A stretch of 64,000 bases of DNA from the NCBI RefSeq assembly GCF_000963005.1, contig NZ_JZHZ01000007.1, positions 1,034,025-1,098,024 of the forward strand, in the 5' to 3' direction. The DNA is from Xanthomonas sp. GPE 39. GTDB taxonomy: Bacteria; Pseudomonadota; Gammaproteobacteria; Xanthomonadales; Xanthomonadaceae. Of this stretch, positions 1 to 64,000 are shown piece by piece (within the stretch, counting starts at the first letter, position 1; each line of letters starts with the position of its first letter). A program made the translations under genes and the position numbers. The notes below the pieces were generated by a model that saw only the letters and a program-made list of their open reading frames with translations, searched no databases and had not been told where the DNA came from.

Positions 1-558
<558 letters not shown>

Positions 559-785
559 TTACCTCTGTGCGTAAGCATGTGGGGAGCGATGGGTCGCCGC
601 AGTGGCGGGGATGGAAAAACACGGGTCGTGTGCGAGGGTGGCAAGGACGGGTCAGTGGCAAGGTGTTCGTTTGCTGGCTGTGCGGCAAAGAGTGAGCGCG
701 TGCGGTGATGCTGTGGTGGACAAGCGCATCTGGCGAACACCATGTGGCGGGGGTGCGTAGACGATAGAACGAAATGTCTATTGGT

Positions 786-831
786 GTAATTTGAATAAAA
801 TTACTGAATCGATAGTTTTATTTTATCGATT
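786..831. promoter_or_regulatory. Two adjacent AT-rich inverted repeats upstream of katG
   Basis: GTAATTT and AAATTAC form a 7-bp inverted repeat (786-792 and 798-804). AATCGATA and TATCGATT form an 8-bp inverted repeat (807-814 and 824-831). They stand side by side in a very AT-rich patch of an otherwise GC-rich region, about 235 bases upstream of the katG start. This is the look of a promoter/operator region. No exact OxyR-type ATAG-N7-CTAT site was found, so the binding protein is unknown. Confidence 0.35.
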
Positions 832-1542
832 GTATTGGAGCTTCGGCCTGCCCAGTGGCGATGCCTCCATGTTCGCATGCTGCGGATGAGCGCGTTGGTG
901 CGACGTCGGCGTCTTGCGATGTTGAGTCACCCGCTGGTCTAGCCGATCACAAACTGGTTCCGTCCCTGCTGGCCCGCCATGTGCTGGTTCGTGCGGCCCC
1001 ATGGCCATCGTGTCGCAGGAATGCACCGGACTGTTGTCTGCCATCCATATCGCAAGCAGGCACATATTCGGCGTGGTCTTGCGCGGTGGATTCTCATCGC
1101 ATCGTACGGCCGCGGTGGAGTGGATGCCGATCGCATCCAGTCCTTTGGCGTGGTCAGCGATGCTGCGTCAGCCTGCCTGGTTTCTGCGCAGGAGCCGTTG
1201 GATTTCAAGGTGCGCGGTTTCGCGCAGTACGCAGATGTTCGGGGCATGCACGCAGAGGACGATTTCGACCGGCGCAAGAGGGTGAATGCGGCGGCCCTCG
1301 CCGGGGCTGGCGTGTCGCTGGGCGACATTAGGCAAGGTGTTCTCCACCAACTACTGCCGCACGCCCAGTCTGGAGCGCTACCAGATGATGAGGTATCCAT
1401 GGCAGTCTTGTGCTGCGGATGCTGCCATCCTGTCACCCACCGCTCGCTCGGTGTCGCAGGGGATCTTGTCAGTGCAACATGATGGCCATCGCGTTGTACT
1501 GATGGCAGCAACCAGAAAAGCTAAAGGGAAGGGACGCATCAC
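832..1542. other. Stretch without a recognisable gene, possibly decayed coding sequence
   Basis: About 700 bases between the katG upstream region and the first ABC permease. Open frames exist on both strands but none has a convincing start, ribosome site or family signature, and the frames look like antisense shadows. Composition is as GC-rich as in real genes, which suggests eroded coding DNA. Just before the permease gene (about 1460-1500, plus strand) a frame reads QGILSVQHDG, faintly like the end of an ABC ATPase. The likeness is too weak for an annotation. Confidence 0.3.
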
Positions 1543-2844
1543 ATGTTCAAGTATTACTTGAAGTTGGGCCTGCGCAACTTGCGACGAAATCCGGTGTTGA
1601 CGCTGCTGATGGTCATGTCCATTGGCTTTGGCGTAGCGTCATCGATGACGACATACACGGTATTTCGTGCTGTCTCGGGTGACCCGATTCCTTCGAAGTC
1701 AAGCAGGCTCTTCTTCCCCCAGATCGACGTATGGGGGCCCTCATCAAGGCGCGGCGACACCGAACCTGCAGATGCTCTCACCTACACGGATGTAGTAGCG
1801 CTGATGCGCCATGAGCGCGCAGCAAAGCAATCGGCCATCTACCCGGTAGGTCCGACACTCTATCCGACTGATCCTGCCCAGAAACCGAAGACCATGTCGG
1901 GTGCGGCGGTCCATAGCGATTTCTTCCCAATGCTTGAGGTGCCGTTTCTTTACGGAGCTGGCTGGTCCAAGAGTGATGAGGCGCAACGTTCGCGTGTCGT
2001 TGTCATCAGTAAGTCGCTGAATCAGCGAACCTTCGGCGGCGAGAACAGTGTTGGCCGCGAGATCAGTCTCGATAACTCCAGTTACCGTGTGATCGGCGTC
2101 ATTGGCGATTGGGATCCTCAGCCGAAGTTCTACTTCGCCTCTGTCGGGTACGTATTTGGTCCGGCAGATGACGTGTTCATCCCATTCGCGACCGCCATCG
2201 ACCAGAAAATCCCGACAAGTGGCGTGTTCGGTTGCAGCGCGAAGTTGGCAGAGCCCGGATTTGCCGGTGCGCTGACGTCCAGCTGTATCTGGATCAGCTA
2301 CTTGGTCGAGCTCGACTCCCCCGCGACGGTGGCCACCTATCGGGATTACCTCAAGGATTACGCGCGCTCGCACTACGCTGGCTGGGCGGTTAACAACCGG
2401 CTGCGCGACCTTCGCCAATTCCTCAGTCACCAGCGGATCGTATCGTCGGAGACCCGGTTGTCGATGATGGTGGCCATCTGTCTGTTGGTCGTCTGCATGG
2501 TCAACACGGTGGGCTTACTTCTTGCGAAGTTCCTGCGGCGATCCAGCGAGATCGGTGTGCGCCGTGCCCTTGGCGCGAATCGTTCCAATATTGCTTACCA
2601 GTTCGGTATGGAGTCGGCGGCAATTGGCCTGGCGGGTGGTGGACTTGGATTGTTCCTGACCTGGATAGGCGTTGGCTTGATGAAGGGACTGCTTGCGCCG
2701 CAGATTGCAAGGCTTGTCCACGTCGATATTTCGTTGCTTCTGCAGACGCTGATACTGGCCATAGTGACCACTGTGCTTGCTGGCCTGTATCCCACGTGGC
2801 GCACCATGCATTTGCATCCATCCATGCAGCTGAAGCAAGGTTGA
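1543..2844 (+). CDS. ABC transporter permease, MacB/FtsX type
   Basis: Inner-membrane permease of the MacB/FtsX type, which couples cytoplasmic ATP hydrolysis to movement of periplasmic substrates or partner proteins. The 433-residue protein starts KYYLKLGLRNLRRNPVLTLL, has one N-terminal membrane segment (about 17-40), a large periplasmic MacB-PCD domain (about 45-300) and three C-terminal membrane segments, with the conserved EIGVRRALGANRSNIAYQF cytoplasmic loop near 345. A GGGAAGGGA ribosome site lies upstream of the ATG. The gene is followed after 8 bases by a second permease of the same type. Systems of this type usually include an ATPase and a periplasmic adaptor next to the permeases. 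Neither is recognisable here. The substrate is unknown. Confidence 0.9.
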   Translation: MFKYYLKLGLRNLRRNPVLTLLMVMSIGFGVASSMTTYTVFRAVSGDPIPSKSSRLFFPQIDVWGPSSRRGDTEPADALTYTDVVALMRHERAAKQSAIYPVGPTLYPTDPAQKPKTMSGAAVHSDFFPMLEVPFLYGAGWSKSDEAQRSRVVVISKSLNQRTFGGENSVGREISLDNSSYRVIGVIGDWDPQPKFYFASVGYVFGPADDVFIPFATAIDQKIPTSGVFGCSAKLAEPGFAGALTSSCIWISYLVELDSPATVATYRDYLKDYARSHYAGWAVNNRLRDLRQFLSHQRIVSSETRLSMMVAICLLVVCMVNTVGLLLAKFLRRSSEIGVRRALGANRSNIAYQFGMESAAIGLAGGGLGLFLTWIGVGLMKGLLAPQIARLVHVDISLLLQTLILAIVTTVLAGLYPTWRTMHLHPSMQLKQG

Positions 2845-2852
2845 TCTGTGCC

Positions 2853-4281
<1,429 letters not shown>

Positions 4282-4327
4282 GCCGTACCAGTTGAAGCTG
4301 TAAAGTCCGTCATCCAAGAGGATGGTG

Positions 4328-4338
4328 CCCCCCCCCCC
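4328..4338. repeat. Eleven-C homopolymer tract followed by a short direct repeat
   Basis: A run of 11 C residues lies 46 bases after the IS3 remnant and is immediately followed by two copies of GGACTCT (in AGGACTCTCAGGACTCTAA). It lies in non-coding DNA. It may belong to the end of the decayed insertion sequence. A run of this length could vary by slippage, but no gene frame crosses it. Confidence 0.6.
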
Positions 4339-4410
4339 AGGACTCTCAGGACTCTAAAGCCGACCGCTACTGGGAGTGGGGGCGTCGGAGGTCAAATCTC
4401 CCCGCGCGGA

Positions 4411-4803
4411 TCAACGTCTAGGGACGACTTGGAGTTGATTGCCCCGGATAATAATGGTCCCTGGTTTGGATTCGGAAACGGAGGAATTTAATCTATCTAT
4501 CTTGCTGAGATCGCTGCAATCACGCTGTGACATCGCCTCAATTTTTGTTTGGACGCCGACCTGTAAGGGTATTGTGTCATTGTGTTGGGGGTTTCCGTTG
4601 TAAGAGTTCACTTGCCCGCACCCTGTGGAGTTATTGTTGGTAATCCTTATGGCCACGACGTCCCGCCTCCAGTTCTGCACTTGATAAATCACAAGGTTGG
4701 GCTGTTGTGCGCCAGCCGCTGTAGCGGCACTTGTGGTCAGTGCAAACGTGGCGCACAGCACGATCTGACGAAGATTGAAAATAGAATTACGAATGGCCAT
4801 CAT
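4411..4803 (-). CDS. Small secreted protein of unknown function
   Basis: Unrecognised 130-residue protein. The N-terminus has a clear signal peptide: short basic start, hydrophobic core IVLCATFALTTSAATAA, and likely cleavage near AAGA-QQ at about residue 32. The mature part (about 98 residues) has two cysteines (in STGCGQ and RDCSD) that could form a disulfide, and an alternating polar/hydrophobic pattern suggesting beta strands. Two ATGs are adjacent at 4803 and 4800; GGAG lies 4 bases before the first and 7 before the second, so 4800 may be the true start. Base composition is clearly more AT-rich than in neighbouring genes and the gene sits between an IS remnant and an AT-rich non-coding patch, suggesting acquisition by transfer. 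Confidence 0.6.
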   Translation of the reverse strand: MMAIRNSIFNLRQIVLCATFALTTSAATAAGAQQPNLVIYQVQNWRRDVVAIRITNNNSTGCGQVNSYNGNPQHNDTIPLQVGVQTKIEAMSQRDCSDLSKIDRLNSSVSESKPGTIIIRGNQLQVVPRR

Positions 4804-5416
4804 GTCGCTCCGAAATAAGTTAATAAATACAACGACAATTCAAGTTGAAGTTATTAAATGACAAGCGCAGGGTGCGCCGCATCGTTCGCATGACTAGAGC
4901 ATGTGATGCGCTTTCAAGCAATTATGGGTTGGTCAACAGCGCTGCGCGATTGCCGGAAAACCTGTCGAGAAGCATCTGAGGCATGCCCAGGCGGCGATGC
5001 GTAACTTGTTCATGCGGCCGCACATTGTTTCAAAACGCTTAGATTATTTTCCGAGAAATCTCCAGATTGCATTGAAAATCTATAATGTCGAATCAATTAT
5101 TTGAGTGCAACATGGAAAATTCAAAAATACAGTTTGTATCACATAAAGTGATGTTAATTAATGATGTATATATAATCAATAGAATTCATCAATGGTGACG
5201 ATATTCATTGGCCCGCACACAGAAACTGGGTCATGGTGAAGTAGGGGATTTGCCGGCATGGGCACCCGTCGTCACGAGGAGTCAAGCGTTGAAATTCAGT
5301 GGGTTGCCGTTCTTGGCCGATGTTCGCGATTCAGCGGATGAGCTGAGCAATAATCGCCAGAGCATGACATCTCGTGTCTAACCCCGTGTGCCGAAGAAAA
5401 GTCGGCGACCAACACG
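4804..5416. other. AT-rich intergenic patch
   Basis: About 600 bases with no convincing gene. From about 5030 to 5200 the DNA is strikingly AT-rich compared with the rest of the window. One 28-codon frame (5112-5198, starting MENSKIQFVSHKVM) has only a weak ribosome site and is not called. The patch probably holds the promoter of the secreted-protein gene and foreign DNA brought in with it. Confidence 0.5.
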
Positions 5417-5444
5417 ACGACGGCGCGGTTGTCCGCGCCGTCGT
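5417..5444 (-). terminator. Hairpin after the first M13 peptidase gene
   Basis: Perfect 12-bp inverted repeat ACGACGGCGCGG / CCGCGCCGTCGT with a TTGT loop, 26 bases past the stop of the minus-strand M13 gene. The T-tract beyond it is weak, but the stem is strong and correctly placed. Confidence 0.65.
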
Positions 5445-5470
5445 GCACCGAGTTGCTTATGCGATAGCGA

Positions 5471-7483
5471 TTACGGCCATAGGTGAATCTGCTCGGCGTC
5501 GCTGCGCACCATCGGCTGTCCGGGCTTGCAGCTGAAGGTCGCGGCAAAGGCCGATTGGTTGGCCAGGGGGCCGTTGGTGCGCCAGCGGCCCGGGGCGTGC
5601 ACGTCGGCAGTCAGGCGCTGCACTGCTTCGTTCGGCGATAGCTGCTGCGCCCACAGGCCAGCCCAGGCGGTGTAGAACGCTTGCTTGCCGGCGTCGTTGG
5701 CGTTGGGCTGTGCGGCAGTGTAGGCCTGCCAAGCGAGTTCGACGCTGCCGATGTCGGTCAGGTCCTGGTATTGAGTCAGCGGGCCGTTGACTTTGGCGCC
5801 TTTCACTCCGGGGAAATCATAAGCGCTGTATTGCGTGGCGGCGCGTGCGGCCAGCGCGTCCCAGGCGTTCTTGTCCTCGGCGCTCCACCAGGTACGCAAC
5901 TGGCCTTGGGCATCGACCCGGCTGCCCTTGTCGTTGATTGCGCCGATCAGTTCGTGCGCGACCAGCGCGGCATAGCTGCCGTACAGCACGGCACTGTCGC
6001 CATTGTTGGCGAATACGGGCTGTTGCAGCACGGCGGCGGTGACGATCAGGCGGTTCTGTGCGATGTCGTAGGTCAGCGCCGGTTGCTGCGGCAGCACGTC
6101 CCAGCGGCGGTCGGCGTTGCCCTTGCCGATGCGCTTCATCTCTTCGCGATGGCGCCAGGTAGAGGCGATCAGCATGTTGCCGCCGAAACTGCCGCGGCCG
6201 GTCGGTTGCAAGGTGTAGTCGAGATCGCGATGCGGTACGCCGACTTCGATCTTCAGGGCGGCCAGCTTGGCCTGCGCTTCGGTACGTGCCGGTTCGCTGA
6301 GCCAACTGCTGCGCTTGACTGCGGCGATTTGCGCATCGCGCACCTGGTCAGCGATGGTTTCGGCTTTGTGGCGGGTCTCGGCGTTGAGATAGCGGGCGGC
6401 GTACTCGTGGCCGAGCATTGGGCCGGCGGCGACGTTGATCGCGTCCAGCACCTGCGCCCAGCGTGGCGGCGGCAGCGGTTGTCCTTCCAGCACTCGGCCG
6501 CGGAAATCGAAGCTGGCGTCGCGGAAGCTCTTGGACAGGTACGGCGCCATCGCATCGCCCACGCGCCAACGCAGGTAGGCCTTCCATTGCGCGGGCTGCA
6601 TGCTGAGGATCATGCCATCGAGTTGCTTGAACATGTCCGGATCGGCCATCGACACCAGGTCGTCCTTGACGCCCTGTGCCTTGAGGAAGGCGTCCAGTTG
6701 CAGATTGCGGTATTGCTTGTTCAAGTCCTTGGTGGAGATCGGCGCGTAGTTGTTGAACGGATTGTTGATGCCGGCCAGGGATTTGGCGCTGCGCGCCAAT
6801 GCGGTTTCGATCTGCAACACGGACTGCACGTCGGCGTCGAGCGTGGCCGCTGGTGTGCCGGTCAGGGTCAGGATTTGTTTGACGTAGCTCCGGTAGCGGC
6901 CCATCAGTGCCAGGGTGTCGGCGTCGGTACGGGTGTAGAAGGCGGGGTCGGGCAGGCCCATGCCGCCTTGCATGAAGTAGCCGATGTGGCGGTCCAGCGC
7001 CTTCAGGTCCACGTCGGCGCCGAAATTGAAGGCGACCGGAATGCCGATTTGATGCAGCGCGGCGATCGAGGCCGGTATGTCCTTGGCTTTTTTGATCGCA
7101 TCGATACGGCTGAGCAGTGGCGCGATTGGCGTGGAACCATCTTTCTCCACGGCAGCCTCGTCCAGGCCACTGGCCCAGAAGTCGCCGAGTGCTTTCTGTA
7201 CCGGGTTTTGCGGCGACTGCATCGCCGCGTCGAGCAGGTCGCGCTGCTGCTGTTGGGCGCGTTCGGCGAGCTGGCTCAGGGCGGTGACCGCGTCGGTTTG
7301 CGGTACCGGGTTGCGCTTCAACCAATCGGCATTGGCGTCATCGTAGAAATCGCTGCAAGCGGCGCTGACAACGGGAGGCTTGGGGGCCGCGGCATGTTTC
7401 TTTTTGGGCGCAGCATCGGCAGTGGACGCCAGGGCGATCAGGCCGAGGGTGACCGCAAGGGCAAGCGGACGAGCATTGAGCAT
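5471..7483 (-). CDS. M13 family metallopeptidase homologue with degenerate zinc site
   Basis: Periplasmic protein of the M13 (neprilysin/PepO) family, 670 residues, with signal peptide MLNARPLALAVTLGLIALASTADA. The M13 N-terminal helical domain and the C-terminal catalytic-type domain can both be followed, and it ends CKPGQPMVRSDAEQIHLWP, like the neighbouring paralogue. The catalytic residues are not kept. The zinc motif HExxH reads HELIG (His510, Glu511, Gly514), so the second His ligand is lost. The ENIADLGG motif reads QDLTDIGS, so the Glu ligand is Gln573. The NAYY substrate-binding segment is also gone. The frame is long and uninterrupted, so it is likely an expressed pseudo-enzyme rather than a decaying gene. 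The active paralogue lies upstream on the same strand. Inference: it may regulate or scaffold, rather than cleave, peptides. Confidence 0.88.
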   Translation of the reverse strand: MLNARPLALAVTLGLIALASTADAAPKKKHAAAPKPPVVSAACSDFYDDANADWLKRNPVPQTDAVTALSQLAERAQQQQRDLLDAAMQSPQNPVQKALGDFWASGLDEAAVEKDGSTPIAPLLSRIDAIKKAKDIPASIAALHQIGIPVAFNFGADVDLKALDRHIGYFMQGGMGLPDPAFYTRTDADTLALMGRYRSYVKQILTLTGTPAATLDADVQSVLQIETALARSAKSLAGINNPFNNYAPISTKDLNKQYRNLQLDAFLKAQGVKDDLVSMADPDMFKQLDGMILSMQPAQWKAYLRWRVGDAMAPYLSKSFRDASFDFRGRVLEGQPLPPPRWAQVLDAINVAAGPMLGHEYAARYLNAETRHKAETIADQVRDAQIAAVKRSSWLSEPARTEAQAKLAALKIEVGVPHRDLDYTLQPTGRGSFGGNMLIASTWRHREEMKRIGKGNADRRWDVLPQQPALTYDIAQNRLIVTAAVLQQPVFANNGDSAVLYGSYAALVAHELIGAINDKGSRVDAQGQLRTWWSAEDKNAWDALAARAATQYSAYDFPGVKGAKVNGPLTQYQDLTDIGSVELAWQAYTAAQPNANDAGKQAFYTAWAGLWAQQLSPNEAVQRLTADVHAPGRWRTNGPLANQSAFAATFSCKPGQPMVRSDAEQIHLWP

Positions 7484-7613
7484 CTGGAACGCATCCGGTC
7501 AGGAATCAAGTCGACAAGTTTAACAAGCCGCGACGTATAACTGTGGCGATGGCGCGCGCATGTGTCATGCCGCATGCCTCGGCAGGACGGCGGCGCGCAT
7601 TTGCCAGGCAACA

Positions 7614-7640
7614 AAAAGGCCCGGACGTGCCGGGCCTTTT
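7614..7640. terminator. Bidirectional rho-independent terminator
   Basis: AAAAGGCCCGG and CCGGGCCTTTT form a perfect 11-bp stem with a 5-base loop and A/T tracts on both sides. It lies 26 bases beyond the stop of the second (active) M13 peptidase gene on the minus strand and separates it from the first. Confidence 0.9.
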
Positions 7641-7665
7641 CGATGGTGCATCGCGTGTGCGCGGT

Positions 7666-9789
7666 TTACCAGATCACCACCTGCTTGTCGCCGCTGCGCA
7701 CCATCGGTGCTCCCGGCTTGCATTGGAACGCTGCGGCGAATGCCGGCAGATTCGATGGGGCTGCGATCGCACGGAACTGCGCCGGGGCGTGCGGATCGGT
7801 GTTCAGCAGCATCATCGCGCTCTGCGGGGTGTATTTAGTCCGCCACACCGTGGCCCAGTTGATGAAGAAATTCTGGTCGCGGGTCATGCCGTTGACCTTG
7901 GGGTCCTCCTTGCCCTCGTTGGATTTCTTGAAGGCATCGTAGGCGGTGGTGATGCCGCCCAGGTCGGCGATGTTTTCGCCCAAGGTCAGCCTGCCGTTGA
8001 CGGGTTTGCCGTCGACTTTGTAGGCGTCGAACTGCTTGACCAGTTTGCCGGTGAGCGCGGCGAATTTCTTGGCATCGGCCTGGGTCCACCAGTCTTCCAT
8101 GTTACCGGTCGGCCCGAAGCGCGCGCCCTGGTCGTCGTAGCCGTGGGTCATTTCGTGGCCGATCACCGCGCCGATGCCGCCGTAGTTGAACGCGTCGTCG
8201 GCCTTCGAGTCGAAGAACGGCTTTTGCAGGATCGCGGCGGGGAATACGACCTCGTTGCGCTGCGGGTTGTAGTAGGCATTGACCGTTTGCGGGGTCATGT
8301 CCCACTCGGTCTTGTCCACCGGCTTGCCGATCTTGCTTAGGTCGTACTTGTAGTTGAATGCTTTGGCCGCGCGCACGTTGTCCAGGTAGCTGTCGCGCTG
8401 TGTGCTCAGGCCGCTGTAGTCGCGCCACTTGTCCGGGTAGCCGATCTTCGGGGTGAAGGTCTTCCACTTGTCCAGGGCTTTTGCCTTGGTTTCCTCGCTC
8501 ATCCAGTTGAGCTTTTCGATCCGTGCCTTCAAGGCCTGACGTAGGTTGTCGACCAACTGCTCCATCTTGGCCTTGTCGTCGGCGGAGAAGGCGACCTTGA
8601 CGTACATCTGCCCCATCGCTTCGCCAGCACCTCGATTGATGCTGCCGAGCACGCGTTTCCAGCGCGGCTTCATCTCCGCCTGGCCGTTGAGTTCCTTGTT
8701 GTAGAACGCGAAGTTCTCCTGTGCGAAGGCATCGCTCAGGTACGGCGAGGCGTTATCCACGGTGTGGAAGCGCAGGTAGGCGCGCCACACCGCCGGATCG
8801 GTATCGCCCAGTGCTTTGCTGACTTCCTGGTGGAAGGCGGGGATCGCCAGCGAGAACTTCTCCGGTGTCGCCACGCCCTGGGATTCGAAGAATTTGGTCC
8901 AGGGGAAGTTCGGGGTCAGCTTGTCGGCCTCGGCCGGAGTGATCGGGTTGTAGGACAGTTTGGCGTCGCGCAGTTGCTCGATTGACTTGGAGGCTTTGGC
9001 CAGGCGCGTTTCCAGCGCTACCACGTCCTGCGCCTGCTTGGCGGCGTCGGTTGCCGGCACGCCGGACAGTTCCAGCACCTTGGCCACGTGTGCCTGGTAT
9101 GCCTTCAGCTTGTCTTTCTTGTCGGCATCGAGGTAGTAGCCGCGGTCGGGCAGGCCAAGGCCGTCTTGCGTCGCGTATGCAATATTCACGGACGAGTTCT
9201 TGTAGTCGGGTCCGGCGTAGAAAGCGAACAGGTGGTTCTCGCCCTTGGCCGCGCTCTGGCGCAGGTAGTCGGCCACCGCCGGGCCATCCTTGAGGCCGTC
9301 GATCGCGCTCAGCTCGGCCTTCAGCGGGGCGATGCCCTGCGCGTTGACCTTGGCTTCGTCCATGCCGGAGGCCCAGAAGTCGCCGACGATCTTTTCCACG
9401 CCTTTTGCGTTGGTCGCGGCGGCGGCCTGTTCGGCCAGTTGATGCTGCACGGCGACCGAGCGCTCGTCCAGGATCGAGAACGAGCCCCAACTGCTGCGGT
9501 CTTTGGGAATTTCGTGCGTGGCCAGCCATTTCCCGTTGACGTAGCCGTTGAAGTCGTCGCAGGCGTTCTTGCTGGGATCCAGGTCGTTGATGTCGAACGC
9601 GCTGTAGGCTGGCAGTTTGCTGGTGTCGAGGGTGAGTTCGGCCGCAGCGGGGGCTGGGGCGGGGGCGGCTGTTGCGGTGGGCTTGGGAGTGTCGGCGGCG
9701 GGGGCGGTCGCGTCGTGCTTGCCGCAGCCGCTCAGTACGGCGCTCACGGCCAGGGACAACAGCAAGATATTGGGAGTGCGAAGGGTCAC
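7666..9789 (-). CDS. M13 family zinc endopeptidase lipoprotein (PepO-like)
   Basis: Neprilysin-like zinc peptidase that cleaves oligopeptides, anchored in the cell envelope. The 707-residue protein starts at GTG (9789) with GGAG 8 bases upstream. Its signal peptide ends in the lipobox LSGC (Cys about 22), followed by an Ala/Pro/Thr-rich linker. The catalytic signature is complete: NAYYNPQRNEVVFPAAIL, HEMTHGYDDQG (His545, Glu546, His549) and ENIADLGG (Glu605), then DPHAPAQFR, and an end CKPGAPMVRSGDKQVVIW with the C-x-x-W-like terminus of M13 enzymes. Length is normal for the family. It sits next to a paralogue that has lost the zinc ligands. Substrates are unknown. Confidence 0.95.
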   Translation of the reverse strand: MTLRTPNILLLSLAVSAVLSGCGKHDATAPAADTPKPTATAAPAPAPAAAELTLDTSKLPAYSAFDINDLDPSKNACDDFNGYVNGKWLATHEIPKDRSSWGSFSILDERSVAVQHQLAEQAAAATNAKGVEKIVGDFWASGMDEAKVNAQGIAPLKAELSAIDGLKDGPAVADYLRQSAAKGENHLFAFYAGPDYKNSSVNIAYATQDGLGLPDRGYYLDADKKDKLKAYQAHVAKVLELSGVPATDAAKQAQDVVALETRLAKASKSIEQLRDAKLSYNPITPAEADKLTPNFPWTKFFESQGVATPEKFSLAIPAFHQEVSKALGDTDPAVWRAYLRFHTVDNASPYLSDAFAQENFAFYNKELNGQAEMKPRWKRVLGSINRGAGEAMGQMYVKVAFSADDKAKMEQLVDNLRQALKARIEKLNWMSEETKAKALDKWKTFTPKIGYPDKWRDYSGLSTQRDSYLDNVRAAKAFNYKYDLSKIGKPVDKTEWDMTPQTVNAYYNPQRNEVVFPAAILQKPFFDSKADDAFNYGGIGAVIGHEMTHGYDDQGARFGPTGNMEDWWTQADAKKFAALTGKLVKQFDAYKVDGKPVNGRLTLGENIADLGGITTAYDAFKKSNEGKEDPKVNGMTRDQNFFINWATVWRTKYTPQSAMMLLNTDPHAPAQFRAIAAPSNLPAFAAAFQCKPGAPMVRSGDKQVVIW

Positions 9790-9941
9790 AGGGGAGGCTC
9801 CAGGCCGGCAGGGATACGAAATGGCCCAGGACCGGGCCGCGACAAGACTCTACCGCGCTGAAGGGATGGTCAGGGGTGTCGAAGGTCATGGGTGTGCTGG
9901 AGCGGGCGACCACGCTCGCGCTATCGAAGCACTGGCTTACT

Positions 9942-11543
9942 ATGTCCGGCATGCGTAGCAAGCCGCCATGCGATGCCGTGATCGTGGGGGCCGGCCACAA
10001 CGGTCTGGTCTGCGCCGCGTATCTGGCAAGGGCTGGTTGGACGGTGACGGTGCTGGAGCGGCGTGGTGTGGTTGGCGGTGCCGCGGTCACCGAGGAGTTC
10101 CATCCCGGGTTCCGTAACTCGGTGGCCTCCTATACGGTATCGCTGCTGCAGCCCAAAGTGATGGCCGACCTCGATCTGGCCGGGCATGGCCTGCGTATCG
10201 TGCCGCGACGCCGCAACAATTTCCTGCCGCTGCCGGACGACCGTTATCTCCTGACCGGACCTGGCCTGACCCAGGCCGAAATCGCCAAATTCTCCGCGCG
10301 CGATGCCGCCCGTCTGCCCGCCTACGAGGCACGGCTGGAGCGCATTGCCGACGTGCTGCGGGCGCTGGCCTTGCAGCCGCCACCCAACCTCACCGATGGC
10401 GGTTGGCTGCAGGCACTGCCGGAGCTGCTGCGTGCCGCTCGCCTCGGGCGACACCTGCATGCGTTGGAGACGACATTGCGCCAGGAGTTGCTGGATTTGT
10501 TCACCCTCTCCGCCGCCGAATATCTGCAGCGCTGGTTCGAGAGCGATCCGGTCAAGGCTTTGTTCGGTTTCGACGGCATCGTCGGCAACTACGCCAGCCC
10601 CTACACGCCAGGTTCGGCCTACGTGCTGCTCCACCATGTGTTCGGTGAAAGCAACGGGGTCAAGGGCGCGTGGGGGCACGCGTTGGGGGGGATGGGCGCA
10701 ATCACGCAGGCGATGGCCAAGGCGGCGCTCGCGGCTGGCGCCAGCATCCGCACCGATGTCGGTGTGGCTGAAATCTTGGTCGAGGACGGGCGCGCGGTCG
10801 GTGTGCTCACCGAGCACGGCGAACGTGTGTACGCACGGCACGTGGTCGCCAACGTCAATCCCAAGCTGCTCTACGAACGCCTGCTCGACCCCAGGCACGT
10901 GCCGGCCGCCACTGTGGAGCGCATGGCGCACTGGCGCTGCGGTTCCGGCACGTTTCGCATGAACGTGGCGCTGTCGCGCTTGCCCACGTTCCGCGCGTTG
11001 CCCGAGCCGGGCGATCATCTCACTGCTGGCATCGTGCTGGCGCCGAGCCTGGATTACATGGATCGTGCCTACCACGATGCGCGTGCGCAGGGCTGGTCGC
11101 GTGACCCGATCATCGAACTGCTCATCCCGAGTACGTTGGACGCATCGCTGGCACCGCCTGGTCAGCACGTGGCCAGTCTGTTCTGCCAGCACGTGGCGCC
11201 GCAGTTGCCGCAGGGGCATTCGTGGGACACGTATCGCGACGTGGTCGCGGACGTGATGATCGCCACTGTCGAGCGCTATGCGCCGGGTTTCGCCGCTTCG
11301 GTGTTAGGGCGGCAGATACTGACGCCGCTGGATCTGGAGCGCACGTTCGGTTTGGTCGGCGGTGATATCTTTCATGGCGCGCTGAGTCTCAATCAGTTGT
11401 TCAGTGCGCGGCCGATGCTCGGTCAGGCCGCGTATCGCGGCGCGATTGCGGGCCTGTTCCTATGCGGATCTGGCACGCATCCTGGCGGTGGCGTGACCGG
11501 CGCGCCTGGCCACAATGCGGCGATGGCGCTGCTGCGGGGTTGA
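9942..11543 (+). CDS. FAD-dependent oxidoreductase of the phytoene dehydrogenase/PYROXD2 type
   Basis: Flavoprotein oxidoreductase of the amine-oxidase/carotenoid-desaturase fold, closest in motif pattern to PYROXD2-like NAD(P)/FAD oxidoreductases; the substrate is not known. From ATG 9942 it has 533 residues (an ATG at 9951 is equally possible; the open frame extends further upstream into DNA antisense to the M13 gene). The dinucleotide-binding motif VIVGAGHNGLVCAAYLARAG lies at about residues 10-29, followed by VLERRGVVGGAAVTEEFHPG. The C-terminal signature reads GLFLCGSGTHPGGGVTGAPG. No carotenoid genes are nearby, so a role in pigment synthesis is not supported by context. It is divergent from the M13 peptidase gene. 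Confidence 0.88.
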   Translation: MSGMRSKPPCDAVIVGAGHNGLVCAAYLARAGWTVTVLERRGVVGGAAVTEEFHPGFRNSVASYTVSLLQPKVMADLDLAGHGLRIVPRRRNNFLPLPDDRYLLTGPGLTQAEIAKFSARDAARLPAYEARLERIADVLRALALQPPPNLTDGGWLQALPELLRAARLGRHLHALETTLRQELLDLFTLSAAEYLQRWFESDPVKALFGFDGIVGNYASPYTPGSAYVLLHHVFGESNGVKGAWGHALGGMGAITQAMAKAALAAGASIRTDVGVAEILVEDGRAVGVLTEHGERVYARHVVANVNPKLLYERLLDPRHVPAATVERMAHWRCGSGTFRMNVALSRLPTFRALPEPGDHLTAGIVLAPSLDYMDRAYHDARAQGWSRDPIIELLIPSTLDASLAPPGQHVASLFCQHVAPQLPQGHSWDTYRDVVADVMIATVERYAPGFAASVLGRQILTPLDLERTFGLVGGDIFHGALSLNQLFSARPMLGQAAYRGAIAGLFLCGSGTHPGGGVTGAPGHNAAMALLRG

Positions 11544-11825
11544 GCTGCGCGGAGTATGGCAAGCGAGCTGGCATCGGTCCGAGCGTCGTGGAAAAGGGCG
11601 CGCGGCCCAGCGGCGATGCGTGGCGCGATGGCGAACGCATGGCGATGCTTGTCGATATGCCCGCGTTGTCTGCGGATTTGAAAACACCGTCGCTTAATTT
11701 ATCGGGCTAGACGGAGAATGTGCGCGCTCATTAAACGCGCGTCATGCTTGTTTGGTGGCGATGTGCCATGGGCTGCTGTGCAGCGATGATCGTCGTGTCT
11801 GCGGCATTGCAAGGATGGCAGAGGT
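11544..11825. other. Intergenic, nothing recognised
   Basis: About 280 bases between the oxidoreductase stop and the terminator of the TonB-dependent receptor. Short open frames here lack starts, ribosome sites or similarity that can be recognised. Confidence 0.5.
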
Positions 11826-11857
11826 AAAAAAGCCCACCCGCGCGGGTGGGCTTTTTT
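11826..11857. terminator. Strong bidirectional terminator
   Basis: A long palindrome with six A, the core GCCCACCCGCGCGGGTGGGC, then six T. It ends 16 bases past the stop of the TonB-dependent receptor gene on the minus strand and can stop transcription from both sides. Confidence 0.93.
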
Positions 11858-11873
11858 GATTGTGCGTATCGGC

Positions 11874-14699
11874 TTACTTGCCGAACGCGTAATGCATTTC
11901 CAGGTAGTACGCGCGACCGTACACGTCGTAGTTGTAATCGTTGTACGCCCAATAGGTGCTGCCAGGATAGGACTTATCGAGAGGCGGCATCTTGTTGAAA
12001 ACGTTGGTCACCATCAACGACAGCTCCATGCCTTCGAACGCCTTGTAGGTGATGCTGGCGTTATGGGTGATGTGTGAGGGAAGTTTTGCAGCTCGCTTCC
12101 CAGCATAGCCGGTGGCGTCCAATGTCGCAGCGTAGTTGGGCGTCTTGTCGAACCAATTGGCATACCAAGTCGTCGTGAAGTCGCCGATTTCCCAGGTGAG
12201 CGCCGTATCGGCCTTGCGCTTCGGATCGCTGCTCCAGTACGGATCGTTGAGTAGATCCACCGGGCTGTCGCCCGCGTAGCGCACGTACTTGTGGCGCAGG
12301 TTCTGGGTGTAGCTGGTGACGGTGCTCAGGTCACCCCAGCGGCCCAGATCGTAGCCATAACGGAACGAGGCGATGGCGGTTTCCAGTTTCTGGTTGGAGA
12401 TGTTGATCTTCGGCGTATAGATCGTGGCGAGGTTGCCCGCCGAATCGCGAGCGACCTGCGATTCGGCCGCCTGGCACAGTGCCGAGGTGGGGGAGTCGAT
12501 GCCAGCGCGGCAGCGGTAGTCCTGTAGGCTCAGCGCATCGGCGCTTTGCAGGGTGACTTCATCGCTGATATTCCAGTTGAGATAATCGATGGTGAGAGCC
12601 ATGCGATCCAGGGGCGACCAAACGAAGCCCGCGCTCCACACGGTGGCGTTGATCGGTTTCAGGCCCAAATTGCCGGACTGCGTGCCGAAGAACTGGGCGC
12701 TCGAATATTGTTGTGGGCAATTATCGGTGTTGCCCGGCAGGTAGCCGCGCTGTGCACACTGATAGTAGTCGGTTACGGTGTTGTAATAGCCGCTTTTGCG
12801 CTGGTATAGGTCGGACAGGGTCGGTGCACGGAACGCGGTGCCGTACTTGCCGCGCAGCAGCAGCGATTCGAAAGGACGGTACTCCAGCGAGACGCTGTAG
12901 GTCGGCTTGTCGATGGTGTGGCCGCTGGCCTTGAACGCGTCGTAGCGGCCAGCCAGGGTGACGGTCAGTGGGGCGAAGACCGGCATGCGCAATTCCGATG
13001 TCAGCGCGTAGCGGTCGCGCTGGCCGCCGCCATCTACCGAAGTCATGCCCCAAATATCACCGTTGAGGATCGCAGGGTCCGGGTTGTAGTCCCATTTCTG
13101 CTTGCCGTATTCCCCGACCACGGCCAAGCCGGCGTCACCGCCCGGCAGGCTGAATAGCTTTGCGTCGGTCGCTTGTAGGCGCAGCATGCCGTCGGAGGTT
13201 TTGCTCTTGTTGGTGACACGCCCGGTGAAGCTGGCGAACTCCTGTTGACTGAGCGGTTGGTACAGCGCCGCGTAGTTCGGCGAATAGACCGGGTAGGTGC
13301 CGTAGATCGGATCCACGCCGAGTTGCGGCCCGAGAACCTTATTGATGAAAAATTGATCGACTGGATTCTTATAGCGAATAGCGCTGTTTTCTTGGAGTTT
13401 GTACTGGGTGTACGTGACGCCGGCATCGTAGTCCCAATTCGACTGGCCGAGGGTTCCCTTTGCGCCAAAAGTGACACGCATCGACTCGCTCTTGTCGCGA
13501 TTCATGGTGTCTTTGATGCCATTGATGCCCATTTCCTCTGGCGCGAAACTCCGTTGCATATTGACGAGGTCGTTTATATTGGGATCGTAGTAATAGCCTA
13601 AATCCGCCGATGTGGTCCAAAAGATGAAGCTAGCCCCGGGGTGATACTTGGTTTCTTCGTGGCTATAGAGCGTGTCGCCGTAGAGTTGAATGTTGTCATT
13701 TATGTCGTGAGTGCCATGCAAGTAAACTTGCGCGGATTTGAGACCGTTGCTGAGGGTGGCATAACCAGGCTTGTATGCTGAGCCGCAGTAATATTCATCG
13801 CCAAAACCGACCCTGCGCTGCAAGGTTTCGGTGCCGCCGAAGAGGCGAGAGAGGTTCTGGCACCTGGCCGGGTCCTGGAAGCTGTAGCTGGTGTTCTGGC
13901 CGTAAACCAAAAAGTCGCGCCCCACTAATTGTCGGGAGTAACCATGGGTGTTGTACTGCTTGGTCAGGTCGCGCTGGTAGCCCCAAATTGGGTCCTTTTC
14001 CTCGTACTGCACGCCGCCGAGTAGGCTGGTGCGGCCGTCGGAGGAGGTCCAGCCATCGGCGAAGGTCGTGCGGAAGTTGCTGCCGCCGCCTTCGGAGTAG
14101 CCACCGCCACGGATGCTGAACACCGCACCGTCCAGTTTCTTCTTGAGGATCACGTTGATGACGCCGGCGATGGCGTCGGAGCCATACAGGGACGACTGGC
14201 CGCCTGGCAGGATTTCGATGCGGTCGATCAGGTCGATCGGAATGCCGCTGATGTTGTTGAAGGTATCGGTGCCGTTGTAGAGCGCGGGATAGTTCGACAT
14301 CGGACGGCCGTCGATCAGGTACTTCACGTACCCCTGCGGCAGGCCGAACAAGCTGACCGACTTCGCGCCCTGAGTGAACGTGCCCGAGCTCTGCCCGCCT
14401 TGCACGCCGCCGGTGGCGAAGGAGCTCTTCTGCAGCACGTCGGCGACGCTGCTGAAGCCGCGTGCCTTGATTTCTTCGGCATTGATCGTCGTGACCGGGG
14501 TGGCGATCTCGATCTGAGCCTGTGGAATCAGCGAGCCGGTCACGGTGACTTTGCTCAGGTTCGTCGCCTTGTCGGTCGACTTGCCGTCGGTTCCGCTGTC
14601 CTGGGCGAGGGCGCTGAATGCGACGGGGACCATCATGGCCGAGAGCAGTGCGGCACTGAGCGGGCGATGGGGAAAATAACGAGTGTGACGAGCAGTCAT
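11874..14699 (-). CDS. TonB-dependent outer-membrane receptor
   Basis: Outer-membrane beta-barrel receptor importing a large nutrient (siderophore, vitamin or carbohydrate) with energy from TonB/ExbBD. From ATG 14699 it has 941 residues with a signal peptide ending at about FSALAQ. The segment VTVTGSLIPQAQIEIATPVT begins the plug domain (about 50-190), which contains the plug signature DRIEILPGGQSSLYGSDAIAGV, followed by VILKKKLDGAV. The rest has alternating beta-strand patterns typical of the barrel and ends MHYAFGK, a variant of the usual terminal Phe. An upstream extension of 46 codons lacks signal-peptide features, so the ATG at 14699 is preferred. The gene stands alone with its own terminator. 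The substrate cannot be read from the sequence. Confidence 0.94.
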   Translation of the reverse strand: MTARHTRYFPHRPLSAALLSAMMVPVAFSALAQDSGTDGKSTDKATNLSKVTVTGSLIPQAQIEIATPVTTINAEEIKARGFSSVADVLQKSSFATGGVQGGQSSGTFTQGAKSVSLFGLPQGYVKYLIDGRPMSNYPALYNGTDTFNNISGIPIDLIDRIEILPGGQSSLYGSDAIAGVINVILKKKLDGAVFSIRGGGYSEGGGSNFRTTFADGWTSSDGRTSLLGGVQYEEKDPIWGYQRDLTKQYNTHGYSRQLVGRDFLVYGQNTSYSFQDPARCQNLSRLFGGTETLQRRVGFGDEYYCGSAYKPGYATLSNGLKSAQVYLHGTHDINDNIQLYGDTLYSHEETKYHPGASFIFWTTSADLGYYYDPNINDLVNMQRSFAPEEMGINGIKDTMNRDKSESMRVTFGAKGTLGQSNWDYDAGVTYTQYKLQENSAIRYKNPVDQFFINKVLGPQLGVDPIYGTYPVYSPNYAALYQPLSQQEFASFTGRVTNKSKTSDGMLRLQATDAKLFSLPGGDAGLAVVGEYGKQKWDYNPDPAILNGDIWGMTSVDGGGQRDRYALTSELRMPVFAPLTVTLAGRYDAFKASGHTIDKPTYSVSLEYRPFESLLLRGKYGTAFRAPTLSDLYQRKSGYYNTVTDYYQCAQRGYLPGNTDNCPQQYSSAQFFGTQSGNLGLKPINATVWSAGFVWSPLDRMALTIDYLNWNISDEVTLQSADALSLQDYRCRAGIDSPTSALCQAAESQVARDSAGNLATIYTPKINISNQKLETAIASFRYGYDLGRWGDLSTVTSYTQNLRHKYVRYAGDSPVDLLNDPYWSSDPKRKADTALTWEIGDFTTTWYANWFDKTPNYAATLDATGYAGKRAAKLPSHITHNASITYKAFEGMELSLMVTNVFNKMPPLDKSYPGSTYWAYNDYNYDVYGRAYYLEMHYAFGK

Positions 14700-15406
14700 G
14701 ATGTTTCTATTCCCGAAAATCAATCGATGAGAGGGGGGACTCGGCCTCGTGCCACGACATGTGTGTCGAAAGTGGGATCGCTTCCGGCGATGCGACCAAA
14801 CGTAACACGGACTTAACGGATGCCTGCATGTCGACATCGTCTTTTTTGTCTACGGGCCGCATATGTCTGGATGCGATGGCAAACATCGATGCAACAGCCG
14901 ATGACGTGCGGCTGATGGCTGATTCGCATCATGTTGGGGCGTTGCATGTACAGGATGCTGAATGGGTGGGTTGGGCGAGAAAGCGAGCGATCTCGGTCGT
15001 CCTGATGGATGTGTTTATGGAGATGCTGTGGGTGACTGTGGGTGACGCATGGCGCGCACCAGATTGGGGAGCCTGTTTCTTCCGGATAGGGCAAGAGCAG
15101 CGCGTGACGATGACCACAGTTGCCCTGCGCGCCATCCTCGCTCCGTTTTGATCAACGTGTCCGCGTCGGGCTATCGCGTCGGTACACGGGGCGTTCGACC
15201 GCCGATTGCGCAAATTTGCGCAGCCGACGTGGTTGCCGAGGCGGATCGCCGAGGATGGCCAATGCCTCGCACTTGTATAGTCGCGTGTCAGTTTGACCCG
15301 TCGCGTCGCGACACGAGGGTCAGTCGCCATGGCCGCTGCGCGGTCTTGTCCCCCGTCTCCCGCTTGCCGCGCAGGGGTTCTGCGTGCAGGTGCTTCATTT
15401 CATTCG
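14700..15406. other. Intergenic region between divergent genes, no gene recognised
   Basis: About 700 bases between the starts of the TonB-dependent receptor (minus) and the Mrp homologue (plus). Several open frames of 90-130 codons exist on both strands, but they have poor ribosome sites, overlapping alternatives and no family signatures. The region must hold two divergent promoters. No clear operator was identified. Confidence 0.45.
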
Positions 15407-16270
15407 ATGAGTTTCCCGATGACCGAACATCCCCGCCTTCCCGCTCACGCCGTCCAGTCCAAACTCGCGCCGCATCCCCGTATCCGCAATGTCATCGCTG
15501 TCGGCTCCGGCAAGGGCGGGGTGGGTAAGTCCACCACCGCAGTCAATTTGGCCTTGGCCCTGCAGCGCCAGGGGGCACGGGTCGGGGTGCTGGATGCCGA
15601 TGTCTATGGGCCTAGCGTGCCGGCCATGCTCGGGTTGAGTGGGCGACCGGACAGCCCGGACGATAAGACGATCGAGCCGATGCGGGCTTTTGGCATCGAG
15701 GCGATGTCGATCGGCCTGCTGGTGGACCAGGACACGCCGATGATCTGGCGCGGGCCGATGGCCACCTCGGCGTTGACCCAGTTGTTCGCCGACACGCTGT
15801 GGGACGACCTGGACTACCTGCTGATCGATCTGCCGCCGGGCACGGGCGACATCCAGTTGACCCTGGCGCAAAAGATCCCGGTGGCCGGTGCGGTGATCGT
15901 CACCACCCCGCAGGATATCGCCACGTTGGATGCGAAAAAGGCGCTGAAGATGTTCGAGAAGGTCGAGGTGCCGGTGCTGGGCATTGTCGAGAACATGGCG
16001 ATGCACACCTGCAGCCAGTGCGGCCATGTCGAGCATGTGTTCGGCGCAGGCGGTGGCCAGCGTATGGCGCAGGAGTATGGAGTGCCGCTGCTGGGGGCGC
16101 TGCCGCTGGAGATCTCGATCCGCGAGCAGGGCGATGCAGGCACGCCGATCGTGGTGGCGGCACCGGAGTCGGTGGCGGCGCAGGCCTATCTGGCTACGGC
16201 GCAGCGTCTGGTCGAGGAGTTGCGCAAGCGGCCACGCGCGGCCATCCCGATTGCCGCAACGTTGCGCTGA
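15407..16270 (+). CDS. mrp: Mrp/ApbC-type iron-sulfur cluster carrier P-loop ATPase
   Basis: Cytoplasmic ATPase that binds and transfers Fe-S clusters to target apoproteins. From ATG 15407 it has 287 residues (ATG 15419, four codons on, is an alternative; neither has a strong ribosome site, and the longer open frame lacks homology). The deviant Walker A motif [11 protein letters not shown] is at about residues 28-38, then [30 protein letters not shown] and the CSQC pair near 203-206 that ligates the cluster in the dimer. The N-terminal DUF59 domain found in many Mrp proteins is absent; this is the short form. Dcd follows downstream. Confidence 0.93.
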
Positions 16271-16398
16271 AGGGCGAGGTGCCTCCGCGAATGGCCTGCG
16301 ACCGGCTAGAATCGCCGGTCGTTGCGGCCCGCTTCCGGCGTCGGTCGCGTTTCCGGCTTCCAGGCTGCGGCCTGCCGCCATTGGCATCAGGACTCCCC

Positions 16399-16965
16399 AT
16401 GAGCATCAAGAGCGACCGTTGGATCCGCCGCATGTCCGAACAGCACGGCATGATCGCGCCGTATGAACCGGGCCAGATCAAACAGGTCAACGGCGAGCGC
16501 ATCGTCAGCTACGGCACCTCCAGTTATGGCTATGACGTGCGTTGTTCGCGCGAATTCAAGGTGTTCACCAACATCAATTCGACCATCGTCGATCCCAAGC
16601 ACTTCGACAGCGGCAGTTTCGTCGACATCGAGTCGGATGTCTGCATCATCCCGCCCAACAGTTTCGCCCTGGCGCGCACGGTGGAGTACTTCCGTATTCC
16701 GCGCAGTACGCTGGTGGTGTGCCTGGGCAAGAGTACCTACGCGCGCTGCGGCATCATCGTCAACGTGACCCCGCTGGAGCCGGAGTGGGAAGGGCACGTG
16801 ACCCTGGAGTTCAGCAACACCACGCCGTTGCCGGCGCGCATCTATGCCAATGAAGGTGTCGCGCAGATGCTGTTCTTCGAGTCCGACGAAGTCTGCGAGA
16901 CCAGCTATAAGGACCGTGGCGGCAAGTATCAGGGCCAGACCGGCGTGACGTTGCCGAGAACCTGA
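16399..16965 (+). CDS. dcd: dCTP deaminase
   Basis: Converts dCTP to dUTP, feeding dTMP synthesis. The 188-residue protein [21 protein letters not shown] is of the longer-N-terminus type common in beta- and xanthomonad bacteria. Motifs include [20 protein letters not shown], the nucleotide-binding [13 protein letters not shown], and [18 protein letters not shown] with the catalytic Glu in the EGHVTLE segment. The C-terminal [14 protein letters not shown] is the flexible lid. An AGGA ribosome site stands about 8 bases before the ATG. It lies 128 bases past mrp. Confidence 0.97.
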
Positions 16966-17076
16966 GTTTTCCTCTCGATCTCGATGGCCGGTCGCGGCGA
17001 GCGCTTGCCAGACAAGCGCTGCCTGCACGATCCGAGCGCTGGTGCCGCAGGAGTCAACGTTCCCCGCTGATTCCTC

Positions 17077-17107
17077 GTGCTGGCCGCCGTGTGTCAGCGG
17101 CCAGCAC
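17077..17107 (-). terminator. Hairpin after the small membrane protein gene
   Basis: Perfect 11-bp stem GTGCTGGCCGC / GCGGCCAGCAC with a 9-base loop, 9 bases past the stop of the minus-strand 55-residue membrane protein gene and between convergent genes. There is no strong T-tract on either side. Confidence 0.5.
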
Positions 17108-17115
17108 AGTCGCGG

Positions 17116-17283
17116 TTATTTGCCGCGACCGAACAGCATGCCGACGCCGACCGCGACCAGGATCGCGGGCCACCAGGTGGCGATCAATCGGCCCAGGCTC
17201 AGATGGGTCCAGCCTAGGTTGTTGGCCAGGAACACCAGGCCGATCAGGATCAGCACGATAGCGGCGATCGCATTGGATTTCAT
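17116..17283 (-). CDS. Small membrane protein, LiaI/LiaF-TM-like (DUF5668 type)
   Basis: A 55-residue protein starting MKSNAIAAIVLILIGLVFL, with two hydrophobic segments (about 5-22 and 35-50) joined by ANNLGWTHLSLGRLIATWW and ending LFGRGK. The pattern LIGLVFLANNLG...WWPAILVAVGVGML is that of the small two-helix domain found alone or at the N-terminus of LiaI/LiaF-like stress-response proteins. The function of the single-domain form is not established. It is read from ATG 17283, lies 31 bases downstream of the HIT gene on the same strand, and may be the last gene of the dienelactone hydrolase-HIT transcript. Confidence 0.75.
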   Translation of the reverse strand: MKSNAIAAIVLILIGLVFLANNLGWTHLSLGRLIATWWPAILVAVGVGMLFGRGK

Positions 17284-17314
17284 TGGAGTGCGGTTTCCGC
17301 AAATTTAAGGTGGC

Positions 17315-17722
17315 TTATCGTAGCCGCTGGCGCCAGGCGGCGACACGCGCCTGCAGCAGATCGGCGGGGAGCCGCTGTGCTGGGCCGCTGCCCCAGACCG
17401 GCCCCGGCCACGCCGCATCGTCCGGGTGCCGTCCCAGGACATGCACGTGCAACTGCGCCACCACGTTGCCCAGTGCGCCGATATTGAGCTTGTGCACGTC
17501 CGGCTCCTGGCGCAGTAACTGCGAGAGTTGATTGATCTCGGCCAGTAGCAGACGTTGCTGAGCACCATCCAGGTCGATCCACTCGCGGGCATCGGCCACC
17601 CGTGGCACCAGCAGCAGCCATGGGAAGCGGGCATCGTCCATCAGCCGGACCTGCGATAGCGGTCCGTCGGCGACGAACGCGCTGTCGGCGTCCAGGCGTG
17701 GATCCAGTACGAACTCAGCCAT
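17315..17722 (-). CDS. HIT-domain (histidine triad) protein
   Basis: Small cytoplasmic nucleotide hydrolase or transferase of the histidine-triad superfamily, 135 residues. The fold can be traced from FVLDPRLDADSAFVADGPLS, through LMDDARFPWLLLVPRV and LNIGALGNVVAQLHVHVLGRHP, to the C-terminal helix. The triad reads QLHVHVLGRH, so the first His is Gln as in several bacterial HIT branches; the two central His remain. It starts 9 bases after the stop of the dienelactone hydrolase gene and is probably co-transcribed. The physiological substrate is unknown. Confidence 0.85.
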   Translation of the reverse strand: MAEFVLDPRLDADSAFVADGPLSQVRLMDDARFPWLLLVPRVADAREWIDLDGAQQRLLLAEINQLSQLLRQEPDVHKLNIGALGNVVAQLHVHVLGRHPDDAAWPGPVWGSGPAQRLPADLLQARVAAWRQRLR

Positions 17723-17731
17723 GGTGGTGGC

Positions 17732-18394
17732 TCAACTCAAATGCTCGGCGAGGAACGTCAGGCTGCGTTCGCGTGCGCGCTCGGCGCTGTCGGGATCGTG
17801 ATGATGCGGATCGACGTGGCGGTCGAAGCCGTGCCCGGCTGGATACACGAAGGTCTGCATCTGCGGCAGCTTCTCGCGGTGCTGCTGCACCGCTTCGGCC
17901 GGGATACTCTGGTCGTGCGCGCCGAAGTGGAATAGCACTGGTGCTTTCGGCGTCTCGTCCAAGAATTGGGTGTTGCGCCCGCCGTAGTAGCTCACCGAGG
18001 GCAGGCCCAGGCGCAGTGCCGCCAGCAATGCGACGCTGCCGCCCCAGCAGTAGCCGAGGGTGCCGACCTTGCCTGCGGGGGCCAGCGCCTGGGCGGCGGC
18101 CTGCACGATGTCCAAGGCCCGCTCGAAGCCGAGCGCACCGACCAACTCCCGGCCCTTGTGTACGCCGTCCTGATCGTATGTCAGTTGCACGTCTTTCTCG
18201 ATTGGGTCGAACAGTGCCGGCGCCAGTACCGCGTAGCCCTGGGCGGCATAGTGCTCGGCGACTTCGCTGATGTAGGCGGTGACGCCGAAGATTTCCTGGA
18301 TGATCACCAAGCCGGCGCGTGGTGTGGCGTCGGGCTGAGCTTGCCAGGCGCAGACCTGGCCGTGCGCGGTGGCGAGAGTGATCCAGTGGCCCAT
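17732..18394 (-). CDS. Dienelactone hydrolase family protein
   Basis: Alpha/beta hydrolase of the dienelactone hydrolase (carboxymethylenebutenolidase) family, 220 residues, cytoplasmic. ATG 18394 is chosen because AGGAG lies 6 bases upstream and homology starts there (MGHWITLATAHGQVCAWQAQ). The catalytic triad is visible: nucleophile Cys in GYCWGGS, Asp in FGAHDQSIP, His in PAGHGFDRH; QEIFGV supplies the Glu that activates the Cys in this family. No aromatic-degradation genes are near, so the role may be general ester or lactone hydrolysis. The HIT protein gene follows 9 bases later. Confidence 0.9.
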   Translation of the reverse strand: MGHWITLATAHGQVCAWQAQPDATPRAGLVIIQEIFGVTAYISEVAEHYAAQGYAVLAPALFDPIEKDVQLTYDQDGVHKGRELVGALGFERALDIVQAAAQALAPAGKVGTLGYCWGGSVALLAALRLGLPSVSYYGGRNTQFLDETPKAPVLFHFGAHDQSIPAEAVQQHREKLPQMQTFVYPAGHGFDRHVDPHHHDPDSAERARERSLTFLAEHLS

Positions 18395-18514
18395 GCTGCG
18401 CTCCTGTGGCGGACGATGCGGGGGATTATCCATTGGGACGGGGGTTCGCCACTGGATTTGCGGGTACTCTGAGGTCGGTTGGATCGGCACATGCGGCGCG
18501 TTGGCGTCGCAGTT

Positions 18515-19021
18515 TCAAGTCGCGCCATACTCCACCGCCACCACCACGAAACTATGGTGGCCACCGGGCAGCAGCGCTTCCACCTCGTCATCAATGCGTT
18601 TTTTCAGTAGTGCCCGCGCCAGCGGCGAGTCGATGCTGATCCAGCCGCGCGCGGCGTCGGTTTCGTCCGGGCCGACGATGCGGTAGCGGCGTCGTTCGCC
18701 ACTCTCGGCATCTTCCAGTGCGATATGCGCGCCGAAGAACACGGCTTGCGGGTCCGATGGAGCGCCGGCGATCACGCGCAGCGCTTCCAGGCGTTTGCTC
18801 AAGTAGCGCACGCGGCGGTCGATCTCACCCAATTGCTTTTTGCGGTAGGTGTATTCGGCGTTCTCCGAGCGGTCGCCCTCGGCCGCAGCTGCGGCCAACG
18901 CCTTGACCACCTCCGGGCGGCGCAGGCGCCACAGCTCGTCCAGTTCTGCCTTGAGTCGGGCATGGCCTTCCGGGGTGATCAGTGCGGTGCTTTTTTCGGC
19001 AGGAGGGCGCCAGCGGCTCAT
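18515..19021 (-). CDS. greB: Transcript cleavage factor GreB
   Basis: Binds the secondary channel of RNA polymerase and triggers cleavage of backtracked RNA. ATG 19021 gives 168 residues. The N-terminal coiled coil (about 15-90) contains [17 protein letters not shown]-type start and [32 protein letters not shown], with the acidic tip in GDRSENAEY. The C-terminal FKBP-like domain carries [28 protein letters not shown]. The basic sequence after the coiled coil and RYLSKRLE are more like GreB than GreA. An open extension upstream has no homology. It is divergent from the lytic transglycosylase gene. Confidence 0.93.
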
Positions 19022-19223
19022 CGGGATGTAATGACGCAGAAGCAAAGCGGCGATGCTAGCGCGTGTGTCTGGCGTGCGCACCTGTGTGTGCTGCTGGGCT
19101 GGTCGGCACGGAGTGGGCGGCGATGAACGTTGTCCCTCCGCAGATAGCACAACAATCGTCATCGGCTTGCCGCGATGCGATCACGGGGGCTACTCTGCGC
19201 CCTTTCCGTCGCTGCGTTCCGCC

Positions 19224-20837
19224 ATGCCCCTTACGTTCCGCCTCTCCAACGTGTGGTCCGTCGGGGCCGCCATGGTGCTGCTCTGTGCCGTCCCCGCTGC
19301 CCATGCTGCTCGTGTCTCCGCTCGCGATCAGGCCGCCATGGCGGTTCTCGATCAGCGTCTTGCCGCCGCAGAGAAGCGCTACAACGATGCCATGGTGCGG
19401 GTCGGTAACAACGACCCCAAGGGCACCCAGGAGAGTGATGCCGCGCTGGAGGATATCGAGGATGTGATCCAGGCCTGCATCAAGCTGCGCAATTGCCAGG
19501 TCGGTACCTATCTGGGGGCATACAAGCGTCTGCTGAAGGCCAAGACCGATGCGCAAGGTGCGGCCAGTGATGCCGATGCCGATGTCGCTACCGACGACGC
19601 ACAGCCGTTGCAGGCCGATCCCGATCACATCAGTCCGCTGGCCGCCGACGTGCCAGAGGCATTGCGCGCGGCGCGTCTGCTCAACGACAAGCGTCATGCT
19701 TTCGATTCGATGGTGGAATACAACCCGGCAGTGCAGGCCGGTATCCGTCGCTGGCTCACCGACATGCGTCCGTCGCTGATGAGCAGTTATGAGAACTACC
19801 AGAACCTGCGCGCGGTGATGTGGCCGGAATGGGAGAAGCGCAACCTGCCCGAGGCGCTGCTGTTTGGCATCATCGCCAAAGAATCCAACGGTCGTGTGCA
19901 CGCCAGTTCGCGTGTGGGTGCGGCTGGGCTGATGCAGTTCATGCCGGCCACTGGACGCCGTTTCGGCCTGGGCCCGGATGGCAGCGGTTTCGATACCCGT
20001 TACGACGCACGTAGTGCCGCAGAGGCCAGCGCTACCTACATCAACGAGCGCATGGCCGAACTCAATCGCAACGTGGAACTGGCGCTGGCTGGCTATAACG
20101 GCGGCGAAGGTCGCGCCGCGCGGGTGTTCAACCAGATGCAAGGGCGTAGTTTCTGGGATGCGGCGGTGTACAACCAGTTCCCGCCTGAGACCAAGGACTA
20201 TGTGCCGATGGTGATCGCCGCCGCCTGGATCTTCCTGCATCCGCAGCAGTACGGCGTGGCATTCCCCAAGGTCAATGCGCAACCGGCGATCCTGCGTCTG
20301 ACCAAAGCCACCACCATCTACGAGCTGACCATCTGCCTGGGCAGCGATGGCACCCGCGAGGGCTATATGCGGGTGTTGCGCAATCTCAACCCGCGTTACG
20401 AGCCCGATGGTTGGATTCCAGCCGGGGTCGCCCTCAACGCCACCACCAAGATCGTTGGCCTGTACAGCCGTTACTGCGTGAGCGGCCCGCGCGCCGATCT
20501 GGCCCGCGCGCTGATCACCGCCGACGTCAATGCCGCCGTGCGCAGTGGTCGCAGTGCGCCGACTGCAGATTTCACCGGCAATGTTGCAGTGGGCGATGTC
20601 AGTCAGGTCGCCGGTGTGCGGACCACTGCGGGCAGTGCTCATCCGGCACCGGTCAAGCCCAAGGAGAAGCAGAAGCCGGTGCGAAACTATCGCGTCGGCA
20701 AGGGCGACACGCTGGGTAAGATCGCTGACCGTCACGACTGCGAGATCAAGGAGTTGGCCAAGGCCAACGGTTTGCGTGCGCCTGGTTATGCGTTGAAGCC
20801 GGGGCAGTCGCTGAAACTGTCCGGCTGTGAAAAATAG
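19224..20837 (+). CDS. Membrane/periplasmic lytic murein transglycosylase with LysM domain (MltD-like)
   Basis: Cleaves peptidoglycan glycan strands between MurNAc and GlcNAc with 1,6-anhydro ends. ATG 19224 gives 537 residues with a signal peptide ending PAAHA-AR. A helical N-terminal region is followed by the SLT/GEWL domain (about 200-345): LFGIIAKESNGRVHASSRVG with the catalytic Glu in KESNG, then AAGLMQFMPATGRRFGLG and LALAGYNGGEGRAARV. A single LysM repeat ends the protein (YRVGKGDTLGKIADRHDC), anchoring it to peptidoglycan. E. coli MltD is a lipoprotein with two LysM; this one has one LysM and no lipobox. Confidence 0.92.
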   Translation: MPLTFRLSNVWSVGAAMVLLCAVPAAHAARVSARDQAAMAVLDQRLAAAEKRYNDAMVRVGNNDPKGTQESDAALEDIEDVIQACIKLRNCQVGTYLGAYKRLLKAKTDAQGAASDADADVATDDAQPLQADPDHISPLAADVPEALRAARLLNDKRHAFDSMVEYNPAVQAGIRRWLTDMRPSLMSSYENYQNLRAVMWPEWEKRNLPEALLFGIIAKESNGRVHASSRVGAAGLMQFMPATGRRFGLGPDGSGFDTRYDARSAAEASATYINERMAELNRNVELALAGYNGGEGRAARVFNQMQGRSFWDAAVYNQFPPETKDYVPMVIAAAWIFLHPQQYGVAFPKVNAQPAILRLTKATTIYELTICLGSDGTREGYMRVLRNLNPRYEPDGWIPAGVALNATTKIVGLYSRYCVSGPRADLARALITADVNAAVRSGRSAPTADFTGNVAVGDVSQVAGVRTTAGSAHPAPVKPKEKQKPVRNYRVGKGDTLGKIADRHDCEIKELAKANGLRAPGYALKPGQSLKLSGCEK

Positions 20838-21040
20838 TCGCTGAAAATAGCCGTTGACCTGGTTGCTTCAGGCCGGTGGTGCGCCTGAAGTTTGCACCAG
20901 AAGGTCGCCAGTCACTTTCTTTTCGAGTGCCTCGTTCGCTGACTGGCGCTGAGGCGACAGTCCGGAGCGATTGGTTTGGATGTGATGGGGGCGATGCGGA
21001 TTTCTCGACGCAACCTCGGGCCGTCTACCGCTGTCGTGCT

Positions 21041-21889
21041 TCAGTGCTGCAGCCGTCGTGCCAGCGCTTGGCCGAGCCGCACCGGCGATTCCGCCGTCAG
21101 CGTTGGGTCGAACGCGGCCACGCCGGGCGGGAGCAGGACGATGACTGTGGAGCCATAGTTGAAGCGCGCCATCTCCTCGAATCGTGGCACGGTGATTCCC
21201 TTGCCGCGCCAGTCCTTGCGGGTGATGCGCTCGGCGTAGCGCGGGATTTCCACGCCGCTCCACACCGTTTCCACACCCGATACCAAAAGCGCGCCGACCA
21301 TGACCGACACCATCGGCCCGAAGTCGGTCTCGAAATGGCAGACCAGGCGCTCGTTACGCGCGAACAGTCGTGGCACGTTGCGCACCGCATCGGTGCCGAC
21401 GCTGAACAAGCGCCCCGGCACGTGCACAGTCTCGCGCAGGGTGCCGGTCCAGGGCATGTGTACGCGGTGGTAGTCGCGTGGCGACAGATACACGGTGGCA
21501 TACAGGCCATTGGCGAAGGGCGCTGCGGCTGCGGCATCGCCGAGTAATTCCGCGGCAGTGAACGACTGGCCTTTGGCTTGAAAAATGCGTCCATCCTCGA
21601 TCTGGCCGAGTTGGCTGATGCGGCCGTCCGCCGGCATCAGCAGCGTCTGTGGATCGGCATCGGCGACACGCACGCCAGGCTTCAATGCGCGGGTGAAAAA
21701 GGCGTTGAAGGTGGGGTAGGCGCGCGCATCGGGCTGCGCTGCTTCGCTCAGGTCCACGCCGAAGCGGCGTACCACGGTGTCGATCAGCCATTGTTTCAGT
21801 GCTGGTCGCGGCGAATACGCCAGGCACCGCGCCAGCGACGACAGCAGCCGATGCGGTAGCACGTAGGTCAAACGGGTCGTGAGGCTCAT
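21041..21889 (-). CDS. psd: Phosphatidylserine decarboxylase proenzyme
   Basis: Makes phosphatidylethanolamine from phosphatidylserine at the inner membrane. The 282-residue proenzyme is cleaved at the Gly-Ser bond of [14 protein letters not shown] (near residue 252) to produce the alpha subunit with its pyruvoyl cofactor. Other family motifs are [26 protein letters not shown], and [15 protein letters not shown] with the catalytic His. Its ATG overlaps the TGA of the SCO1 gene (ATGA), so translation is probably coupled. Length is normal for short proteobacterial Psd. Confidence 0.97.
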
Positions 21890-22539
21890 GGTGTGGTGGT
21901 CTTGGTCAGCGCTTGCAGATCGGCTGCGATCGCCGCCGCGTCGAACGGTGGGCGGATCAATCCAGCTTGCCGACCCTGCGGATCGAGCACCGCGATCGCG
22001 GCGGAGTGGTCCATGCTGTAGTCATTGGGATTCTGCGCGAAATGCGTGCCGGGTACTTTCTGGAACACAAAGCCCAGTGAGGTGGCGAAGCGTTCCAGTT
22101 CGGGTACGTCGGCGGTGGCGGCGAGCGTGTCCTTGTGGAAGGCGTGCACGTATTCGCCCAGCCGCGTCGGCGTATCGCGCTGCGGATCGACCGAGACGAA
22201 CAGCACGCGCGGGCGCACGCTGTCCGGGATCGTCTGCCATTGCGTCTGCGCACGGGCCAGGATCGCCAGCGTGGTGGGGCACACATCCGGACAGGCGGTG
22301 AAGCCGAGGAACAGCAGTGTCCAATGGCCCTTCAGCGCGCTGGGCAGCATCAGCGCGCTGCCGTCTGATTGGCGTAGATGGACCTCGGGCAGGGCCCGCG
22401 GCTGTGGATACAGGGTCACGGTGCGGGTTTGCGGCCAGGCCGGGGCGGGGCCGCCGATGAAGAACCTTTGCGCTAGCAGCAATCCCAGGCCAGCGGCCAG
22501 GGCAACCACCAGGACGATGCCGAAGGTGCGATTGAACAT
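21886..22539 (-). CDS. SCO1/SenC/PrrC copper chaperone
   Basis: Membrane-anchored thioredoxin-fold protein that delivers copper to the CuA site of cytochrome oxidase or acts in thiol redox control. The 217-residue protein has an N-terminal anchor (about 5-25). The copper site is intact: CPDVCP near 82-87 in [16 protein letters not shown], and the distal His in [30 protein letters not shown] is the usual SCO segment. Its stop overlaps the start of psd. No oxidase genes are adjacent in this window. Confidence 0.93.
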
Positions 22540-22624
22540 ACGGATGCTGATTTCCCATGCAACGAACGCTCATCATAGCGGTCGGGCCTCTATAATCGGG
22601 GTCTCAATCGCCTTGCTTGTTGCC

Positions 22625-23551
22625 ATGACTGCCGACGCGGCCGCCGAACTCCACACGCTCATCGACCTGATCCGCTACGGCACCAGCCGTTTCAATGCCG
22701 CCGAGTTGAGCTTCGGTCACAGCTACGACAACGCGCTGGACGAGGCCACCCAGCTGGTCCTGCACGCGCTGCATCTGCCGCACGATCTGGGGCCAGCCTA
22801 TGGCAGTGCGCGGGTCACCACGCCGGAGAAGGCGCAGGTGCTGGCGCTGTTCGAACGTCGCATCGCCGAGCGTATCCCGGCCGCCTACCTGACTGGCGAA
22901 GCCTGGTTCGCTGGATTGAATTTCAAAAGCGATCCGCGTGCGTTGGTGCCGCGTTCGCCAATCGCCGAATTGATCGAGGCTGGCTTTGAGCCGTGGCTGG
23001 CCGGGCGTGCGGTGAGCCGCGCGCTGGACCTATGCACCGGCTCGGGCTGCATCGCCATCGCGATGGCCCATTACAACCCGGACTGGCAAGTGGATGCGGT
23101 CGACATCAGCGACGACGCGCTGGCGCTGGCTGCGGAAAACAAACAACGCTTGCTTGCCGACAACGTCGCGCTGGTCAAATCCGACCTGTTCGCTGGGCTG
23201 GACGGGCGCCGTTACGAATTGATCGTCACCAATCCTCCCTACGTCACCCATGCCGAAACCGACGCACTGCCGCCGGAGTACGCGCACGAGCCGGAACTGG
23301 GCCTGCGTGCCGGCGACGATGGTCTGGATCTGGTGCTCAAGATCCTGCGCGACGCGCCAGCGCATCTCAGCGAGGATGGGGTGTTGATCTGCGAAGTCGG
23401 TGAATCCGAGCGTGCGCTGGTGCAGTTGTTGCCGCAAGTGGACTTCGCCTGGATCGAATTCAAGGTCGGGCAGATGGGCATTTTCGCCGTGGAGCGCAGC
23501 GCCCTGGTTGCGCACCACGCGCGTATCGTCGCGCTGGCCGCACATCGGTGA
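22625..23551 (+). CDS. prmB: Ribosomal protein uL3 glutamine N5-methyltransferase PrmB
   Basis: Methylates the glutamine of ribosomal protein L3 using S-adenosylmethionine. ATG 22625 gives 308 residues; the open frame extends far upstream only as antisense to SCO1. The N-terminal helical domain starts [34 protein letters not shown], which is specific for PrmB over PrmC, and continues [27 protein letters not shown]. The methyltransferase domain has [15 protein letters not shown] (SAM loop) and NPPYV, the catalytic motif for amide methylation. aroC starts 10 bases after its stop, so they form an operon. Confidence 0.95.
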
Positions 23552-23561
23552 TGCCACAGCC

Positions 23562-24665
23562 ATGAGCGCGAACAGCTTCGGTACCCTATTGACTGTGACC
23601 ACCTTCGGCGAATCGCACGGGCCGGCCATTGGCTGCGTGATCGATGGCTGCCCGCCTGGATTGGAGCTTGATGCCAGCGAGTTCACCCACGATCTACAGC
23701 GCCGCGCCAGCGGCAAGAGCCGGCATACCTCGGCACGGCGCGAGGCTGATGAGATCGAAATTCTGTCCGGTGTCTACGAGGGGCGCACCACCGGCACTCC
23801 GATCGGTCTGCTGATCCGTAACACCGATCATCGCAGCAAGGACTACACGCATATCGCGCGCCAGTTCCGTCCGGGACATGCGGACTACAGCTACTGGCAA
23901 AAATACGGCATTCGCGATCCGCGTGGCGGCGGCCGCTCTTCTGCACGCGAAACCACGATGCGCGTGGCTGCAGGCGTGATCGCGAAGAAGTGGCTGGCGC
24001 AGCGCTATGGCGTGAGCGTGCGCGGGTATCTTGCGCAGTTGGGGGATCTGCTGCCGCAAGGCTTTGCCTGGGACGCGGTGGAGGGCAACGATTTCTTCTG
24101 GCCACATGCGGAGCAGGTGCCGGCGCTTGAGGCGTACATGGACGCGCTGCGCAAGTCCGGTGATTCGATCGGTGCGCGGGTCATGGTGATCGCCGACGGC
24201 GTACCGCCCGGATGGGGTGAGCCGATCTACGGCAAGCTCGATGGCGAACTGGCCGGTGCCTTCATGAGCATCAATGCGGTCAAGGGCGTGGAGATCGGCG
24301 ACGGCTTCGCGGTGGTCACCCAGAAGGGGACCGAGCATCGCGATCTGATCGCTCCCGACGGCTTCCAATCCAATCATGCCGGCGGCGTGCTCGGCGGTAT
24401 CGCCACCGGCCAGCCGATCGTGGCCTCGCTGGCATTCAAGCCCACCTCCAGTTTGCGTTTGCCCGGCGCCACGGTGGATGTGGACGGGCAGACGGTGGAT
24501 GTCATCACCACCGGCCGCCACGATCCCTGTGTCGGCATCCGTGCCACCCCGATCGCCGAGGCGATGATGGCGCTGGTGTTGATGGATCAAGCGCTACGTC
24601 ACCGCGCGCAGTGCGGCGACGTCGGCGAGGTCGGGCCGCGTATTCCCGGCACTGGCGATGGCTGA
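23562..24665 (+). CDS. aroC: Chorismate synthase
   Basis: Last shikimate-pathway step: EPSP to chorismate, using reduced FMN. ATG 23562 gives 367 residues, the normal length. Signatures: [79 protein letters not shown], and IGDGFAV. It follows prmB by 10 bases and its last 8 bases overlap the start of the next gene, so the three are co-transcribed. Chorismate feeds tryptophan synthesis, whose genes lie a few kilobases downstream. Confidence 0.98.
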
Positions 24666-25701
24666 CCTGCGCCCACGGGTGTGGGTCAGCCAGCCGCTGT
24701 TCGACGATGTCGTCGCTCGGCTGGACGCGCATTGCGCGCTGACCACCACCACCACGGTGAACACGTACACCTCGGCGCAACTGGCCGCTGCATTGGCACC
24801 GCTGGATGGCGCACTGGTCACCCTCAACGAGCGCATCGGCGCTGCCGAGATCGCCGACGCACCGCGCTTGCGCGCCATTGCCAATGTCGGCGTGGGCTAC
24901 AACAACCTGGACCTGGATGCGCTCAGCGCCGCCGGCATCGTCGCCACCAATACCCCCGATGTGCTGACCGAGACCACCGCCGATCTCGGCTTCGCACTAT
25001 TGATGGCCGCCGCGCGGCGGATCACCGAAGCCGAGCGCTGGTTGCGCCAGGGACACTGGGGGCAATGGTCGTTCCAGACCATGCTGGGTGCCGATCTGCA
25101 TGGCAGCACCCTCGGCATCCTCGGCATGGGCCGGATTGGTCAGGCCATCGCGCGTCGCGCCGCCGGCTTCTCGATGCGTGTGCTGTACCACAACCGCCGT
25201 CGTCTGCCGGAGTCGTTGGAACAAGCGCATCGCGCCGAATACGTCGGCTTCGACGCGCTGCTGGCGCGTGCCGACCATCTGCTGCTGGTACTGCCTTACA
25301 GCGTGCAGTCGCACCACATTATCGATGCCGCCGCGCTCGCCAAAATGAAGCCGACGGCGACGCTGGTGAACATCGCCCGCGGTGGTCTGGTCGATGAGCT
25401 TGCGTTGGCTGATGCCTTGGCGCAGGGGCGTCTGGCCGCGGCGGGACTGGACGTGTTCGAAGGTGAGCCAACGGTGCGTCCGGAATTGCTGGCGCTGCGC
25501 AACGTGGTGCTAACCCCGCATATCGGCAGCGCCAGCGCGGCGACCCGTCGCGCGATGGTGGTGCTGGCGGTAGACAATTTGCTTGCTGCGTTGGGCATTG
25601 GTGCCGACGCGGGACATCCGCCCAATGCCTTGAACCTGGATGCGATCACGGCGGCGGCTTCGGTCAACGCCGCGTCTGCGATAGTGGACAAAAAACGATA
25701 G
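24658..25701 (+). CDS. D-isomer-specific 2-hydroxyacid dehydrogenase (glyoxylate/hydroxypyruvate reductase type)
   Basis: NAD(P)-dependent 2-hydroxyacid dehydrogenase, 347 residues, cytoplasmic. The cofactor motif [19 protein letters not shown] lies at about residues 156-174, and the catalytic trio is visible: Arg in [11 protein letters not shown], Glu in DVFEGEP, His in LTPHIGSAS. The segment [25 protein letters not shown] is typical of glyoxylate/hydroxypyruvate and 2-ketogluconate reductases (GhrB/TkrA type). The exact substrate is uncertain. Its start overlaps the end of aroC by 8 bases, so it is in the prmB-aroC operon, possibly for no metabolic reason other than co-expression. Confidence 0.9.
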
Positions 25702-25804
25702 GGAGCCTGCGGCGGTCCGTGCGATGTGCATGGCAGGTTCCCCGAATCCATCTGACAGTACGGCGGTTTTTCCTCCACATTTTTCCTGCGAATCCAACAT
25801 CCCC

Positions 25805-26830
25805 ATGAGCAACCCAACTCGTCGTTTCAACGTCGCTGTCGTCGGTGCCACCGGTGCCGTCGGCGACACCATGCTGAGTATCCTCGCCGAGCGCGATTTC
25901 CCTGTCGCCACGTTGTTCCCGCTGGCATCCGAGCGCTCCGCCGGTGGGCAGATCGAGTTCAAGGGCCAGAAGGTCACGGTGCTCGACCTGGCCACCTTCG
26001 ATCCCACGGGCGTGGACATCGCGCTGTTCTCCGCCGGCGGCGATATCTCCAAGCAATACGCACCGAAATTCGCTGCGGCTGGTGCGGTGGTGATCGATAA
26101 TTCCTCGGCTTTTCGCTATGACGACGATGTGCCGTTGGTGGTGTCGGAAGTGAATCCGGACGCGCTCAAGCAGCGCCCGCGCGGTATCGTCGCCAACCCC
26201 AATTGCTCGACCATGCAAATGATGGTGGCCCTGGCGCCGCTGCACCGCGCATTCAACATCGAGCGCATCAACGTGGCGACCTACCAATCGGTTTCCGGTG
26301 CCGGTCGTTCGGGCATGGAAGAGTTGGGCAAGCAGACCGCGCAGTTGCTGGCGTTCCAGGACATCGAGCCGCAGAAATTTCAGGCGCAGATTGCATTCAA
26401 CCTCATTCCGCATATCGACGAGTTCCTGGACAACGGCTTCACCAAGGAAGAGATGAAGCTGGTCTGGGAGACACGCAAAATCCTCGGTGACGACAGCATT
26501 CAAGTGAATCCGACTGCGGTGCGTGTGCCAGTGTTCTATGGTCATTCCGAAGCGGTGGCGATCGAAACCACGCGCAAGGTGACTGCGGAGCAAGCACGCG
26601 CGTTACTGGTTGCCGCCCCGGGCGTGGAGGTTGTAGACGAGCGCAAACCCGGCGGTTACCCGACGCCGGTGACCCACGCTTCTGGAAACGATGCGGTCTA
26701 CGTCGGCCGCATCCGCGAGGATATTTCGCATCCGCGCGGGCTCAATCTGTGGATCGTTTCCGACAACATCCGCAAGGGTGCCGCGCTCAACGCGGTGCAG
26801 TTGGCGGAGCTGGTGGCGCAGGAGGGCTGA
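25805..26830 (+). CDS. asd: Aspartate-semialdehyde dehydrogenase
   Basis: Reduces aspartyl phosphate to aspartate semialdehyde for lysine/diaminopimelate, threonine and methionine synthesis. ATG 25805 gives 341 residues. The NADP-binding loop is VAVVGATGAVGDTML; the catalytic Cys is in NPNCSTMQMM, SVSGAGRSGMEELGKQ follows, and GHSEAVAIET contains the active-site His. The N-terminal extension of the open frame to 25724 has no homology. It is preceded by a 103-base gap with its own likely promoter and followed by a hairpin terminator. Confidence 0.97.
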   Translation: MSNPTRRFNVAVVGATGAVGDTMLSILAERDFPVATLFPLASERSAGGQIEFKGQKVTVLDLATFDPTGVDIALFSAGGDISKQYAPKFAAAGAVVIDNSSAFRYDDDVPLVVSEVNPDALKQRPRGIVANPNCSTMQMMVALAPLHRAFNIERINVATYQSVSGAGRSGMEELGKQTAQLLAFQDIEPQKFQAQIAFNLIPHIDEFLDNGFTKEEMKLVWETRKILGDDSIQVNPTAVRVPVFYGHSEAVAIETTRKVTAEQARALLVAAPGVEVVDERKPGGYPTPVTHASGNDAVYVGRIREDISHPRGLNLWIVSDNIRKGAALNAVQLAELVAQEG

Positions 26831-26897
26831 GCAACCCGGGCGCGGCTTGGTGCGATTGCAGGCGCGCCCGTAGGGGGCCTTTCGAGGTGGAATACAG

Positions 26898-26925
26898 CCA
26901 AGGTCAGGGCATCCCCTGGCCTTGG
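26898..26925 (+). terminator. Hairpin terminator after asd
   Basis: CCAAGGTCAGGG and CCCTGGCCTTGG pair over 12 positions (one G-T wobble) with a 4-base loop, followed by TCTTCC. It lies 68 bases after the asd stop and before the fimV gene. Confidence 0.65.
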
Positions 26926-26975
26926 TCTTCCGGCCCCGGAATCCCGCGTCCCGGCTTTCATATATATTTAGCGGC

Positions 26976-28988
26976 ATGACACCAACTGGCAATGACGGGA
27001 TGCGCAGAGGACCCCCCTTGTTCCGTCCCAGCTTTGTCGCCGGCCATGCGCCGATTGCGCTTGCTGCCGGTCATGCCTGGCGGACGCTGTGTGCGCTGCT
27101 GTTGCTGACATGCAGCCAGGCGGCGTTTGCGCTGGGTCTTGGCGATATCCGCGTGCTGTCCAGGCCGGGTGAACCATTTCTGGCCGAGATCCCGGTGATC
27201 TCCAACCAGCCGGGCGAGCTTGAGCAAGCGCAGGTCGCGCTGGCTTCCCCGGCAACCTTCGCGCGTGTTGGCCTGGAGCGTCCGCAAGGTTTGGTCAGCG
27301 AGTTGCAGTTCCGTTTCGCGCAGACCAAACAGGGGCGCGCGGTGATCCGGGTCAGCAGCAGTACGCCAGTCACCCTGCCGTCGCTGAGCTTTCTGATCGA
27401 GGTCGATTGGGGGCAGGGGCGGTTGGTCCGGGAATATTCCGCGTTAATCGACACGCCCAACACCGCCACGGTGGTGGATGCGCCGGCAATCAAGGCTCCG
27501 GCTGCAGTGCCGTCTGATCGCATTGCCCGCCGCGCATCCTCATCAGTGCCGCCGTCGGCGGAGGCGGCTGCTCCGGCACAGGTGCAGGCGAACCGGACGG
27601 TGACACCAGCCGCCGCGTCAGCGGCTTCGTCTGCCGACGCGCTGGCGCCGGTGCGTGCCGGGCAAACGTTGTCGCAGATTGCCGGGCAACTGGCGCGCGT
27701 TAACGGTCATTCGCTTGACCAGACCATGGTCGCGCTGTTGCGCGCGAACCCCGACGCCTTCATTCGTGGCAATCTCAACCTGCTCAAGCGGGGCGCCGTG
27801 TTGCGTAAGCCGCCCCCGGAGGAGTTGACTCGCCTGGATGCCGCCGCCGCCGCCGCGTTGGTGCGCGAGCAGGCCGCACACTGGCGCGATGCTCGGACAT
27901 CGGTGCCGCAGCCTGTGCAGGCGCAGCAGGGCAGTGCGGCGTCAACGATCAAGCCAGTTGCCGCGACGTCTACTGCCGCGTCCGGCGCACGCCTTGAAAT
28001 CGCGCCGGCGGTACCGGCACCGCGCCGTGGGGCGGGAGCTAAGTCCGGCACTGGTGCTGGCAATGAAGGAGACATGGTGGCAACGCAACAATTGCAGCAG
28101 GCACGCGAAGATCTCGCAGTACGCGATGCCGAGGTCCAGGAACTGCGCTCGCGGGTCGAACAACTGGAAAAGCTCAAGACCCAGCAGCAGCAACTGCTCG
28201 CGCTCAAGGACAGTGATTTGGCTGTGGCACAGAAGCGTCTGGCCCAAGCCGCACCGGTGCAGCCGGCTCCTGTCCATGGATCGGCCGGTTCGTCGCTGTG
28301 GCCATGGGCTGGATTGAGCCTGTTGGTAGTGGGCGTTGGCGCCTGGTGGTTGTCGCGCCGACGTAAGCCCTCGCCGTTGCCGCCCTTGTCGGAATACGAC
28401 GACGAGGCGGCGGTGCTGGCGGCATCGGTCCCCGTGGTTGCGCATCACGAGGTGGATGCGCTGGAGCCGTCGCCGCTGGATCACCTCGATCGCACCGAAT
28501 CGCATGACGCTTCAGTCCCGCACGAGACGAGCCACGCTGCGGCTGCCGACGAGAGTGATCGCGCACAGCAAGAAGATGCCATGGATGCATTCGAGCGCGA
28601 GATGGCGCAACACGCGCATCGTCATGATGTGGTGGAGACTGTGTCGTTGGTACCGCCGATCGACCTCCAGCGTGGCGATGCTGCGACTGCGGCCGAGCCG
28701 ACATCGGCGGAAACGTCGCTGCCCGTTGCCGAGGCGCCTTGGTCCCCGTCGCCCGCGCCGACTGCAGTCGGCCGGCAGGAACCGACCTGGCATCCGCCCG
28801 AGGTGCCAGTGGTCGCCGTGCCGGAATCACCGTATCCGCCGGTCGGTCGCGAGCGACTGGAGTTGGCGGTGGCTTACATGGATCTGGGCGATCACGAGAC
28901 TGCGCGCACTTTGTTGGTCGAGGTGGCCGCGAGTGGCGATCCCACCGCGCAAGCGGAAGCGCGGCAGTTGCTGGAGCGTCTAGGTTGA
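26976..28988 (+). CDS. fimV: FimV-like pilus assembly/polar hub protein
   Basis: Inner-membrane protein with peptidoglycan-binding and cytoplasmic TPR parts; FimV homologues organise type IV pilus, twitching and polar proteins. From ATG 26976 it has 670 residues (ATG 27000 is possible; neither has a strong ribosome site). A signal peptide ends near AAFA-LGLGDIRVLS, the typical mature FimV start. The FimV N-terminal domain (about 50-160) is followed by a LysM region near 225-275 (VRAGQTLSQIAGQL), a Gln-rich coiled coil, a membrane segment SLWPWAGLSLLVVGVGAWWL near 435-455, an acidic linker, and the C-terminal FimV motif LELAVAYMDLGDHETARTLL. truA-trpF follow, as next to fimV in pseudomonads. 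Confidence 0.9.
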   Translation: MTPTGNDGMRRGPPLFRPSFVAGHAPIALAAGHAWRTLCALLLLTCSQAAFALGLGDIRVLSRPGEPFLAEIPVISNQPGELEQAQVALASPATFARVGLERPQGLVSELQFRFAQTKQGRAVIRVSSSTPVTLPSLSFLIEVDWGQGRLVREYSALIDTPNTATVVDAPAIKAPAAVPSDRIARRASSSVPPSAEAAAPAQVQANRTVTPAAASAASSADALAPVRAGQTLSQIAGQLARVNGHSLDQTMVALLRANPDAFIRGNLNLLKRGAVLRKPPPEELTRLDAAAAAALVREQAAHWRDARTSVPQPVQAQQGSAASTIKPVAATSTAASGARLEIAPAVPAPRRGAGAKSGTGAGNEGDMVATQQLQQAREDLAVRDAEVQELRSRVEQLEKLKTQQQQLLALKDSDLAVAQKRLAQAAPVQPAPVHGSAGSSLWPWAGLSLLVVGVGAWWLSRRRKPSPLPPLSEYDDEAAVLAASVPVVAHHEVDALEPSPLDHLDRTESHDASVPHETSHAAAADESDRAQQEDAMDAFEREMAQHAHRHDVVETVSLVPPIDLQRGDAATAAEPTSAETSLPVAEAPWSPSPAPTAVGRQEPTWHPPEVPVVAVPESPYPPVGRERLELAVAYMDLGDHETARTLLVEVAASGDPTAQAEARQLLERLG

Positions 28989-29020
28989 TGCAGGCAGGCG
29001 GCGCGCGGCGCGCTTGCCGC

Positions 29021-29047
29021 CGCCGTCCTGATGGCATCGGGACGGCG
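29021..29047 (+). terminator. Hairpin after fimV
   Basis: CGCCGTCC and GGACGGCG form an 8-bp stem around an 11-base loop, 33 bases past the fimV stop. A T6 tract comes only 15 bases further on, so termination efficiency is doubtful. Confidence 0.35.
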
Positions 29048-29217
29048 CTAAGGCACGCTGCTTTTTTCATGCCAGCCAGCGGCCTGTGTCATTGCGGGGC
29101 GAGGCGGCGGCTTGCCGCTGTCATCGGTGTGGATCTGCATGGCTTGGTTGGGCCGCTCCAGGTGGGATGCGCGTTGACAGCGCTCGGCGCTTGGCTCGTG
29201 TTGCCAGGGGGGCTGCC

Positions 29218-29991
29218 ATGCGCTACGCATTAGGCGTGGAATACGACGGCAGTGCGTTCCAGGGCTGGCAGCAACTTGGCGAATCCGGCGGCCCGAGCGT
29301 CCAGGCGACGCTGCAGGCGGCGCTGTCGTCGGTGGCCGATGTGCCGGTGAGTGTGGTCTGTGCCGGGCGTACCGATGCCGGCGTGCATGGCGAGTGCCAG
29401 GTGGTACATTTCGATTGCCCTGTGCTGCGCCCGCCTCGTGGCTGGATGTTGGGCGCCACGGCGCGGTTACCTCCCTCGGTGTGCGTGCGCTGGTGCGTGC
29501 CGGTCGCAGACGATTTCCATGCACGGTTTTCTGCGCGTGCGCGTCGTTACCGTTACCGTCTGCTCAACCGTCAGGTGCGTCCGGCCTTGTACCGGCAGAC
29601 GCTGAGCTGGGAGCGGCGGCCACTACAGGCCGAGGCGATGCACATCGCCGCGCAGGCGCTGTTGGGCGAGCAGGACTTCAGTGCGTTTCGCAGCGTCCAG
29701 TGCCAAGCTCTACATGCGCGCCGCCAATTGCAGTCAATCGTGGTCACGCGCAGCGGTGAACTTGTCGAGTTCCAGCTCCAGGCCAATGCATTTCTTCATC
29801 ACATGGTGCGCAATATCGTGGGGTCGCTTGTCATGGTCGGAACGGGCGAAAAGCCGGTGTCCTGGATTGGCGAACTTCTGTCTGGACGCGATCGTCGTGT
29901 CGCAGGTCCGACCGCACCGCCGCATGGGCTGGTCTTCGTCGGTCCGCTCTATCCCGCCCACTGGACGCTTCCGGAGGAGGTCACTCTATGA
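29218..29991 (+). CDS. truA: tRNA pseudouridine(38-40) synthase TruA
   Basis: Isomerises uridines 38-40 in the anticodon arm of many tRNAs. ATG 29218 gives 257 residues. Motifs: [16 protein letters not shown] at the start, catalytic Asp in [38 protein letters not shown], and [20 protein letters not shown]. The stop overlaps the trpF start by four bases (ATGA), so the two are translationally coupled. The pairing of truA with trpF is common in gammaproteobacteria. Confidence 0.97.
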
Positions 29992-30650
29992 ACCGAACCT
30001 TATATCGTACTCGCATCAAGTTCTGCGGCATGACGCGTGCCGGCGACATCCGCCTTGCAGGCGAGTTGGGCGTGGATTCGGTCGGGTTCGTGTTCGCCCA
30101 TGGCAGTGCGCGGCGGGTCGCGCCGACCGAGGCGCGGGCGATGCGTCAGGCGGCTGCGCCGATGGTGGATGTGGTCGCATTGTTTCGCGACAATCCCAAA
30201 GATGAGGTGCGCGAGGTGCTGCGCACGCTGCGTCCGACGCTGTTGCAGTTCCACGGCGATGAAGACGATGGGTTTTGCCGCAGCTTCAACCTGCCTTATC
30301 TGAAGGCGGTGCCGATGGGCGGCGGCGAGGTCAATGCGCGCACGCTGCAGTTGCAGTTTCCCAACGCGGCCGGGTTTCTGTTCGATAGCCATGCTCCCGG
30401 CGAGAGCGGCGGGTCGGGCAAGACGTTCGACTGGGCGCGATTGCCAACCGGGCTGCATCGGCCGTTGCTGCTCGCTGGTGGCATTACCGGCGACAACGTC
30501 TTCGATGCGATCGTCTCCACATTACCGTGGGGTGTGGATGTCTCCAGTGGCATCGAAAGCCAGCCGGGGATCAAGGACGGCAACAAGATGCGCCGTTTCG
30601 TCGAGGAAGTCCGCCGCGCCGACTGCCACGAATTGGCCCACAGTCCCTGA
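29988..30650 (+). CDS. trpF: Phosphoribosylanthranilate isomerase
   Basis: Third step of tryptophan synthesis: isomerises phosphoribosylanthranilate to CdRP. This is a monofunctional TIM-barrel protein of 220 residues, not fused to TrpC as in E. coli. Signatures: [19 protein letters not shown] with the catalytic Cys, [22 protein letters not shown] with the catalytic Asp on the following strand region, [11 protein letters not shown], and [19 protein letters not shown] for phosphate binding. It starts inside the truA stop codon. trpB and trpA lie 1.1 kb downstream, separated by a convergent regulator gene. Confidence 0.97.
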
Positions 30651-30659
30651 GTGCGGCAA

Positions 30660-30684
30660 CGTCCGCCGCGTGATGCGGCGGACG
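30660..30684. terminator. Hairpin between convergent trpF and lysR-type gene
   Basis: Perfect 10-bp inverted repeat CGTCCGCCGC / GCGGCGGACG around GTGAT, 9 bases after the trpF stop. There is no T-tract, but its place between convergent genes fits a terminator. Confidence 0.5.
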
Positions 30685-30745
30685 CATCCTGGCTCGCGTT
30701 CGTTCCTGTCGTCAATTTGCAGGGCGCCGCGTTAGTGTGGGCGTC

Positions 30746-31639
30746 TCACCCGCGCAATTCGGTGGCCAGCCAGCCGGCCAGCGCTTCCACTCTGGGGTCT
30801 TGCCTTTCGCGTCGCGTGCATAGTGCCCATTGCCCGCCGGTTTCGACGAAGCCCCATGGCGCCAGCAAGCGTCCGTTGGTCAGATCGTCGGCGACCAGGG
30901 GCTGTGGCGCGATCGCCACGCCAATCCCGGCCAGTGCCGCTTCGAGCAGGTAGTACAGATGCTCGAAGCCGGTGCCGTAGCGCAACTGCGTCGGGCTCAT
31001 GCCTTGTGTCTGAGCCCAGGCCGGCCAAGCCTGTGGCCGCGACGCGGTATGTAGCAGCGGCCACTGCAGCAGCGCCGTCGGTGCCGCTGCACACAGCGTC
31101 TGCGCCTGTGGCAGCGCAGGGCTGAGCACCGGGCCGATCCGTTCCGGTGCCAGCACGTGAACCTGCCAATCCTGCGGCCATGGCGCCTGACCCAATAGCA
31201 GCACGGCATCCAGTCCCTCCAGGTCGGTGGCGAACTCGCCCTCGTGTGCGGACAAGTGCAGGGTGAGCGCGGGTAAATCGCGTTGCAGTGCCTGCAGGCG
31301 CGGGATCATCCAGCGGGCCAGAATGCTGCCTGGACAGCCTAATACCAGTGCCGACGGCCGGCTCGGCTGGCGCAGTTCTGCCACGGCATCGTGCAAATGG
31401 GCGAAGGCGCTGCCGACCGCCTCGCATAGGCGTTCGCCGGCGGCGGTCGGACAAATGCCGCGTCCCGCGCGGCGCAGCAGTGCCAGTCCCAGGTCCTCCT
31501 CCAGCAAGCGTACCTGACGGCTCACCGCGCCATGGGTAACGTGCAGTTCCGCCGCTGCGGCACCGACGCTGCGCAGTCTGGCGGTAGCCTCGAATGCGCG
31601 CAGGGCATTGAGCGAGGGGAGGCGGCGCAGGGCGTTCAT
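30746..31639 (-). CDS. LysR-family regulator, TrpI-like, divergent from trpBA
   Basis: DNA-binding transcription factor of 297 residues. The N-terminal winged helix-turn-helix reads LPSLNALRAFEATARLRSVGAAAAELHVTHGAVSRQVRLLEEDLG, and the effector-binding domain follows (about 90-295). The start LPSLNALRAFEA puts it in the GcvA/TrpI branch. It is transcribed away from trpB with 97 bases between the start codons. In pseudomonads TrpI, encoded divergently next to trpBA, activates that operon in response to indoleglycerol phosphate. The same arrangement here makes that role the best guess, but it is inferred from context. A CTGAC-N7-GTCAG palindrome lies 11 bases before its start, placed for autoregulation. 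Confidence 0.85.
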   Translation of the reverse strand: MNALRRLPSLNALRAFEATARLRSVGAAAAELHVTHGAVSRQVRLLEEDLGLALLRRAGRGICPTAAGERLCEAVGSAFAHLHDAVAELRQPSRPSALVLGCPGSILARWMIPRLQALQRDLPALTLHLSAHEGEFATDLEGLDAVLLLGQAPWPQDWQVHVLAPERIGPVLSPALPQAQTLCAAAPTALLQWPLLHTASRPQAWPAWAQTQGMSPTQLRYGTGFEHLYYLLEAALAGIGVAIAPQPLVADDLTNGRLLAPWGFVETGGQWALCTRRERQDPRVEALAGWLATELRG

Positions 31640-31649
31640 GTGAATTTTC

Positions 31650-31666
31650 CTGACATATATGGTCAG
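31650..31666. promoter_or_regulatory. LysR-type operator palindrome between lysR and trpB
   Basis: CTGACATATATGGTCAG has perfect 5-bp arms (CTGAC/GTCAG) and an AT-rich centre, fitting the T-N11-A dyad of LysR-type sites. It lies 11 bases upstream of the regulator start and 71 bases before trpB. It is the likely binding site through which the regulator controls itself and trpBA. Confidence 0.6.
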
Positions 31667-31736
31667 ATTTTATAGGTTTTTACGTGGGAACATGTGCGCT
31701 AAAGTGTTTCCCTGCTTCCGCTGCCCAGCGACTGCC

Positions 31737-32954
31737 ATGTCCTCTGTTCCCGTCAGCGACTTCCATGCCTATCCCGATGCCGCCGGCCATTTCGGTCGCT
31801 ATGGCGGTCGTTTCGTCGCCGAGACCCTGATCGGCCCGCTGCATGAGTTGGCTGCCGCCTACGATGCTGCGCGCCGGGATCCGGCGTTCATCGCCGCCTA
31901 CGACAAGGATCTTGCCCATTACGTTGGCCGGCCCAGCCCGATCTACCATGCCGAGCGACTTAGTCGCGAAGTTGGCGGCGCGCAGATCCTGCTCAAGCGC
32001 GAAGACCTCAATCACACTGGCGCGCACAAGATCAACAACACCATCGGCCAGGCTTTGCTGGCCAATCGCATGGGCAAGACCCGCATCATCGCCGAGACCG
32101 GCGCGGGTCAGCACGGCGTGGCCAGTGCCACCGTGGCCGCGCGGCTGGGGTTGGAGTGCGTGGTGTACATGGGCGCCACCGATATCGAGCGGCAAAAGAT
32201 CAACGTCTACCGGATGAAGCTGCTCGGCGCCACGGTGGTGCCGGTGACGTCCGGTTCGGCCACGCTCAAGGACGCGCTCAACGAGGCCATGCGCGATTGG
32301 GTGACCAATGTGCAGGACACCTTCTACATCATCGGTACCGTTGCCGGTCCCGATCCGTATCCGCGCATGGTGCGCGATTTCAACGCCATCGTCGGGCGCG
32401 AAGCACGCGCGCAGATGCTGCAGGACTACGGTCGCCTGCCGGATGCGATCAGCGCCTGCGTCGGTGGCGGTAGCAACGCCATCGGTATGTTCCACGCCTT
32501 TCTCAACGATGCTTCGGTGAAAATCTACGGTGCCGAAGCCGCAGGCGACGGCATCGCCAGCGGTCGCCACGCCGCTTCGATCGCCGCCGGGCGTCCGGGT
32601 GTGCTGCATGGCAACCGCACCTACGTGATCTGCGACGACGATGGGCAGATTATCGAGACCCATTCGGTTTCCGCTGGCCTGGACTACCCAGGTGTCGGTC
32701 CCGAACATGCCTTCCTGGCCGACAGCGGTCGCGCCACCTATCAGGGCATCACCGACGACGAGGCGCTGGCCGCGTTCCATCTGCTGGCACATACCGAGGG
32801 CATTCTCGCTGCACTGGAGTCCAGTCACGCGGTGGCGCAAGCGATCAAGCTGGCGCGGGATTTGCCCAAGGACGCGCTGGTGCTGTGCAACCTTTCCGGT
32901 CGCGGCGACAAGGATGTGCACACCATCGCCGCGCGCGAAGGGTTGACGCTGTGA
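31737..32954 (+). CDS. trpB: Tryptophan synthase beta chain
   Basis: PLP enzyme joining indole and serine to give tryptophan, in complex with TrpA. ATG 31737 gives 405 residues; the upstream open frame crosses the regulatory region. Signatures: [21 protein letters not shown], the PLP-Lys motif [35 protein letters not shown], and [13 protein letters not shown] for phosphate binding. The trpA gene follows after 142 bases, longer than the usual tight trpB-trpA junction, with a short coupled ORF in between. Confidence 0.98.
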
Positions 32955-33025
32955 GCGCGTTTGCTGTGATGCGCTGCTGTACCGCGTGGTCGCGCGTTGG
33001 CGATGGTGCGCAGAACGAGGACGTA

Positions 33026-33100
33026 ATGGGAGAAAACAACGTGGAAACGAAGTGTTGCAGCATCGTGGATGCGCTGGCCTGCATCGGAGGTCGTCCGTGA
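33026..33100 (+). CDS. Possible 24-residue peptide upstream of and coupled to trpA
   Basis: ATG at 33026 has a GAGGA ribosome site 6 bases upstream. The 24 codons read [24 protein letters not shown] and their TGA overlaps the GTG start of trpA (GTGA), while the trpA ribosome site GGAGG is inside the short frame. Three cysteines are present. No known family is recognised. It may be a real peptide, a translational-coupling device for trpA, or chance. Confidence 0.35.
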   Translation: MGENNVETKCCSIVDALACIGGRP

Positions 33101-33915
33101 GTGTGGCTGTTGGGCGCATCGCCGCGCGGTTGGAGCTGTTGCGCCAGGCTGGACGCAAGGCGCTGATTCCGTTCTTGACCGCCGGAGATCCCTCGCTGGA
33201 GGCGACCGTGCCGGCGATGCATGCGCTGGTCGAGGCCGGGGCCGATGTGATCGAACTGGGCGTGCCGTTTTCCGATCCCATGGCCGATGGTCCGACCATC
33301 CAGCGCAGTTCAGAGCGCGCGCTGGCGCGCGGTGCCGGGCTGCGCTACGTGTTGGAGACAGTCAGTGCATTCCGCCGCGACGATACGGTTACGCCGGTGG
33401 TGCTGATGGGCTATCTCAACCCGGTCGAAATCCACGGCACTGCGCGTTTTGCCGAGGAGGCGGTGGCCGCTGGCGTGGATGGCGTGCTGTTGGTCGACTT
33501 GCCGCCGGAAGAGTCGGTCGAGACCCTGGCGGTGTTCGCCGACGCCGGTCTCGATTTGATCGTGCTTGCCTCGCCGACCACCAGCGATGCGCGCCTGAAC
33601 CTGTTATGCGATACGGCGCGTGGCTACCTCTACTACGTCAGTTTCGCCGGCGTGACCGGGGCCGACCGGCTGGATACGCACGCTGCCGGTGATCGGTTGC
33701 GCCAGTTACGGGCGCGTTGTCCGGTGCCGGTGGTGGCCGGCTTCGGCATCAAGGACGCCGCCAGCGCCAAGGCCATGGCGACCGATGCCGATGGCGTGGT
33801 GGTCGGCAGCGCCCTGGTTGCCGCACTCGCCGAGGCTGCGACCCCACAGGCGGCGCGCGCTGCCGCCCTGGCGTTCCTGGCGCCTCTGCGACAGGCGCTG
33901 GACACGCACGGCTGA
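33097..33915 (+). CDS. trpA: Tryptophan synthase alpha chain
   Basis: Splits indole-3-glycerol phosphate to indole, which is channelled to TrpB. GTG 33097, with GGAGG 6 bases upstream, gives 272 residues beginning [33 protein letters not shown]. The catalytic Glu is in [19 protein letters not shown] together with the next conserved Asp, and VDLPPEES plus GVTGADRL are standard. [31 protein letters not shown] is the phosphate-binding end. It is followed 113 bases later by accD, a linkage common in proteobacteria. Confidence 0.97.
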
Positions 33916-34028
33916 GCCCCGGCCCCGTACGTGTCCGGCCAGGGCACGTGCCACCCAGGCCCGCGCCCTGCGCTAGACTGTCGCCCCTTAGTGGCCCGAC
34001 GGGCCGCGCGACTGGATCGTCATTCAGC

Positions 34029-34916
<888 letters not shown>

Positions 34917-34920
34917 CGCT

Positions 34921-34940
34921 GGGGACCCGGGTCCCGGGTC
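34921..34940. repeat. CCCGGGT-type palindromic repeat between accD and glmM
   Basis: GGGGACCCGGGTCCCGGGTC stands directly after accD. A near-identical block occurs about 12 kb away between nuoD and nuoE (46934-46951), sharing CCCGGGTCCCGGGT. More degenerate copies (GGTCCCGATTCCCGAGTTCC) lie at about 35029-35045 before glmM. This looks like a dispersed intergenic repeat of the chromosome. Confidence 0.6.
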
Positions 34941-35051
34941 AGGCGGTTTCTCGCAGCGGATGTATCGCGCAATCAGCGCGCGTGCGTCCATCGCTGGCAG
35001 CGCTGTGCGCTTTTTCCGGGTCTGCGGTCCCGATTCCCGAGTTCCGGCGGT

Positions 35052-36395
35052 ATGAGCGTGCGCAAGTATTTCGGCACTGATGGCATCCGTGGCCGGGTCG
35101 GCCAGGGCGCGATTTCGGCCGACTTCGTCATGCGCCTGGGCAACGCGCTGGGCAGGGTATTGGTCGCCTCGGGCAATGCACAGCCGACCGTGGTGATCGG
35201 CAAGGACACGCGCATTTCCGGGTACATGTTCGAGTCGGCGCTGGAGGCCGGGCTGGTCGCGGCAGGCACCAACGTGCAGCTGTTCGGTCCGATGCCGACG
35301 CCGGCCGTAGCGTTTTTGACCCGCACGCTCGGGGCCGATGCCGGCATCGTCATTAGCGCCTCGCACAATCCGCACTACGACAACGGCATCAAGTTCTTTT
35401 CCGCCGAGGGCGAGAAACTCGACGATGCGACCGAGCTGGCGATTGAAGCGGCACTCGATGCGCCGTTCGCCACGGTGGAATCGGAGCGTCTGGGCAAGGC
35501 GATGCGCGCGCGCGATGCGATCGGCCGCTACATCGAATTCTGCAAGGCCAGCGTCTCGCGCGGTTTCGACTTGCGCGGGCTGAAGCTGGTGCTGGACTGC
35601 GCGCATGGCGCGACCTATCACATCGCGCCGCTGTTGTTCCGCGAACTGGGCGCGGAGGTGATCGCCATTGGCGCGGCGCCGGACGGGCTCAATATCAACG
35701 CCGGCGTCGGCTCGATGCATATCGATACCCTGGCCGATCACGTGCGCCGTCACGGCGCGCACCTGGGCATTGCCTTCGACGGTGACGGCGACCGCGTGTT
35801 GATGGCCGACGATCAGGGCAATCCGGTCGATGGCGACGACTTGCTGTATGTGCTGGCGTGCGGCTGGCACGCCACTGGCCGCTTGCGTGGCCCGGTGGTC
35901 GGCACGCTGATGACCAACTACGGGCTGGAAAAGGCGTTGGCGCAGTTGCAGTTGCCCTTCCTGCGCGCCAAGGTCGGCGACCGCAACGTCCATCAGGCGC
36001 TGGTCGAACACGGCGGGGTGCTCGGCGGCGAGACCTCCGGGCACATGCTGTGCCTGGATCGGGCCACCACAGGCGATGCCATCGTGAGTGCGTTGCAAGT
36101 GCTGGAAGTGCTCAAGCGCTCCGGTCAGACCTTGCGTCAGGCGCTGAAAGACCTGCACAAAGTGCCGCAGCAGACGATCAACGTGCGCTTGCAGCCCGGT
36201 GTGCGCCCGCTGGAGGCGGCCAGTGTGCAGGCCGCGCAGGTGGCGGCGCAGGCGGCAGTGCAGGGGCGCGGGCGTGCTTTCCTGCGCGCTTCCGGCACCG
36301 AGCCGGTGGTGCGGGTCACGGTCGAAGCCGACGATGTCGAATTGATGCGCCGCACCTTGGATGCACTCGTCGAGGCGGTCCGTGACGCGGCGTGA
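35052..36395 (+). CDS. glmM: Phosphoglucosamine mutase
   Basis: Converts glucosamine-6-phosphate to glucosamine-1-phosphate for UDP-GlcNAc, and hence peptidoglycan and LPS. It has 447 residues with [15 protein letters not shown] at the start, the phosphoserine loop [18 protein letters not shown] (active Ser near residue 101), the metal-binding [10 protein letters not shown], sugar-binding GETSGHMLC, and the C-terminal phosphate loop [14 protein letters not shown]. Length is normal. A possible 29-codon membrane peptide frame overlaps its last codons in another frame. Confidence 0.98.
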
Positions 36396-36471
36396 GTCGA
36401 TCGTTATCGGCATCGTGGTGGTGATCGCCAAGGCGGCCACGTTTTACCTGCTGTATCGCCTATTGTGTTGA
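36382..36471 (+). CDS. Possible 29-residue single-span membrane peptide overlapping glmM
   Basis: GTG 36382, inside the 3' end of glmM in another frame, opens 29 codons reading [20 protein letters not shown] then [10 protein letters not shown] basic N-terminus precedes one clear hydrophobic span of about 18 residues. The frame continues 76 bases past the glmM stop, so translational coupling is possible. No ribosome site is strong and no family is known; this may be chance. Confidence 0.3.
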
Positions 36472-36499
36472 GTGCGGTGTTTGCATCCTTTTGAAGACG

Positions 36500-37453
36500 A
36501 TGACCATTGTTGCCATGACCGCGCGCATTCCCACCTTGGACATCACCCGCTTTGACAGCGACCGCGACGCCTTCGTCGCCGAACTGGGCGCGGCGTACCG
36601 CGAGTGGGGGTTTGCCGGTATCCGTCACCACGGCATCGCACAGGCGCAGATCGATGCTGCCTATGCTGTATTCAAGGCGTTTTTTGCCTTGCCCGAAGCG
36701 GTCAAGCGCAAATACCACGTGCCCGGCGGTGGCGGTGCGCGCGGCTACACCCCTTTTGGCGTAGAAACCGCCAAGGGTGCTCAGCACTTCGACCTGAAAG
36801 AGTTCTGGCATATCGGTCGCGAAATCGCCGACGATGCCAAGCACCGCGAGGTGATGCCGCCTAACGTGTGGCCGAGCGAAGTGCCGGAGTTTCGCGCACA
36901 CGGCTATGGCTTGTACCAGTCGCTGGATCGACTCGGTGCGCGGGTACTGTCCGCGCTGGCGCTGCATATCGGCCTGCCCGAGGACTATTTTGTCGACAAG
37001 ACCGACTCGGGCAATTCGATCCTGCGTCCGATCCATTATCCGCCGATTACTGCCGACGACATCCCCAATGTGCGTGCCGGCGCTCATGAGGACATCAATC
37101 TGATCACGCTGCTAGTCGGGGCTAGCGCCGCTGGTTTGGAAGTGAAGTCCAGGCAGGGCGAATGGGTACCGTTTACCTCCGACGCCGATACCATCGTGGT
37201 CAACATCGGCGATATGCTGCAGCGGCTGACCAATCATGTGTATCCCTCGACCACGCATCGCGTGATCAATCCGCCGGGGGAGCAGGCGCGCGCGCCGCGT
37301 TACTCGGTGCCGTTTTTCCTGCATCCCAACCCGGATTTCCTGATCGACGTGCTGCCTGTGTGCATCAGTGCCGACAATCCCAATCGCTATCCCGAGCCGA
37401 TCACTGCGCATGGCTATCTGGAAGAGCGCCTGCGCGAGATCAATCTGAGGTAA
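36500..37453 (+). CDS. 2-oxoglutarate/Fe(II)-dependent oxygenase, isopenicillin N synthase-like
   Basis: Non-haem iron oxygenase of the isopenicillin N synthase/DIOX superfamily, 317 residues from ATG 36500 (TTG 36491 and ATG 36515 are in frame). The N-terminal DIOX domain starts IPTLDITRFDSDRDAFVAEL and continues WGFAGIRHHGI; the C-terminal 2OG-FeII domain carries HEDINLITLLVG (His and Asp ligands), VYPSTTHRVINPP (distal His) and APRYSVPFF (the Arg-x-Ser that binds 2-oxoglutarate). All cofactor residues are present, so it should be active. Bacterial members are often housekeeping enzymes of unknown substrate. No beta-lactam pathway genes are near. Confidence 0.88.
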   Translation: MTIVAMTARIPTLDITRFDSDRDAFVAELGAAYREWGFAGIRHHGIAQAQIDAAYAVFKAFFALPEAVKRKYHVPGGGGARGYTPFGVETAKGAQHFDLKEFWHIGREIADDAKHREVMPPNVWPSEVPEFRAHGYGLYQSLDRLGARVLSALALHIGLPEDYFVDKTDSGNSILRPIHYPPITADDIPNVRAGAHEDINLITLLVGASAAGLEVKSRQGEWVPFTSDADTIVVNIGDMLQRLTNHVYPSTTHRVINPPGEQARAPRYSVPFFLHPNPDFLIDVLPVCISADNPNRYPEPITAHGYLEERLREINLR

Positions 37454-37609
37454 CCTCGCCCGCAACGCTCCGTGCCGCCGCCGGGACGCCCAGCGGCAGG
37501 AAACGGCCTAAAGCCGGGTCCGGTCACGGCCGATATTGTTGGCAGGTCGCCCTCCACGCGCCGTCCGGAAGGTCCGGGCGCTGCTAGCCGGGCCCGTAGA
37601 GAGGGTGCG
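37454..37609 (+). promoter_or_regulatory. Structured GC-rich leader of the cupredoxin/GGDEF-EAL operon
   Basis: This 156-base region before the operon has several self-complementary segments, including CGGCC (37504-37508) pairing with GGCCG (37528-37532). In order it contains GGGACGC (37483-37489), AGC, CGGCCTAAA and AGGTCGC, which resemble pieces of the c-di-GMP-I (GEMM) riboswitch core. The match is partial: the GAAA tetraloop hairpin and GCAAACC element are not seen. It may equally be chance in GC-rich DNA. Confidence 0.25.
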
Positions 37610-38314
37610 ATGACAAGGCGGACGAGATCCTTCGGGCGGCAAGGTCGCCACTGCTGGCTCGCAGTGGTGCTTGGGCTGGCTGTGTTGCCGGCAGCGGCCA
37701 CGCCGGTCACTGTGGTCGTGACCGATGCCGCTGGGCCGCTGGCCGATGCCGTGGTCAGTCTGCAACCGGCTACGCCGACACGTCAGGCCTCGCCGGCCTC
37801 GTCGGTGACGGCGACGATGGATCAGGTCAACTCGCAGTTCGTGCCTGCTGTGCTGGCGGTGCAGGTCGGTAGCTTGGTGCGCTTTCCCAACCGCGATCAG
37901 ATCCGTCACCAGGTATATTCCTTCTCGCCGGCCAAGCGCTTCGAGCTGCCGCTATACCAGGGCAGCACTGCCAAGCCGGTGCGCTTCGATCAACCGGGCC
38001 TGGTCACGGTGGGCTGCAACATCCATGACTGGATGGTCGGCTACGTGATGGTGCTCGATACCCCGTATTTCGCCGTGACTGGTGCCGACGCGCAGGTGCG
38101 ACTGGACGTGCCGCCCGGCGTATACGAACTGCGGGTATGGCATCCGCGCCTGAGCGGTGCCGGTTATTCGCAGGCGCTGCAGGTGGCGCGTGCCCCGCTG
38201 CGCCAAGCGGTGCTGCTGTCCACCCGCGGGCCGGCGCAGGTCGTCCCGGAGGATCCGCGTATTCGTGCATTGCAGGACAAATTCCGTCGCAGCCAGACGG
38301 CGCCGACGCGATGA
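37610..38314 (+). CDS. Cupredoxin-like periplasmic protein ('methylamine utilization protein' type)
   Basis: Secreted 234-residue protein with a signal peptide ending near LPAAA-TP. Start ATG 37610 is set by GAGAGGG upstream. A carboxypeptidase-regulatory-like beta-sandwich start (VTVVVTDAAGPLADAVVSLQ) is followed by a plastocyanin-like part: FVPAVLAVQVGSLVRFPNRDQIRHQVYSFS, then VGCNIHDWMVGYVMVLDTPYF. His in DQIRHQ plus Cys, His and Met in CNIHDWM (near 136-142) form a plausible type-1 copper site. Such proteins are often labelled methylamine utilization proteins, but no methylamine genes are here. Its TGA overlaps the ATG of the GGDEF-EAL gene. Confidence 0.82.
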   Translation: MTRRTRSFGRQGRHCWLAVVLGLAVLPAAATPVTVVVTDAAGPLADAVVSLQPATPTRQASPASSVTATMDQVNSQFVPAVLAVQVGSLVRFPNRDQIRHQVYSFSPAKRFELPLYQGSTAKPVRFDQPGLVTVGCNIHDWMVGYVMVLDTPYFAVTGADAQVRLDVPPGVYELRVWHPRLSGAGYSQALQVARAPLRQAVLLSTRGPAQVVPEDPRIRALQDKFRRSQTAPTR

Positions 38315-40683
38315 AGCCTTGGCGGTTGCACACCCGCATCGCCGCACTGGTGGTGCTGGTGGTGCTGGCGGCACAGGCGCTGACGTTCTTGGTCGTGCAC
38401 GTGGCGACCAAGCGCAGTGTCGCCGCGCAACTGGATGATGAGCTGCGCACCGGCGAGCTTGTGTGGCATAGCATCGACCAGCGCCGCGACGAGCAATTGT
38501 TGCAGGCCGCCTCGGTGCTTGCCGACGATTTCGGTTTCCGCGCCGCAGTGACCAGTGGTGACGTGCCGACCATGCAGTCGGCGCTGCGTAATCATGCCGC
38601 GCGCGTGCACGCGCCCAGTGCCCTGCTGTTATCGGCCGACGGCCAGTTCCTGGCCGGACTGTCACCGCTGCCGCAGGCGCAACAACTGCGTGCCGTGCAG
38701 CCGCTGTTGCGGCAGGCACAGCGCGACGGCAGCGCGTCTGGCATCGTGGTGCTGGACCGACGCCTCATGCGTCTGGCACTGGTGCAGGTGCTTGCGCCGC
38801 AACGGGTCGGCTGGGTCGCCATCGGCGGTGAATCCGGCGCCGAGCTCGGTCAGGACTTCACCAGCACCACCGGGTTGGATGCGACCTTTTTTAGCATTCA
38901 GGGCACGCCGCATGTGCTGGCCTCGACCCTGGATCCGTTGCGGGCCGAGCAGTTCCAGCAGCAGTTGCAGCGCACGCCGTTGGCACCGACGGCCGCACAG
39001 CCGCTCCTGCTTGGGCAGGCGCGGTACCTCGTGCGGGTGCGACCGGCGTCCGACGAAGGCCGCGTCATGGTCGCGCTGCAGGCATCGCTGGACCGCGCCG
39101 ATGCGCCGTACCGCTTGCTGAAGCTGCGCATTCTGATCCTGGCTGGTGTGGCCACCCTGGCCGCGTTGGTGGTGGCGATCTTCCTGGCGCGTGGAGTCAG
39201 CCGCCCGGTCGCGCAACTGGTCGCGGCGACGCGGCGTATCCAGTACGGCGATTATCAGACGTTGCTGCCGCTGCAAGCCGGCGCCGAGCTGACCGAACTG
39301 GCGAACAGCTTCGGCGCCATGCAGCGCCACATCGCCAGCCGCGAGCAGGACATCCTGCATCAGGCGCGGCACGATGCACTGACCGGATTGCCCAACCGCA
39401 CGGCGCTGCTGCAGCACTTGCAGGCCGTGGTCGAGGCGTGCCATAGCGATGCCAGCACTGCGGCTGTGTTAGTGCTGGACATGGAACGTTTCAAGGAAAT
39501 CAATGATAGTTTCGGCCATGATTTCGCCGATCAGGTGCTGGTCCATACCGGGCGCCGGCTGGAACAGGCGGTACGTGCGCCGGATCTGGTCGGTCGGCTC
39601 GGCAGCGATGAATTCATGGTGGTGCTGGCGCGCTGCGATGCCGCAGAGGTGGATGCCTATGCCGCCGGGTTGCTGGCGCAACTGCGGCACCCGCTGATCC
39701 TGCCGCAGGCGCGCATCCTGGCCGATGCGAGCATCGGCATCGCACTGATTCCCGCGCATGGCGCCGATGCCGACACCCTGATGCGCCGCGCCGATATTGC
39801 CCGTCAGCAGGCGCGGCAACTCGGCACTGGTGCATCCGTGTACCGCGACGGGCAGGACGAGCAGCACCTGCGCCGCCTGCGCCTGACCGGCGATCTGCGC
39901 CAGGCGATCGCGCGCGGCGAGATGTCGCTGCGCTTCCAGCCGAAGATCTGCCTGGCGCGCGGCGAGGTCGAACAGGTGGAGGTATTGCTGCGCTGGCAGC
40001 ATCCGCAGCTCGGCCCGATCGGGCCGGACGAGTTCATTGCGTTGGCCGAGCACTCCGGTGCGATCCAGCAGCTCACCCAGTTCGTGCTCGACGAGGCGAT
40101 GCGCCTGCAGGCGCTGTGGCGCGGTCAGGGCCTGGATCTTGGTCTGGCGATCAACCTCTCGGCGCTGGACCTCAACGATCCGGGCTTGCCGGCCTTCGTC
40201 AGCGGTTGCCTGGCTCGGTATGGCCTGTCTGCGCCGCGCTTGACCCTGGAGCTGACCGAAAGCGCGCTGATGCGCGATGTCGAGCACGCCCTGCACATGC
40301 TGCAGCAACTGCGGCGCTGCGGCGTGCGCCTGTCCATCGACGACTTCGGCACGGGGTATTCGTCGCTGGCGCAGCTTAAGCGCATGCCGGTTCAGGAGTT
40401 GAAGATCGACAAGAGTTTCGTATTGCAGTTGGCCGAAGGCAGCGACGACGCGGTGATCGTCCGCAGTACCATCGACCTGGGGCACCACATGGGCTTGAAG
40501 GTGGTTGCCGAGGGCGTGGAACATGCGGCGGCCGAGGCTTTGCTGCGCGCCTACGGCTGCGACATGGCGCAGGGCTATCTGTATGCTCAGCCACTCGACC
40601 CGCCAGCATTGCTGGCCTGGTGCGCTCAGCGCGCGGAGGCGGGCGCGGTAACGTCTGCGCCGATCAAGGAGACTTCCCGATGA
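38311..40683 (+). CDS. Membrane GGDEF-EAL protein with periplasmic sensor; likely c-di-GMP phosphodiesterase
   Basis: Inner-membrane signalling protein of 790 residues. Two membrane segments (about 8-30 and 271-293) enclose a periplasmic sensor of about 240 residues; a HAMP-like linker follows. The GGDEF domain (about 350-500) has the signature degenerated to GSDEF near 430, while RxxD (RAPD), five residues before it, keeps the c-di-GMP-binding I-site. The EAL domain (about 520-775) keeps EVLLRWQHP, ELTESALM, DDFGTGYSSLAQLKRMP, KIDKSFV, VAEGVE and QGYL, so the metal and catalytic residues seem intact. It should therefore break down c-di-GMP, with the GGDEF part as a regulator. It is coupled by ATGA overlaps to the genes on both sides. 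Confidence 0.92.
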   Translation: MKPWRLHTRIAALVVLVVLAAQALTFLVVHVATKRSVAAQLDDELRTGELVWHSIDQRRDEQLLQAASVLADDFGFRAAVTSGDVPTMQSALRNHAARVHAPSALLLSADGQFLAGLSPLPQAQQLRAVQPLLRQAQRDGSASGIVVLDRRLMRLALVQVLAPQRVGWVAIGGESGAELGQDFTSTTGLDATFFSIQGTPHVLASTLDPLRAEQFQQQLQRTPLAPTAAQPLLLGQARYLVRVRPASDEGRVMVALQASLDRADAPYRLLKLRILILAGVATLAALVVAIFLARGVSRPVAQLVAATRRIQYGDYQTLLPLQAGAELTELANSFGAMQRHIASREQDILHQARHDALTGLPNRTALLQHLQAVVEACHSDASTAAVLVLDMERFKEINDSFGHDFADQVLVHTGRRLEQAVRAPDLVGRLGSDEFMVVLARCDAAEVDAYAAGLLAQLRHPLILPQARILADASIGIALIPAHGADADTLMRRADIARQQARQLGTGASVYRDGQDEQHLRRLRLTGDLRQAIARGEMSLRFQPKICLARGEVEQVEVLLRWQHPQLGPIGPDEFIALAEHSGAIQQLTQFVLDEAMRLQALWRGQGLDLGLAINLSALDLNDPGLPAFVSGCLARYGLSAPRLTLELTESALMRDVEHALHMLQQLRRCGVRLSIDDFGTGYSSLAQLKRMPVQELKIDKSFVLQLAEGSDDAVIVRSTIDLGHHMGLKVVAEGVEHAAAEALLRAYGCDMAQGYLYAQPLDPPALLAWCAQRAEAGAVTSAPIKETSR

Positions 40684-41549
40684 CCCGAACCCGGCTTCCA
40701 CGAAGTGCGTTGCTGGTGGCTGCGGCCTTGCTGCCGGCGTTGGCCTGGGGCGGGCAGGGACGGCTGCTGGCCACCGGTGGTGCTTCCAGCGTGGAGGGCA
40801 GCGGCGGTGGCGGCATCGTGCCGTGGGCGAGCTTGTCCGGCTACGGCACGCGCGATCAGGATGGTGCGGTGCTGTTCGCCACACATTTGGACAGCGGCGA
40901 TTACCGGCTGGACGTGCAGGGTGCGGCGCTGACCCTGGACAACCGTCTGGAACTGTCGCTGGCGCGGCAGCGCCTGGACCTGGGTACGTTGCAGCGGCGC
41001 CTGGCGCTGCCGTGGAATGCGCTCGGCCAGGACGTGGTCGGTGCAAAGTTGCGGCTGGGCGGCGATCTGGTCTATGGGGCCGCGCCGCAGGTCGCGCTGG
41101 GCGTTCAGTACAAGCGGCTGCGCGACGGCACCCTGCCGCTTGCGATCGGCGCGCGCGCTGACCATGGTACCGACGTCTATCTCAGCGCCGCCAAGCTGTG
41201 GCTGGATGCGGCTGGTGGCTACCAGTTGCTGGTCAATGGCACGGTGCGCGCCACCCGCGCTAACCAGACCGGGTTGCTCGGTTTCGGCGGCGACCGTGGC
41301 AATGCGTACCGGCTGATGGCCGAGGCCAGCGTTGCGGTGGTGCTGGATCCGTCCTGGGTACTTGGCCTGGAATACCGGCAGAAGCCGGACAACCTCGGAT
41401 TCGCCCGCGAGCAGGCCTGGGCGGACGCGTTCGTGGCATGGTTCCCCAACAAGCGCGTGTCTGTGGTCGGCGCCTGGGCCGAGCTCGGGGACGTGGCCAC
41501 CCTGCGCGACCAGCGCGGGCCCTATCTCTCTCTGCAGGTGGCGTTCTGA
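40680..41549 (+). CDS. DUF3034 family outer-membrane-type protein
   Basis: Secreted 289-residue protein of unknown function, matching the DUF3034 family pattern. The signal peptide (about 1-24) ends LPALAWG-GQ and mature protein starts GRLLATGGASSVEGSGGGGIVPWASLSGYGT. The rest is made of alternating beta strands with long Gly-rich turns, and it ends in Phe (LSLQVAF), the usual signal of outer-membrane beta-barrels. It begins within the stop of the GGDEF-EAL gene and is followed one base after its stop by the truncated-haemoglobin gene. Function is unknown; context suggests a role in the same envelope system. Confidence 0.78.
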   Translation: MTRTRLPRSALLVAAALLPALAWGGQGRLLATGGASSVEGSGGGGIVPWASLSGYGTRDQDGAVLFATHLDSGDYRLDVQGAALTLDNRLELSLARQRLDLGTLQRRLALPWNALGQDVVGAKLRLGGDLVYGAAPQVALGVQYKRLRDGTLPLAIGARADHGTDVYLSAAKLWLDAAGGYQLLVNGTVRATRANQTGLLGFGGDRGNAYRLMAEASVAVVLDPSWVLGLEYRQKPDNLGFAREQAWADAFVAWFPNKRVSVVGAWAELGDVATLRDQRGPYLSLQVAF

Positions 41550-41550
41550 C

Positions 41551-41997
41551 ATGATTCGGCCGATGCGTGTACTGACCCCGATCCTGCTGGCGACGGCAGT
41601 GCTGTTGGCCGGTTGTGCCAGCGCTCCGCCGCCGCCGCCGCGCACGCTGTACACCGACCTGGGCGGCCAGCCCGGCATCGATGCGCTGGTGGAGACGCTG
41701 CTGTCGCGCATCGCCGACGACCCACGGATCGTCCAGCACTTCGCCCGGGTCAACATCGTGATGCTGAACCAGCGCCTGGTACAGAAGTTCTGCCACCTCA
41801 GTGATGGCCCGTGCGCCGACACCGCCAAGCCGATGAAGCAGGCGCACCAGCATTTGCCGATCCACGAGGCGGACTTCAACGCGCTGGTCGAGGATCTGGT
41901 GTGGGCGATGGACCAGCGCGGCATCCCACGTCGCACCCAGAACCGGCTGCTGGCAAGGCTGGCTCCGCTGCATGGCGATATCGTCAATCAGCCATAG
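41551..41997 (+). CDS. Group 1 truncated haemoglobin lipoprotein
   Basis: 148-residue globin with a lipoprotein signal: RVLTPILLATAVLLAGCASA has the lipobox LAGC (Cys about 22), followed by a Pro-rich spacer PPPPPRT. The trHb fold starts LYTDLGGQPGIDALVETLLSRI and includes the proximal His region PMKQAHQHLPIHEADFNALVEDL (His about 98-100). Most truncated globins are cytoplasmic; a lipid-anchored one places haem in the periplasm, where it could sense or detoxify O2, NO or redox state. It is the last gene of the four-gene operon. Identification of the fold is strong; the role is inferred. Confidence 0.87.
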   Translation: MIRPMRVLTPILLATAVLLAGCASAPPPPPRTLYTDLGGQPGIDALVETLLSRIADDPRIVQHFARVNIVMLNQRLVQKFCHLSDGPCADTAKPMKQAHQHLPIHEADFNALVEDLVWAMDQRGIPRRTQNRLLARLAPLHGDIVNQP

Positions 41998-42059
41998 GCG
42001 CGTGCCACGCTTCCCGCCGCCCACCGCAGCATGCGGATGGCGGCGGCCGCCGCCGGACG

Positions 42060-42252
42060 GGTAGGCGGTGCGCTATTCCACCGATCACGATGTCCACGGG
42101 TAGCTGTGGACGCAGCTCCTCGGCCAGCGCTGCGCGGCGTGCGCTCAGGATCAGCGGGATGCCACGTCCGCCGTATTCGCGGGCGATTTCGCGGACGATG
42201 CCGCTGGATGCGCCGGTAAGCAGGGCGTAGCCCTGGAGGCGTGGGCATGGTG
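42060..42252 (-). pseudogene. Short-chain dehydrogenase/reductase remnant
   Basis: Minus strand reads QGYALLTGASSGIVREIAREYGGRGIPLILSARR followed by ALAEELRPQLPVDIVIG, the N-terminal Rossmann segment of a short-chain dehydrogenase. The glycine motif TGASSGIG is altered to TGASSGIV. The frame lacks its start: an ATGCCCACGCCTCCAG stretch lies one base out of frame, which points to a single-base insertion. The rest of the usual 250-residue enzyme is missing. It lies between the globin gene and tpiA. Confidence 0.75.
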
Positions 42253-42339
42253 GTGCGGTCTCGGTGCGGGGAGCTGGGATGGCGGGCCTTGGTGCCGCAT
42301 CGGCTATTCTTTGGGTAAATTTTGCCGAGAAATGCGCCG

Positions 42340-43095
42340 ATGCGACGCAAGATCGTAGCTGCAAATTGGAAATTGCATGGCACTGGCCAGGTTGCCCACG
42401 CGCTGCTGCAGGCGGTGGTCGCAGGGCTGTCCGACGATGCGGTGGAGGTGGTGATTCTGCCGCCATTGCCGTATCTGGCCGGCCTGATCCAGACCTTCCA
42501 GCGTCCTGCGCTGCGTTTCGGAGCCCAGGATGTCAGTAGCAACGTGCAGGGCGCCTATACGGGTGAGGTGTCGGCGGCGATGCTGGTCGATGTCGGTGCC
42601 CACTATGGGGTGGTTGGGCACTCGGAGCGGCGTCAGTATCACCATGAGAGTAGCGAGCTGGTGGCGCGCAAGTTCGCCGCGGCCAGCGCTGCCGGGCTAC
42701 GCCCGATCCTGTGCGTGGGCGAGACCCTGGAGCAGCGTCAGGCCGAGCAGACCGAGGCTGCGATCGCCGCGCAACTGACGCCGGTGCTGTCCCTGGTCGG
42801 GGGCGAGGGCTTCGCCAACGCGGTGATCTCCTACGAGCCGGTGTGGGCAATCGGTACCGGACGTACCGCCAGCCCTGCGCAGGCGCAGGCGGTACATGCC
42901 TTCATTCGTGGCGAAGTGGCTGTCCGCGATGCTAGAATCGCCGATTCGCTGCCGATCCTGTATGGCGGCAGTGTCAAGCCCGATAACGCCGCCGAGCTGT
43001 TCGCACAGCCCGATGTCGATGGCGGGCTGGTCGGCGGCGCCTCGCTGGATGCCGCGCAGTTCCTGGCCATCGTGCAAGCGGCGGCCTCCCGTTAA
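42340..43095 (+). CDS. tpiA: Triosephosphate isomerase
   Basis: Interconverts dihydroxyacetone phosphate and glyceraldehyde-3-phosphate in glycolysis. ATG 42340 gives 251 residues. Catalytic residues are clear: Asn and Lys in VAANWKLHG, His in YGVVGHSERRQ, Glu in ISYEPVWAIGTGR. YGGSVKPDNAAEL and DGGLVGGASLDAAQF bind phosphate. It is followed by secG, a linkage conserved in many gammaproteobacteria. Confidence 0.98.
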   Translation: MRRKIVAANWKLHGTGQVAHALLQAVVAGLSDDAVEVVILPPLPYLAGLIQTFQRPALRFGAQDVSSNVQGAYTGEVSAAMLVDVGAHYGVVGHSERRQYHHESSELVARKFAAASAAGLRPILCVGETLEQRQAEQTEAAIAAQLTPVLSLVGGEGFANAVISYEPVWAIGTGRTASPAQAQAVHAFIRGEVAVRDARIADSLPILYGGSVKPDNAAELFAQPDVDGGLVGGASLDAAQFLAIVQAAASR

Positions 43096-43157
43096 TTTGG
43101 TCATCGCCGCTGGCGATTGCTCGTACTTCAAGTCGTACTGTCTGGACGGATCTCGAA

Positions 43158-43583
43158 ATGCTGATTGTCATCCTCAATGTGGTGTACGTGTTGGTGGCGA
43201 TCGCAATGATCGCGCTGATCCTGATGCAGCGCGGTGCCGGTGCGGCGGCGGGCTCTGGGTTCGGCGCAGGCGCGTCCGGTACGGTGTTTGGGTCGCGTGG
43301 TGCGTCCAACTTCCTGTCCAAGACGACCAAGTGGCTGGCGGTGGCGTTCTTTGCCATCAGCCTTTTCATGGCTTGGTACGCTGCTCACAGCGCGCGTCCG
43401 GCCGATGCCAACCTGGGCGTGATGTCGCAGGGTGCGGTCCCGGTGCAGGCCGCGCCGGCCGGTGAATTGCAGATTCCGCGGGCACCATCGTCGGCTCCGG
43501 TCGCGCCGGCGGTGGCTCCGCCCGCCGCCCCGGCAGCGGAGAAGGAGCAAGAAAAGTCGCCTGCACCATCGCAGAAACACTGA
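43158..43583 (+). CDS. secG: Preprotein translocase subunit SecG
   Basis: Small inner-membrane subunit of the SecYEG channel. The 141-residue protein has two membrane segments (about 1-20 and 58-77) joined by the conserved loop ILMQRGAGAAAGSGFGAGASGTVFGSRGASNFLSKTT. An Ala/Pro-rich C-terminal tail (about 85-141) extends beyond the E. coli protein and ends EKEQEKSPAPSQKH. It lies between tpiA and the tRNA-Leu gene. Confidence 0.96.
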   Translation: MLIVILNVVYVLVAIAMIALILMQRGAGAAAGSGFGAGASGTVFGSRGASNFLSKTTKWLAVAFFAISLFMAWYAAHSARPADANLGVMSQGAVPVQAAPAGELQIPRAPSSAPVAPAVAPPAAPAAEKEQEKSPAPSQKH

Positions 43584-43632
43584 AGACGGTTACACTATGT
43601 TGCGCGGCGGGATTGCCGCGCATGTGATGCAG

Positions 43633-43717
43633 GCCCAGGTGGCGGAATTGGTAGACGCACTACCTTGAGGTGGTAGCGACTTAGGTCGTAGGGGTTCGAG
43701 TCCCCTCTTGGGCACCA
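43633..43717 (+). tRNA. tRNA-Leu (anticodon GAG)
   Basis: 85-base class II tRNA with an encoded CCA end. Acceptor GCCCAGG pairs with the 3' strand, the D arm reads GGCGGAATTGGTAGACGC, and the anticodon stem CTACC/GGTAG encloses TTGAGGT, giving anticodon GAG. A variable arm and the T arm GGGGTTCGAGTCCCC follow. It stands between secG and nuoA, as in other xanthomonads. Confidence 0.97.
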
Positions 43718-43827
43718 TTGTTTGGCTGCGGTTTTTTGTGCGAAGGGGTGTTTTGCCTTCGTCCAGGAGATCGCCTACCCCATGTCTGCGCGCTACGCGC
43801 GTGGGCAAAGGCAAGAGAGAATCGCGA

Positions 43828-44184
43828 GTGCTGGCCGAATATTTGCCGACCCTGCTGTTTCTGATCGTGGCCACCGGCATCGGCGTTGCGCTGATGTTGA
43901 TAGGGCGGTTCCTCGGTCCCCGGCGTCCGGACCTGAAGAAGCTGTCGCCCTACGAGTGCGGCTTCGAGGCGTTCGAGGATGCGCGCATGAAGTTCGACGT
44001 GCGCTATTACCTGATCGCCATCCAGTTCATCGTCTTCGATCTGGAAATCATCTTCATCGTGCCCTGGACGCAGGTGTTCATGGACCTGGGTGCTCGCTCC
44101 CTGGTCACCATGGGCCTGTTCGTCGGCATGCTGTTCCTCGGTTTTGTTTACGTGTGGAAGAAGGGAGCGCTGGAATGGGAGTGA
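43828..44184 (+). CDS. nuoA: NADH-quinone oxidoreductase subunit A
   Basis: Membrane subunit of respiratory complex I, 118 residues from GTG 43828 (the longer open frame overlaps the tRNA gene). Three membrane segments; conserved loop [38 protein letters not shown] contains the Cys and acidic residues near the quinone cavity. First gene of nuoA-N. Its end overlaps the nuoB start by 10 bases. Confidence 0.96.
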
Positions 44185-44729
44185 TTCAGACCCTGGATCG
44201 CCTGATGACCAACCCGATCCCGGAAGGGCGGGTGGACGACATCCTGCGCCCGGAAGGTGAGAACCCGCTGCTGGAAAAGGGTTACGTCACCACGAGTGTC
44301 GATGCGCTGCTGAACTGGGCGCGGACCGGCTCGATGTGGCCGATGACCTTCGGCTTGGCCTGCTGTGCGGTGGAGATGATGCATGCCGGTGCCGCGCGCC
44401 TGGACCTGGATCGCTACGGTGTGGTGTTTCGCCCGTCGCCGCGCCAATCCGATGTGATGATCGTCGCCGGCACCCTGGTCAACAAGATGGCCCCGGCGCT
44501 GCGCAAGGTCTACGACCAGATGCCGGACCCGAAGTGGGTCATCTCGATGGGTAGCTGCGCCAACGGCGGCGGCTATTACCACTATTCGTATTCGGTGGTG
44601 CGCGGCTGCGATCGCATCGTGCCGGTGGACGTCTACGTCCCGGGCTGCCCGCCGACCGCCGAGGCGCTGGTCTACGGCATCTTGCAGCTGCAGAAGAAGA
44701 TCTGGCGAACCCAGACCATCGCGCGCTGA
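44175..44729 (+). CDS. nuoB: NADH-quinone oxidoreductase subunit B
   Basis: Complex I peripheral-arm subunit carrying the last iron-sulfur cluster (N2) before quinone. ATG 44175 gives 184 residues. The four cluster cysteines are in LACCAVEMM (adjacent pair), [15 protein letters not shown] and [26 protein letters not shown] is the standard start of the motif. Coupled to nuoA by overlap. Confidence 0.98.
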
Positions 44730-44762
44730 TTCCTCATTTCTTCGAGAGCACGCCAAGTCCCC

Positions 44763-45512
44763 ATGGCAGAGCAAGCATCTTCCTTTAGCGACCGACTCGG
44801 TGCCCGTTTCCCGGGCTGCCGTGTGTTCGTAGCCTTTCCGCGCGGCGAAGTCACCCTGGAAGTGGCAGCCGATGCCTGGCACGCCACCTGTCTGGCGCTG
44901 CGCGATGAGTTCGGTTTCGAGCAATTGACCGACTTGTGCGGCGTCGACTATCTGGGCTATGGCAGCGACGAGTGGGATACCTCGGACGTGTCTTCGCACG
45001 GCTTCAGCCGCGGAGTCGAAGGCAAGGCCGTGGGCCGTTTCGCTTGGGGTGAGTTCCCCAGTGGCGAAGCCGATGGCGGCGCCCAGCCGTTGCCGGTGCC
45101 GCAGCAGCGCTACGCGGTGTTGGCGCAACTGATGTCCTACCGCCACAATCAGCGTCTGCGCGTGCGCTGTTATGCGCCCAACGAGGATTTGCCGGTGGTG
45201 GCCTCGGTCACCGACATCTGGCCCGGTGCCAACTGGTTCGAGCGCGAGGCGTTCGACTTGTTCGGTGTGGTCTTCGCCGGCCATCCCGACCTGCGGCGCA
45301 TCCTCACCGATTACGGCTTCGTCGGCCATCCGTTCCGCAAGGACTTCCCACTGATTGGCAATGTCGAAGTACGTTACGACGAAGAGAAGCAGCGGGTGAT
45401 CTACGAGCCGGTGACTTCAGTCGAGCCGCGCGTGGGCGTGCCACGGGTGATCCGCGACGATGCGCGCTACCAGACTGCGGCGGGCGAAGCACAGAAGGAG
45501 TCCGCCAAGTGA
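44763..45512 (+). CDS. nuoC: NADH-quinone oxidoreductase subunit C
   Basis: Complex I connecting-arm subunit, 249 residues. The signature [42 protein letters not shown] is complete. nuoC is a separate gene, not fused to nuoD as in E. coli. Its stop overlaps the GTG start of nuoD (GTGA). Confidence 0.97.
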
Positions 45513-46816
45513 GCGAGTACCATCAGGCGCACGACGGGTTCGCCAGTAATCCTGCCGAGGCCAAGCAGGAGATCCGCAACTACACGATGAATTTCGGCCC
45601 GCAGCATCCGGCCGCGCACGGCGTGCTGCGCCTGATCCTGGAAATGGATGGGGAGACCGTGGTTCGCGCCGATCCGCATATCGGCCTGCTGCATCGTGGC
45701 ACCGAAAAGCTTGCCGAGTCCAAGCCGTTCAACCAGTCGATCGGTTACATGGACCGCCTCGACTACGTGTCGATGATGTGCAACGAGCACGCCTACGTGC
45801 GCGCGATCGAGACCCTGATGGGCATCGAAGCGCCGGAGCGTGCGCAGTACATCCGCACCATGTTCGATGAAATCACCCGCATCTTGAATCACCTGATGTG
45901 GGTTGGTTCAAACGGTCTGGATTTGGGCGCGATGGCGGTGATGCTGTACGCGTTCCGTGAGCGCGAGGAGCTGATGGACGCCTACGAGGCGGTATCCGGC
46001 GCGCGCATGCACGCGACCTACTACCGTCCCGGTGGCGTTTACCGCGATCTGCCGGACCGCATGCCCAAGTACCAGGAATCGCGCTGGCACAAGGGCAATG
46101 CGCTGAAGCGGCTCAATGCCGCGCGCGAAGGCTCGTTGTTGGACTTCCTGGAAGACTTCACCAACACCTTCCCCGGTCGGGTCGATGAGTACGAGACCCT
46201 GCTCACCGACAACCGCATCTGGAAGCAGCGTACCGTCGGCATCGGCGTGGTCGCACCGGAGCAAGCCTATGCCTGGGGCATGACCGGCGTCATGCTGCGC
46301 GGGTCGGGTATCGCCTGGGATCTGCGCAAGAAGCAGCCTTACGCCAAGTACGACAGCGTCCAGTTCGACATTCCGCTCGGTACCAACGGTGATTGCTACG
46401 ACCGTTATCTTGTGCGCGTTGCGGAGATGCGTGAGTCCAACCGCATCATCAAGCAGTGCGTGCAGTGGTTGAAGGCCAATCCTGGGCCGGTGATGGTCGA
46501 GAACTTCAAAGTGGCGCCGCCCAAGCGCGCCGAGATGAAGGACGACATGGAAGCGTTGATCCATCACTTCAAATTATTCAGCGAAGGCTACTGCGTACCG
46601 GCCGGCGAGACCTATTGCGCGGTTGAAGCGCCAAAGGGCGAGTTTGGCTGCTACCTGATGTCCGACGGCGCCAACAAGCCGTTCCGCGTGCATCTGCGCG
46701 CACCGGGTTTTGTGCATCTGTCGTCGATGGACGCGATCGTGCGTGGTCACATGCTGGCCGACGTGGTGGCGATGATCGGCACCTACGACCTGGTGTTCGG
46801 CGAGGTGGACCGATGA
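45509..46816 (+). CDS. nuoD: NADH-quinone oxidoreductase subunit D
   Basis: 49-kDa-type subunit lining the quinone pocket, homologous to the large subunit of [NiFe] hydrogenases. GTG 45509, with AGGAG upstream, gives 435 residues. Motifs: [54 protein letters not shown], and [35 protein letters not shown] at the end. A 157-base gap with a GGGTCCC repeat separates it from nuoE. Confidence 0.98.
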
Positions 46817-46933
46817 GGTCGGGTCCTGTAGCCCTTGGCCTGGGATCGGCGAAGAGCGGCGCTGCGGCGCTCGTACCGGTAGGTGGAACTGGAAATTTTG
46901 ATGCGGCAGCGGTGAGCGGGAGAGGACTTTCAC

Positions 46934-46951
46934 GGGTCCCGGGTCCCGGGT
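46934..46951. repeat. GGGTCCC palindromic repeat between nuoD and nuoE
   Basis: The block contains GGGTCCCGGGTCCCGGGTT, sharing CCCGGGTCCCGGGT with the repeat downstream of accD (34921-34940). It sits 22 bases before the nuoE ATG and just before its GGAGG ribosome site. It is the only sizeable gap inside the nuo operon. Confidence 0.6.
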
Positions 46952-46973
46952 TCCGAGTCGCGGAGGTTTTGGC

Positions 46974-47501
46974 ATGAAAGCGACAGGCAATTTTGAAACG
47001 GCGCGCGACGTCGATCCGATGGTGGTGCTGAGCGAGAAGACGCGCGCACACATCGATCACTGGCTGAGCAAGTTCCCGCCGGAGCGCAAGCGCTCGGCTG
47101 TGCTGCAAGGTCTGCATGCGGCGCAGGAGCAGAATCAGGGCTGGTTGACCGACGAGTTGATCGTTGGTGTGGCCAAGTACCTGGAATTGCCGCCGGTGTG
47201 GGCCTACGAAGTCGCCAGCTTCTACTCGATGTTCGAAACCGAAAAGGTTGGCCGTCACAACGTCGCCTTCTGCACCAACATCAGTTGCTGGCTCAACGGT
47301 GCCGAAGATCTGGTTGCCCATGCCGAGAAGAAACTCGGTTGCAAGCTGGGTCAGTCCACCGCAGATGGCCGCGTCTACCTCAAGCGCGAGGAAGAATGCC
47401 TGGCCGGTTGCGCTGGCGCGCCGATGATGGTGATCAACGGCCACTATCACGAGAACCTGACCAAGGACAAGGTCGACGCGCTGCTGGACGGGTTGGAGTA
47501 A
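46974..47501 (+). CDS. nuoE: NADH-quinone oxidoreductase subunit E
   Basis: 24-kDa subunit with the off-pathway [2Fe-2S] cluster N1a, 175 residues. Thioredoxin-like fold; the four Cys lie in [11 protein letters not shown] and [22 protein letters not shown] site lies 9 bases before the ATG. Forms the NADH-oxidising module with NuoF and NuoG, encoded next. Confidence 0.97.
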
Positions 47502-47506
47502 CGGCA

Positions 47507-48850
47507 ATGGCACAACATCACCACGCTCCCACCGGTCCAGTCGGTCCCGCGCCGCTGCCGCACCAAGTGGTCTACACCACGCTGCACTACGACACCCCGT
47601 GGTCGTATGAGAGCTATCTGAAATCCGGTGGCTACGCCGCGCTGCGCAAGATCCTCGATGAGAAGATCCCGCCGGAACAGGTGATCGAGATGGTCAAGCA
47701 GTCGAACCTGCGTGGCCGCGGCGGTGCCGGCTTTCCGACCGGGCTGAAATGGTCGTTCATGCCCAAGGGCGCGCCGCAGAAGTACATCCTGTGCAATTCG
47801 GACGAGTCCGAGCCGGGCACCTGCAAGGATCGCGACATCCTGCGTTACAACCCGCATTCGGTGGTGGAGGGCATGGCGATTGCCTGCTACGCCACCGGCT
47901 CGACCGTGGGCTACAACTACCTGCGCGGTGAGTTCCACCACGAGCCGTTCGAACACTTCGAACAAGCGTTGGCTGATGCCTACGCCAATGGCTGGCTGGG
48001 CAAGAATATCCTCGGTAGCGGTGTGGATATCGATATCTACGGTGCGCTGGGCGCTGGTGCCTACATCTGCGGCGAAGAAACCGCGCTGATGGAATCGCTG
48101 GAAGGCAAGAAGGGCCAGCCGCGCTACAAGCCGCCGTTCCCGGCCAACTTCGGTCTGTACGGCAAGCCTTCGACGATCAACAACACCGAGACCTACGCCT
48201 CGGTGCCGGCGATCATCCGCAACGGTCCGGAATGGTTCCTGGGGCTGAGCAAGACCAAGAACGGCGGGCCGAAGATTTTCTCGGTCTCCGGTTGTGTGCA
48301 GAAGGGCGGCAACTTCGAGGTGCCGCTGGGCACCACCTTCGACGAATTGCTGGAGATGGCTGGCGGACTGAAGCCAGGCCGCACCCTCAAGGGCGCGATT
48401 CCGGGCGGCGTGTCGATGCCAGTGCTCAAGGCCAAGGAACTCAAGGGCCTGCAGATGGATTACGACACCCTGCGCGCGTTGGGTACCGGCCTTGGCTCGG
48501 GCGCGATCGTGGTGCTGGACGACAGCGTGTGCTGCGTGAAGTTCGCCTGCCGTATCTCGCAGTTCTTCCACAAGGAATCCTGCGGGCAGTGCACCCCGTG
48601 CCGCGAAGGCACCGGCTGGATGCATCGAGTGCTGGAGCGCATCGTCGCCGGCAAGGCGACCATGGAAGACCTGCACCAACTGCGTACCGTCGCCGGGCAG
48701 ATCGAAGGCCACACCATTTGCGCCTTCGGCGAAGCGGCGGCTTGGCCGATTCAGGGTTTCTTGCGCCAGTTCTGGGACGAATTCGAGTACTACATCGTCA
48801 ACGGTCATTCCATGGTCGATGGCAAGAAGGTGGAGGCAGCCGCCGCATGA
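47507..48850 (+). CDS. nuoF: NADH-quinone oxidoreductase subunit F
   Basis: 51-kDa subunit binding NADH, FMN and one [4Fe-4S] cluster (N3). ATG 47507 gives 447 residues. [20 protein letters not shown] is the FMN/NADH loop, [18 protein letters not shown] and [20 protein letters not shown] follow, and cluster Cys are in [16 protein letters not shown] plus the Cys of [14 protein letters not shown]. The N-terminus has a short His/Pro stretch. Its stop overlaps nuoG (ATGA). Confidence 0.98.
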
Positions 48851-51096
48851 GCGCGCAACCCAACAATCCCGGCGCAACTCCGGCAGTGGTGCCGGAAGGG
48901 CACGTCACCGTCGAGATCGACGGCCAGTCCTTGGTCGTGCCGAAAGGCGCGATGATCATCCAGGCTGCCGACAAAGCCGGCATCCCGATTCCGCGTTTCT
49001 GCTACCACGAGAAGTTGCCGATTGCGGCTAATTGCCGCATGTGCCTGGTCGACGTGGAGAAGTCGCCCAAGCCGTCGCCGGCCTGCGCCACGCCGGTGAT
49101 GGACGGCATGAAAGTGCAAACGCGCAGCGACAAGGCGCTGAAGTACCAGCGCAGCGTCATGGAATTTCTGCTGATCAACCACCCGTTGGATTGCCCGATT
49201 TGCGATCAGGGCGGGGAGTGCGAGTTACAGGACGTGTCGCTGGGCTATGGCCGTTCGGTCAGCCGTTTCAACGAGCGCAAGCGCGTGGTCGCCGACGAGG
49301 ACATCGGTCCGTTGGTCGCCACCGAGATGACCCGCTGCATTCAGTGCACCCGTTGCGTGCGCTTCACCGCTGACATCGCCGGCACCTACGAGTTGGGTGG
49401 CATGTACCGTGGCGAAAACCTGCAGATCGGCACCTACGACGGCAAGCCGTTGACCACCGAGCTGTCCGGTAACGTCATCGATGTGTGCCCGGTTGGCGCG
49501 CTCACCAACAAGGTGTTCCAGTTCCGTGCCCGCCCGTGGGAGCTCACCGCGCGCGAGTCGCTGGGCTACCACGACGCGATGGGCTCCAATCTGTTCCTGC
49601 ATGTGCGTCGCGGCGAAGTGCTGCGCACCGTGCCGCGCGATAACGAGGCGGTCAACGAGTGCTGGCTGTCCGACCGCGACCGTTATTCGCACCAGGGTCT
49701 GTACGCCGAGGACCGCGCACTGCGGCCGTTGCGCAAGGTCGATGGGCAGTGGCGCGAAGTGTCGTGGGCCGAAGGGCTTGCCGCCGCTGGCGAAATTCTC
49801 AAGGCCAACCGTGGCGATGCGCTGGGTGTGCTGGCGCATCCGTCCACCTCTAACGAAGAAGGCGCGCTGCTGGCACGCTTGGCCGATGGCCTGGACAGCG
49901 GCAATCTCGATCACCGGGTGTACAACCGCGACTTCTCCGATGCCGCGCTCGCCGAACCGTTCGCGCTGCCGCTGGCGCAGATCGAACAGGCCGACGTGGT
50001 GGTGATCCTGGGCAGCAATTTGCGCCATGAACTGCCGCTGCTGCAAGCCCGCATCCGCAAGGCGCAGATGCAGCGCCACACCCAGGTGTATGCGATCAAT
50101 CCGGTCGACTTCGAGTTTACTTTCAACCTGACGGATCGCCAGATCGTGGCGCCGTCGCGCTTTGCCGAGGTGCTGGCCGATGGCGCGTTGCGTCAGGTCA
50201 CACAGGCCGCCGCCCGCGCGGTGCTGATCGTCGGTGCGTTGGCCGAGAACCATCCGCAGGCTGCGGCAGTGCGTGCCGCTGCGCGTGACTTCGCCGCTGC
50301 CACCGGTGCTGCGTTGTGTCGTATTCCGCAGGGCGCCAATGCGCTCGGTCTGGCGCGTTACGGTGTGCTGCCGCGTGCGCGCAACGTCGCGGCGATGCTT
50401 GAGCAGCCGCGCAGCGCGTATGTGCTGTATGGCCTGGAGCCAGGCTTGGACTTCGCCGACGCGGCGGCGGCGCGTCGCGCGCTGGCCGGCGCCAAGGTGG
50501 TCGCTTTCAGTCACTTCGCCTGTGCCTCCACCCGCGATGTGGCCGACGTGATCCTGCCAATTGGCGCGCTGCCGGAGATTGAAGCAACGCTGACCAACCT
50601 CGATGGCGACGACCAGCGCACCCGCGCTGGCGGCAAATTGCCAGGCGAGGCCCGCGAAGGCTGGCGTGTACTGCGTGCGCTCGGTGGCGAGTTGGGCCTG
50701 CCCGGTTTCGCATTCACCGATCTGGCTGGTTTGCGCGATAGCTTGCAGCCGCGTGAGGTTGCCGCGTCGACCTCGCCGCAACCGTTACTGCAGGACGATG
50801 GCCTGGAACTGGCGGCGAGTCCGGCGATCTATCGCACCGATGCGGTGGTGCGTCGTGCGCAGGCATTGCAGCAGCATCCGCTCAATCGCGCGCCCAGCGT
50901 GACCCTGCATCCGCAGGACGCGACGCGGCTCGGTCTGCACGCGGGGCAGATGGTCAAGGTCGGCACTGCGGCGGGTAGCGCCACCTTGCCGCTGGAAACG
51001 GATCAGCGGGTCGCGCCGGGCGCGGCCTGGATCGAAACGGGCCACGGCGCGACCGCGCCGCTGGGTGCCGGTCGGGTGACGGTGGTGGCCGCATGA
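48847..51096 (+). CDS. nuoG: NADH-quinone oxidoreductase subunit G
   Basis: 75-kDa subunit carrying the chain of Fe-S clusters from NuoF towards NuoI. ATG 48847 gives 749 residues. The N-terminal ferredoxin domain has [19 protein letters not shown]; the next motif [15 protein letters not shown] and the ligands in [10 protein letters not shown] complete the cluster-binding region. The C-terminal molybdopterin-oxidoreductase-like domain lacks cofactor function in this family. Coupled on both sides by ATGA overlaps. Confidence 0.97.
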
Positions 51097-52184
51097 ACGA
51101 GATGCTGTTGAACGTGGTCGACCCGCTGCATCAGTGGTTCCTCGGCCTGGGCGCCCTCGGCGTGGTGCTGTGGATCGTGCTGAAAATCCTGCTGATCGCC
51201 GTGCCGGTGATTACGGCGGTGGCGTTCTACGTGGTTTGGGAGCGCAAGCTGATCGGCTGGATGCACGTGCGCCACGGGCCGATGTACGTGGGCATGGGCA
51301 TCTTCCAGGCCTTTGCCGACGTGTTCAAACTGCTGTTCAAGGAAATCATCCAGCCCAGCAGTTCGCACAAGGCGATGTTCGTGATCGCGCCGCTGATTAC
51401 CCTGGCGCCGGCATTCGCGGCCTGGGCGGTGGTGCCGTTCGACGCCAAGCTGGTGTTGTCCAACGCCAATGCCGGCTTGTTGTATCTGTTGGCGATGACC
51501 TCGCTGGGCGTGTACGGCATCATCCTGGCCGGCTGGGCTTCCAACTCCAAGTACGCGTTCCTCGGTGCGATGCGCTCGGCGGCACAGGTGGTCAGCTACG
51601 AGATCGCGATGGGGTTCGCCCTGGTCGGCGTGATGATCGCCGCCGGCAGCTTGAATCTCAGCACGATCGTGCAGGCGCAGGTGGGTAATTCCGGCTTCTT
51701 CGACTGGTTCCTGATCCCGCTGTTCCCGCTATTCATCGTGTACTGGGTGTCCGGCGTGGCCGAAACCAACCGCGCGCCGTTCGACGTGGTCGAGGGCGAG
51801 TCGGAAATCGTCGCCGGCCACATGGTCGAATACTCCGGCGGTGCGTTCGCGCTGTTCTTCCTGGCCGAATACGCCAACATGATCCTGGTCAGCTTCCTGG
51901 TCTCGATCTTCTTCCTGGGCGGCTGGCTGAGCCCGATCCAGGGTTGGGTGCAGGCCGATATCTCGCCGTGGATCGACTGGATCTGGAAGGGCGGCTGGCC
52001 CTGGCTGTTGGGCAAGGTGCTGTTCTTCGCCAGCGCGTATATCTGGTTCCGCGCCAGCTTCCCGCGTTATCGCTACGATCAGATCATGCGCCTGGGTTGG
52101 AAGGTGTTCATCCCGTTGACGATCGTGTGGATCGCGGTGACGGCATTGATGGTGTTCTACGGCGTGATCCACAAGGGCGTGTAA
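51093..52184 (+). CDS. nuoH: NADH-quinone oxidoreductase subunit H
   Basis: Membrane subunit at the junction with the peripheral arm, forming part of the quinone channel. 363 residues with eight or more membrane segments. Conserved loops [32 protein letters not shown], and [19 protein letters not shown] are intact. Confidence 0.98.
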
Positions 52185-52187
52185 GCG

Positions 52188-52676
52188 ATGAATAAAATCA
52201 CCCATTACTTCAAGAGCCTGCTCCTGCTGGAATTACTCGGCGGCCTGTGGCTGACCTTGAAGTACACGTTCCGTCCCAAGTACACCGTGCTGTACCCGAT
52301 GGAAAAATTCCCGCAGTCGCCGCGCTTCCGTGGCCTGCATGCGCTGCGCCGTTATCCCAACGGCGAGGAGCGCTGCATCGCCTGCAAACTGTGCGAAGCG
52401 GTGTGCCCGGCGCTGGCGATCACCATCGACTCGACCAAGCGCGAGGACGGCACCCGCCGCACCACCCGCTACGATATCGACCTGTTCAAGTGCATCTACT
52501 GCGGCTTCTGCGAGGAAAGCTGCCCGGTGGATTCGATCGTGGAGACCCAGGTGCTGGAATACCACTTCGAAAAGCGCGGCGAGAACATCGTCACCAAGCC
52601 GCAGTTGCTGGCCATCGGAGACCGGCTTGAGGCCGAGATCGCCGAGCGCCGCGCCGCCGACGCTCCTTTCCGCTGA
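52188..52676 (+). CDS. nuoI: NADH-quinone oxidoreductase subunit I
   Basis: Ferredoxin-like subunit with two [4Fe-4S] clusters (N6a, N6b), 162 residues. The two motifs are [16 protein letters not shown] and [16 protein letters not shown]. An N-terminal amphipathic helix attaches it to the membrane. It begins 3 bases after nuoH. Confidence 0.98.
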
Positions 52677-52685
52677 GGTTCCGAC

Positions 52686-53336
52686 ATGGATTGGGTCAAT
52701 ATCGCTTTCTGGATCTTCGCCACCATCGCCGCGGTTGCCGCTGGCGCGGTGATCAGCGTGCGCAACCCCGTGTATGCGGTGCTGTGTCTGATCCTGACGT
52801 TCTTCTCCATCGCCTGCGTGTGGCTGCTGGTGGGCGCCGAGTTCCTCGGCGTGACTCTGGTGCTGGTCTATGTCGGCGCGGTGATGGTGCTGTTCCTGTT
52901 CGTGGTGATGATGCTCGACATCGACAGCGCCCGATTGCGTGAGGGCTGGGTGCGCTACCTGCCGGTCGGGTTGGTGGTGGCGGTGGCGATGCTGGTGCAG
53001 ATGGTCACGTTGATCGGGGTCAAGGCGCGCACCGCCGCGCCGTTCCCGGTCGGTAACGCCGCAGCGCAGGCCGCCGACACCTCGAACATCGCCTGGCTGG
53101 CCAAGACCTTGTTCACGCAGTTCCTGCTGCCGTTCGAGTTCGCCGCCATCATCCTGACCGTGGCGGTGGTCGCGGCGGTGATGCTGACCCTGCGCAAGCG
53201 CAGCGGCATCAAGACCCAGAACCCGGGCGAACAATCCCGCGTCAAGGCCGGCGATCGTCTGCGCATGGTCAAGATGGATGCGGAAAAGCCCACGCTCCAC
53301 ACCCCGGCGGCGGCATCGCAGGAGGGCCAGCCATGA
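52686..53336 (+). CDS. nuoJ: NADH-quinone oxidoreductase subunit J
   Basis: Hydrophobic complex I subunit with five membrane segments, 216 residues. [29 protein letters not shown] and [19 protein letters not shown] are the conserved third helix and loop. A polar C-terminal tail (about 180-216) is longer than in E. coli. Overlaps nuoK by ATGA. Confidence 0.96.
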
Positions 53337-53638
53337 TCTCCCTAGGCCATTTGCTGGCGCTTGGCGCGGTGCTGTTCTGCATCAGCCTGGCTGGCATCTT
53401 CCTCAATCGCAAGAACGTCATCGTGCTGCTGATGTCGATCGAATTGATGCTGTTGTCGGTCAACATCAACTTCGTCGCGTTCTCGCGCGAACTCGGCGAC
53501 GCTGCCGGCCAGTTGTTCGTGTTCTTCATCCTGACCGTGGCCGCGGCCGAAGCCGCCATCGGCCTCGCGATCCTGGTGACGTTGTTCCGTACCCGCCACA
53601 CGATCAACGTGGCCGAAGTCGATTCGCTCAAGGGCTGA
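53333..53638 (+). CDS. nuoK: NADH-quinone oxidoreductase subunit K
   Basis: Small proton-translocating subunit, 101 residues, three membrane segments. [17 protein letters not shown] carries the key membrane Glu, and the second conserved Glu lies in [13 protein letters not shown]. Starts inside the nuoJ stop. Confidence 0.98.
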
Positions 53639-53645
53639 CCCGCAG

Positions 53646-55796
53646 ATGGATATCACTCTCTCCAAGAGTCTGTTGATCGCAGTGGTGCTCGCACCGCTGG
53701 TCGGCAGCATCGTTGCCGGTCTGTTCGGCCGTCAGGTCGGGCGCAAGGGCGCTCAGGTCGCGACCATCCTCGGCGTGGCGGTCAGTTGTGCGCTGTCGTG
53801 CTGGACGTTGTATCAGTTGGTCGGGCAGGGCGCCGCGCCGTTCAATCAGAACCTCTACACCTTCTTCGAGGTCGGCCAGTATTCGGCGCATGTTGGCTTC
53901 ATGGTCGACCGCCTGACTGCGATGATGATGGTGGTGGTGACCTTCGTCTCGCTGCTGGTGCATGTCTACACCATCGGCTACATGGCCGACGATCCGGGCT
54001 ACCAGCGCTTCTTCAGCTACATCTCGTTGTTCACCTTCTCGATGCTGAGCCTGGTGATGAGCAACAACTTCCTACAGTTGTTCTTCGGCTGGGAAGCGGT
54101 GGGTCTGGTCTCGTATCTGTTGATCGGCTTCTGGTTCAAGCGCCCGACTGCGGTATTCGCCAACATGAAGGCGTTCCTGGTCAATCGCGTTGGCGACTTC
54201 GGCTTCATCCTCGGCATCGCAGGTGTGCTGTTGTGGTTCGGTAAGCTCGACTACGCCACTGTGTTCGCCAATGCCACCGCCGTCCTTGGCAGCGATGCCG
54301 CTGGCGGCATGGCCAATGTGCAACTGTTGCCGGGCCATCCCTGGAACGTGGCCACCATCATTTGCACCTGCCTGTTTATCGGTGCGATGGGCAAGTCGGC
54401 ACAGGTGCCGTTGCACGTGTGGCTGCCCGACTCGATGGAAGGTCCGACACCGATCTCGGCGTTGATCCACGCCGCGACCATGGTGACGGCTGGCATCTTC
54501 ATGGTGGCGCGGATGTCGCCGTTGTTCGAACTGTCGCAGGCCGCGTTGAATTTCGTACTGTTCGTCGGTGCCACCACGGCGTTCTTCACCGGCCTGATCG
54601 GTATCGTGCAGAACGACATCAAGCGGGTGGTCGCCTATTCGACGCTGTCGCAATTGGGTTACATGACCGTGGCGCTCGGGGTATCGGCGTATTCGGCGGC
54701 GGTATTCCACTTGATGACCCATGCTTTCTTCAAGGCGCTGCTGTTCCTAGCCGCTGGCTCGGTGATCATCGGCATGCACCACGAGCAGGACATGCGCAAG
54801 ATGGGCGGCCTGCGCAAGTACATGCCGATTACCTACTGGACCAGCGTGATCGGCACCCTGGCCCTGGTCGGTACGCCGTTCTTCGCCGGCTTCTACTCCA
54901 AAGACACGATTATCGAAGCGGCCAAGCATCATGCCGAGGGTGCCCCGTTCTGGAGCATCGCCAGCTATGGTTATTGGGCCGTGCTCGGTGGCGTGTTGAT
55001 TACCAGCTTCTATAGCTTCCGCCTGCTGTTCCTGACCTTCCACGGCCAGGAGCGCTTCCGCGACGCGCATGCGGCACACGACGATCACGCCCATCACGGT
55101 AGCGCTCATGACGCGCATGCCCACGATGCGCACGACGATCATGGGCATGGTCATCACGGCGCGCACGAGCCGCACGAGTCGCCGTGGGTGGTGACCTTGC
55201 CGTTGGTGTTGCTGGCGATCCCCTCGATCGCGATTGGCTTCCTCACTATCGGCCCGATGCTCTACGGCACCGACTGGGCGGGGCATCCTGCTGCGGAGGC
55301 GATCAAGGGTCAGGCGGTCAGCTTCTTCACCGGCATTGTCGATTTCTATGATCCGGCGCGCGACACCATCGGCGCATTGGCCGAGGAATTTCATGGGCCG
55401 GTCGCTTCCGCGTTGCACGGACTGTTGCAGCCCCCGTTCTGGCTGACCTTGGCTGGCTTCGCTCTGGCTTGGTTCCTGTACCTGTGGAGGCCGGATCTGG
55501 CGGCAAAGGCGCGCAAGACCTTCGCGCTGCCGGTGCGGATCCTCGAGAACAAATACGGTTTCGACAAGCTCTGGATCGGCGGTTTCGCCGGTGGTGGTCT
55601 GCGCCTGGGCAAGCTGTCGCGCGCGGTCGATACCCATGTCGTGGACGGCGTCATGGTCAACGGTTCGGCCCGCGTGGTCGACCTGGCGGCCAATCTGCTG
55701 CGTCGCACGCAGTCCGGTTTCCTCTATCACTATGCCTTCGCGATGATCATCGGTCTCATTGCCCTGTTGGGCGTGCTGATGCATTTCTGGCGTTGA
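53646..55796 (+). CDS. nuoL: NADH-quinone oxidoreductase subunit L
   Basis: Distal proton-pumping antiporter-like subunit with the long lateral helix, 716 residues and about 16 membrane segments. GWEAVGLVSYLLIGFW, GAMGKSAQVPLHVWLPDSMEGPTPISALIHAATMVTAGIF and VVAYSTLSQLGYM are conserved. Unusual is a loop at about residues 473-512 (DNA 55062-55180) with about seventeen His mixed with Asp and Ala, placed between two hydrophobic segments; it could bind metal. Confidence 0.97.
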   Translation: MDITLSKSLLIAVVLAPLVGSIVAGLFGRQVGRKGAQVATILGVAVSCALSCWTLYQLVGQGAAPFNQNLYTFFEVGQYSAHVGFMVDRLTAMMMVVVTFVSLLVHVYTIGYMADDPGYQRFFSYISLFTFSMLSLVMSNNFLQLFFGWEAVGLVSYLLIGFWFKRPTAVFANMKAFLVNRVGDFGFILGIAGVLLWFGKLDYATVFANATAVLGSDAAGGMANVQLLPGHPWNVATIICTCLFIGAMGKSAQVPLHVWLPDSMEGPTPISALIHAATMVTAGIFMVARMSPLFELSQAALNFVLFVGATTAFFTGLIGIVQNDIKRVVAYSTLSQLGYMTVALGVSAYSAAVFHLMTHAFFKALLFLAAGSVIIGMHHEQDMRKMGGLRKYMPITYWTSVIGTLALVGTPFFAGFYSKDTIIEAAKHHAEGAPFWSIASYGYWAVLGGVLITSFYSFRLLFLTFHGQERFRDAHAAHDDHAHHGSAHDAHAHDAHDDHGHGHHGAHEPHESPWVVTLPLVLLAIPSIAIGFLTIGPMLYGTDWAGHPAAEAIKGQAVSFFTGIVDFYDPARDTIGALAEEFHGPVASALHGLLQPPFWLTLAGFALAWFLYLWRPDLAAKARKTFALPVRILENKYGFDKLWIGGFAGGGLRLGKLSRAVDTHVVDGVMVNGSARVVDLAANLLRRTQSGFLYHYAFAMIIGLIALLGVLMHFWR

Positions 55797-55816
55797 CCTG
55801 TACGGAATAAGATCAC

Positions 55817-57319
55817 GTGTCGAACTGGCCTCTACTCTCTCTCTTGATCTGGCTGCCGATCGTCGGTGGCGCGCTGGTCCTCGCCTTGCGTGATCCGCGT
55901 GCGGCACGCTGGGCGTCGCTGCTGGTGGCGCTGTTGACCTTCGCGCTCAGCGTTCCGCTGCTCACTGGCTTCGATTACGCCAGCGATGCGTTGCAGTTCG
56001 TCGAGACCCACGCTTGGATCCCGGCCTACAACATCGGCTACAACCTCGGCGCCGATGGCATCGCGGTGGCGTTGATCGTGCTGACCACGCTGGTCACGGT
56101 GTTGGCGCTGATCGGTGCCTGGACCTCGATCGACAAGCGGGTCAACCAGTACGTGGCCGCGTTCTTGATCTTGGAAGGCGTCACCGTCGGCATCTTCTCC
56201 GCCACCGACGCGATGCTGTTCTACGTGTTCTTCGAAGCGATGCTGATTCCGATGTTCCTGATCATCGGAATCTGGGGTGGTCCGCGTCGCATCTATGCGG
56301 CGGTCAAGTTCTTCCTCTATACCTTCCTCGGCTCGGTGCTGATGCTGGTCGGGTTGATCTACCTGTACCTGAAAGGCGGCAGCTTCCAGCTCGCCGACCT
56401 GTATCACCTGTCGCTGACGGCCAAGGAGCAGACCTGGCTGTTCTTCGCCTTCCTGATCGCGTTCGCGGTGAAGGTGCCGATGTTCCCGGTGCACACTTGG
56501 TTGCCGGATGCGCACGTCGAGGCACCGACCGCCGGTTCGGTGATCCTGGCGGCGATCGCGCTGAAGATCGGTGGCTACGGGTTCCTGCGCTTCAACCTGC
56601 CGATTCTGCCCGATGCCAGCAACGAGTGGTCGTGGCTGGTGATCGCGCTGTCGTTGATCGCGGTGATCTACGTCGGCCTGGTCGCCTTGGTCCAGGACGA
56701 CATGAAGAAGCTGATCGCATATTCGTCGATCGCGCACATGGGCTTCGTCACCCTCGGCGTGTTCGTTGCCTTCGCCCTGGTCGGATTCGGAAGCGTCGAT
56801 GCCGCGCGGCTGGGCCTGCAGGGCGCGATGGTGCAGATGATCTCGCACGGTTTCGTGTCCGGCGCGATGTTCTCCTGCGTTGGTGTGCTGTACGACCGCA
56901 TGCATACCCGGCGCATCGCCGATTACGGCGGCGTGGTCAACGTCATGCCATGGTTCGCGACGTTCGCCATGCTGTTCTTCATGGCCAACGCGGGCCTGCC
57001 GGGCACCAGCGGTTTCGTCGGCGAGTTCATGGTGATCATGGCCAGCTTCCAGACGCATCCGCTGCTGGCCTTCGGCGCGGCGACCACCCTGGTGATCACC
57101 GCTGCTTACACTCTGTGGCTGTATCGCCGCGTGTTCTTTGGCGAAGTGGCCAACGCACACGTGGCCGAGTTGAAGGACATCAATGGCCGCGAGGCGTTGG
57201 TGCTGGGCGTGTTCGCGCTCGGCGTGCTCGCTCTTGGCCTGTATCCGAAGCCGTTGACCGACCTGATGGAGCCCTCGATCGCAAAGCTGGCGGCGCAGAT
57301 TGCCACCAGCAAGCTGTAA
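55817..57319 (+). CDS. nuoM: NADH-quinone oxidoreductase subunit M
   Basis: Second antiporter-like proton-pumping subunit, 500 residues from GTG 55817. YNLGADGIAVALIVLTTLVTVLALIGAW, FFEAMLIPMFLIIGIWGG with the key Glu, and KVPMFPVHTWLPDAHVEAPTAGSVILAAIALKIGGYG are typical, with LIAYSSIAHMGFV after. It follows nuoL by 20 bases. Confidence 0.97.
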   Translation: MSNWPLLSLLIWLPIVGGALVLALRDPRAARWASLLVALLTFALSVPLLTGFDYASDALQFVETHAWIPAYNIGYNLGADGIAVALIVLTTLVTVLALIGAWTSIDKRVNQYVAAFLILEGVTVGIFSATDAMLFYVFFEAMLIPMFLIIGIWGGPRRIYAAVKFFLYTFLGSVLMLVGLIYLYLKGGSFQLADLYHLSLTAKEQTWLFFAFLIAFAVKVPMFPVHTWLPDAHVEAPTAGSVILAAIALKIGGYGFLRFNLPILPDASNEWSWLVIALSLIAVIYVGLVALVQDDMKKLIAYSSIAHMGFVTLGVFVAFALVGFGSVDAARLGLQGAMVQMISHGFVSGAMFSCVGVLYDRMHTRRIADYGGVVNVMPWFATFAMLFFMANAGLPGTSGFVGEFMVIMASFQTHPLLAFGAATTLVITAAYTLWLYRRVFFGEVANAHVAELKDINGREALVLGVFALGVLALGLYPKPLTDLMEPSIAKLAAQIATSKL

Positions 57320-57352
57320 GCGGCTGTCGAGCGTATTGATTCCAGAGACTTG

Positions 57353-58831
57353 ATGATGACCACCCCTGCGCTGCTGCCCCTGACCACCATCGACCTGCCG
57401 CCCCTGCTCCCCGAGTTGGCGCTGACTGCTGGTGCCTTTGCTCTGCTGATGCTCGATTTGTTCATCAGCGAGCGCAACAAGGCCTGGACCCACATCGTCT
57501 CGGTGGCGATTCTGTTCGCGGTGTTCGCCATGCTGCTGGCCGGCGTTGGCGGGCAGGGCACGGTGTTCAACGGCATGTTCGTGCGCGATGCCGCTGCCGA
57601 GGTGATGAAGACGGTGATCGTCGGCCTCAGCGCGTTGACCTTGATCTACGGTTGGAGCTACCTGCGCGAGCGTAAGTTGTACCAGGGCGAGATCCCGGTG
57701 CTGGTGTTGTTCGCCACGGTTGGCATGATGATCTTGGTCTCGGCCGGTAGCCTGCTGATGGTCTACCTGGGGCTGGAGTTGCTGGCGCTGTGCTCTTATG
57801 CGCTGGTCGCCTCCAGTCGTGACAATGGCATGGCGGCCGAAGCGGCGATGAAGTACATCGTGCTTGGTTCGCTGGCTTCCGGCCTGCTGCTCTACGGCAT
57901 GTCGCTGATCTACGGTGCGACCGGTACGCTGAGTCTGAGCGCCATCCATGATGCGATTGGCAGTGGTCACGAGCGCACTTTGCTGCTCACCGGTACGGTG
58001 TTCCTGATTGCCGGCATCGCCTTCAAGTTGGGCGCTGCGCCGTTCCACATGTGGCTGCCCGATGTGTACCAAGGTGCGCCCGCGCCGGTCGCGTTGTTCA
58101 TCAGTTCCGCGTCGAAGGTCGCCGCATTCGGCATGGCGTACCGTTTGCTGGAAGTGGGCGTGGGTCCGCTGGCTTCGCAATGGCACTGGGTCATTGGTGG
58201 CTTGGCGGCGCTGTCGCTGGTGATCGGCAATTTGATGGCGGTGGCGCAGAGCAACCTCAAGCGCATGCTGGCCTACTCCACGGTGTCGCATATTGGTTTC
58301 TTGCTGCTCGGTGTGGCCGGCGGTGGTGAGCGTGGTTATGCGGCGGCGTTGTTCTACGCGATCTGTTATGCGGTGATGTCCACCGCCGCGTTCGGCGCGA
58401 TCATCGCGATGTCGCGCAAGGGCTTCGAGGCCGAGCGGATCGACGATTTCAAGGGGTTGAACGCGCGTAACCCGTGGATGGCGCTGCTAGTGTTGTGCAT
58501 CATGGCCTCGCTGGCAGGCGTGCCGCCACTGCTGGGTTTCTGGGCCAAGATGGCCGTGCTGGGTGCGGTAGTTGCGGTACCCGACCAAACCCTGTGGTGG
58601 ACCGGCCTGGCCGTGCTGTCAGTGCTGTGCGCGGTGATCGGCGCGTTTTACTACCTGCGCGTCATCAAGGTGATGTATTTCGACGAGCCAGTCGGCGCGC
58701 CGTTGCCGGCCAACGAGGATCGTGTGCTGGGAGTGACGCTGTGCGTCAATGCGCTGGGCCTGTTGGCGTTCGGATTTGCGTGGAGCCCGTTGATGGCGTG
58801 GTGCCAGCGCGCTTTCGCGCACCTGGCCTGA
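57353..58831 (+). CDS. nuoN: NADH-quinone oxidoreductase subunit N
   Basis: Third antiporter-like subunit, last gene of the operon, 492 residues from ATG 57353 (TTG 57350 and ATG 57356 are alternatives). YLGLELLALCSYALVASSRD, FKLGAAPFHMWLPDVYQGAPAPVALFISSASKVAAFG and NLKRMLAYSTVSHIGFLLLG are conserved. A hairpin terminator begins 36 bases after its stop. Confidence 0.97.
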   Translation: MMTTPALLPLTTIDLPPLLPELALTAGAFALLMLDLFISERNKAWTHIVSVAILFAVFAMLLAGVGGQGTVFNGMFVRDAAAEVMKTVIVGLSALTLIYGWSYLRERKLYQGEIPVLVLFATVGMMILVSAGSLLMVYLGLELLALCSYALVASSRDNGMAAEAAMKYIVLGSLASGLLLYGMSLIYGATGTLSLSAIHDAIGSGHERTLLLTGTVFLIAGIAFKLGAAPFHMWLPDVYQGAPAPVALFISSASKVAAFGMAYRLLEVGVGPLASQWHWVIGGLAALSLVIGNLMAVAQSNLKRMLAYSTVSHIGFLLLGVAGGGERGYAAALFYAICYAVMSTAAFGAIIAMSRKGFEAERIDDFKGLNARNPWMALLVLCIMASLAGVPPLLGFWAKMAVLGAVVAVPDQTLWWTGLAVLSVLCAVIGAFYYLRVIKVMYFDEPVGAPLPANEDRVLGVTLCVNALGLLAFGFAWSPLMAWCQRAFAHLA

Positions 58832-58866
58832 GCCGGCCTGCCGCGCACGGTTTTCGAAATTGTTTG

Positions 58867-58900
58867 CGACGTCGCCGCCGAAAGGCGGCGTCGTTGTTTT
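58867..58900 (+). terminator. Rho-independent terminator of the nuo operon
   Basis: CGTCGCCGCC-GAAA-GGCGGCGTCG forms a stem of about 10 pairs with one mismatch and a GAAA tetraloop, followed by TTGTTTT. It lies 36 bases past nuoN and before the initiator tRNA gene. Confidence 0.85.
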
Positions 58901-59041
58901 ATCCAGATGGCGATGTGACGCGATTGCGCTTGTGATCGTAGGCCTTGGGTATGCGCCTTTCGATCAGATGGAATCTTGGTCACATCAAAATGCGATCAGG
59001 GCTTGCAAGTACGTCGCTAAGTCTTCATAATTCCGCTTCTG

Positions 59042-59118
59042 CTGCGGGGTGGAGCAGTCTGGCAGCTCGTCGGGCTCATAACCCGAAGGTCGCAGGTTCA
59101 AATCCTGCCCCCGCTACC
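59042..59118 (+). tRNA. Initiator tRNA-Met (CAU)
   Basis: 77-base tRNA with encoded CCA. The anticodon loop CTCATAA is closed by three consecutive G-C pairs (TCGGG/CCCGA), the hallmark of initiators. The first and 72nd bases are T and T, so the end of the acceptor stem is unpaired, as required for formylation; the usual mismatch is C-A. Its position before rimP-nusA-infB matches metY of E. coli. Confidence 0.95.
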
Positions 59119-59239
59119 ATATTTGTTTGCTGCAACAACCAAGACATCGGTTGTTTGCAGGAGAGAAGTTTGGGCTTCGCGATGACGCATGTTCCCGTCG
59201 TCGCAACCGGAATCCAGCGTGACCGGAGTCGTACCGGAT

Positions 59240-59260
59240 AAGGGGCCCAGCGGGCCCTTT
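59240..59260 (+). terminator. Attenuator or terminator hairpin before rimP
   Basis: AAGGGGCCC and GGGCCCTTT pair (one G-T wobble) around AGC, 121 bases past the tRNA and 64 before the rimP start. It may end tRNA transcription or attenuate reading into rimP-nusA-infB. Confidence 0.6.
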
Positions 59261-59324
59261 GTCGTTTCCGGGGAGCGAGAACTGCGTTAAACCGATCCTT
59301 TTCCATTCTGATGCAAGGCAGGCT

Positions 59325-59930
59325 GTGAGCGACAAGGCGAACGAAATCGCGAATCTGCTGGGTCCGACCGTGGATGCATTGGGTCTGGAGCTGCTGGGCG
59401 CTGAGTATCTGCCAGCGTCCGGTGGCGCTACGTTGCGCCTGTATATCGACGTGCCGCTGGGTGAACAGCCCGAGCGCATGGTCAACATCGACGACTGCGA
59501 ACGGGTCAGCCGTGAAGTGTCGGCGCAACTGGACGTGGAGGATCCCATCAGCGGTAATTACACGCTGGAGGTGTCTTCGCCGGGTGTGGATCGTCCGTTG
59601 TTCACCGCCGAGCAGTTCGCGCGGCATCGGGGCGAGTCGGCGAAAGTTGTGCTGAAACTGCCGCAGCAGGGTCGCAGGCGTCTGCAGGGCCGCATTCTGC
59701 AGGTCGAGGTGGACGCCGGTCGGATCGTGTTCGAGGTCGATGGCGCCGAGCTGGCGGTGGACTTCGACAATATCGACAAAGCGCGGATTCTGCCCGACTG
59801 GGCGGCGCTGGGTCTGGCGCCGACCAAGCCGGGCAAGGCGCCGAAGCCTGCCGGCAAAAACGCAAAATCCAATAAGAAACCATCCAACGAACCGGCGGCC
59901 GATACGGCTGCGCGCGGAGCGAAAGAATGA
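59325..59930 (+). CDS. rimP: Ribosome maturation factor RimP
   Basis: Needed for maturation of the 30S ribosomal subunit. GTG 59325, with AAGG upstream, gives 201 residues beginning [86 protein letters not shown] is the core signature. The C-terminal tail (about 165-201) is Lys/Ala/Pro-rich. Its stop overlaps the nusA start. Confidence 0.96.
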
Positions 59931-61438
59931 GTAAGGAACTGTTGCTGGTAGTCGATGCGGTCGCCAACGAGAAGGGCGTGCCGCGCGAAGTGATCTTCGA
60001 TGCGATCGAGGCTGCGCTGGCCTCTGCGGCGAAAAAACGCTACCCCGATCAGGACGTGCTGACGCGCGTCACCATCGATCACAAGGAAGGCAGTTACGAG
60101 ACCTTCCGCCGCTGGGAAGTGGTCGCCGACGATGTGGTGATGGAATCGCCGGACCGGCAGATCCGTCTGATGGATGCAGTCGACGAAGCCGAAGGCGTGG
60201 ACGTCGGTGACTACATCGAAGAGCAGATCGAAAATCCCGATTTCGGTCGTATCGCCGCACAGGCCGCCAAGCAGGTGATCGTGCAGCGTGTGCGTGAGGC
60301 CGAACGCCAACAGGTGGTGGATGCCTGGAAAGATCGCGTCGGTGAACTGGTCACCGGTGTGGTCAAGCGCGCTGAGCGCGGCAACATCTACGTGGACCTG
60401 GGCGGCAATGCCGAGGCGTTCATCCCCAAGGACAAGGGCATTCCGCGCGACGTATTGCGCGCTGGCGACCGCGTGCGCGGCTACTTGGCCGAAGTGCGCT
60501 CGGAGCCGCGTGGCCCGCAGTTGTTCATCAGTCGCGCTGCACCGGAGTTCATGATCGAGCTGTTCAAGCTGGAAGTGCCGGAAGTGGGCCAGGGTCTGGT
60601 CGAGATCAAGGCTTGCGCGCGCGATCCGGGCGACCGCGCCAAGATCGCGGTGCTCGCGCACGACACCCGCACCGATCCGATCGGCGCTTGCATCGGCATG
60701 CGCGGTTCGCGCGTGCAGGCGGTCTCCAACGAGCTTAACGGCGAGCGCGTGGACATCGTGCTGTGGAACGACAACCCGGCCAACTTCGTCATCAATGCGA
60801 TGGCGCCGGCCGAGGTGCAGTCGATCATCGTCGATGAAGAAAAACACTCGATGGACCTGGCGGTGGCGGAAGATCGCCTGGCCCAGGCGATCGGCAAGGG
60901 CGGCCAGAATGTGCGTCTGGCCAGCCGCCTGACCGGCTGGCAGCTCAATGTGATGACTGCCGAGCAAGTCGCGGCCAAGTCCGAGGCCGAGCAGAGCGTC
61001 GCCCGCCAGTTGTTCATGGACAAACTGGAAGTGGACGAGGAAATCGCCGCGATCCTGGTCGCCGAAGGCTTCAACTCGGTCGAGGAAATCGCCTACGTCC
61101 CGGTTGGCGAGCTGTTGGCGGTGGAAGGCTTCGACGAGGACATCGTCGAGGAACTGCGTGCCCGTGCACGGGATGCGTTGCTCAACGAGGCGCTGGCCGC
61201 CGAAGAAAGCGACGACGGCGGCGTGCCGGCGGCGGATCTGCTGTCGCTTGCGGGTATGGACGAAGCCACCGCGTATGCGCTGGCTGGCCATGGTGTGTGC
61301 ACCAGCGAGGACCTGTCGGATTTGGCGGCCGACGAAATCCTCGAGTTCGGTATCGAGGACATGGATCACGAGCGCGCCGCTGCGCTGATCCTGGCCGCCC
61401 GTGCCGAGGAGATCGCCCGTTTGGAGCGCGGCGAATGA
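59927..61438 (+). CDS. nusA: Transcription termination/antitermination protein NusA
   Basis: RNA polymerase-binding factor that modulates pausing, termination and antitermination. 503 residues: the N-terminal polymerase-binding domain (about 1-125), S1 domain (about 135-200: [20 protein letters not shown]), two KH domains ([48 protein letters not shown]), and two acidic helix-hairpin repeats at the C-terminus (about 350-500). All domains expected for gammaproteobacteria are present. Confidence 0.98.
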
Positions 61439-61533
61439 GTCCGCGATGACCACCGCCCTGACCCGATCAGGGCTTAGAATCCGCGCTACCTTCGCACGTG
61501 TCGAGGGGGCGCCAACCAGATCATAGGATCCGA

Positions 61534-64000
61534 ATGTCGCAGCAAACCACCATCCGCAAGTTGGCCGAACTGGTGAATACGCCGGTCGAAAAACTGCTGA
61601 TTCAACTGGCCGAGGCCGGGATGAAGTTCAGCGGGCCCGACCAAGTCGTTACCAGTACCGAAAAGATGAAGCTGCTGGGCTTCCTGCGCCGTACCCACGG
61701 CAAGACCGACAAGCCGGTCGAGGAAGAGGCCCAGGCGGCGCCGAAGAAGATCACCCTGAACAGGCGCAAGCTGCAGGAAGTGACGGTCAGCGCCGGGCGC
61801 AGCAAGACCACGGTCAACGTCGAGGTCAGGCAGAAGCGCACCTACGTGAAGTCGGCCGAGGATCTGGCGGCTGATCGTGCGGGTGCTGCCGCGTCGGGCG
61901 GACGGGTGGACGACGAGCGCGCCGAGATCCTGCGCAAGCTGGAGGAATCCAAACAGCGCAACCTGGCCGAGCAGCAGCGTCTGGCCGAACAGGACCGTGC
62001 GCGTGCCGACGAACTGGAGCGCAAGCGCAAGGCCGAGCAGGACGTGCTGGATCGTGCCGAAGCCGAGCGCAAGGCCGCTCAAGCCGAGCAGGAGCCCGAC
62101 ATCCAGGAAGTGGCAGCGTCCACGCCTGCCGCGCCGAGCACGGTTGCCGCGCCGCGTGCGCCGCGTCCGGCCGCGCCGCCGCGTCCGGCGTCTGCGCCGC
62201 ATCATCCGCCGAAGCCGGCTGCCCCGCGCGGTGATGACCGTACCACCGGGCAAAAGCATAAGACCCGCGGTTCGCATGTGATGGTCGCAGGGGTCGAGGA
62301 CGACGACAGCACCAGCCGTTTCGCTGGTCAGTTGCACTTGTCTGCGGCTGATCGTGCGCGCCGCTCCAATGTCCGCAGCAAGCCGCGCGGTGGCAATGCC
62401 GGTGGACGCCGTCAGAGCGAACCGTCGCGTAGCGGCGGCGGCTCGCACGGCTTCGAGCGTCCGACCGCACCGGTCGTTCGCGAAGTGGCGATCGGTGACA
62501 CCATCACCGTGGCCGATCTGGCGCAGAAGTTGGCGCTGAAGGGCGGCGACGTGGTCAAGGCGCTGTTCAAGATGGGCGTGATGGCCACCATCACCCAGAC
62601 CATCGATCACGATACTGCTGCGCTGGTCACCGAAGAACTCGGTCACAAGCCGCTGCGTGCCGGCAGTGCCGATGCCGAGGACGCGCTGTTGGCGCACACC
62701 GAGGATGATCAGGGCGAAAAGCAGCCACGGCCGCCGGTGGTCACCATCATGGGCCACGTCGACCACGGCAAGACCTCGTTGCTGGACTACATTCGCCGCA
62801 CCAAGGTCGCGACCGGCGAAGCGGGCGGTATTACGCAGCACATCGGTGCGTATCACGTCGAAACCGGCCGTGGCGTCATCAGCTTTCTGGATACCCCGGG
62901 CCACGCCGCGTTCACCTCGATGCGCGCGCGCGGTGCCAAGCTCACCGACATCGTGGTGCTGGTGGTGGCGGCCGACGACGGCGTGATGCCGCAGACGATC
63001 GAAGCGGTCAAGCACGCCAAAGCCGCGCGCGTGCCGCTGATCGTGGCGGTCAACAAGATCGATAAATCCGCGGCCGATCCGTTGCGGGTCAAGAACGAAC
63101 TGTTGGCACAGGACGTGGTGGCCGAGGAGTTCGGTGGCGATACCCAGTTCGTCGAACTCTCGGCCAAGACCGGTCAAGGCATCGATACGCTGCTGGATGC
63201 GATTTCGTTGCAGGCCGAAGTGCTGGAATTGCGCGCGGTGGCCGAAGGTCGTGCCAGCGGTGTGGTGATCGAGTCCTCGCTGGACAAGGGGCGTGGCCCG
63301 GTGGCGACGGTGCTGGTGCAGCAGGGCGCGCTGAAGAAGGGCGATTACCTGGTGTGCGGCGTGCAATACGGTCGCGTGCGCGCATTGTTCGACGAAACCG
63401 GTCGGCAGCCGGCTGAAGCGGGTCCATCGATTCCGGTGCAGGTCCTTGGTCTGTCCGGCGTGCCGGATGCGGGCGACGATTTCGTGGTCGTCGACGACGA
63501 GCGTCTGGCCAAGGATGTGGCGCAGCAGCGCGAGACCAAGCGCCGCGAATCGCGTCTGGTGTCCTCGGCGGGCAGCCGCATGGAAGACATCATGTCCCAG
63601 CTCGGCAAGGGCGAGGGCCAGTTGTCGTTGAATCTGGTGATCAAGGCCGACGTGCAGGGATCGGTGGAAGCGCTGAAACAGTCGCTGACCGCACTGTCCA
63701 ACGAGCGTATCCGCATCAACGTGATCCACTCCGGCGTGGGCGGCATCACCGAGTCCGATGCGAATTCGGCGCTGGCTTCCAAGGCCACGGTGATCGGTTT
63801 CAACGTGCGCGCCGATGCGTCGGCGCGGCGCATCATCGAGACCAACGGCATCGACCTGCGCTACTTCTCCATCATCTACGATGTGATCGACCAGGTGAAG
63901 CAGGTGGCCTCGGGTCTGCTGGGTGTGGAGATTCGCGAAGAAATCATCGGTATCGCGCAGGTGCGCGATGTGTTCCGCAGTTCCAAGTTCGGCGCGGTTG
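61534..64000 (+). CDS. infB: Translation initiation factor IF-2 (3' end outside the window)
   Basis: GTPase that brings fMet-tRNA to the 30S subunit. ATG 61534 has AGGA upstream. 822 codons are visible. The IF2-N domain starts [20 protein letters not shown], followed by a long charged, coiled-coil and Pro/Ala-rich region (about 120-300), a second IF2-N domain (about 310-370), then the G domain with [18 protein letters not shown] (G1, near 407), [16 protein letters not shown] (G3) and VNKIDK (G4). The C-terminal domains run to the window edge. Grouped with rimP, nusA and the initiator tRNA, all serving initiation of gene expression. Confidence 0.98.

What the first reader, a model, noticed from the sequence alone, without database searches (positions are those of the whole stretch)
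37610..41997. Four-gene envelope module: cupredoxin, GGDEF-EAL, DUF3034 barrel, truncated-haemoglobin lipoprotein
The first two junctions are ATGA overlaps and the third is a 1-base gap, so these genes are made together. Two products carry likely redox or gas-sensing cofactors outside the cytoplasm (a type-1-like copper site CNIHDWM, a haem globin with a lipobox), one is an outer-membrane-type protein of unknown function, and the fourth has a large periplasmic sensor domain linked to an EAL phosphodiesterase. Inference: copper or haem state (O2, NO or oxidant) in the periplasm is passed to the sensor domain and changes c-di-GMP. The usual label 'methylamine utilization' for the first gene is not supported by context.
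Basis: partly seen in the sequence, partly recalled or inferred. Interest (0 to 1): 0.72.

Follow-up and report, generated by a model that had tools for sequence, protein, structure and literature searches.

The report
Copper-protein-coupled envelope signalling operon
Four overlapping genes appear to form a signalling device of the bacterial cell envelope in which a small blue-copper-type protein reports to a membrane sensor that adjusts an internal messenger; in other bacteria the same copper-protein-and-sensor pair is wired to quite different outputs.

Summary
In detail: four genes at 37610-41997, two ATGA overlaps, one 1-base gap. The order cupredoxin, GGDEF-EAL, DUF3034, globin recurs in 74 of 81 loci, and rearranged in beta- and alphaproteobacteria. 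The cupredoxin keeps a complete type-1 copper ligand set in 75 of 75 homologues. DUF3034 models as a 12-strand outer-membrane barrel. The globin keeps its haem histidine and a cysteine pair, but its distal pocket is apolar. The cupredoxin partners the dCache sensor, not c-di-GMP as such: elsewhere it lies beside the same sensor type fused to a nucleotide cyclase, histidine kinase or Ser/Thr kinase, usually with some predicted barrel. In 369 genomes, strong cupredoxins (22) and strong sensors (23) share 20. Most examined genomes that separate the two genes keep both. DUF3034 plus globin is a second, separable pair. It works like YfiBNR, with non-homologous parts and a copper input. Signal and direction are inferred, not shown. 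No prior description was found in the searches made (open-access library only).

The parts
37610..38314 (+). Cupredoxin-like periplasmic protein ('methylamine utilization protein' in related records), 234 aa, apparent signal peptide
   Evidence: Translation; AlphaFold pLDDT 90.2 and Foldseek to cupredoxins; label of relatives; signal peptide read by eye
37907..38035 (+). Predicted type-1 copper ligands H100 (37907-37909), C136 (38015-38017), H139 (38024-38026), M142 (38033-38035); CxxHxxM spacing as in amicyanin (spacing recalled)
   Evidence: All four present in 75 of 75 homologues across the output classes; in 79 to 81 of those aligned
38311..40683 (+). Membrane dCache-HAMP-GGDEF-EAL protein, 790 aa
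   Evidence: Pfam; ATGA overlap with gene 1
38323..39180 (+). Transmembrane-flanked periplasmic dCache_3-type sensor, the partner that stays with the cupredoxin
   Evidence: Sensor model A8; adjacency and co-occurrence
39181..39333 (+). HAMP linker
   Evidence: Pfam residues 291-341
39364..39828 (+). GGDEF domain, motif GSDEF here, altered in many relatives
   Evidence: Pfam; motif counts
39892..40593 (+). EAL phosphodiesterase domain with conserved catalytic-type residues (E557, N615, E647, D677, D678, K698, E734; roles recalled)
   Evidence: Pfam; 84 of 84 aligned rows, the best EAL hit of each locus
40680..41549 (+). DUF3034 outer-membrane beta-barrel, 289 aa, conserved low-confidence N-terminal GGGxxPW stretch
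   Evidence: Pfam 366 bits; 12-strand model, Foldseek to FapF, NanC, OmpG, KdgM; conserved stretch
41551..41997 (+). Group-1-type truncated haemoglobin with lipobox LAGC (Cys at 41614-41616), proximal His99 (41845-41847), Cys81/Cys88 pair, apolar distal pocket (L51, L72, L76)
   Evidence: Pfam; HbN alignment; residue counts; lipobox

Best explanation
The operon encodes a tripartite envelope receptor that works like YfiBNR but has a blue-copper-type protein as the periplasmic messenger. Proposed working: (1) the cupredoxin binds one copper ion in the periplasm; (2) its redox or loading state decides whether it docks on the dCache domain of the membrane protein; (3) docking is relayed through HAMP and changes EAL phosphodiesterase activity, hence c-di-GMP; (4) the DUF3034 barrel and the globin lipoprotein form an outer-membrane unit that either sequesters or redox-charges the cupredoxin, with the haem reacting with NO, CO or an oxidant rather than stably storing O2. 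Shown by comparison: the gene set, an invariant copper-ligand set, conserved EAL catalytic-type residues, the cupredoxin-sensor pairing across swapped outputs, and the separability of the DUF3034-globin pair. Inferred: metal and haem binding, physical contact, nature of the signal, direction, and step 4 as a whole. My estimates: cupredoxin and sensor are one functional unit 0.9; the cupredoxin is the input partner rather than an output 0.75; the signal is redox or copper 0.55; it involves NO or another gas through the globin 0.3.
For: Output swap: in 75 cupredoxin loci a sensor within 3.5 kb is fused to GGDEF and/or EAL (54), class III cyclase (6), histidine kinase (3) or Ser/Thr kinase (2), and 10 have none nearby (a 76th locus, L222, was dropped because the contig ends there; Pfam domains of examples). 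Co-occurrence in 369 genomes: 22 with cupredoxin at 130 bits or more, 23 with sensor at 180 or more, 20 with both, Fisher 7.5e-28. In 27 cupredoxin-positive genomes that I chose out of 53, 27 have the sensor; in 14 chosen negatives, 0 (E 1e-10). Of the 9 genomes behind the 10 loci without a nearby sensor, 8 carry a sensor gene elsewhere (one of them, G348, at 106 bits only). The genomes of four loci with DUF3034-globin but no cupredoxin nearby (L087, L088, L090, and L046, whose contig ends 2.2 kb upstream) have an adjacent cupredoxin-sensor pair elsewhere. Cupredoxin distances track the sensor domain (r 0.63) better than the EAL domain of the same polypeptide (0.38), difference 95% bootstrap interval 0.08-0.40, n=53. 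A gene of some barrel family lies within 4.5 kb in 64 of 75. Precedent: the YfiR-YfiN core swaps outputs and varies in its outer-membrane partner (PMC3375315 section 12).
Against: G107 has cupredoxin, globin and DUF3034 but no sensor match. In the 35 loci with all parts the Cup-sensor correlation (0.65) barely exceeds Cup-EAL (0.58) and is below Cup-globin (0.68). 11 of 75 loci show no recognised barrel, and the barrel families other than DUF3034 were seeded from these very loci. Three of 25 strong sensors have no cupredoxin within 3.5 kb. Of the 84 matches under 130 bits, only 12 have a sensor within 3.5 kb (52 of them examined, the other 32). The sensor model was built from cupredoxin neighbours, so its score cut-off is not independent, and genomes are related, so the Fisher value overstates. 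No structure of the complex was predicted; no binding or activity data were found.
Confidence: 0.6

Rival explanations
1. Copper-availability sensing: the cupredoxin is an apo/holo reporter of periplasmic copper and no redox event is involved.
For: Four copper ligands invariant in 75 of 75; a receptor coupled to different outputs would suit a general metal cue.
Against: No copper export or import gene is named among the products of the three annotated loci opened; the linked haem globin is not explained. Neighbourhoods were not tallied for copper genes.
Confidence: 0.25
2. An outer-membrane electron-transfer or detoxification unit (barrel, haem lipoprotein, cupredoxin) with the sensor and its output merely reporting or regulating it.
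For: Two predicted redox cofactors beside an outer-membrane barrel; distant cupredoxin relatives lie beside genes that look like NO-reductase/oxidase and cytochrome genes (read by eye) and a MauG/CCP gene (Pfam); one partner barrel has a weak MtrB/PioB match below cut-off.
Against: Cupredoxin and sensor occur together without DUF3034 in 28 of 75 loci; a single haem and a single copper make a poor conduit (inference). Neighbourhoods were not searched for multihaem genes.
Confidence: 0.2
3. Nutrient sensing: the barrel admits a small molecule, the cupredoxin-like fold (with carboxypeptidase-regulatory-like flanks) or the dCache domain binds it, and copper is structural.
For: dCache domains usually bind small ligands (established knowledge); weak CarboxypepD_reg match (E 0.0037, below cut-off); barrels of several families replace one another.
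Against: A complete, invariant type-1 ligand set is typical of redox proteins (established knowledge); the sensor domain itself is poorly conserved (one invariant column in 25 rows).
Confidence: 0.15

Closest known systems
YfiBNR (TpbB) of Pseudomonas and its YfiR-YfiN core
   Same: Outer-membrane partner, periplasmic regulator and inner-membrane HAMP-linked c-di-GMP enzyme in one operon; outputs swap to GGDEF-EAL and histidine kinases in relatives (PMC3375315, abstract and section 12 read; PMC4887326, abstract read)
   Different: The periplasmic protein here is a cupredoxin, not YfiR; the receptor has a dCache_3-type domain; the window enzyme is EAL-type; the outer-membrane parts are a barrel and a globin lipoprotein, not YfiB
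NspS-MbaA and ScrABC of Vibrio (recalled, no call)
   Same: Periplasmic binding protein controlling a membrane GGDEF-EAL protein
   Different: Their input is a solute-binding-type protein, not a copper protein; no outer-membrane barrel or globin (recalled)
DsbA/DsbB-dependent control through STM3615 (YhjK) in Salmonella
   Same: Periplasmic redox state alters biofilm through a GGDEF-EAL protein (PMC4143323, abstract read)
   Different: Disulfide chemistry; no cupredoxin partner mentioned in that abstract
Amicyanin, pseudoazurin and plastocyanin cupredoxins
   Same: Fold and CxxHxxM-type copper loop
   Different: Extra flanking beta elements and an extended C-terminus; partner is a receptor by gene linkage, not a dehydrogenase
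Group 1 truncated haemoglobin HbN
   Same: Family and proximal histidine
   Different: Lipoprotein, two near-invariant cysteines, no TyrB10/GlnE11; the three best HbN matches printed carry Phe at 33 and/or Val at 58 (that these are engineered mutants is recalled)
c-haem Cache (DUF3365) NO sensors
   Same: Extracytoplasmic Cache sensing tied to a redox or gas cofactor (PMC12889525, abstract read)
   Different: There the haem is inside the Cache domain; here cofactors would lie on separate proteins

Membership tests
YfiBNR | YfiR-type periplasmic regulator | tested here: not met
   P0001 gives no YfiR-type family in Pfam at E up to 1 (filters drop most matches above 0.1), only a sub-threshold CarboxypepD_reg; its fold is cupredoxin
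YfiBNR | OmpA/PAL-like outer-membrane lipoprotein YfiB | tested here: not met
   The outer-membrane-type proteins are DUF3034 and a globin
YfiBNR | Inner-membrane HAMP-linked cyclic nucleotide enzyme with a periplasmic domain | tested here: met
   dCache_3, HAMP, GGDEF, EAL
YfiBNR | Regulator binds and inhibits the enzyme; OM partner sequesters the regulator | not testable with these tools
   No interaction or activity assay available
Type-1 copper proteins (cupredoxins) | Cupredoxin fold | tested here: met
   Foldseek E 9.1e-7 to a purple cupredoxin, then amicyanins
Type-1 copper proteins (cupredoxins) | His, Cys, His, Met ligands | tested here: met
   75 of 75 rows; the geometry in the model was not measured
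Type-1 copper proteins (cupredoxins) | Bound copper with type-1 spectrum | not testable with these tools
   Needs purified protein
Group 1 truncated haemoglobins | Bacterial-like globin family with proximal His F8 | tested here: met
   Pfam Bac_globin over cut-off; His in 120 of 120 distinct module globins
Group 1 truncated haemoglobins | TyrB10 / polar distal pocket of O2-binding HbN | tested here: not met
   B10 L, V, I or M in 117 of 120, Tyr in 2, Asn in 1; E11 L, F, I or M in 120 of 120
c-di-GMP phosphodiesterase (EAL) | EAL catalytic residues | tested here: met
   84 of 84 aligned rows
Diguanylate cyclase (GGDEF) | Intact GGDEF motif | tested here: not met
   GSDEF here; intact GGDEF in 14 of 84 rows among the motif types displayed (the list was cut at 40 types, so this is a lower bound)
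Methylamine utilization (mau) | Methylamine dehydrogenase in the genome | tested here: inconclusive
   PF02975 gave no match in the genome, but no control rang either
Outer-membrane beta-barrel proteins (DUF3034) | Signal peptide, antiparallel barrel, C-terminal aromatic residue | tested here: met
   12 strands; the 50 Foldseek rows shown are titled as outer-membrane barrels or complexes with one; ends in Phe; signal peptide by eye

The most novel reading that the evidence does not exclude
There is a widespread, undescribed class of 'cupredoxin-coupled receptors': a blue copper protein is the dedicated periplasmic messenger of a dCache receptor, and evolution has wired this one input unit to c-di-GMP enzymes, class III cyclases, two-component signalling and Ser/Thr kinases, while an interchangeable outer-membrane barrel (DUF3034 with a haem lipoprotein in the window's version) supplies or withdraws the copper protein. 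It would be a general route by which the envelope's electron or copper status is read by second messengers.
Probability: 0.45. Interest if true: 0.87.

Novelty: new variant of a known kind. Interest (0 to 1): 0.74.

Why it matters
I found no assigned function for DUF3034 or for this cupredoxin family in the searches named; this gives both a testable one. If true, it shows a copper electron-transfer-type protein used as a signalling partner, explains why one input unit is found with four different output chemistries, and links periplasmic redox, copper or NO to c-di-GMP control in many environmental and plant-associated bacteria.

Tried and rejected
Rejected: a c-di-GMP-only reading (the output swaps); an inseparable four-gene complex (G280 and G358 keep DUF3034 + globin alone; divergent DUF3034 in L174-L177 has no module partner in the stretches fetched); the globin as an ordinary HbN-type NO dioxygenase (distal pocket). 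The apolar pocket is not unique to module globins: one search lists 30 further rows, 28 of them not beside DUF3034 (some the same gene held in two loci), and only 2 have Tyr at B10, so it is a trait of a wider subfamily. A diguanylate cyclase reading is disfavoured by the altered motif.

Led nowhere: promoter and terminator scan; Pfam and NCBIfam for gene 1; the 2016 Xanthomonas GGDEF-EAL survey names two HAMP proteins, which I could not match to this gene (PMC4823724, passages seen); paper searches for prior descriptions, judged by their listings. DUF3034 occurs once each in two papers, seen only as listings. A review of c-di-GMP sensing (PMC8846402) holds the word copper 0 times in its main text and speaks of globins as globin-coupled sensors in the passages shown. 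The library is open-access only, so absence there is weak.

Rows left out: L222 before the 75-row counts; I entered 76 of the 108 matches and 48 of the sensor matches; one search then held the other 32 against the sensors and found none adjacent. The 123 globin rows include 3 repeats; the 120 distinct ones are used. G107 was not among the 41 genomes chosen.
Full report
What is there. Four genes lie head to tail at 37610-41997: a secreted cupredoxin-like protein, a dCache-HAMP-GGDEF-EAL membrane protein, a DUF3034 protein and a globin lipoprotein. The nearest relatives of DUF3034 in named genomes are Xanthomonas (77-82% identity in 8 loci), so the window is from Xanthomonadaceae or near it.

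The parts. Gene 1 has no Pfam or NCBIfam match at E 0.001. AlphaFold with 51 rows gave mean pLDDT 90.2, and Foldseek found cupredoxins: a purple cupredoxin (E 9.1e-7), amicyanins and pseudoazurins. The ligands H100, C136, H139 and M142 occur in 75 of 75 homologues from all output classes. Gene 2 has the EAL catalytic-type residues in 84 of 84 aligned rows, the best EAL hit of each locus, and its GGDEF motif is altered here and in many relatives, so a phosphodiesterase is expected. Gene 3 models as a 12-strand barrel (mean pLDDT 78.8; residues 18-49 under 50) with Foldseek matches to outer-membrane barrels, FapF first. Gene 4 aligns with HbN. In 120 distinct globins beside DUF3034, F8 is His in 120, the two cysteines are kept in 119 each, B10 is L, V, I or M in 117, and E11 is non-polar in 120. 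The three best HbN matches carry Phe at 33 and/or Val at 58 in the printed alignments. Such a pocket should not hold O2 well; that step is inference.

Conservation of the set. Of 81 loci (window and the 80 best DUF3034 relatives), 74 carry all parts on one strand in the same order (72, plus 2 whose nearest sensor was scored on a second downstream EAL gene), 2 lack the sensor-EAL gene nearby (L100, L101) and 5 show only DUF3034 and globin of the set on the same strand (L042 and L046 near contig ends, L087, L088, L090). Caballeronia plasmids have DUF3034-globin-cupredoxin-EAL, and a Novosphingobium plasmid has EAL-cupredoxin divergent from DUF3034-globin. DUF3034 occurs in 18 of 369 genomes of the class; in 12 of the 18 the globin is adjacent. 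The globin model at E 0.001 rings in 127 of 369 genomes, so the globin family is broad; at 120 bits or more it is in 17, 13 of them shared with DUF3034.

The wider pattern. Searching 369 genomes of the class with the cupredoxin model and 398 of the phylum (59 matches in 53 genomes at E 1e-30) brought in copies without DUF3034. Their neighbours are the same sensor type with other outputs: class III nucleotide cyclase (L181, L183, L185), histidine kinase (L184), Ser/Thr kinase (L166, L191), and hybrid histidine kinase (L253, L254). In L183 and L254 Pfam itself did not call the dCache domain; there the sensor is assigned by my model. Over 75 loci: GGDEF/EAL 54, cyclase 6, histidine kinase 3, Ser/Thr kinase 2, none within 3.5 kb 10. 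In the phylum sample 48 of 59 cupredoxins have a sensor within 1.5 kb; of the 11 others one is cut by a contig end. On the cupredoxin tree the five states need 13 changes (shuffled mean 20.2), which suggests repeated exchange or loss, but 28 of 72 inner branches have under 80% support.

Co-occurrence independent of gene order. In the class sample the cupredoxin (130 bits or more) occurs in 22 genomes, the sensor (180 or more) in 23, and both in 20. Exceptions: G107 and G348 (cupredoxin without strong sensor; G348 has a 106-bit sensor elsewhere), G117, G171 and G312 (sensor without strong cupredoxin). Among 41 chosen genomes the sensor was found in 27 of 27 positives and 0 of 14 negatives; G107 was not in that choice. 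Where the genes are apart both are kept in G478, G494, G724, G509 and the genome of L101. The genomes of L087, L088, L090 and L046 have a cupredoxin-sensor pair adjacent at another place. G280 and G358 have DUF3034 and globin with neither of the other two. Ten weaker cupredoxins (60-130 bits) also have a sensor within 3.5 kb, and two more below 60 bits, so the pairing reaches beyond close homologues; the other 72 of the 84 weaker matches do not.

Co-variation. For 53 EAL-coupled loci cupredoxin distances correlate with the sensor domain (0.63) more than with the GGDEF (0.43) or EAL (0.38) domains of the same polypeptide; the Cup-sensor minus Cup-EAL difference has a bootstrap interval of 0.08-0.40. 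In the 35 loci that also hold DUF3034 and globin the contrast is small (0.65 against 0.58), and Cup-globin is higher (0.68).

Outer-membrane partner. Where DUF3034 is missing a different barrel-like gene often takes its place: Porin_5 (L191 alone; L166 together with DUF3034) or families without a Pfam name over cut-off. A barrel gene of one of these families, DUF3034 included, lies within 4.5 kb in 64 of 75. The non-DUF3034 families were defined from these loci, so this count is descriptive and has no background rate; that they are barrels rests on signal-peptide-like starts, aromatic C-termini in most, and weak Pfam hits.

Interpretation. The simplest account is a receptor whose periplasmic input protein is the cupredoxin, with exchangeable outputs and exchangeable outer-membrane partners. 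That is the logic published for YfiR-YfiN, whose core swaps to GGDEF-EAL pairs and histidine kinases and varies in its outer-membrane partner (PMC3375315 section 12; PMC4887326 abstract). The parts do not match YfiB or YfiR, so this is a functional analogue, not a member. The signal is not shown. A copper redox or loading state is favoured by the invariant ligands; gas reactivity through the globin is a secondary possibility confined to the DUF3034 version.

Limits.

Noticed in passing
36491-37453 +: A 2OG-Fe(II) oxygenase (DIOX_N plus 2OG-FeII_Oxy) ends about 160 bases before the cupredoxin; in two other loci (L186 by Pfam; L226 by eye) a different 2OG oxygenase (PKHD type) also precedes the cupredoxin gene.
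   Followed up: partly
41984-42466 -: An ORF between globin and tpiA reads like a remnant of a short-chain dehydrogenase N-terminus (TGASSGI motif, by eye).
   Followed up: no
L253 6984-7994 -: A di-haem CCP/MauG gene sits between a distant cupredoxin and its hybrid-kinase sensor, a possible source of the 'methylamine utilization' label.
   Followed up: no
L260, L261, L262, L278: More distant cupredoxin relatives lie beside genes that look by eye like NO reductase or oxidase, cytochrome c and molybdoenzyme genes.
   Followed up: no
L162: The module in G085 has interrupted frames (DUF3034 in two pieces, the EAL gene in three), either decay or assembly error.
   Followed up: no
L040, L041, L043, L049, L050, L204, L205: Several Pseudomonas loci carry a second EAL gene directly beside the module; in L204 and L205 it is a sensor-GGDEF-EAL gene.
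   Followed up: no
L258, L259: Sensor relatives fused to GGDEF without EAL and without a cupredoxin in the stretch fetched, in genomes that also hold cupredoxin-sensor pairs.
   Followed up: no
L257 6487-11689 -: A solitary sensor-EAL gene lies beside genes that look like tpiA and glmM, similar surroundings to the window's module (by eye).
   Followed up: no
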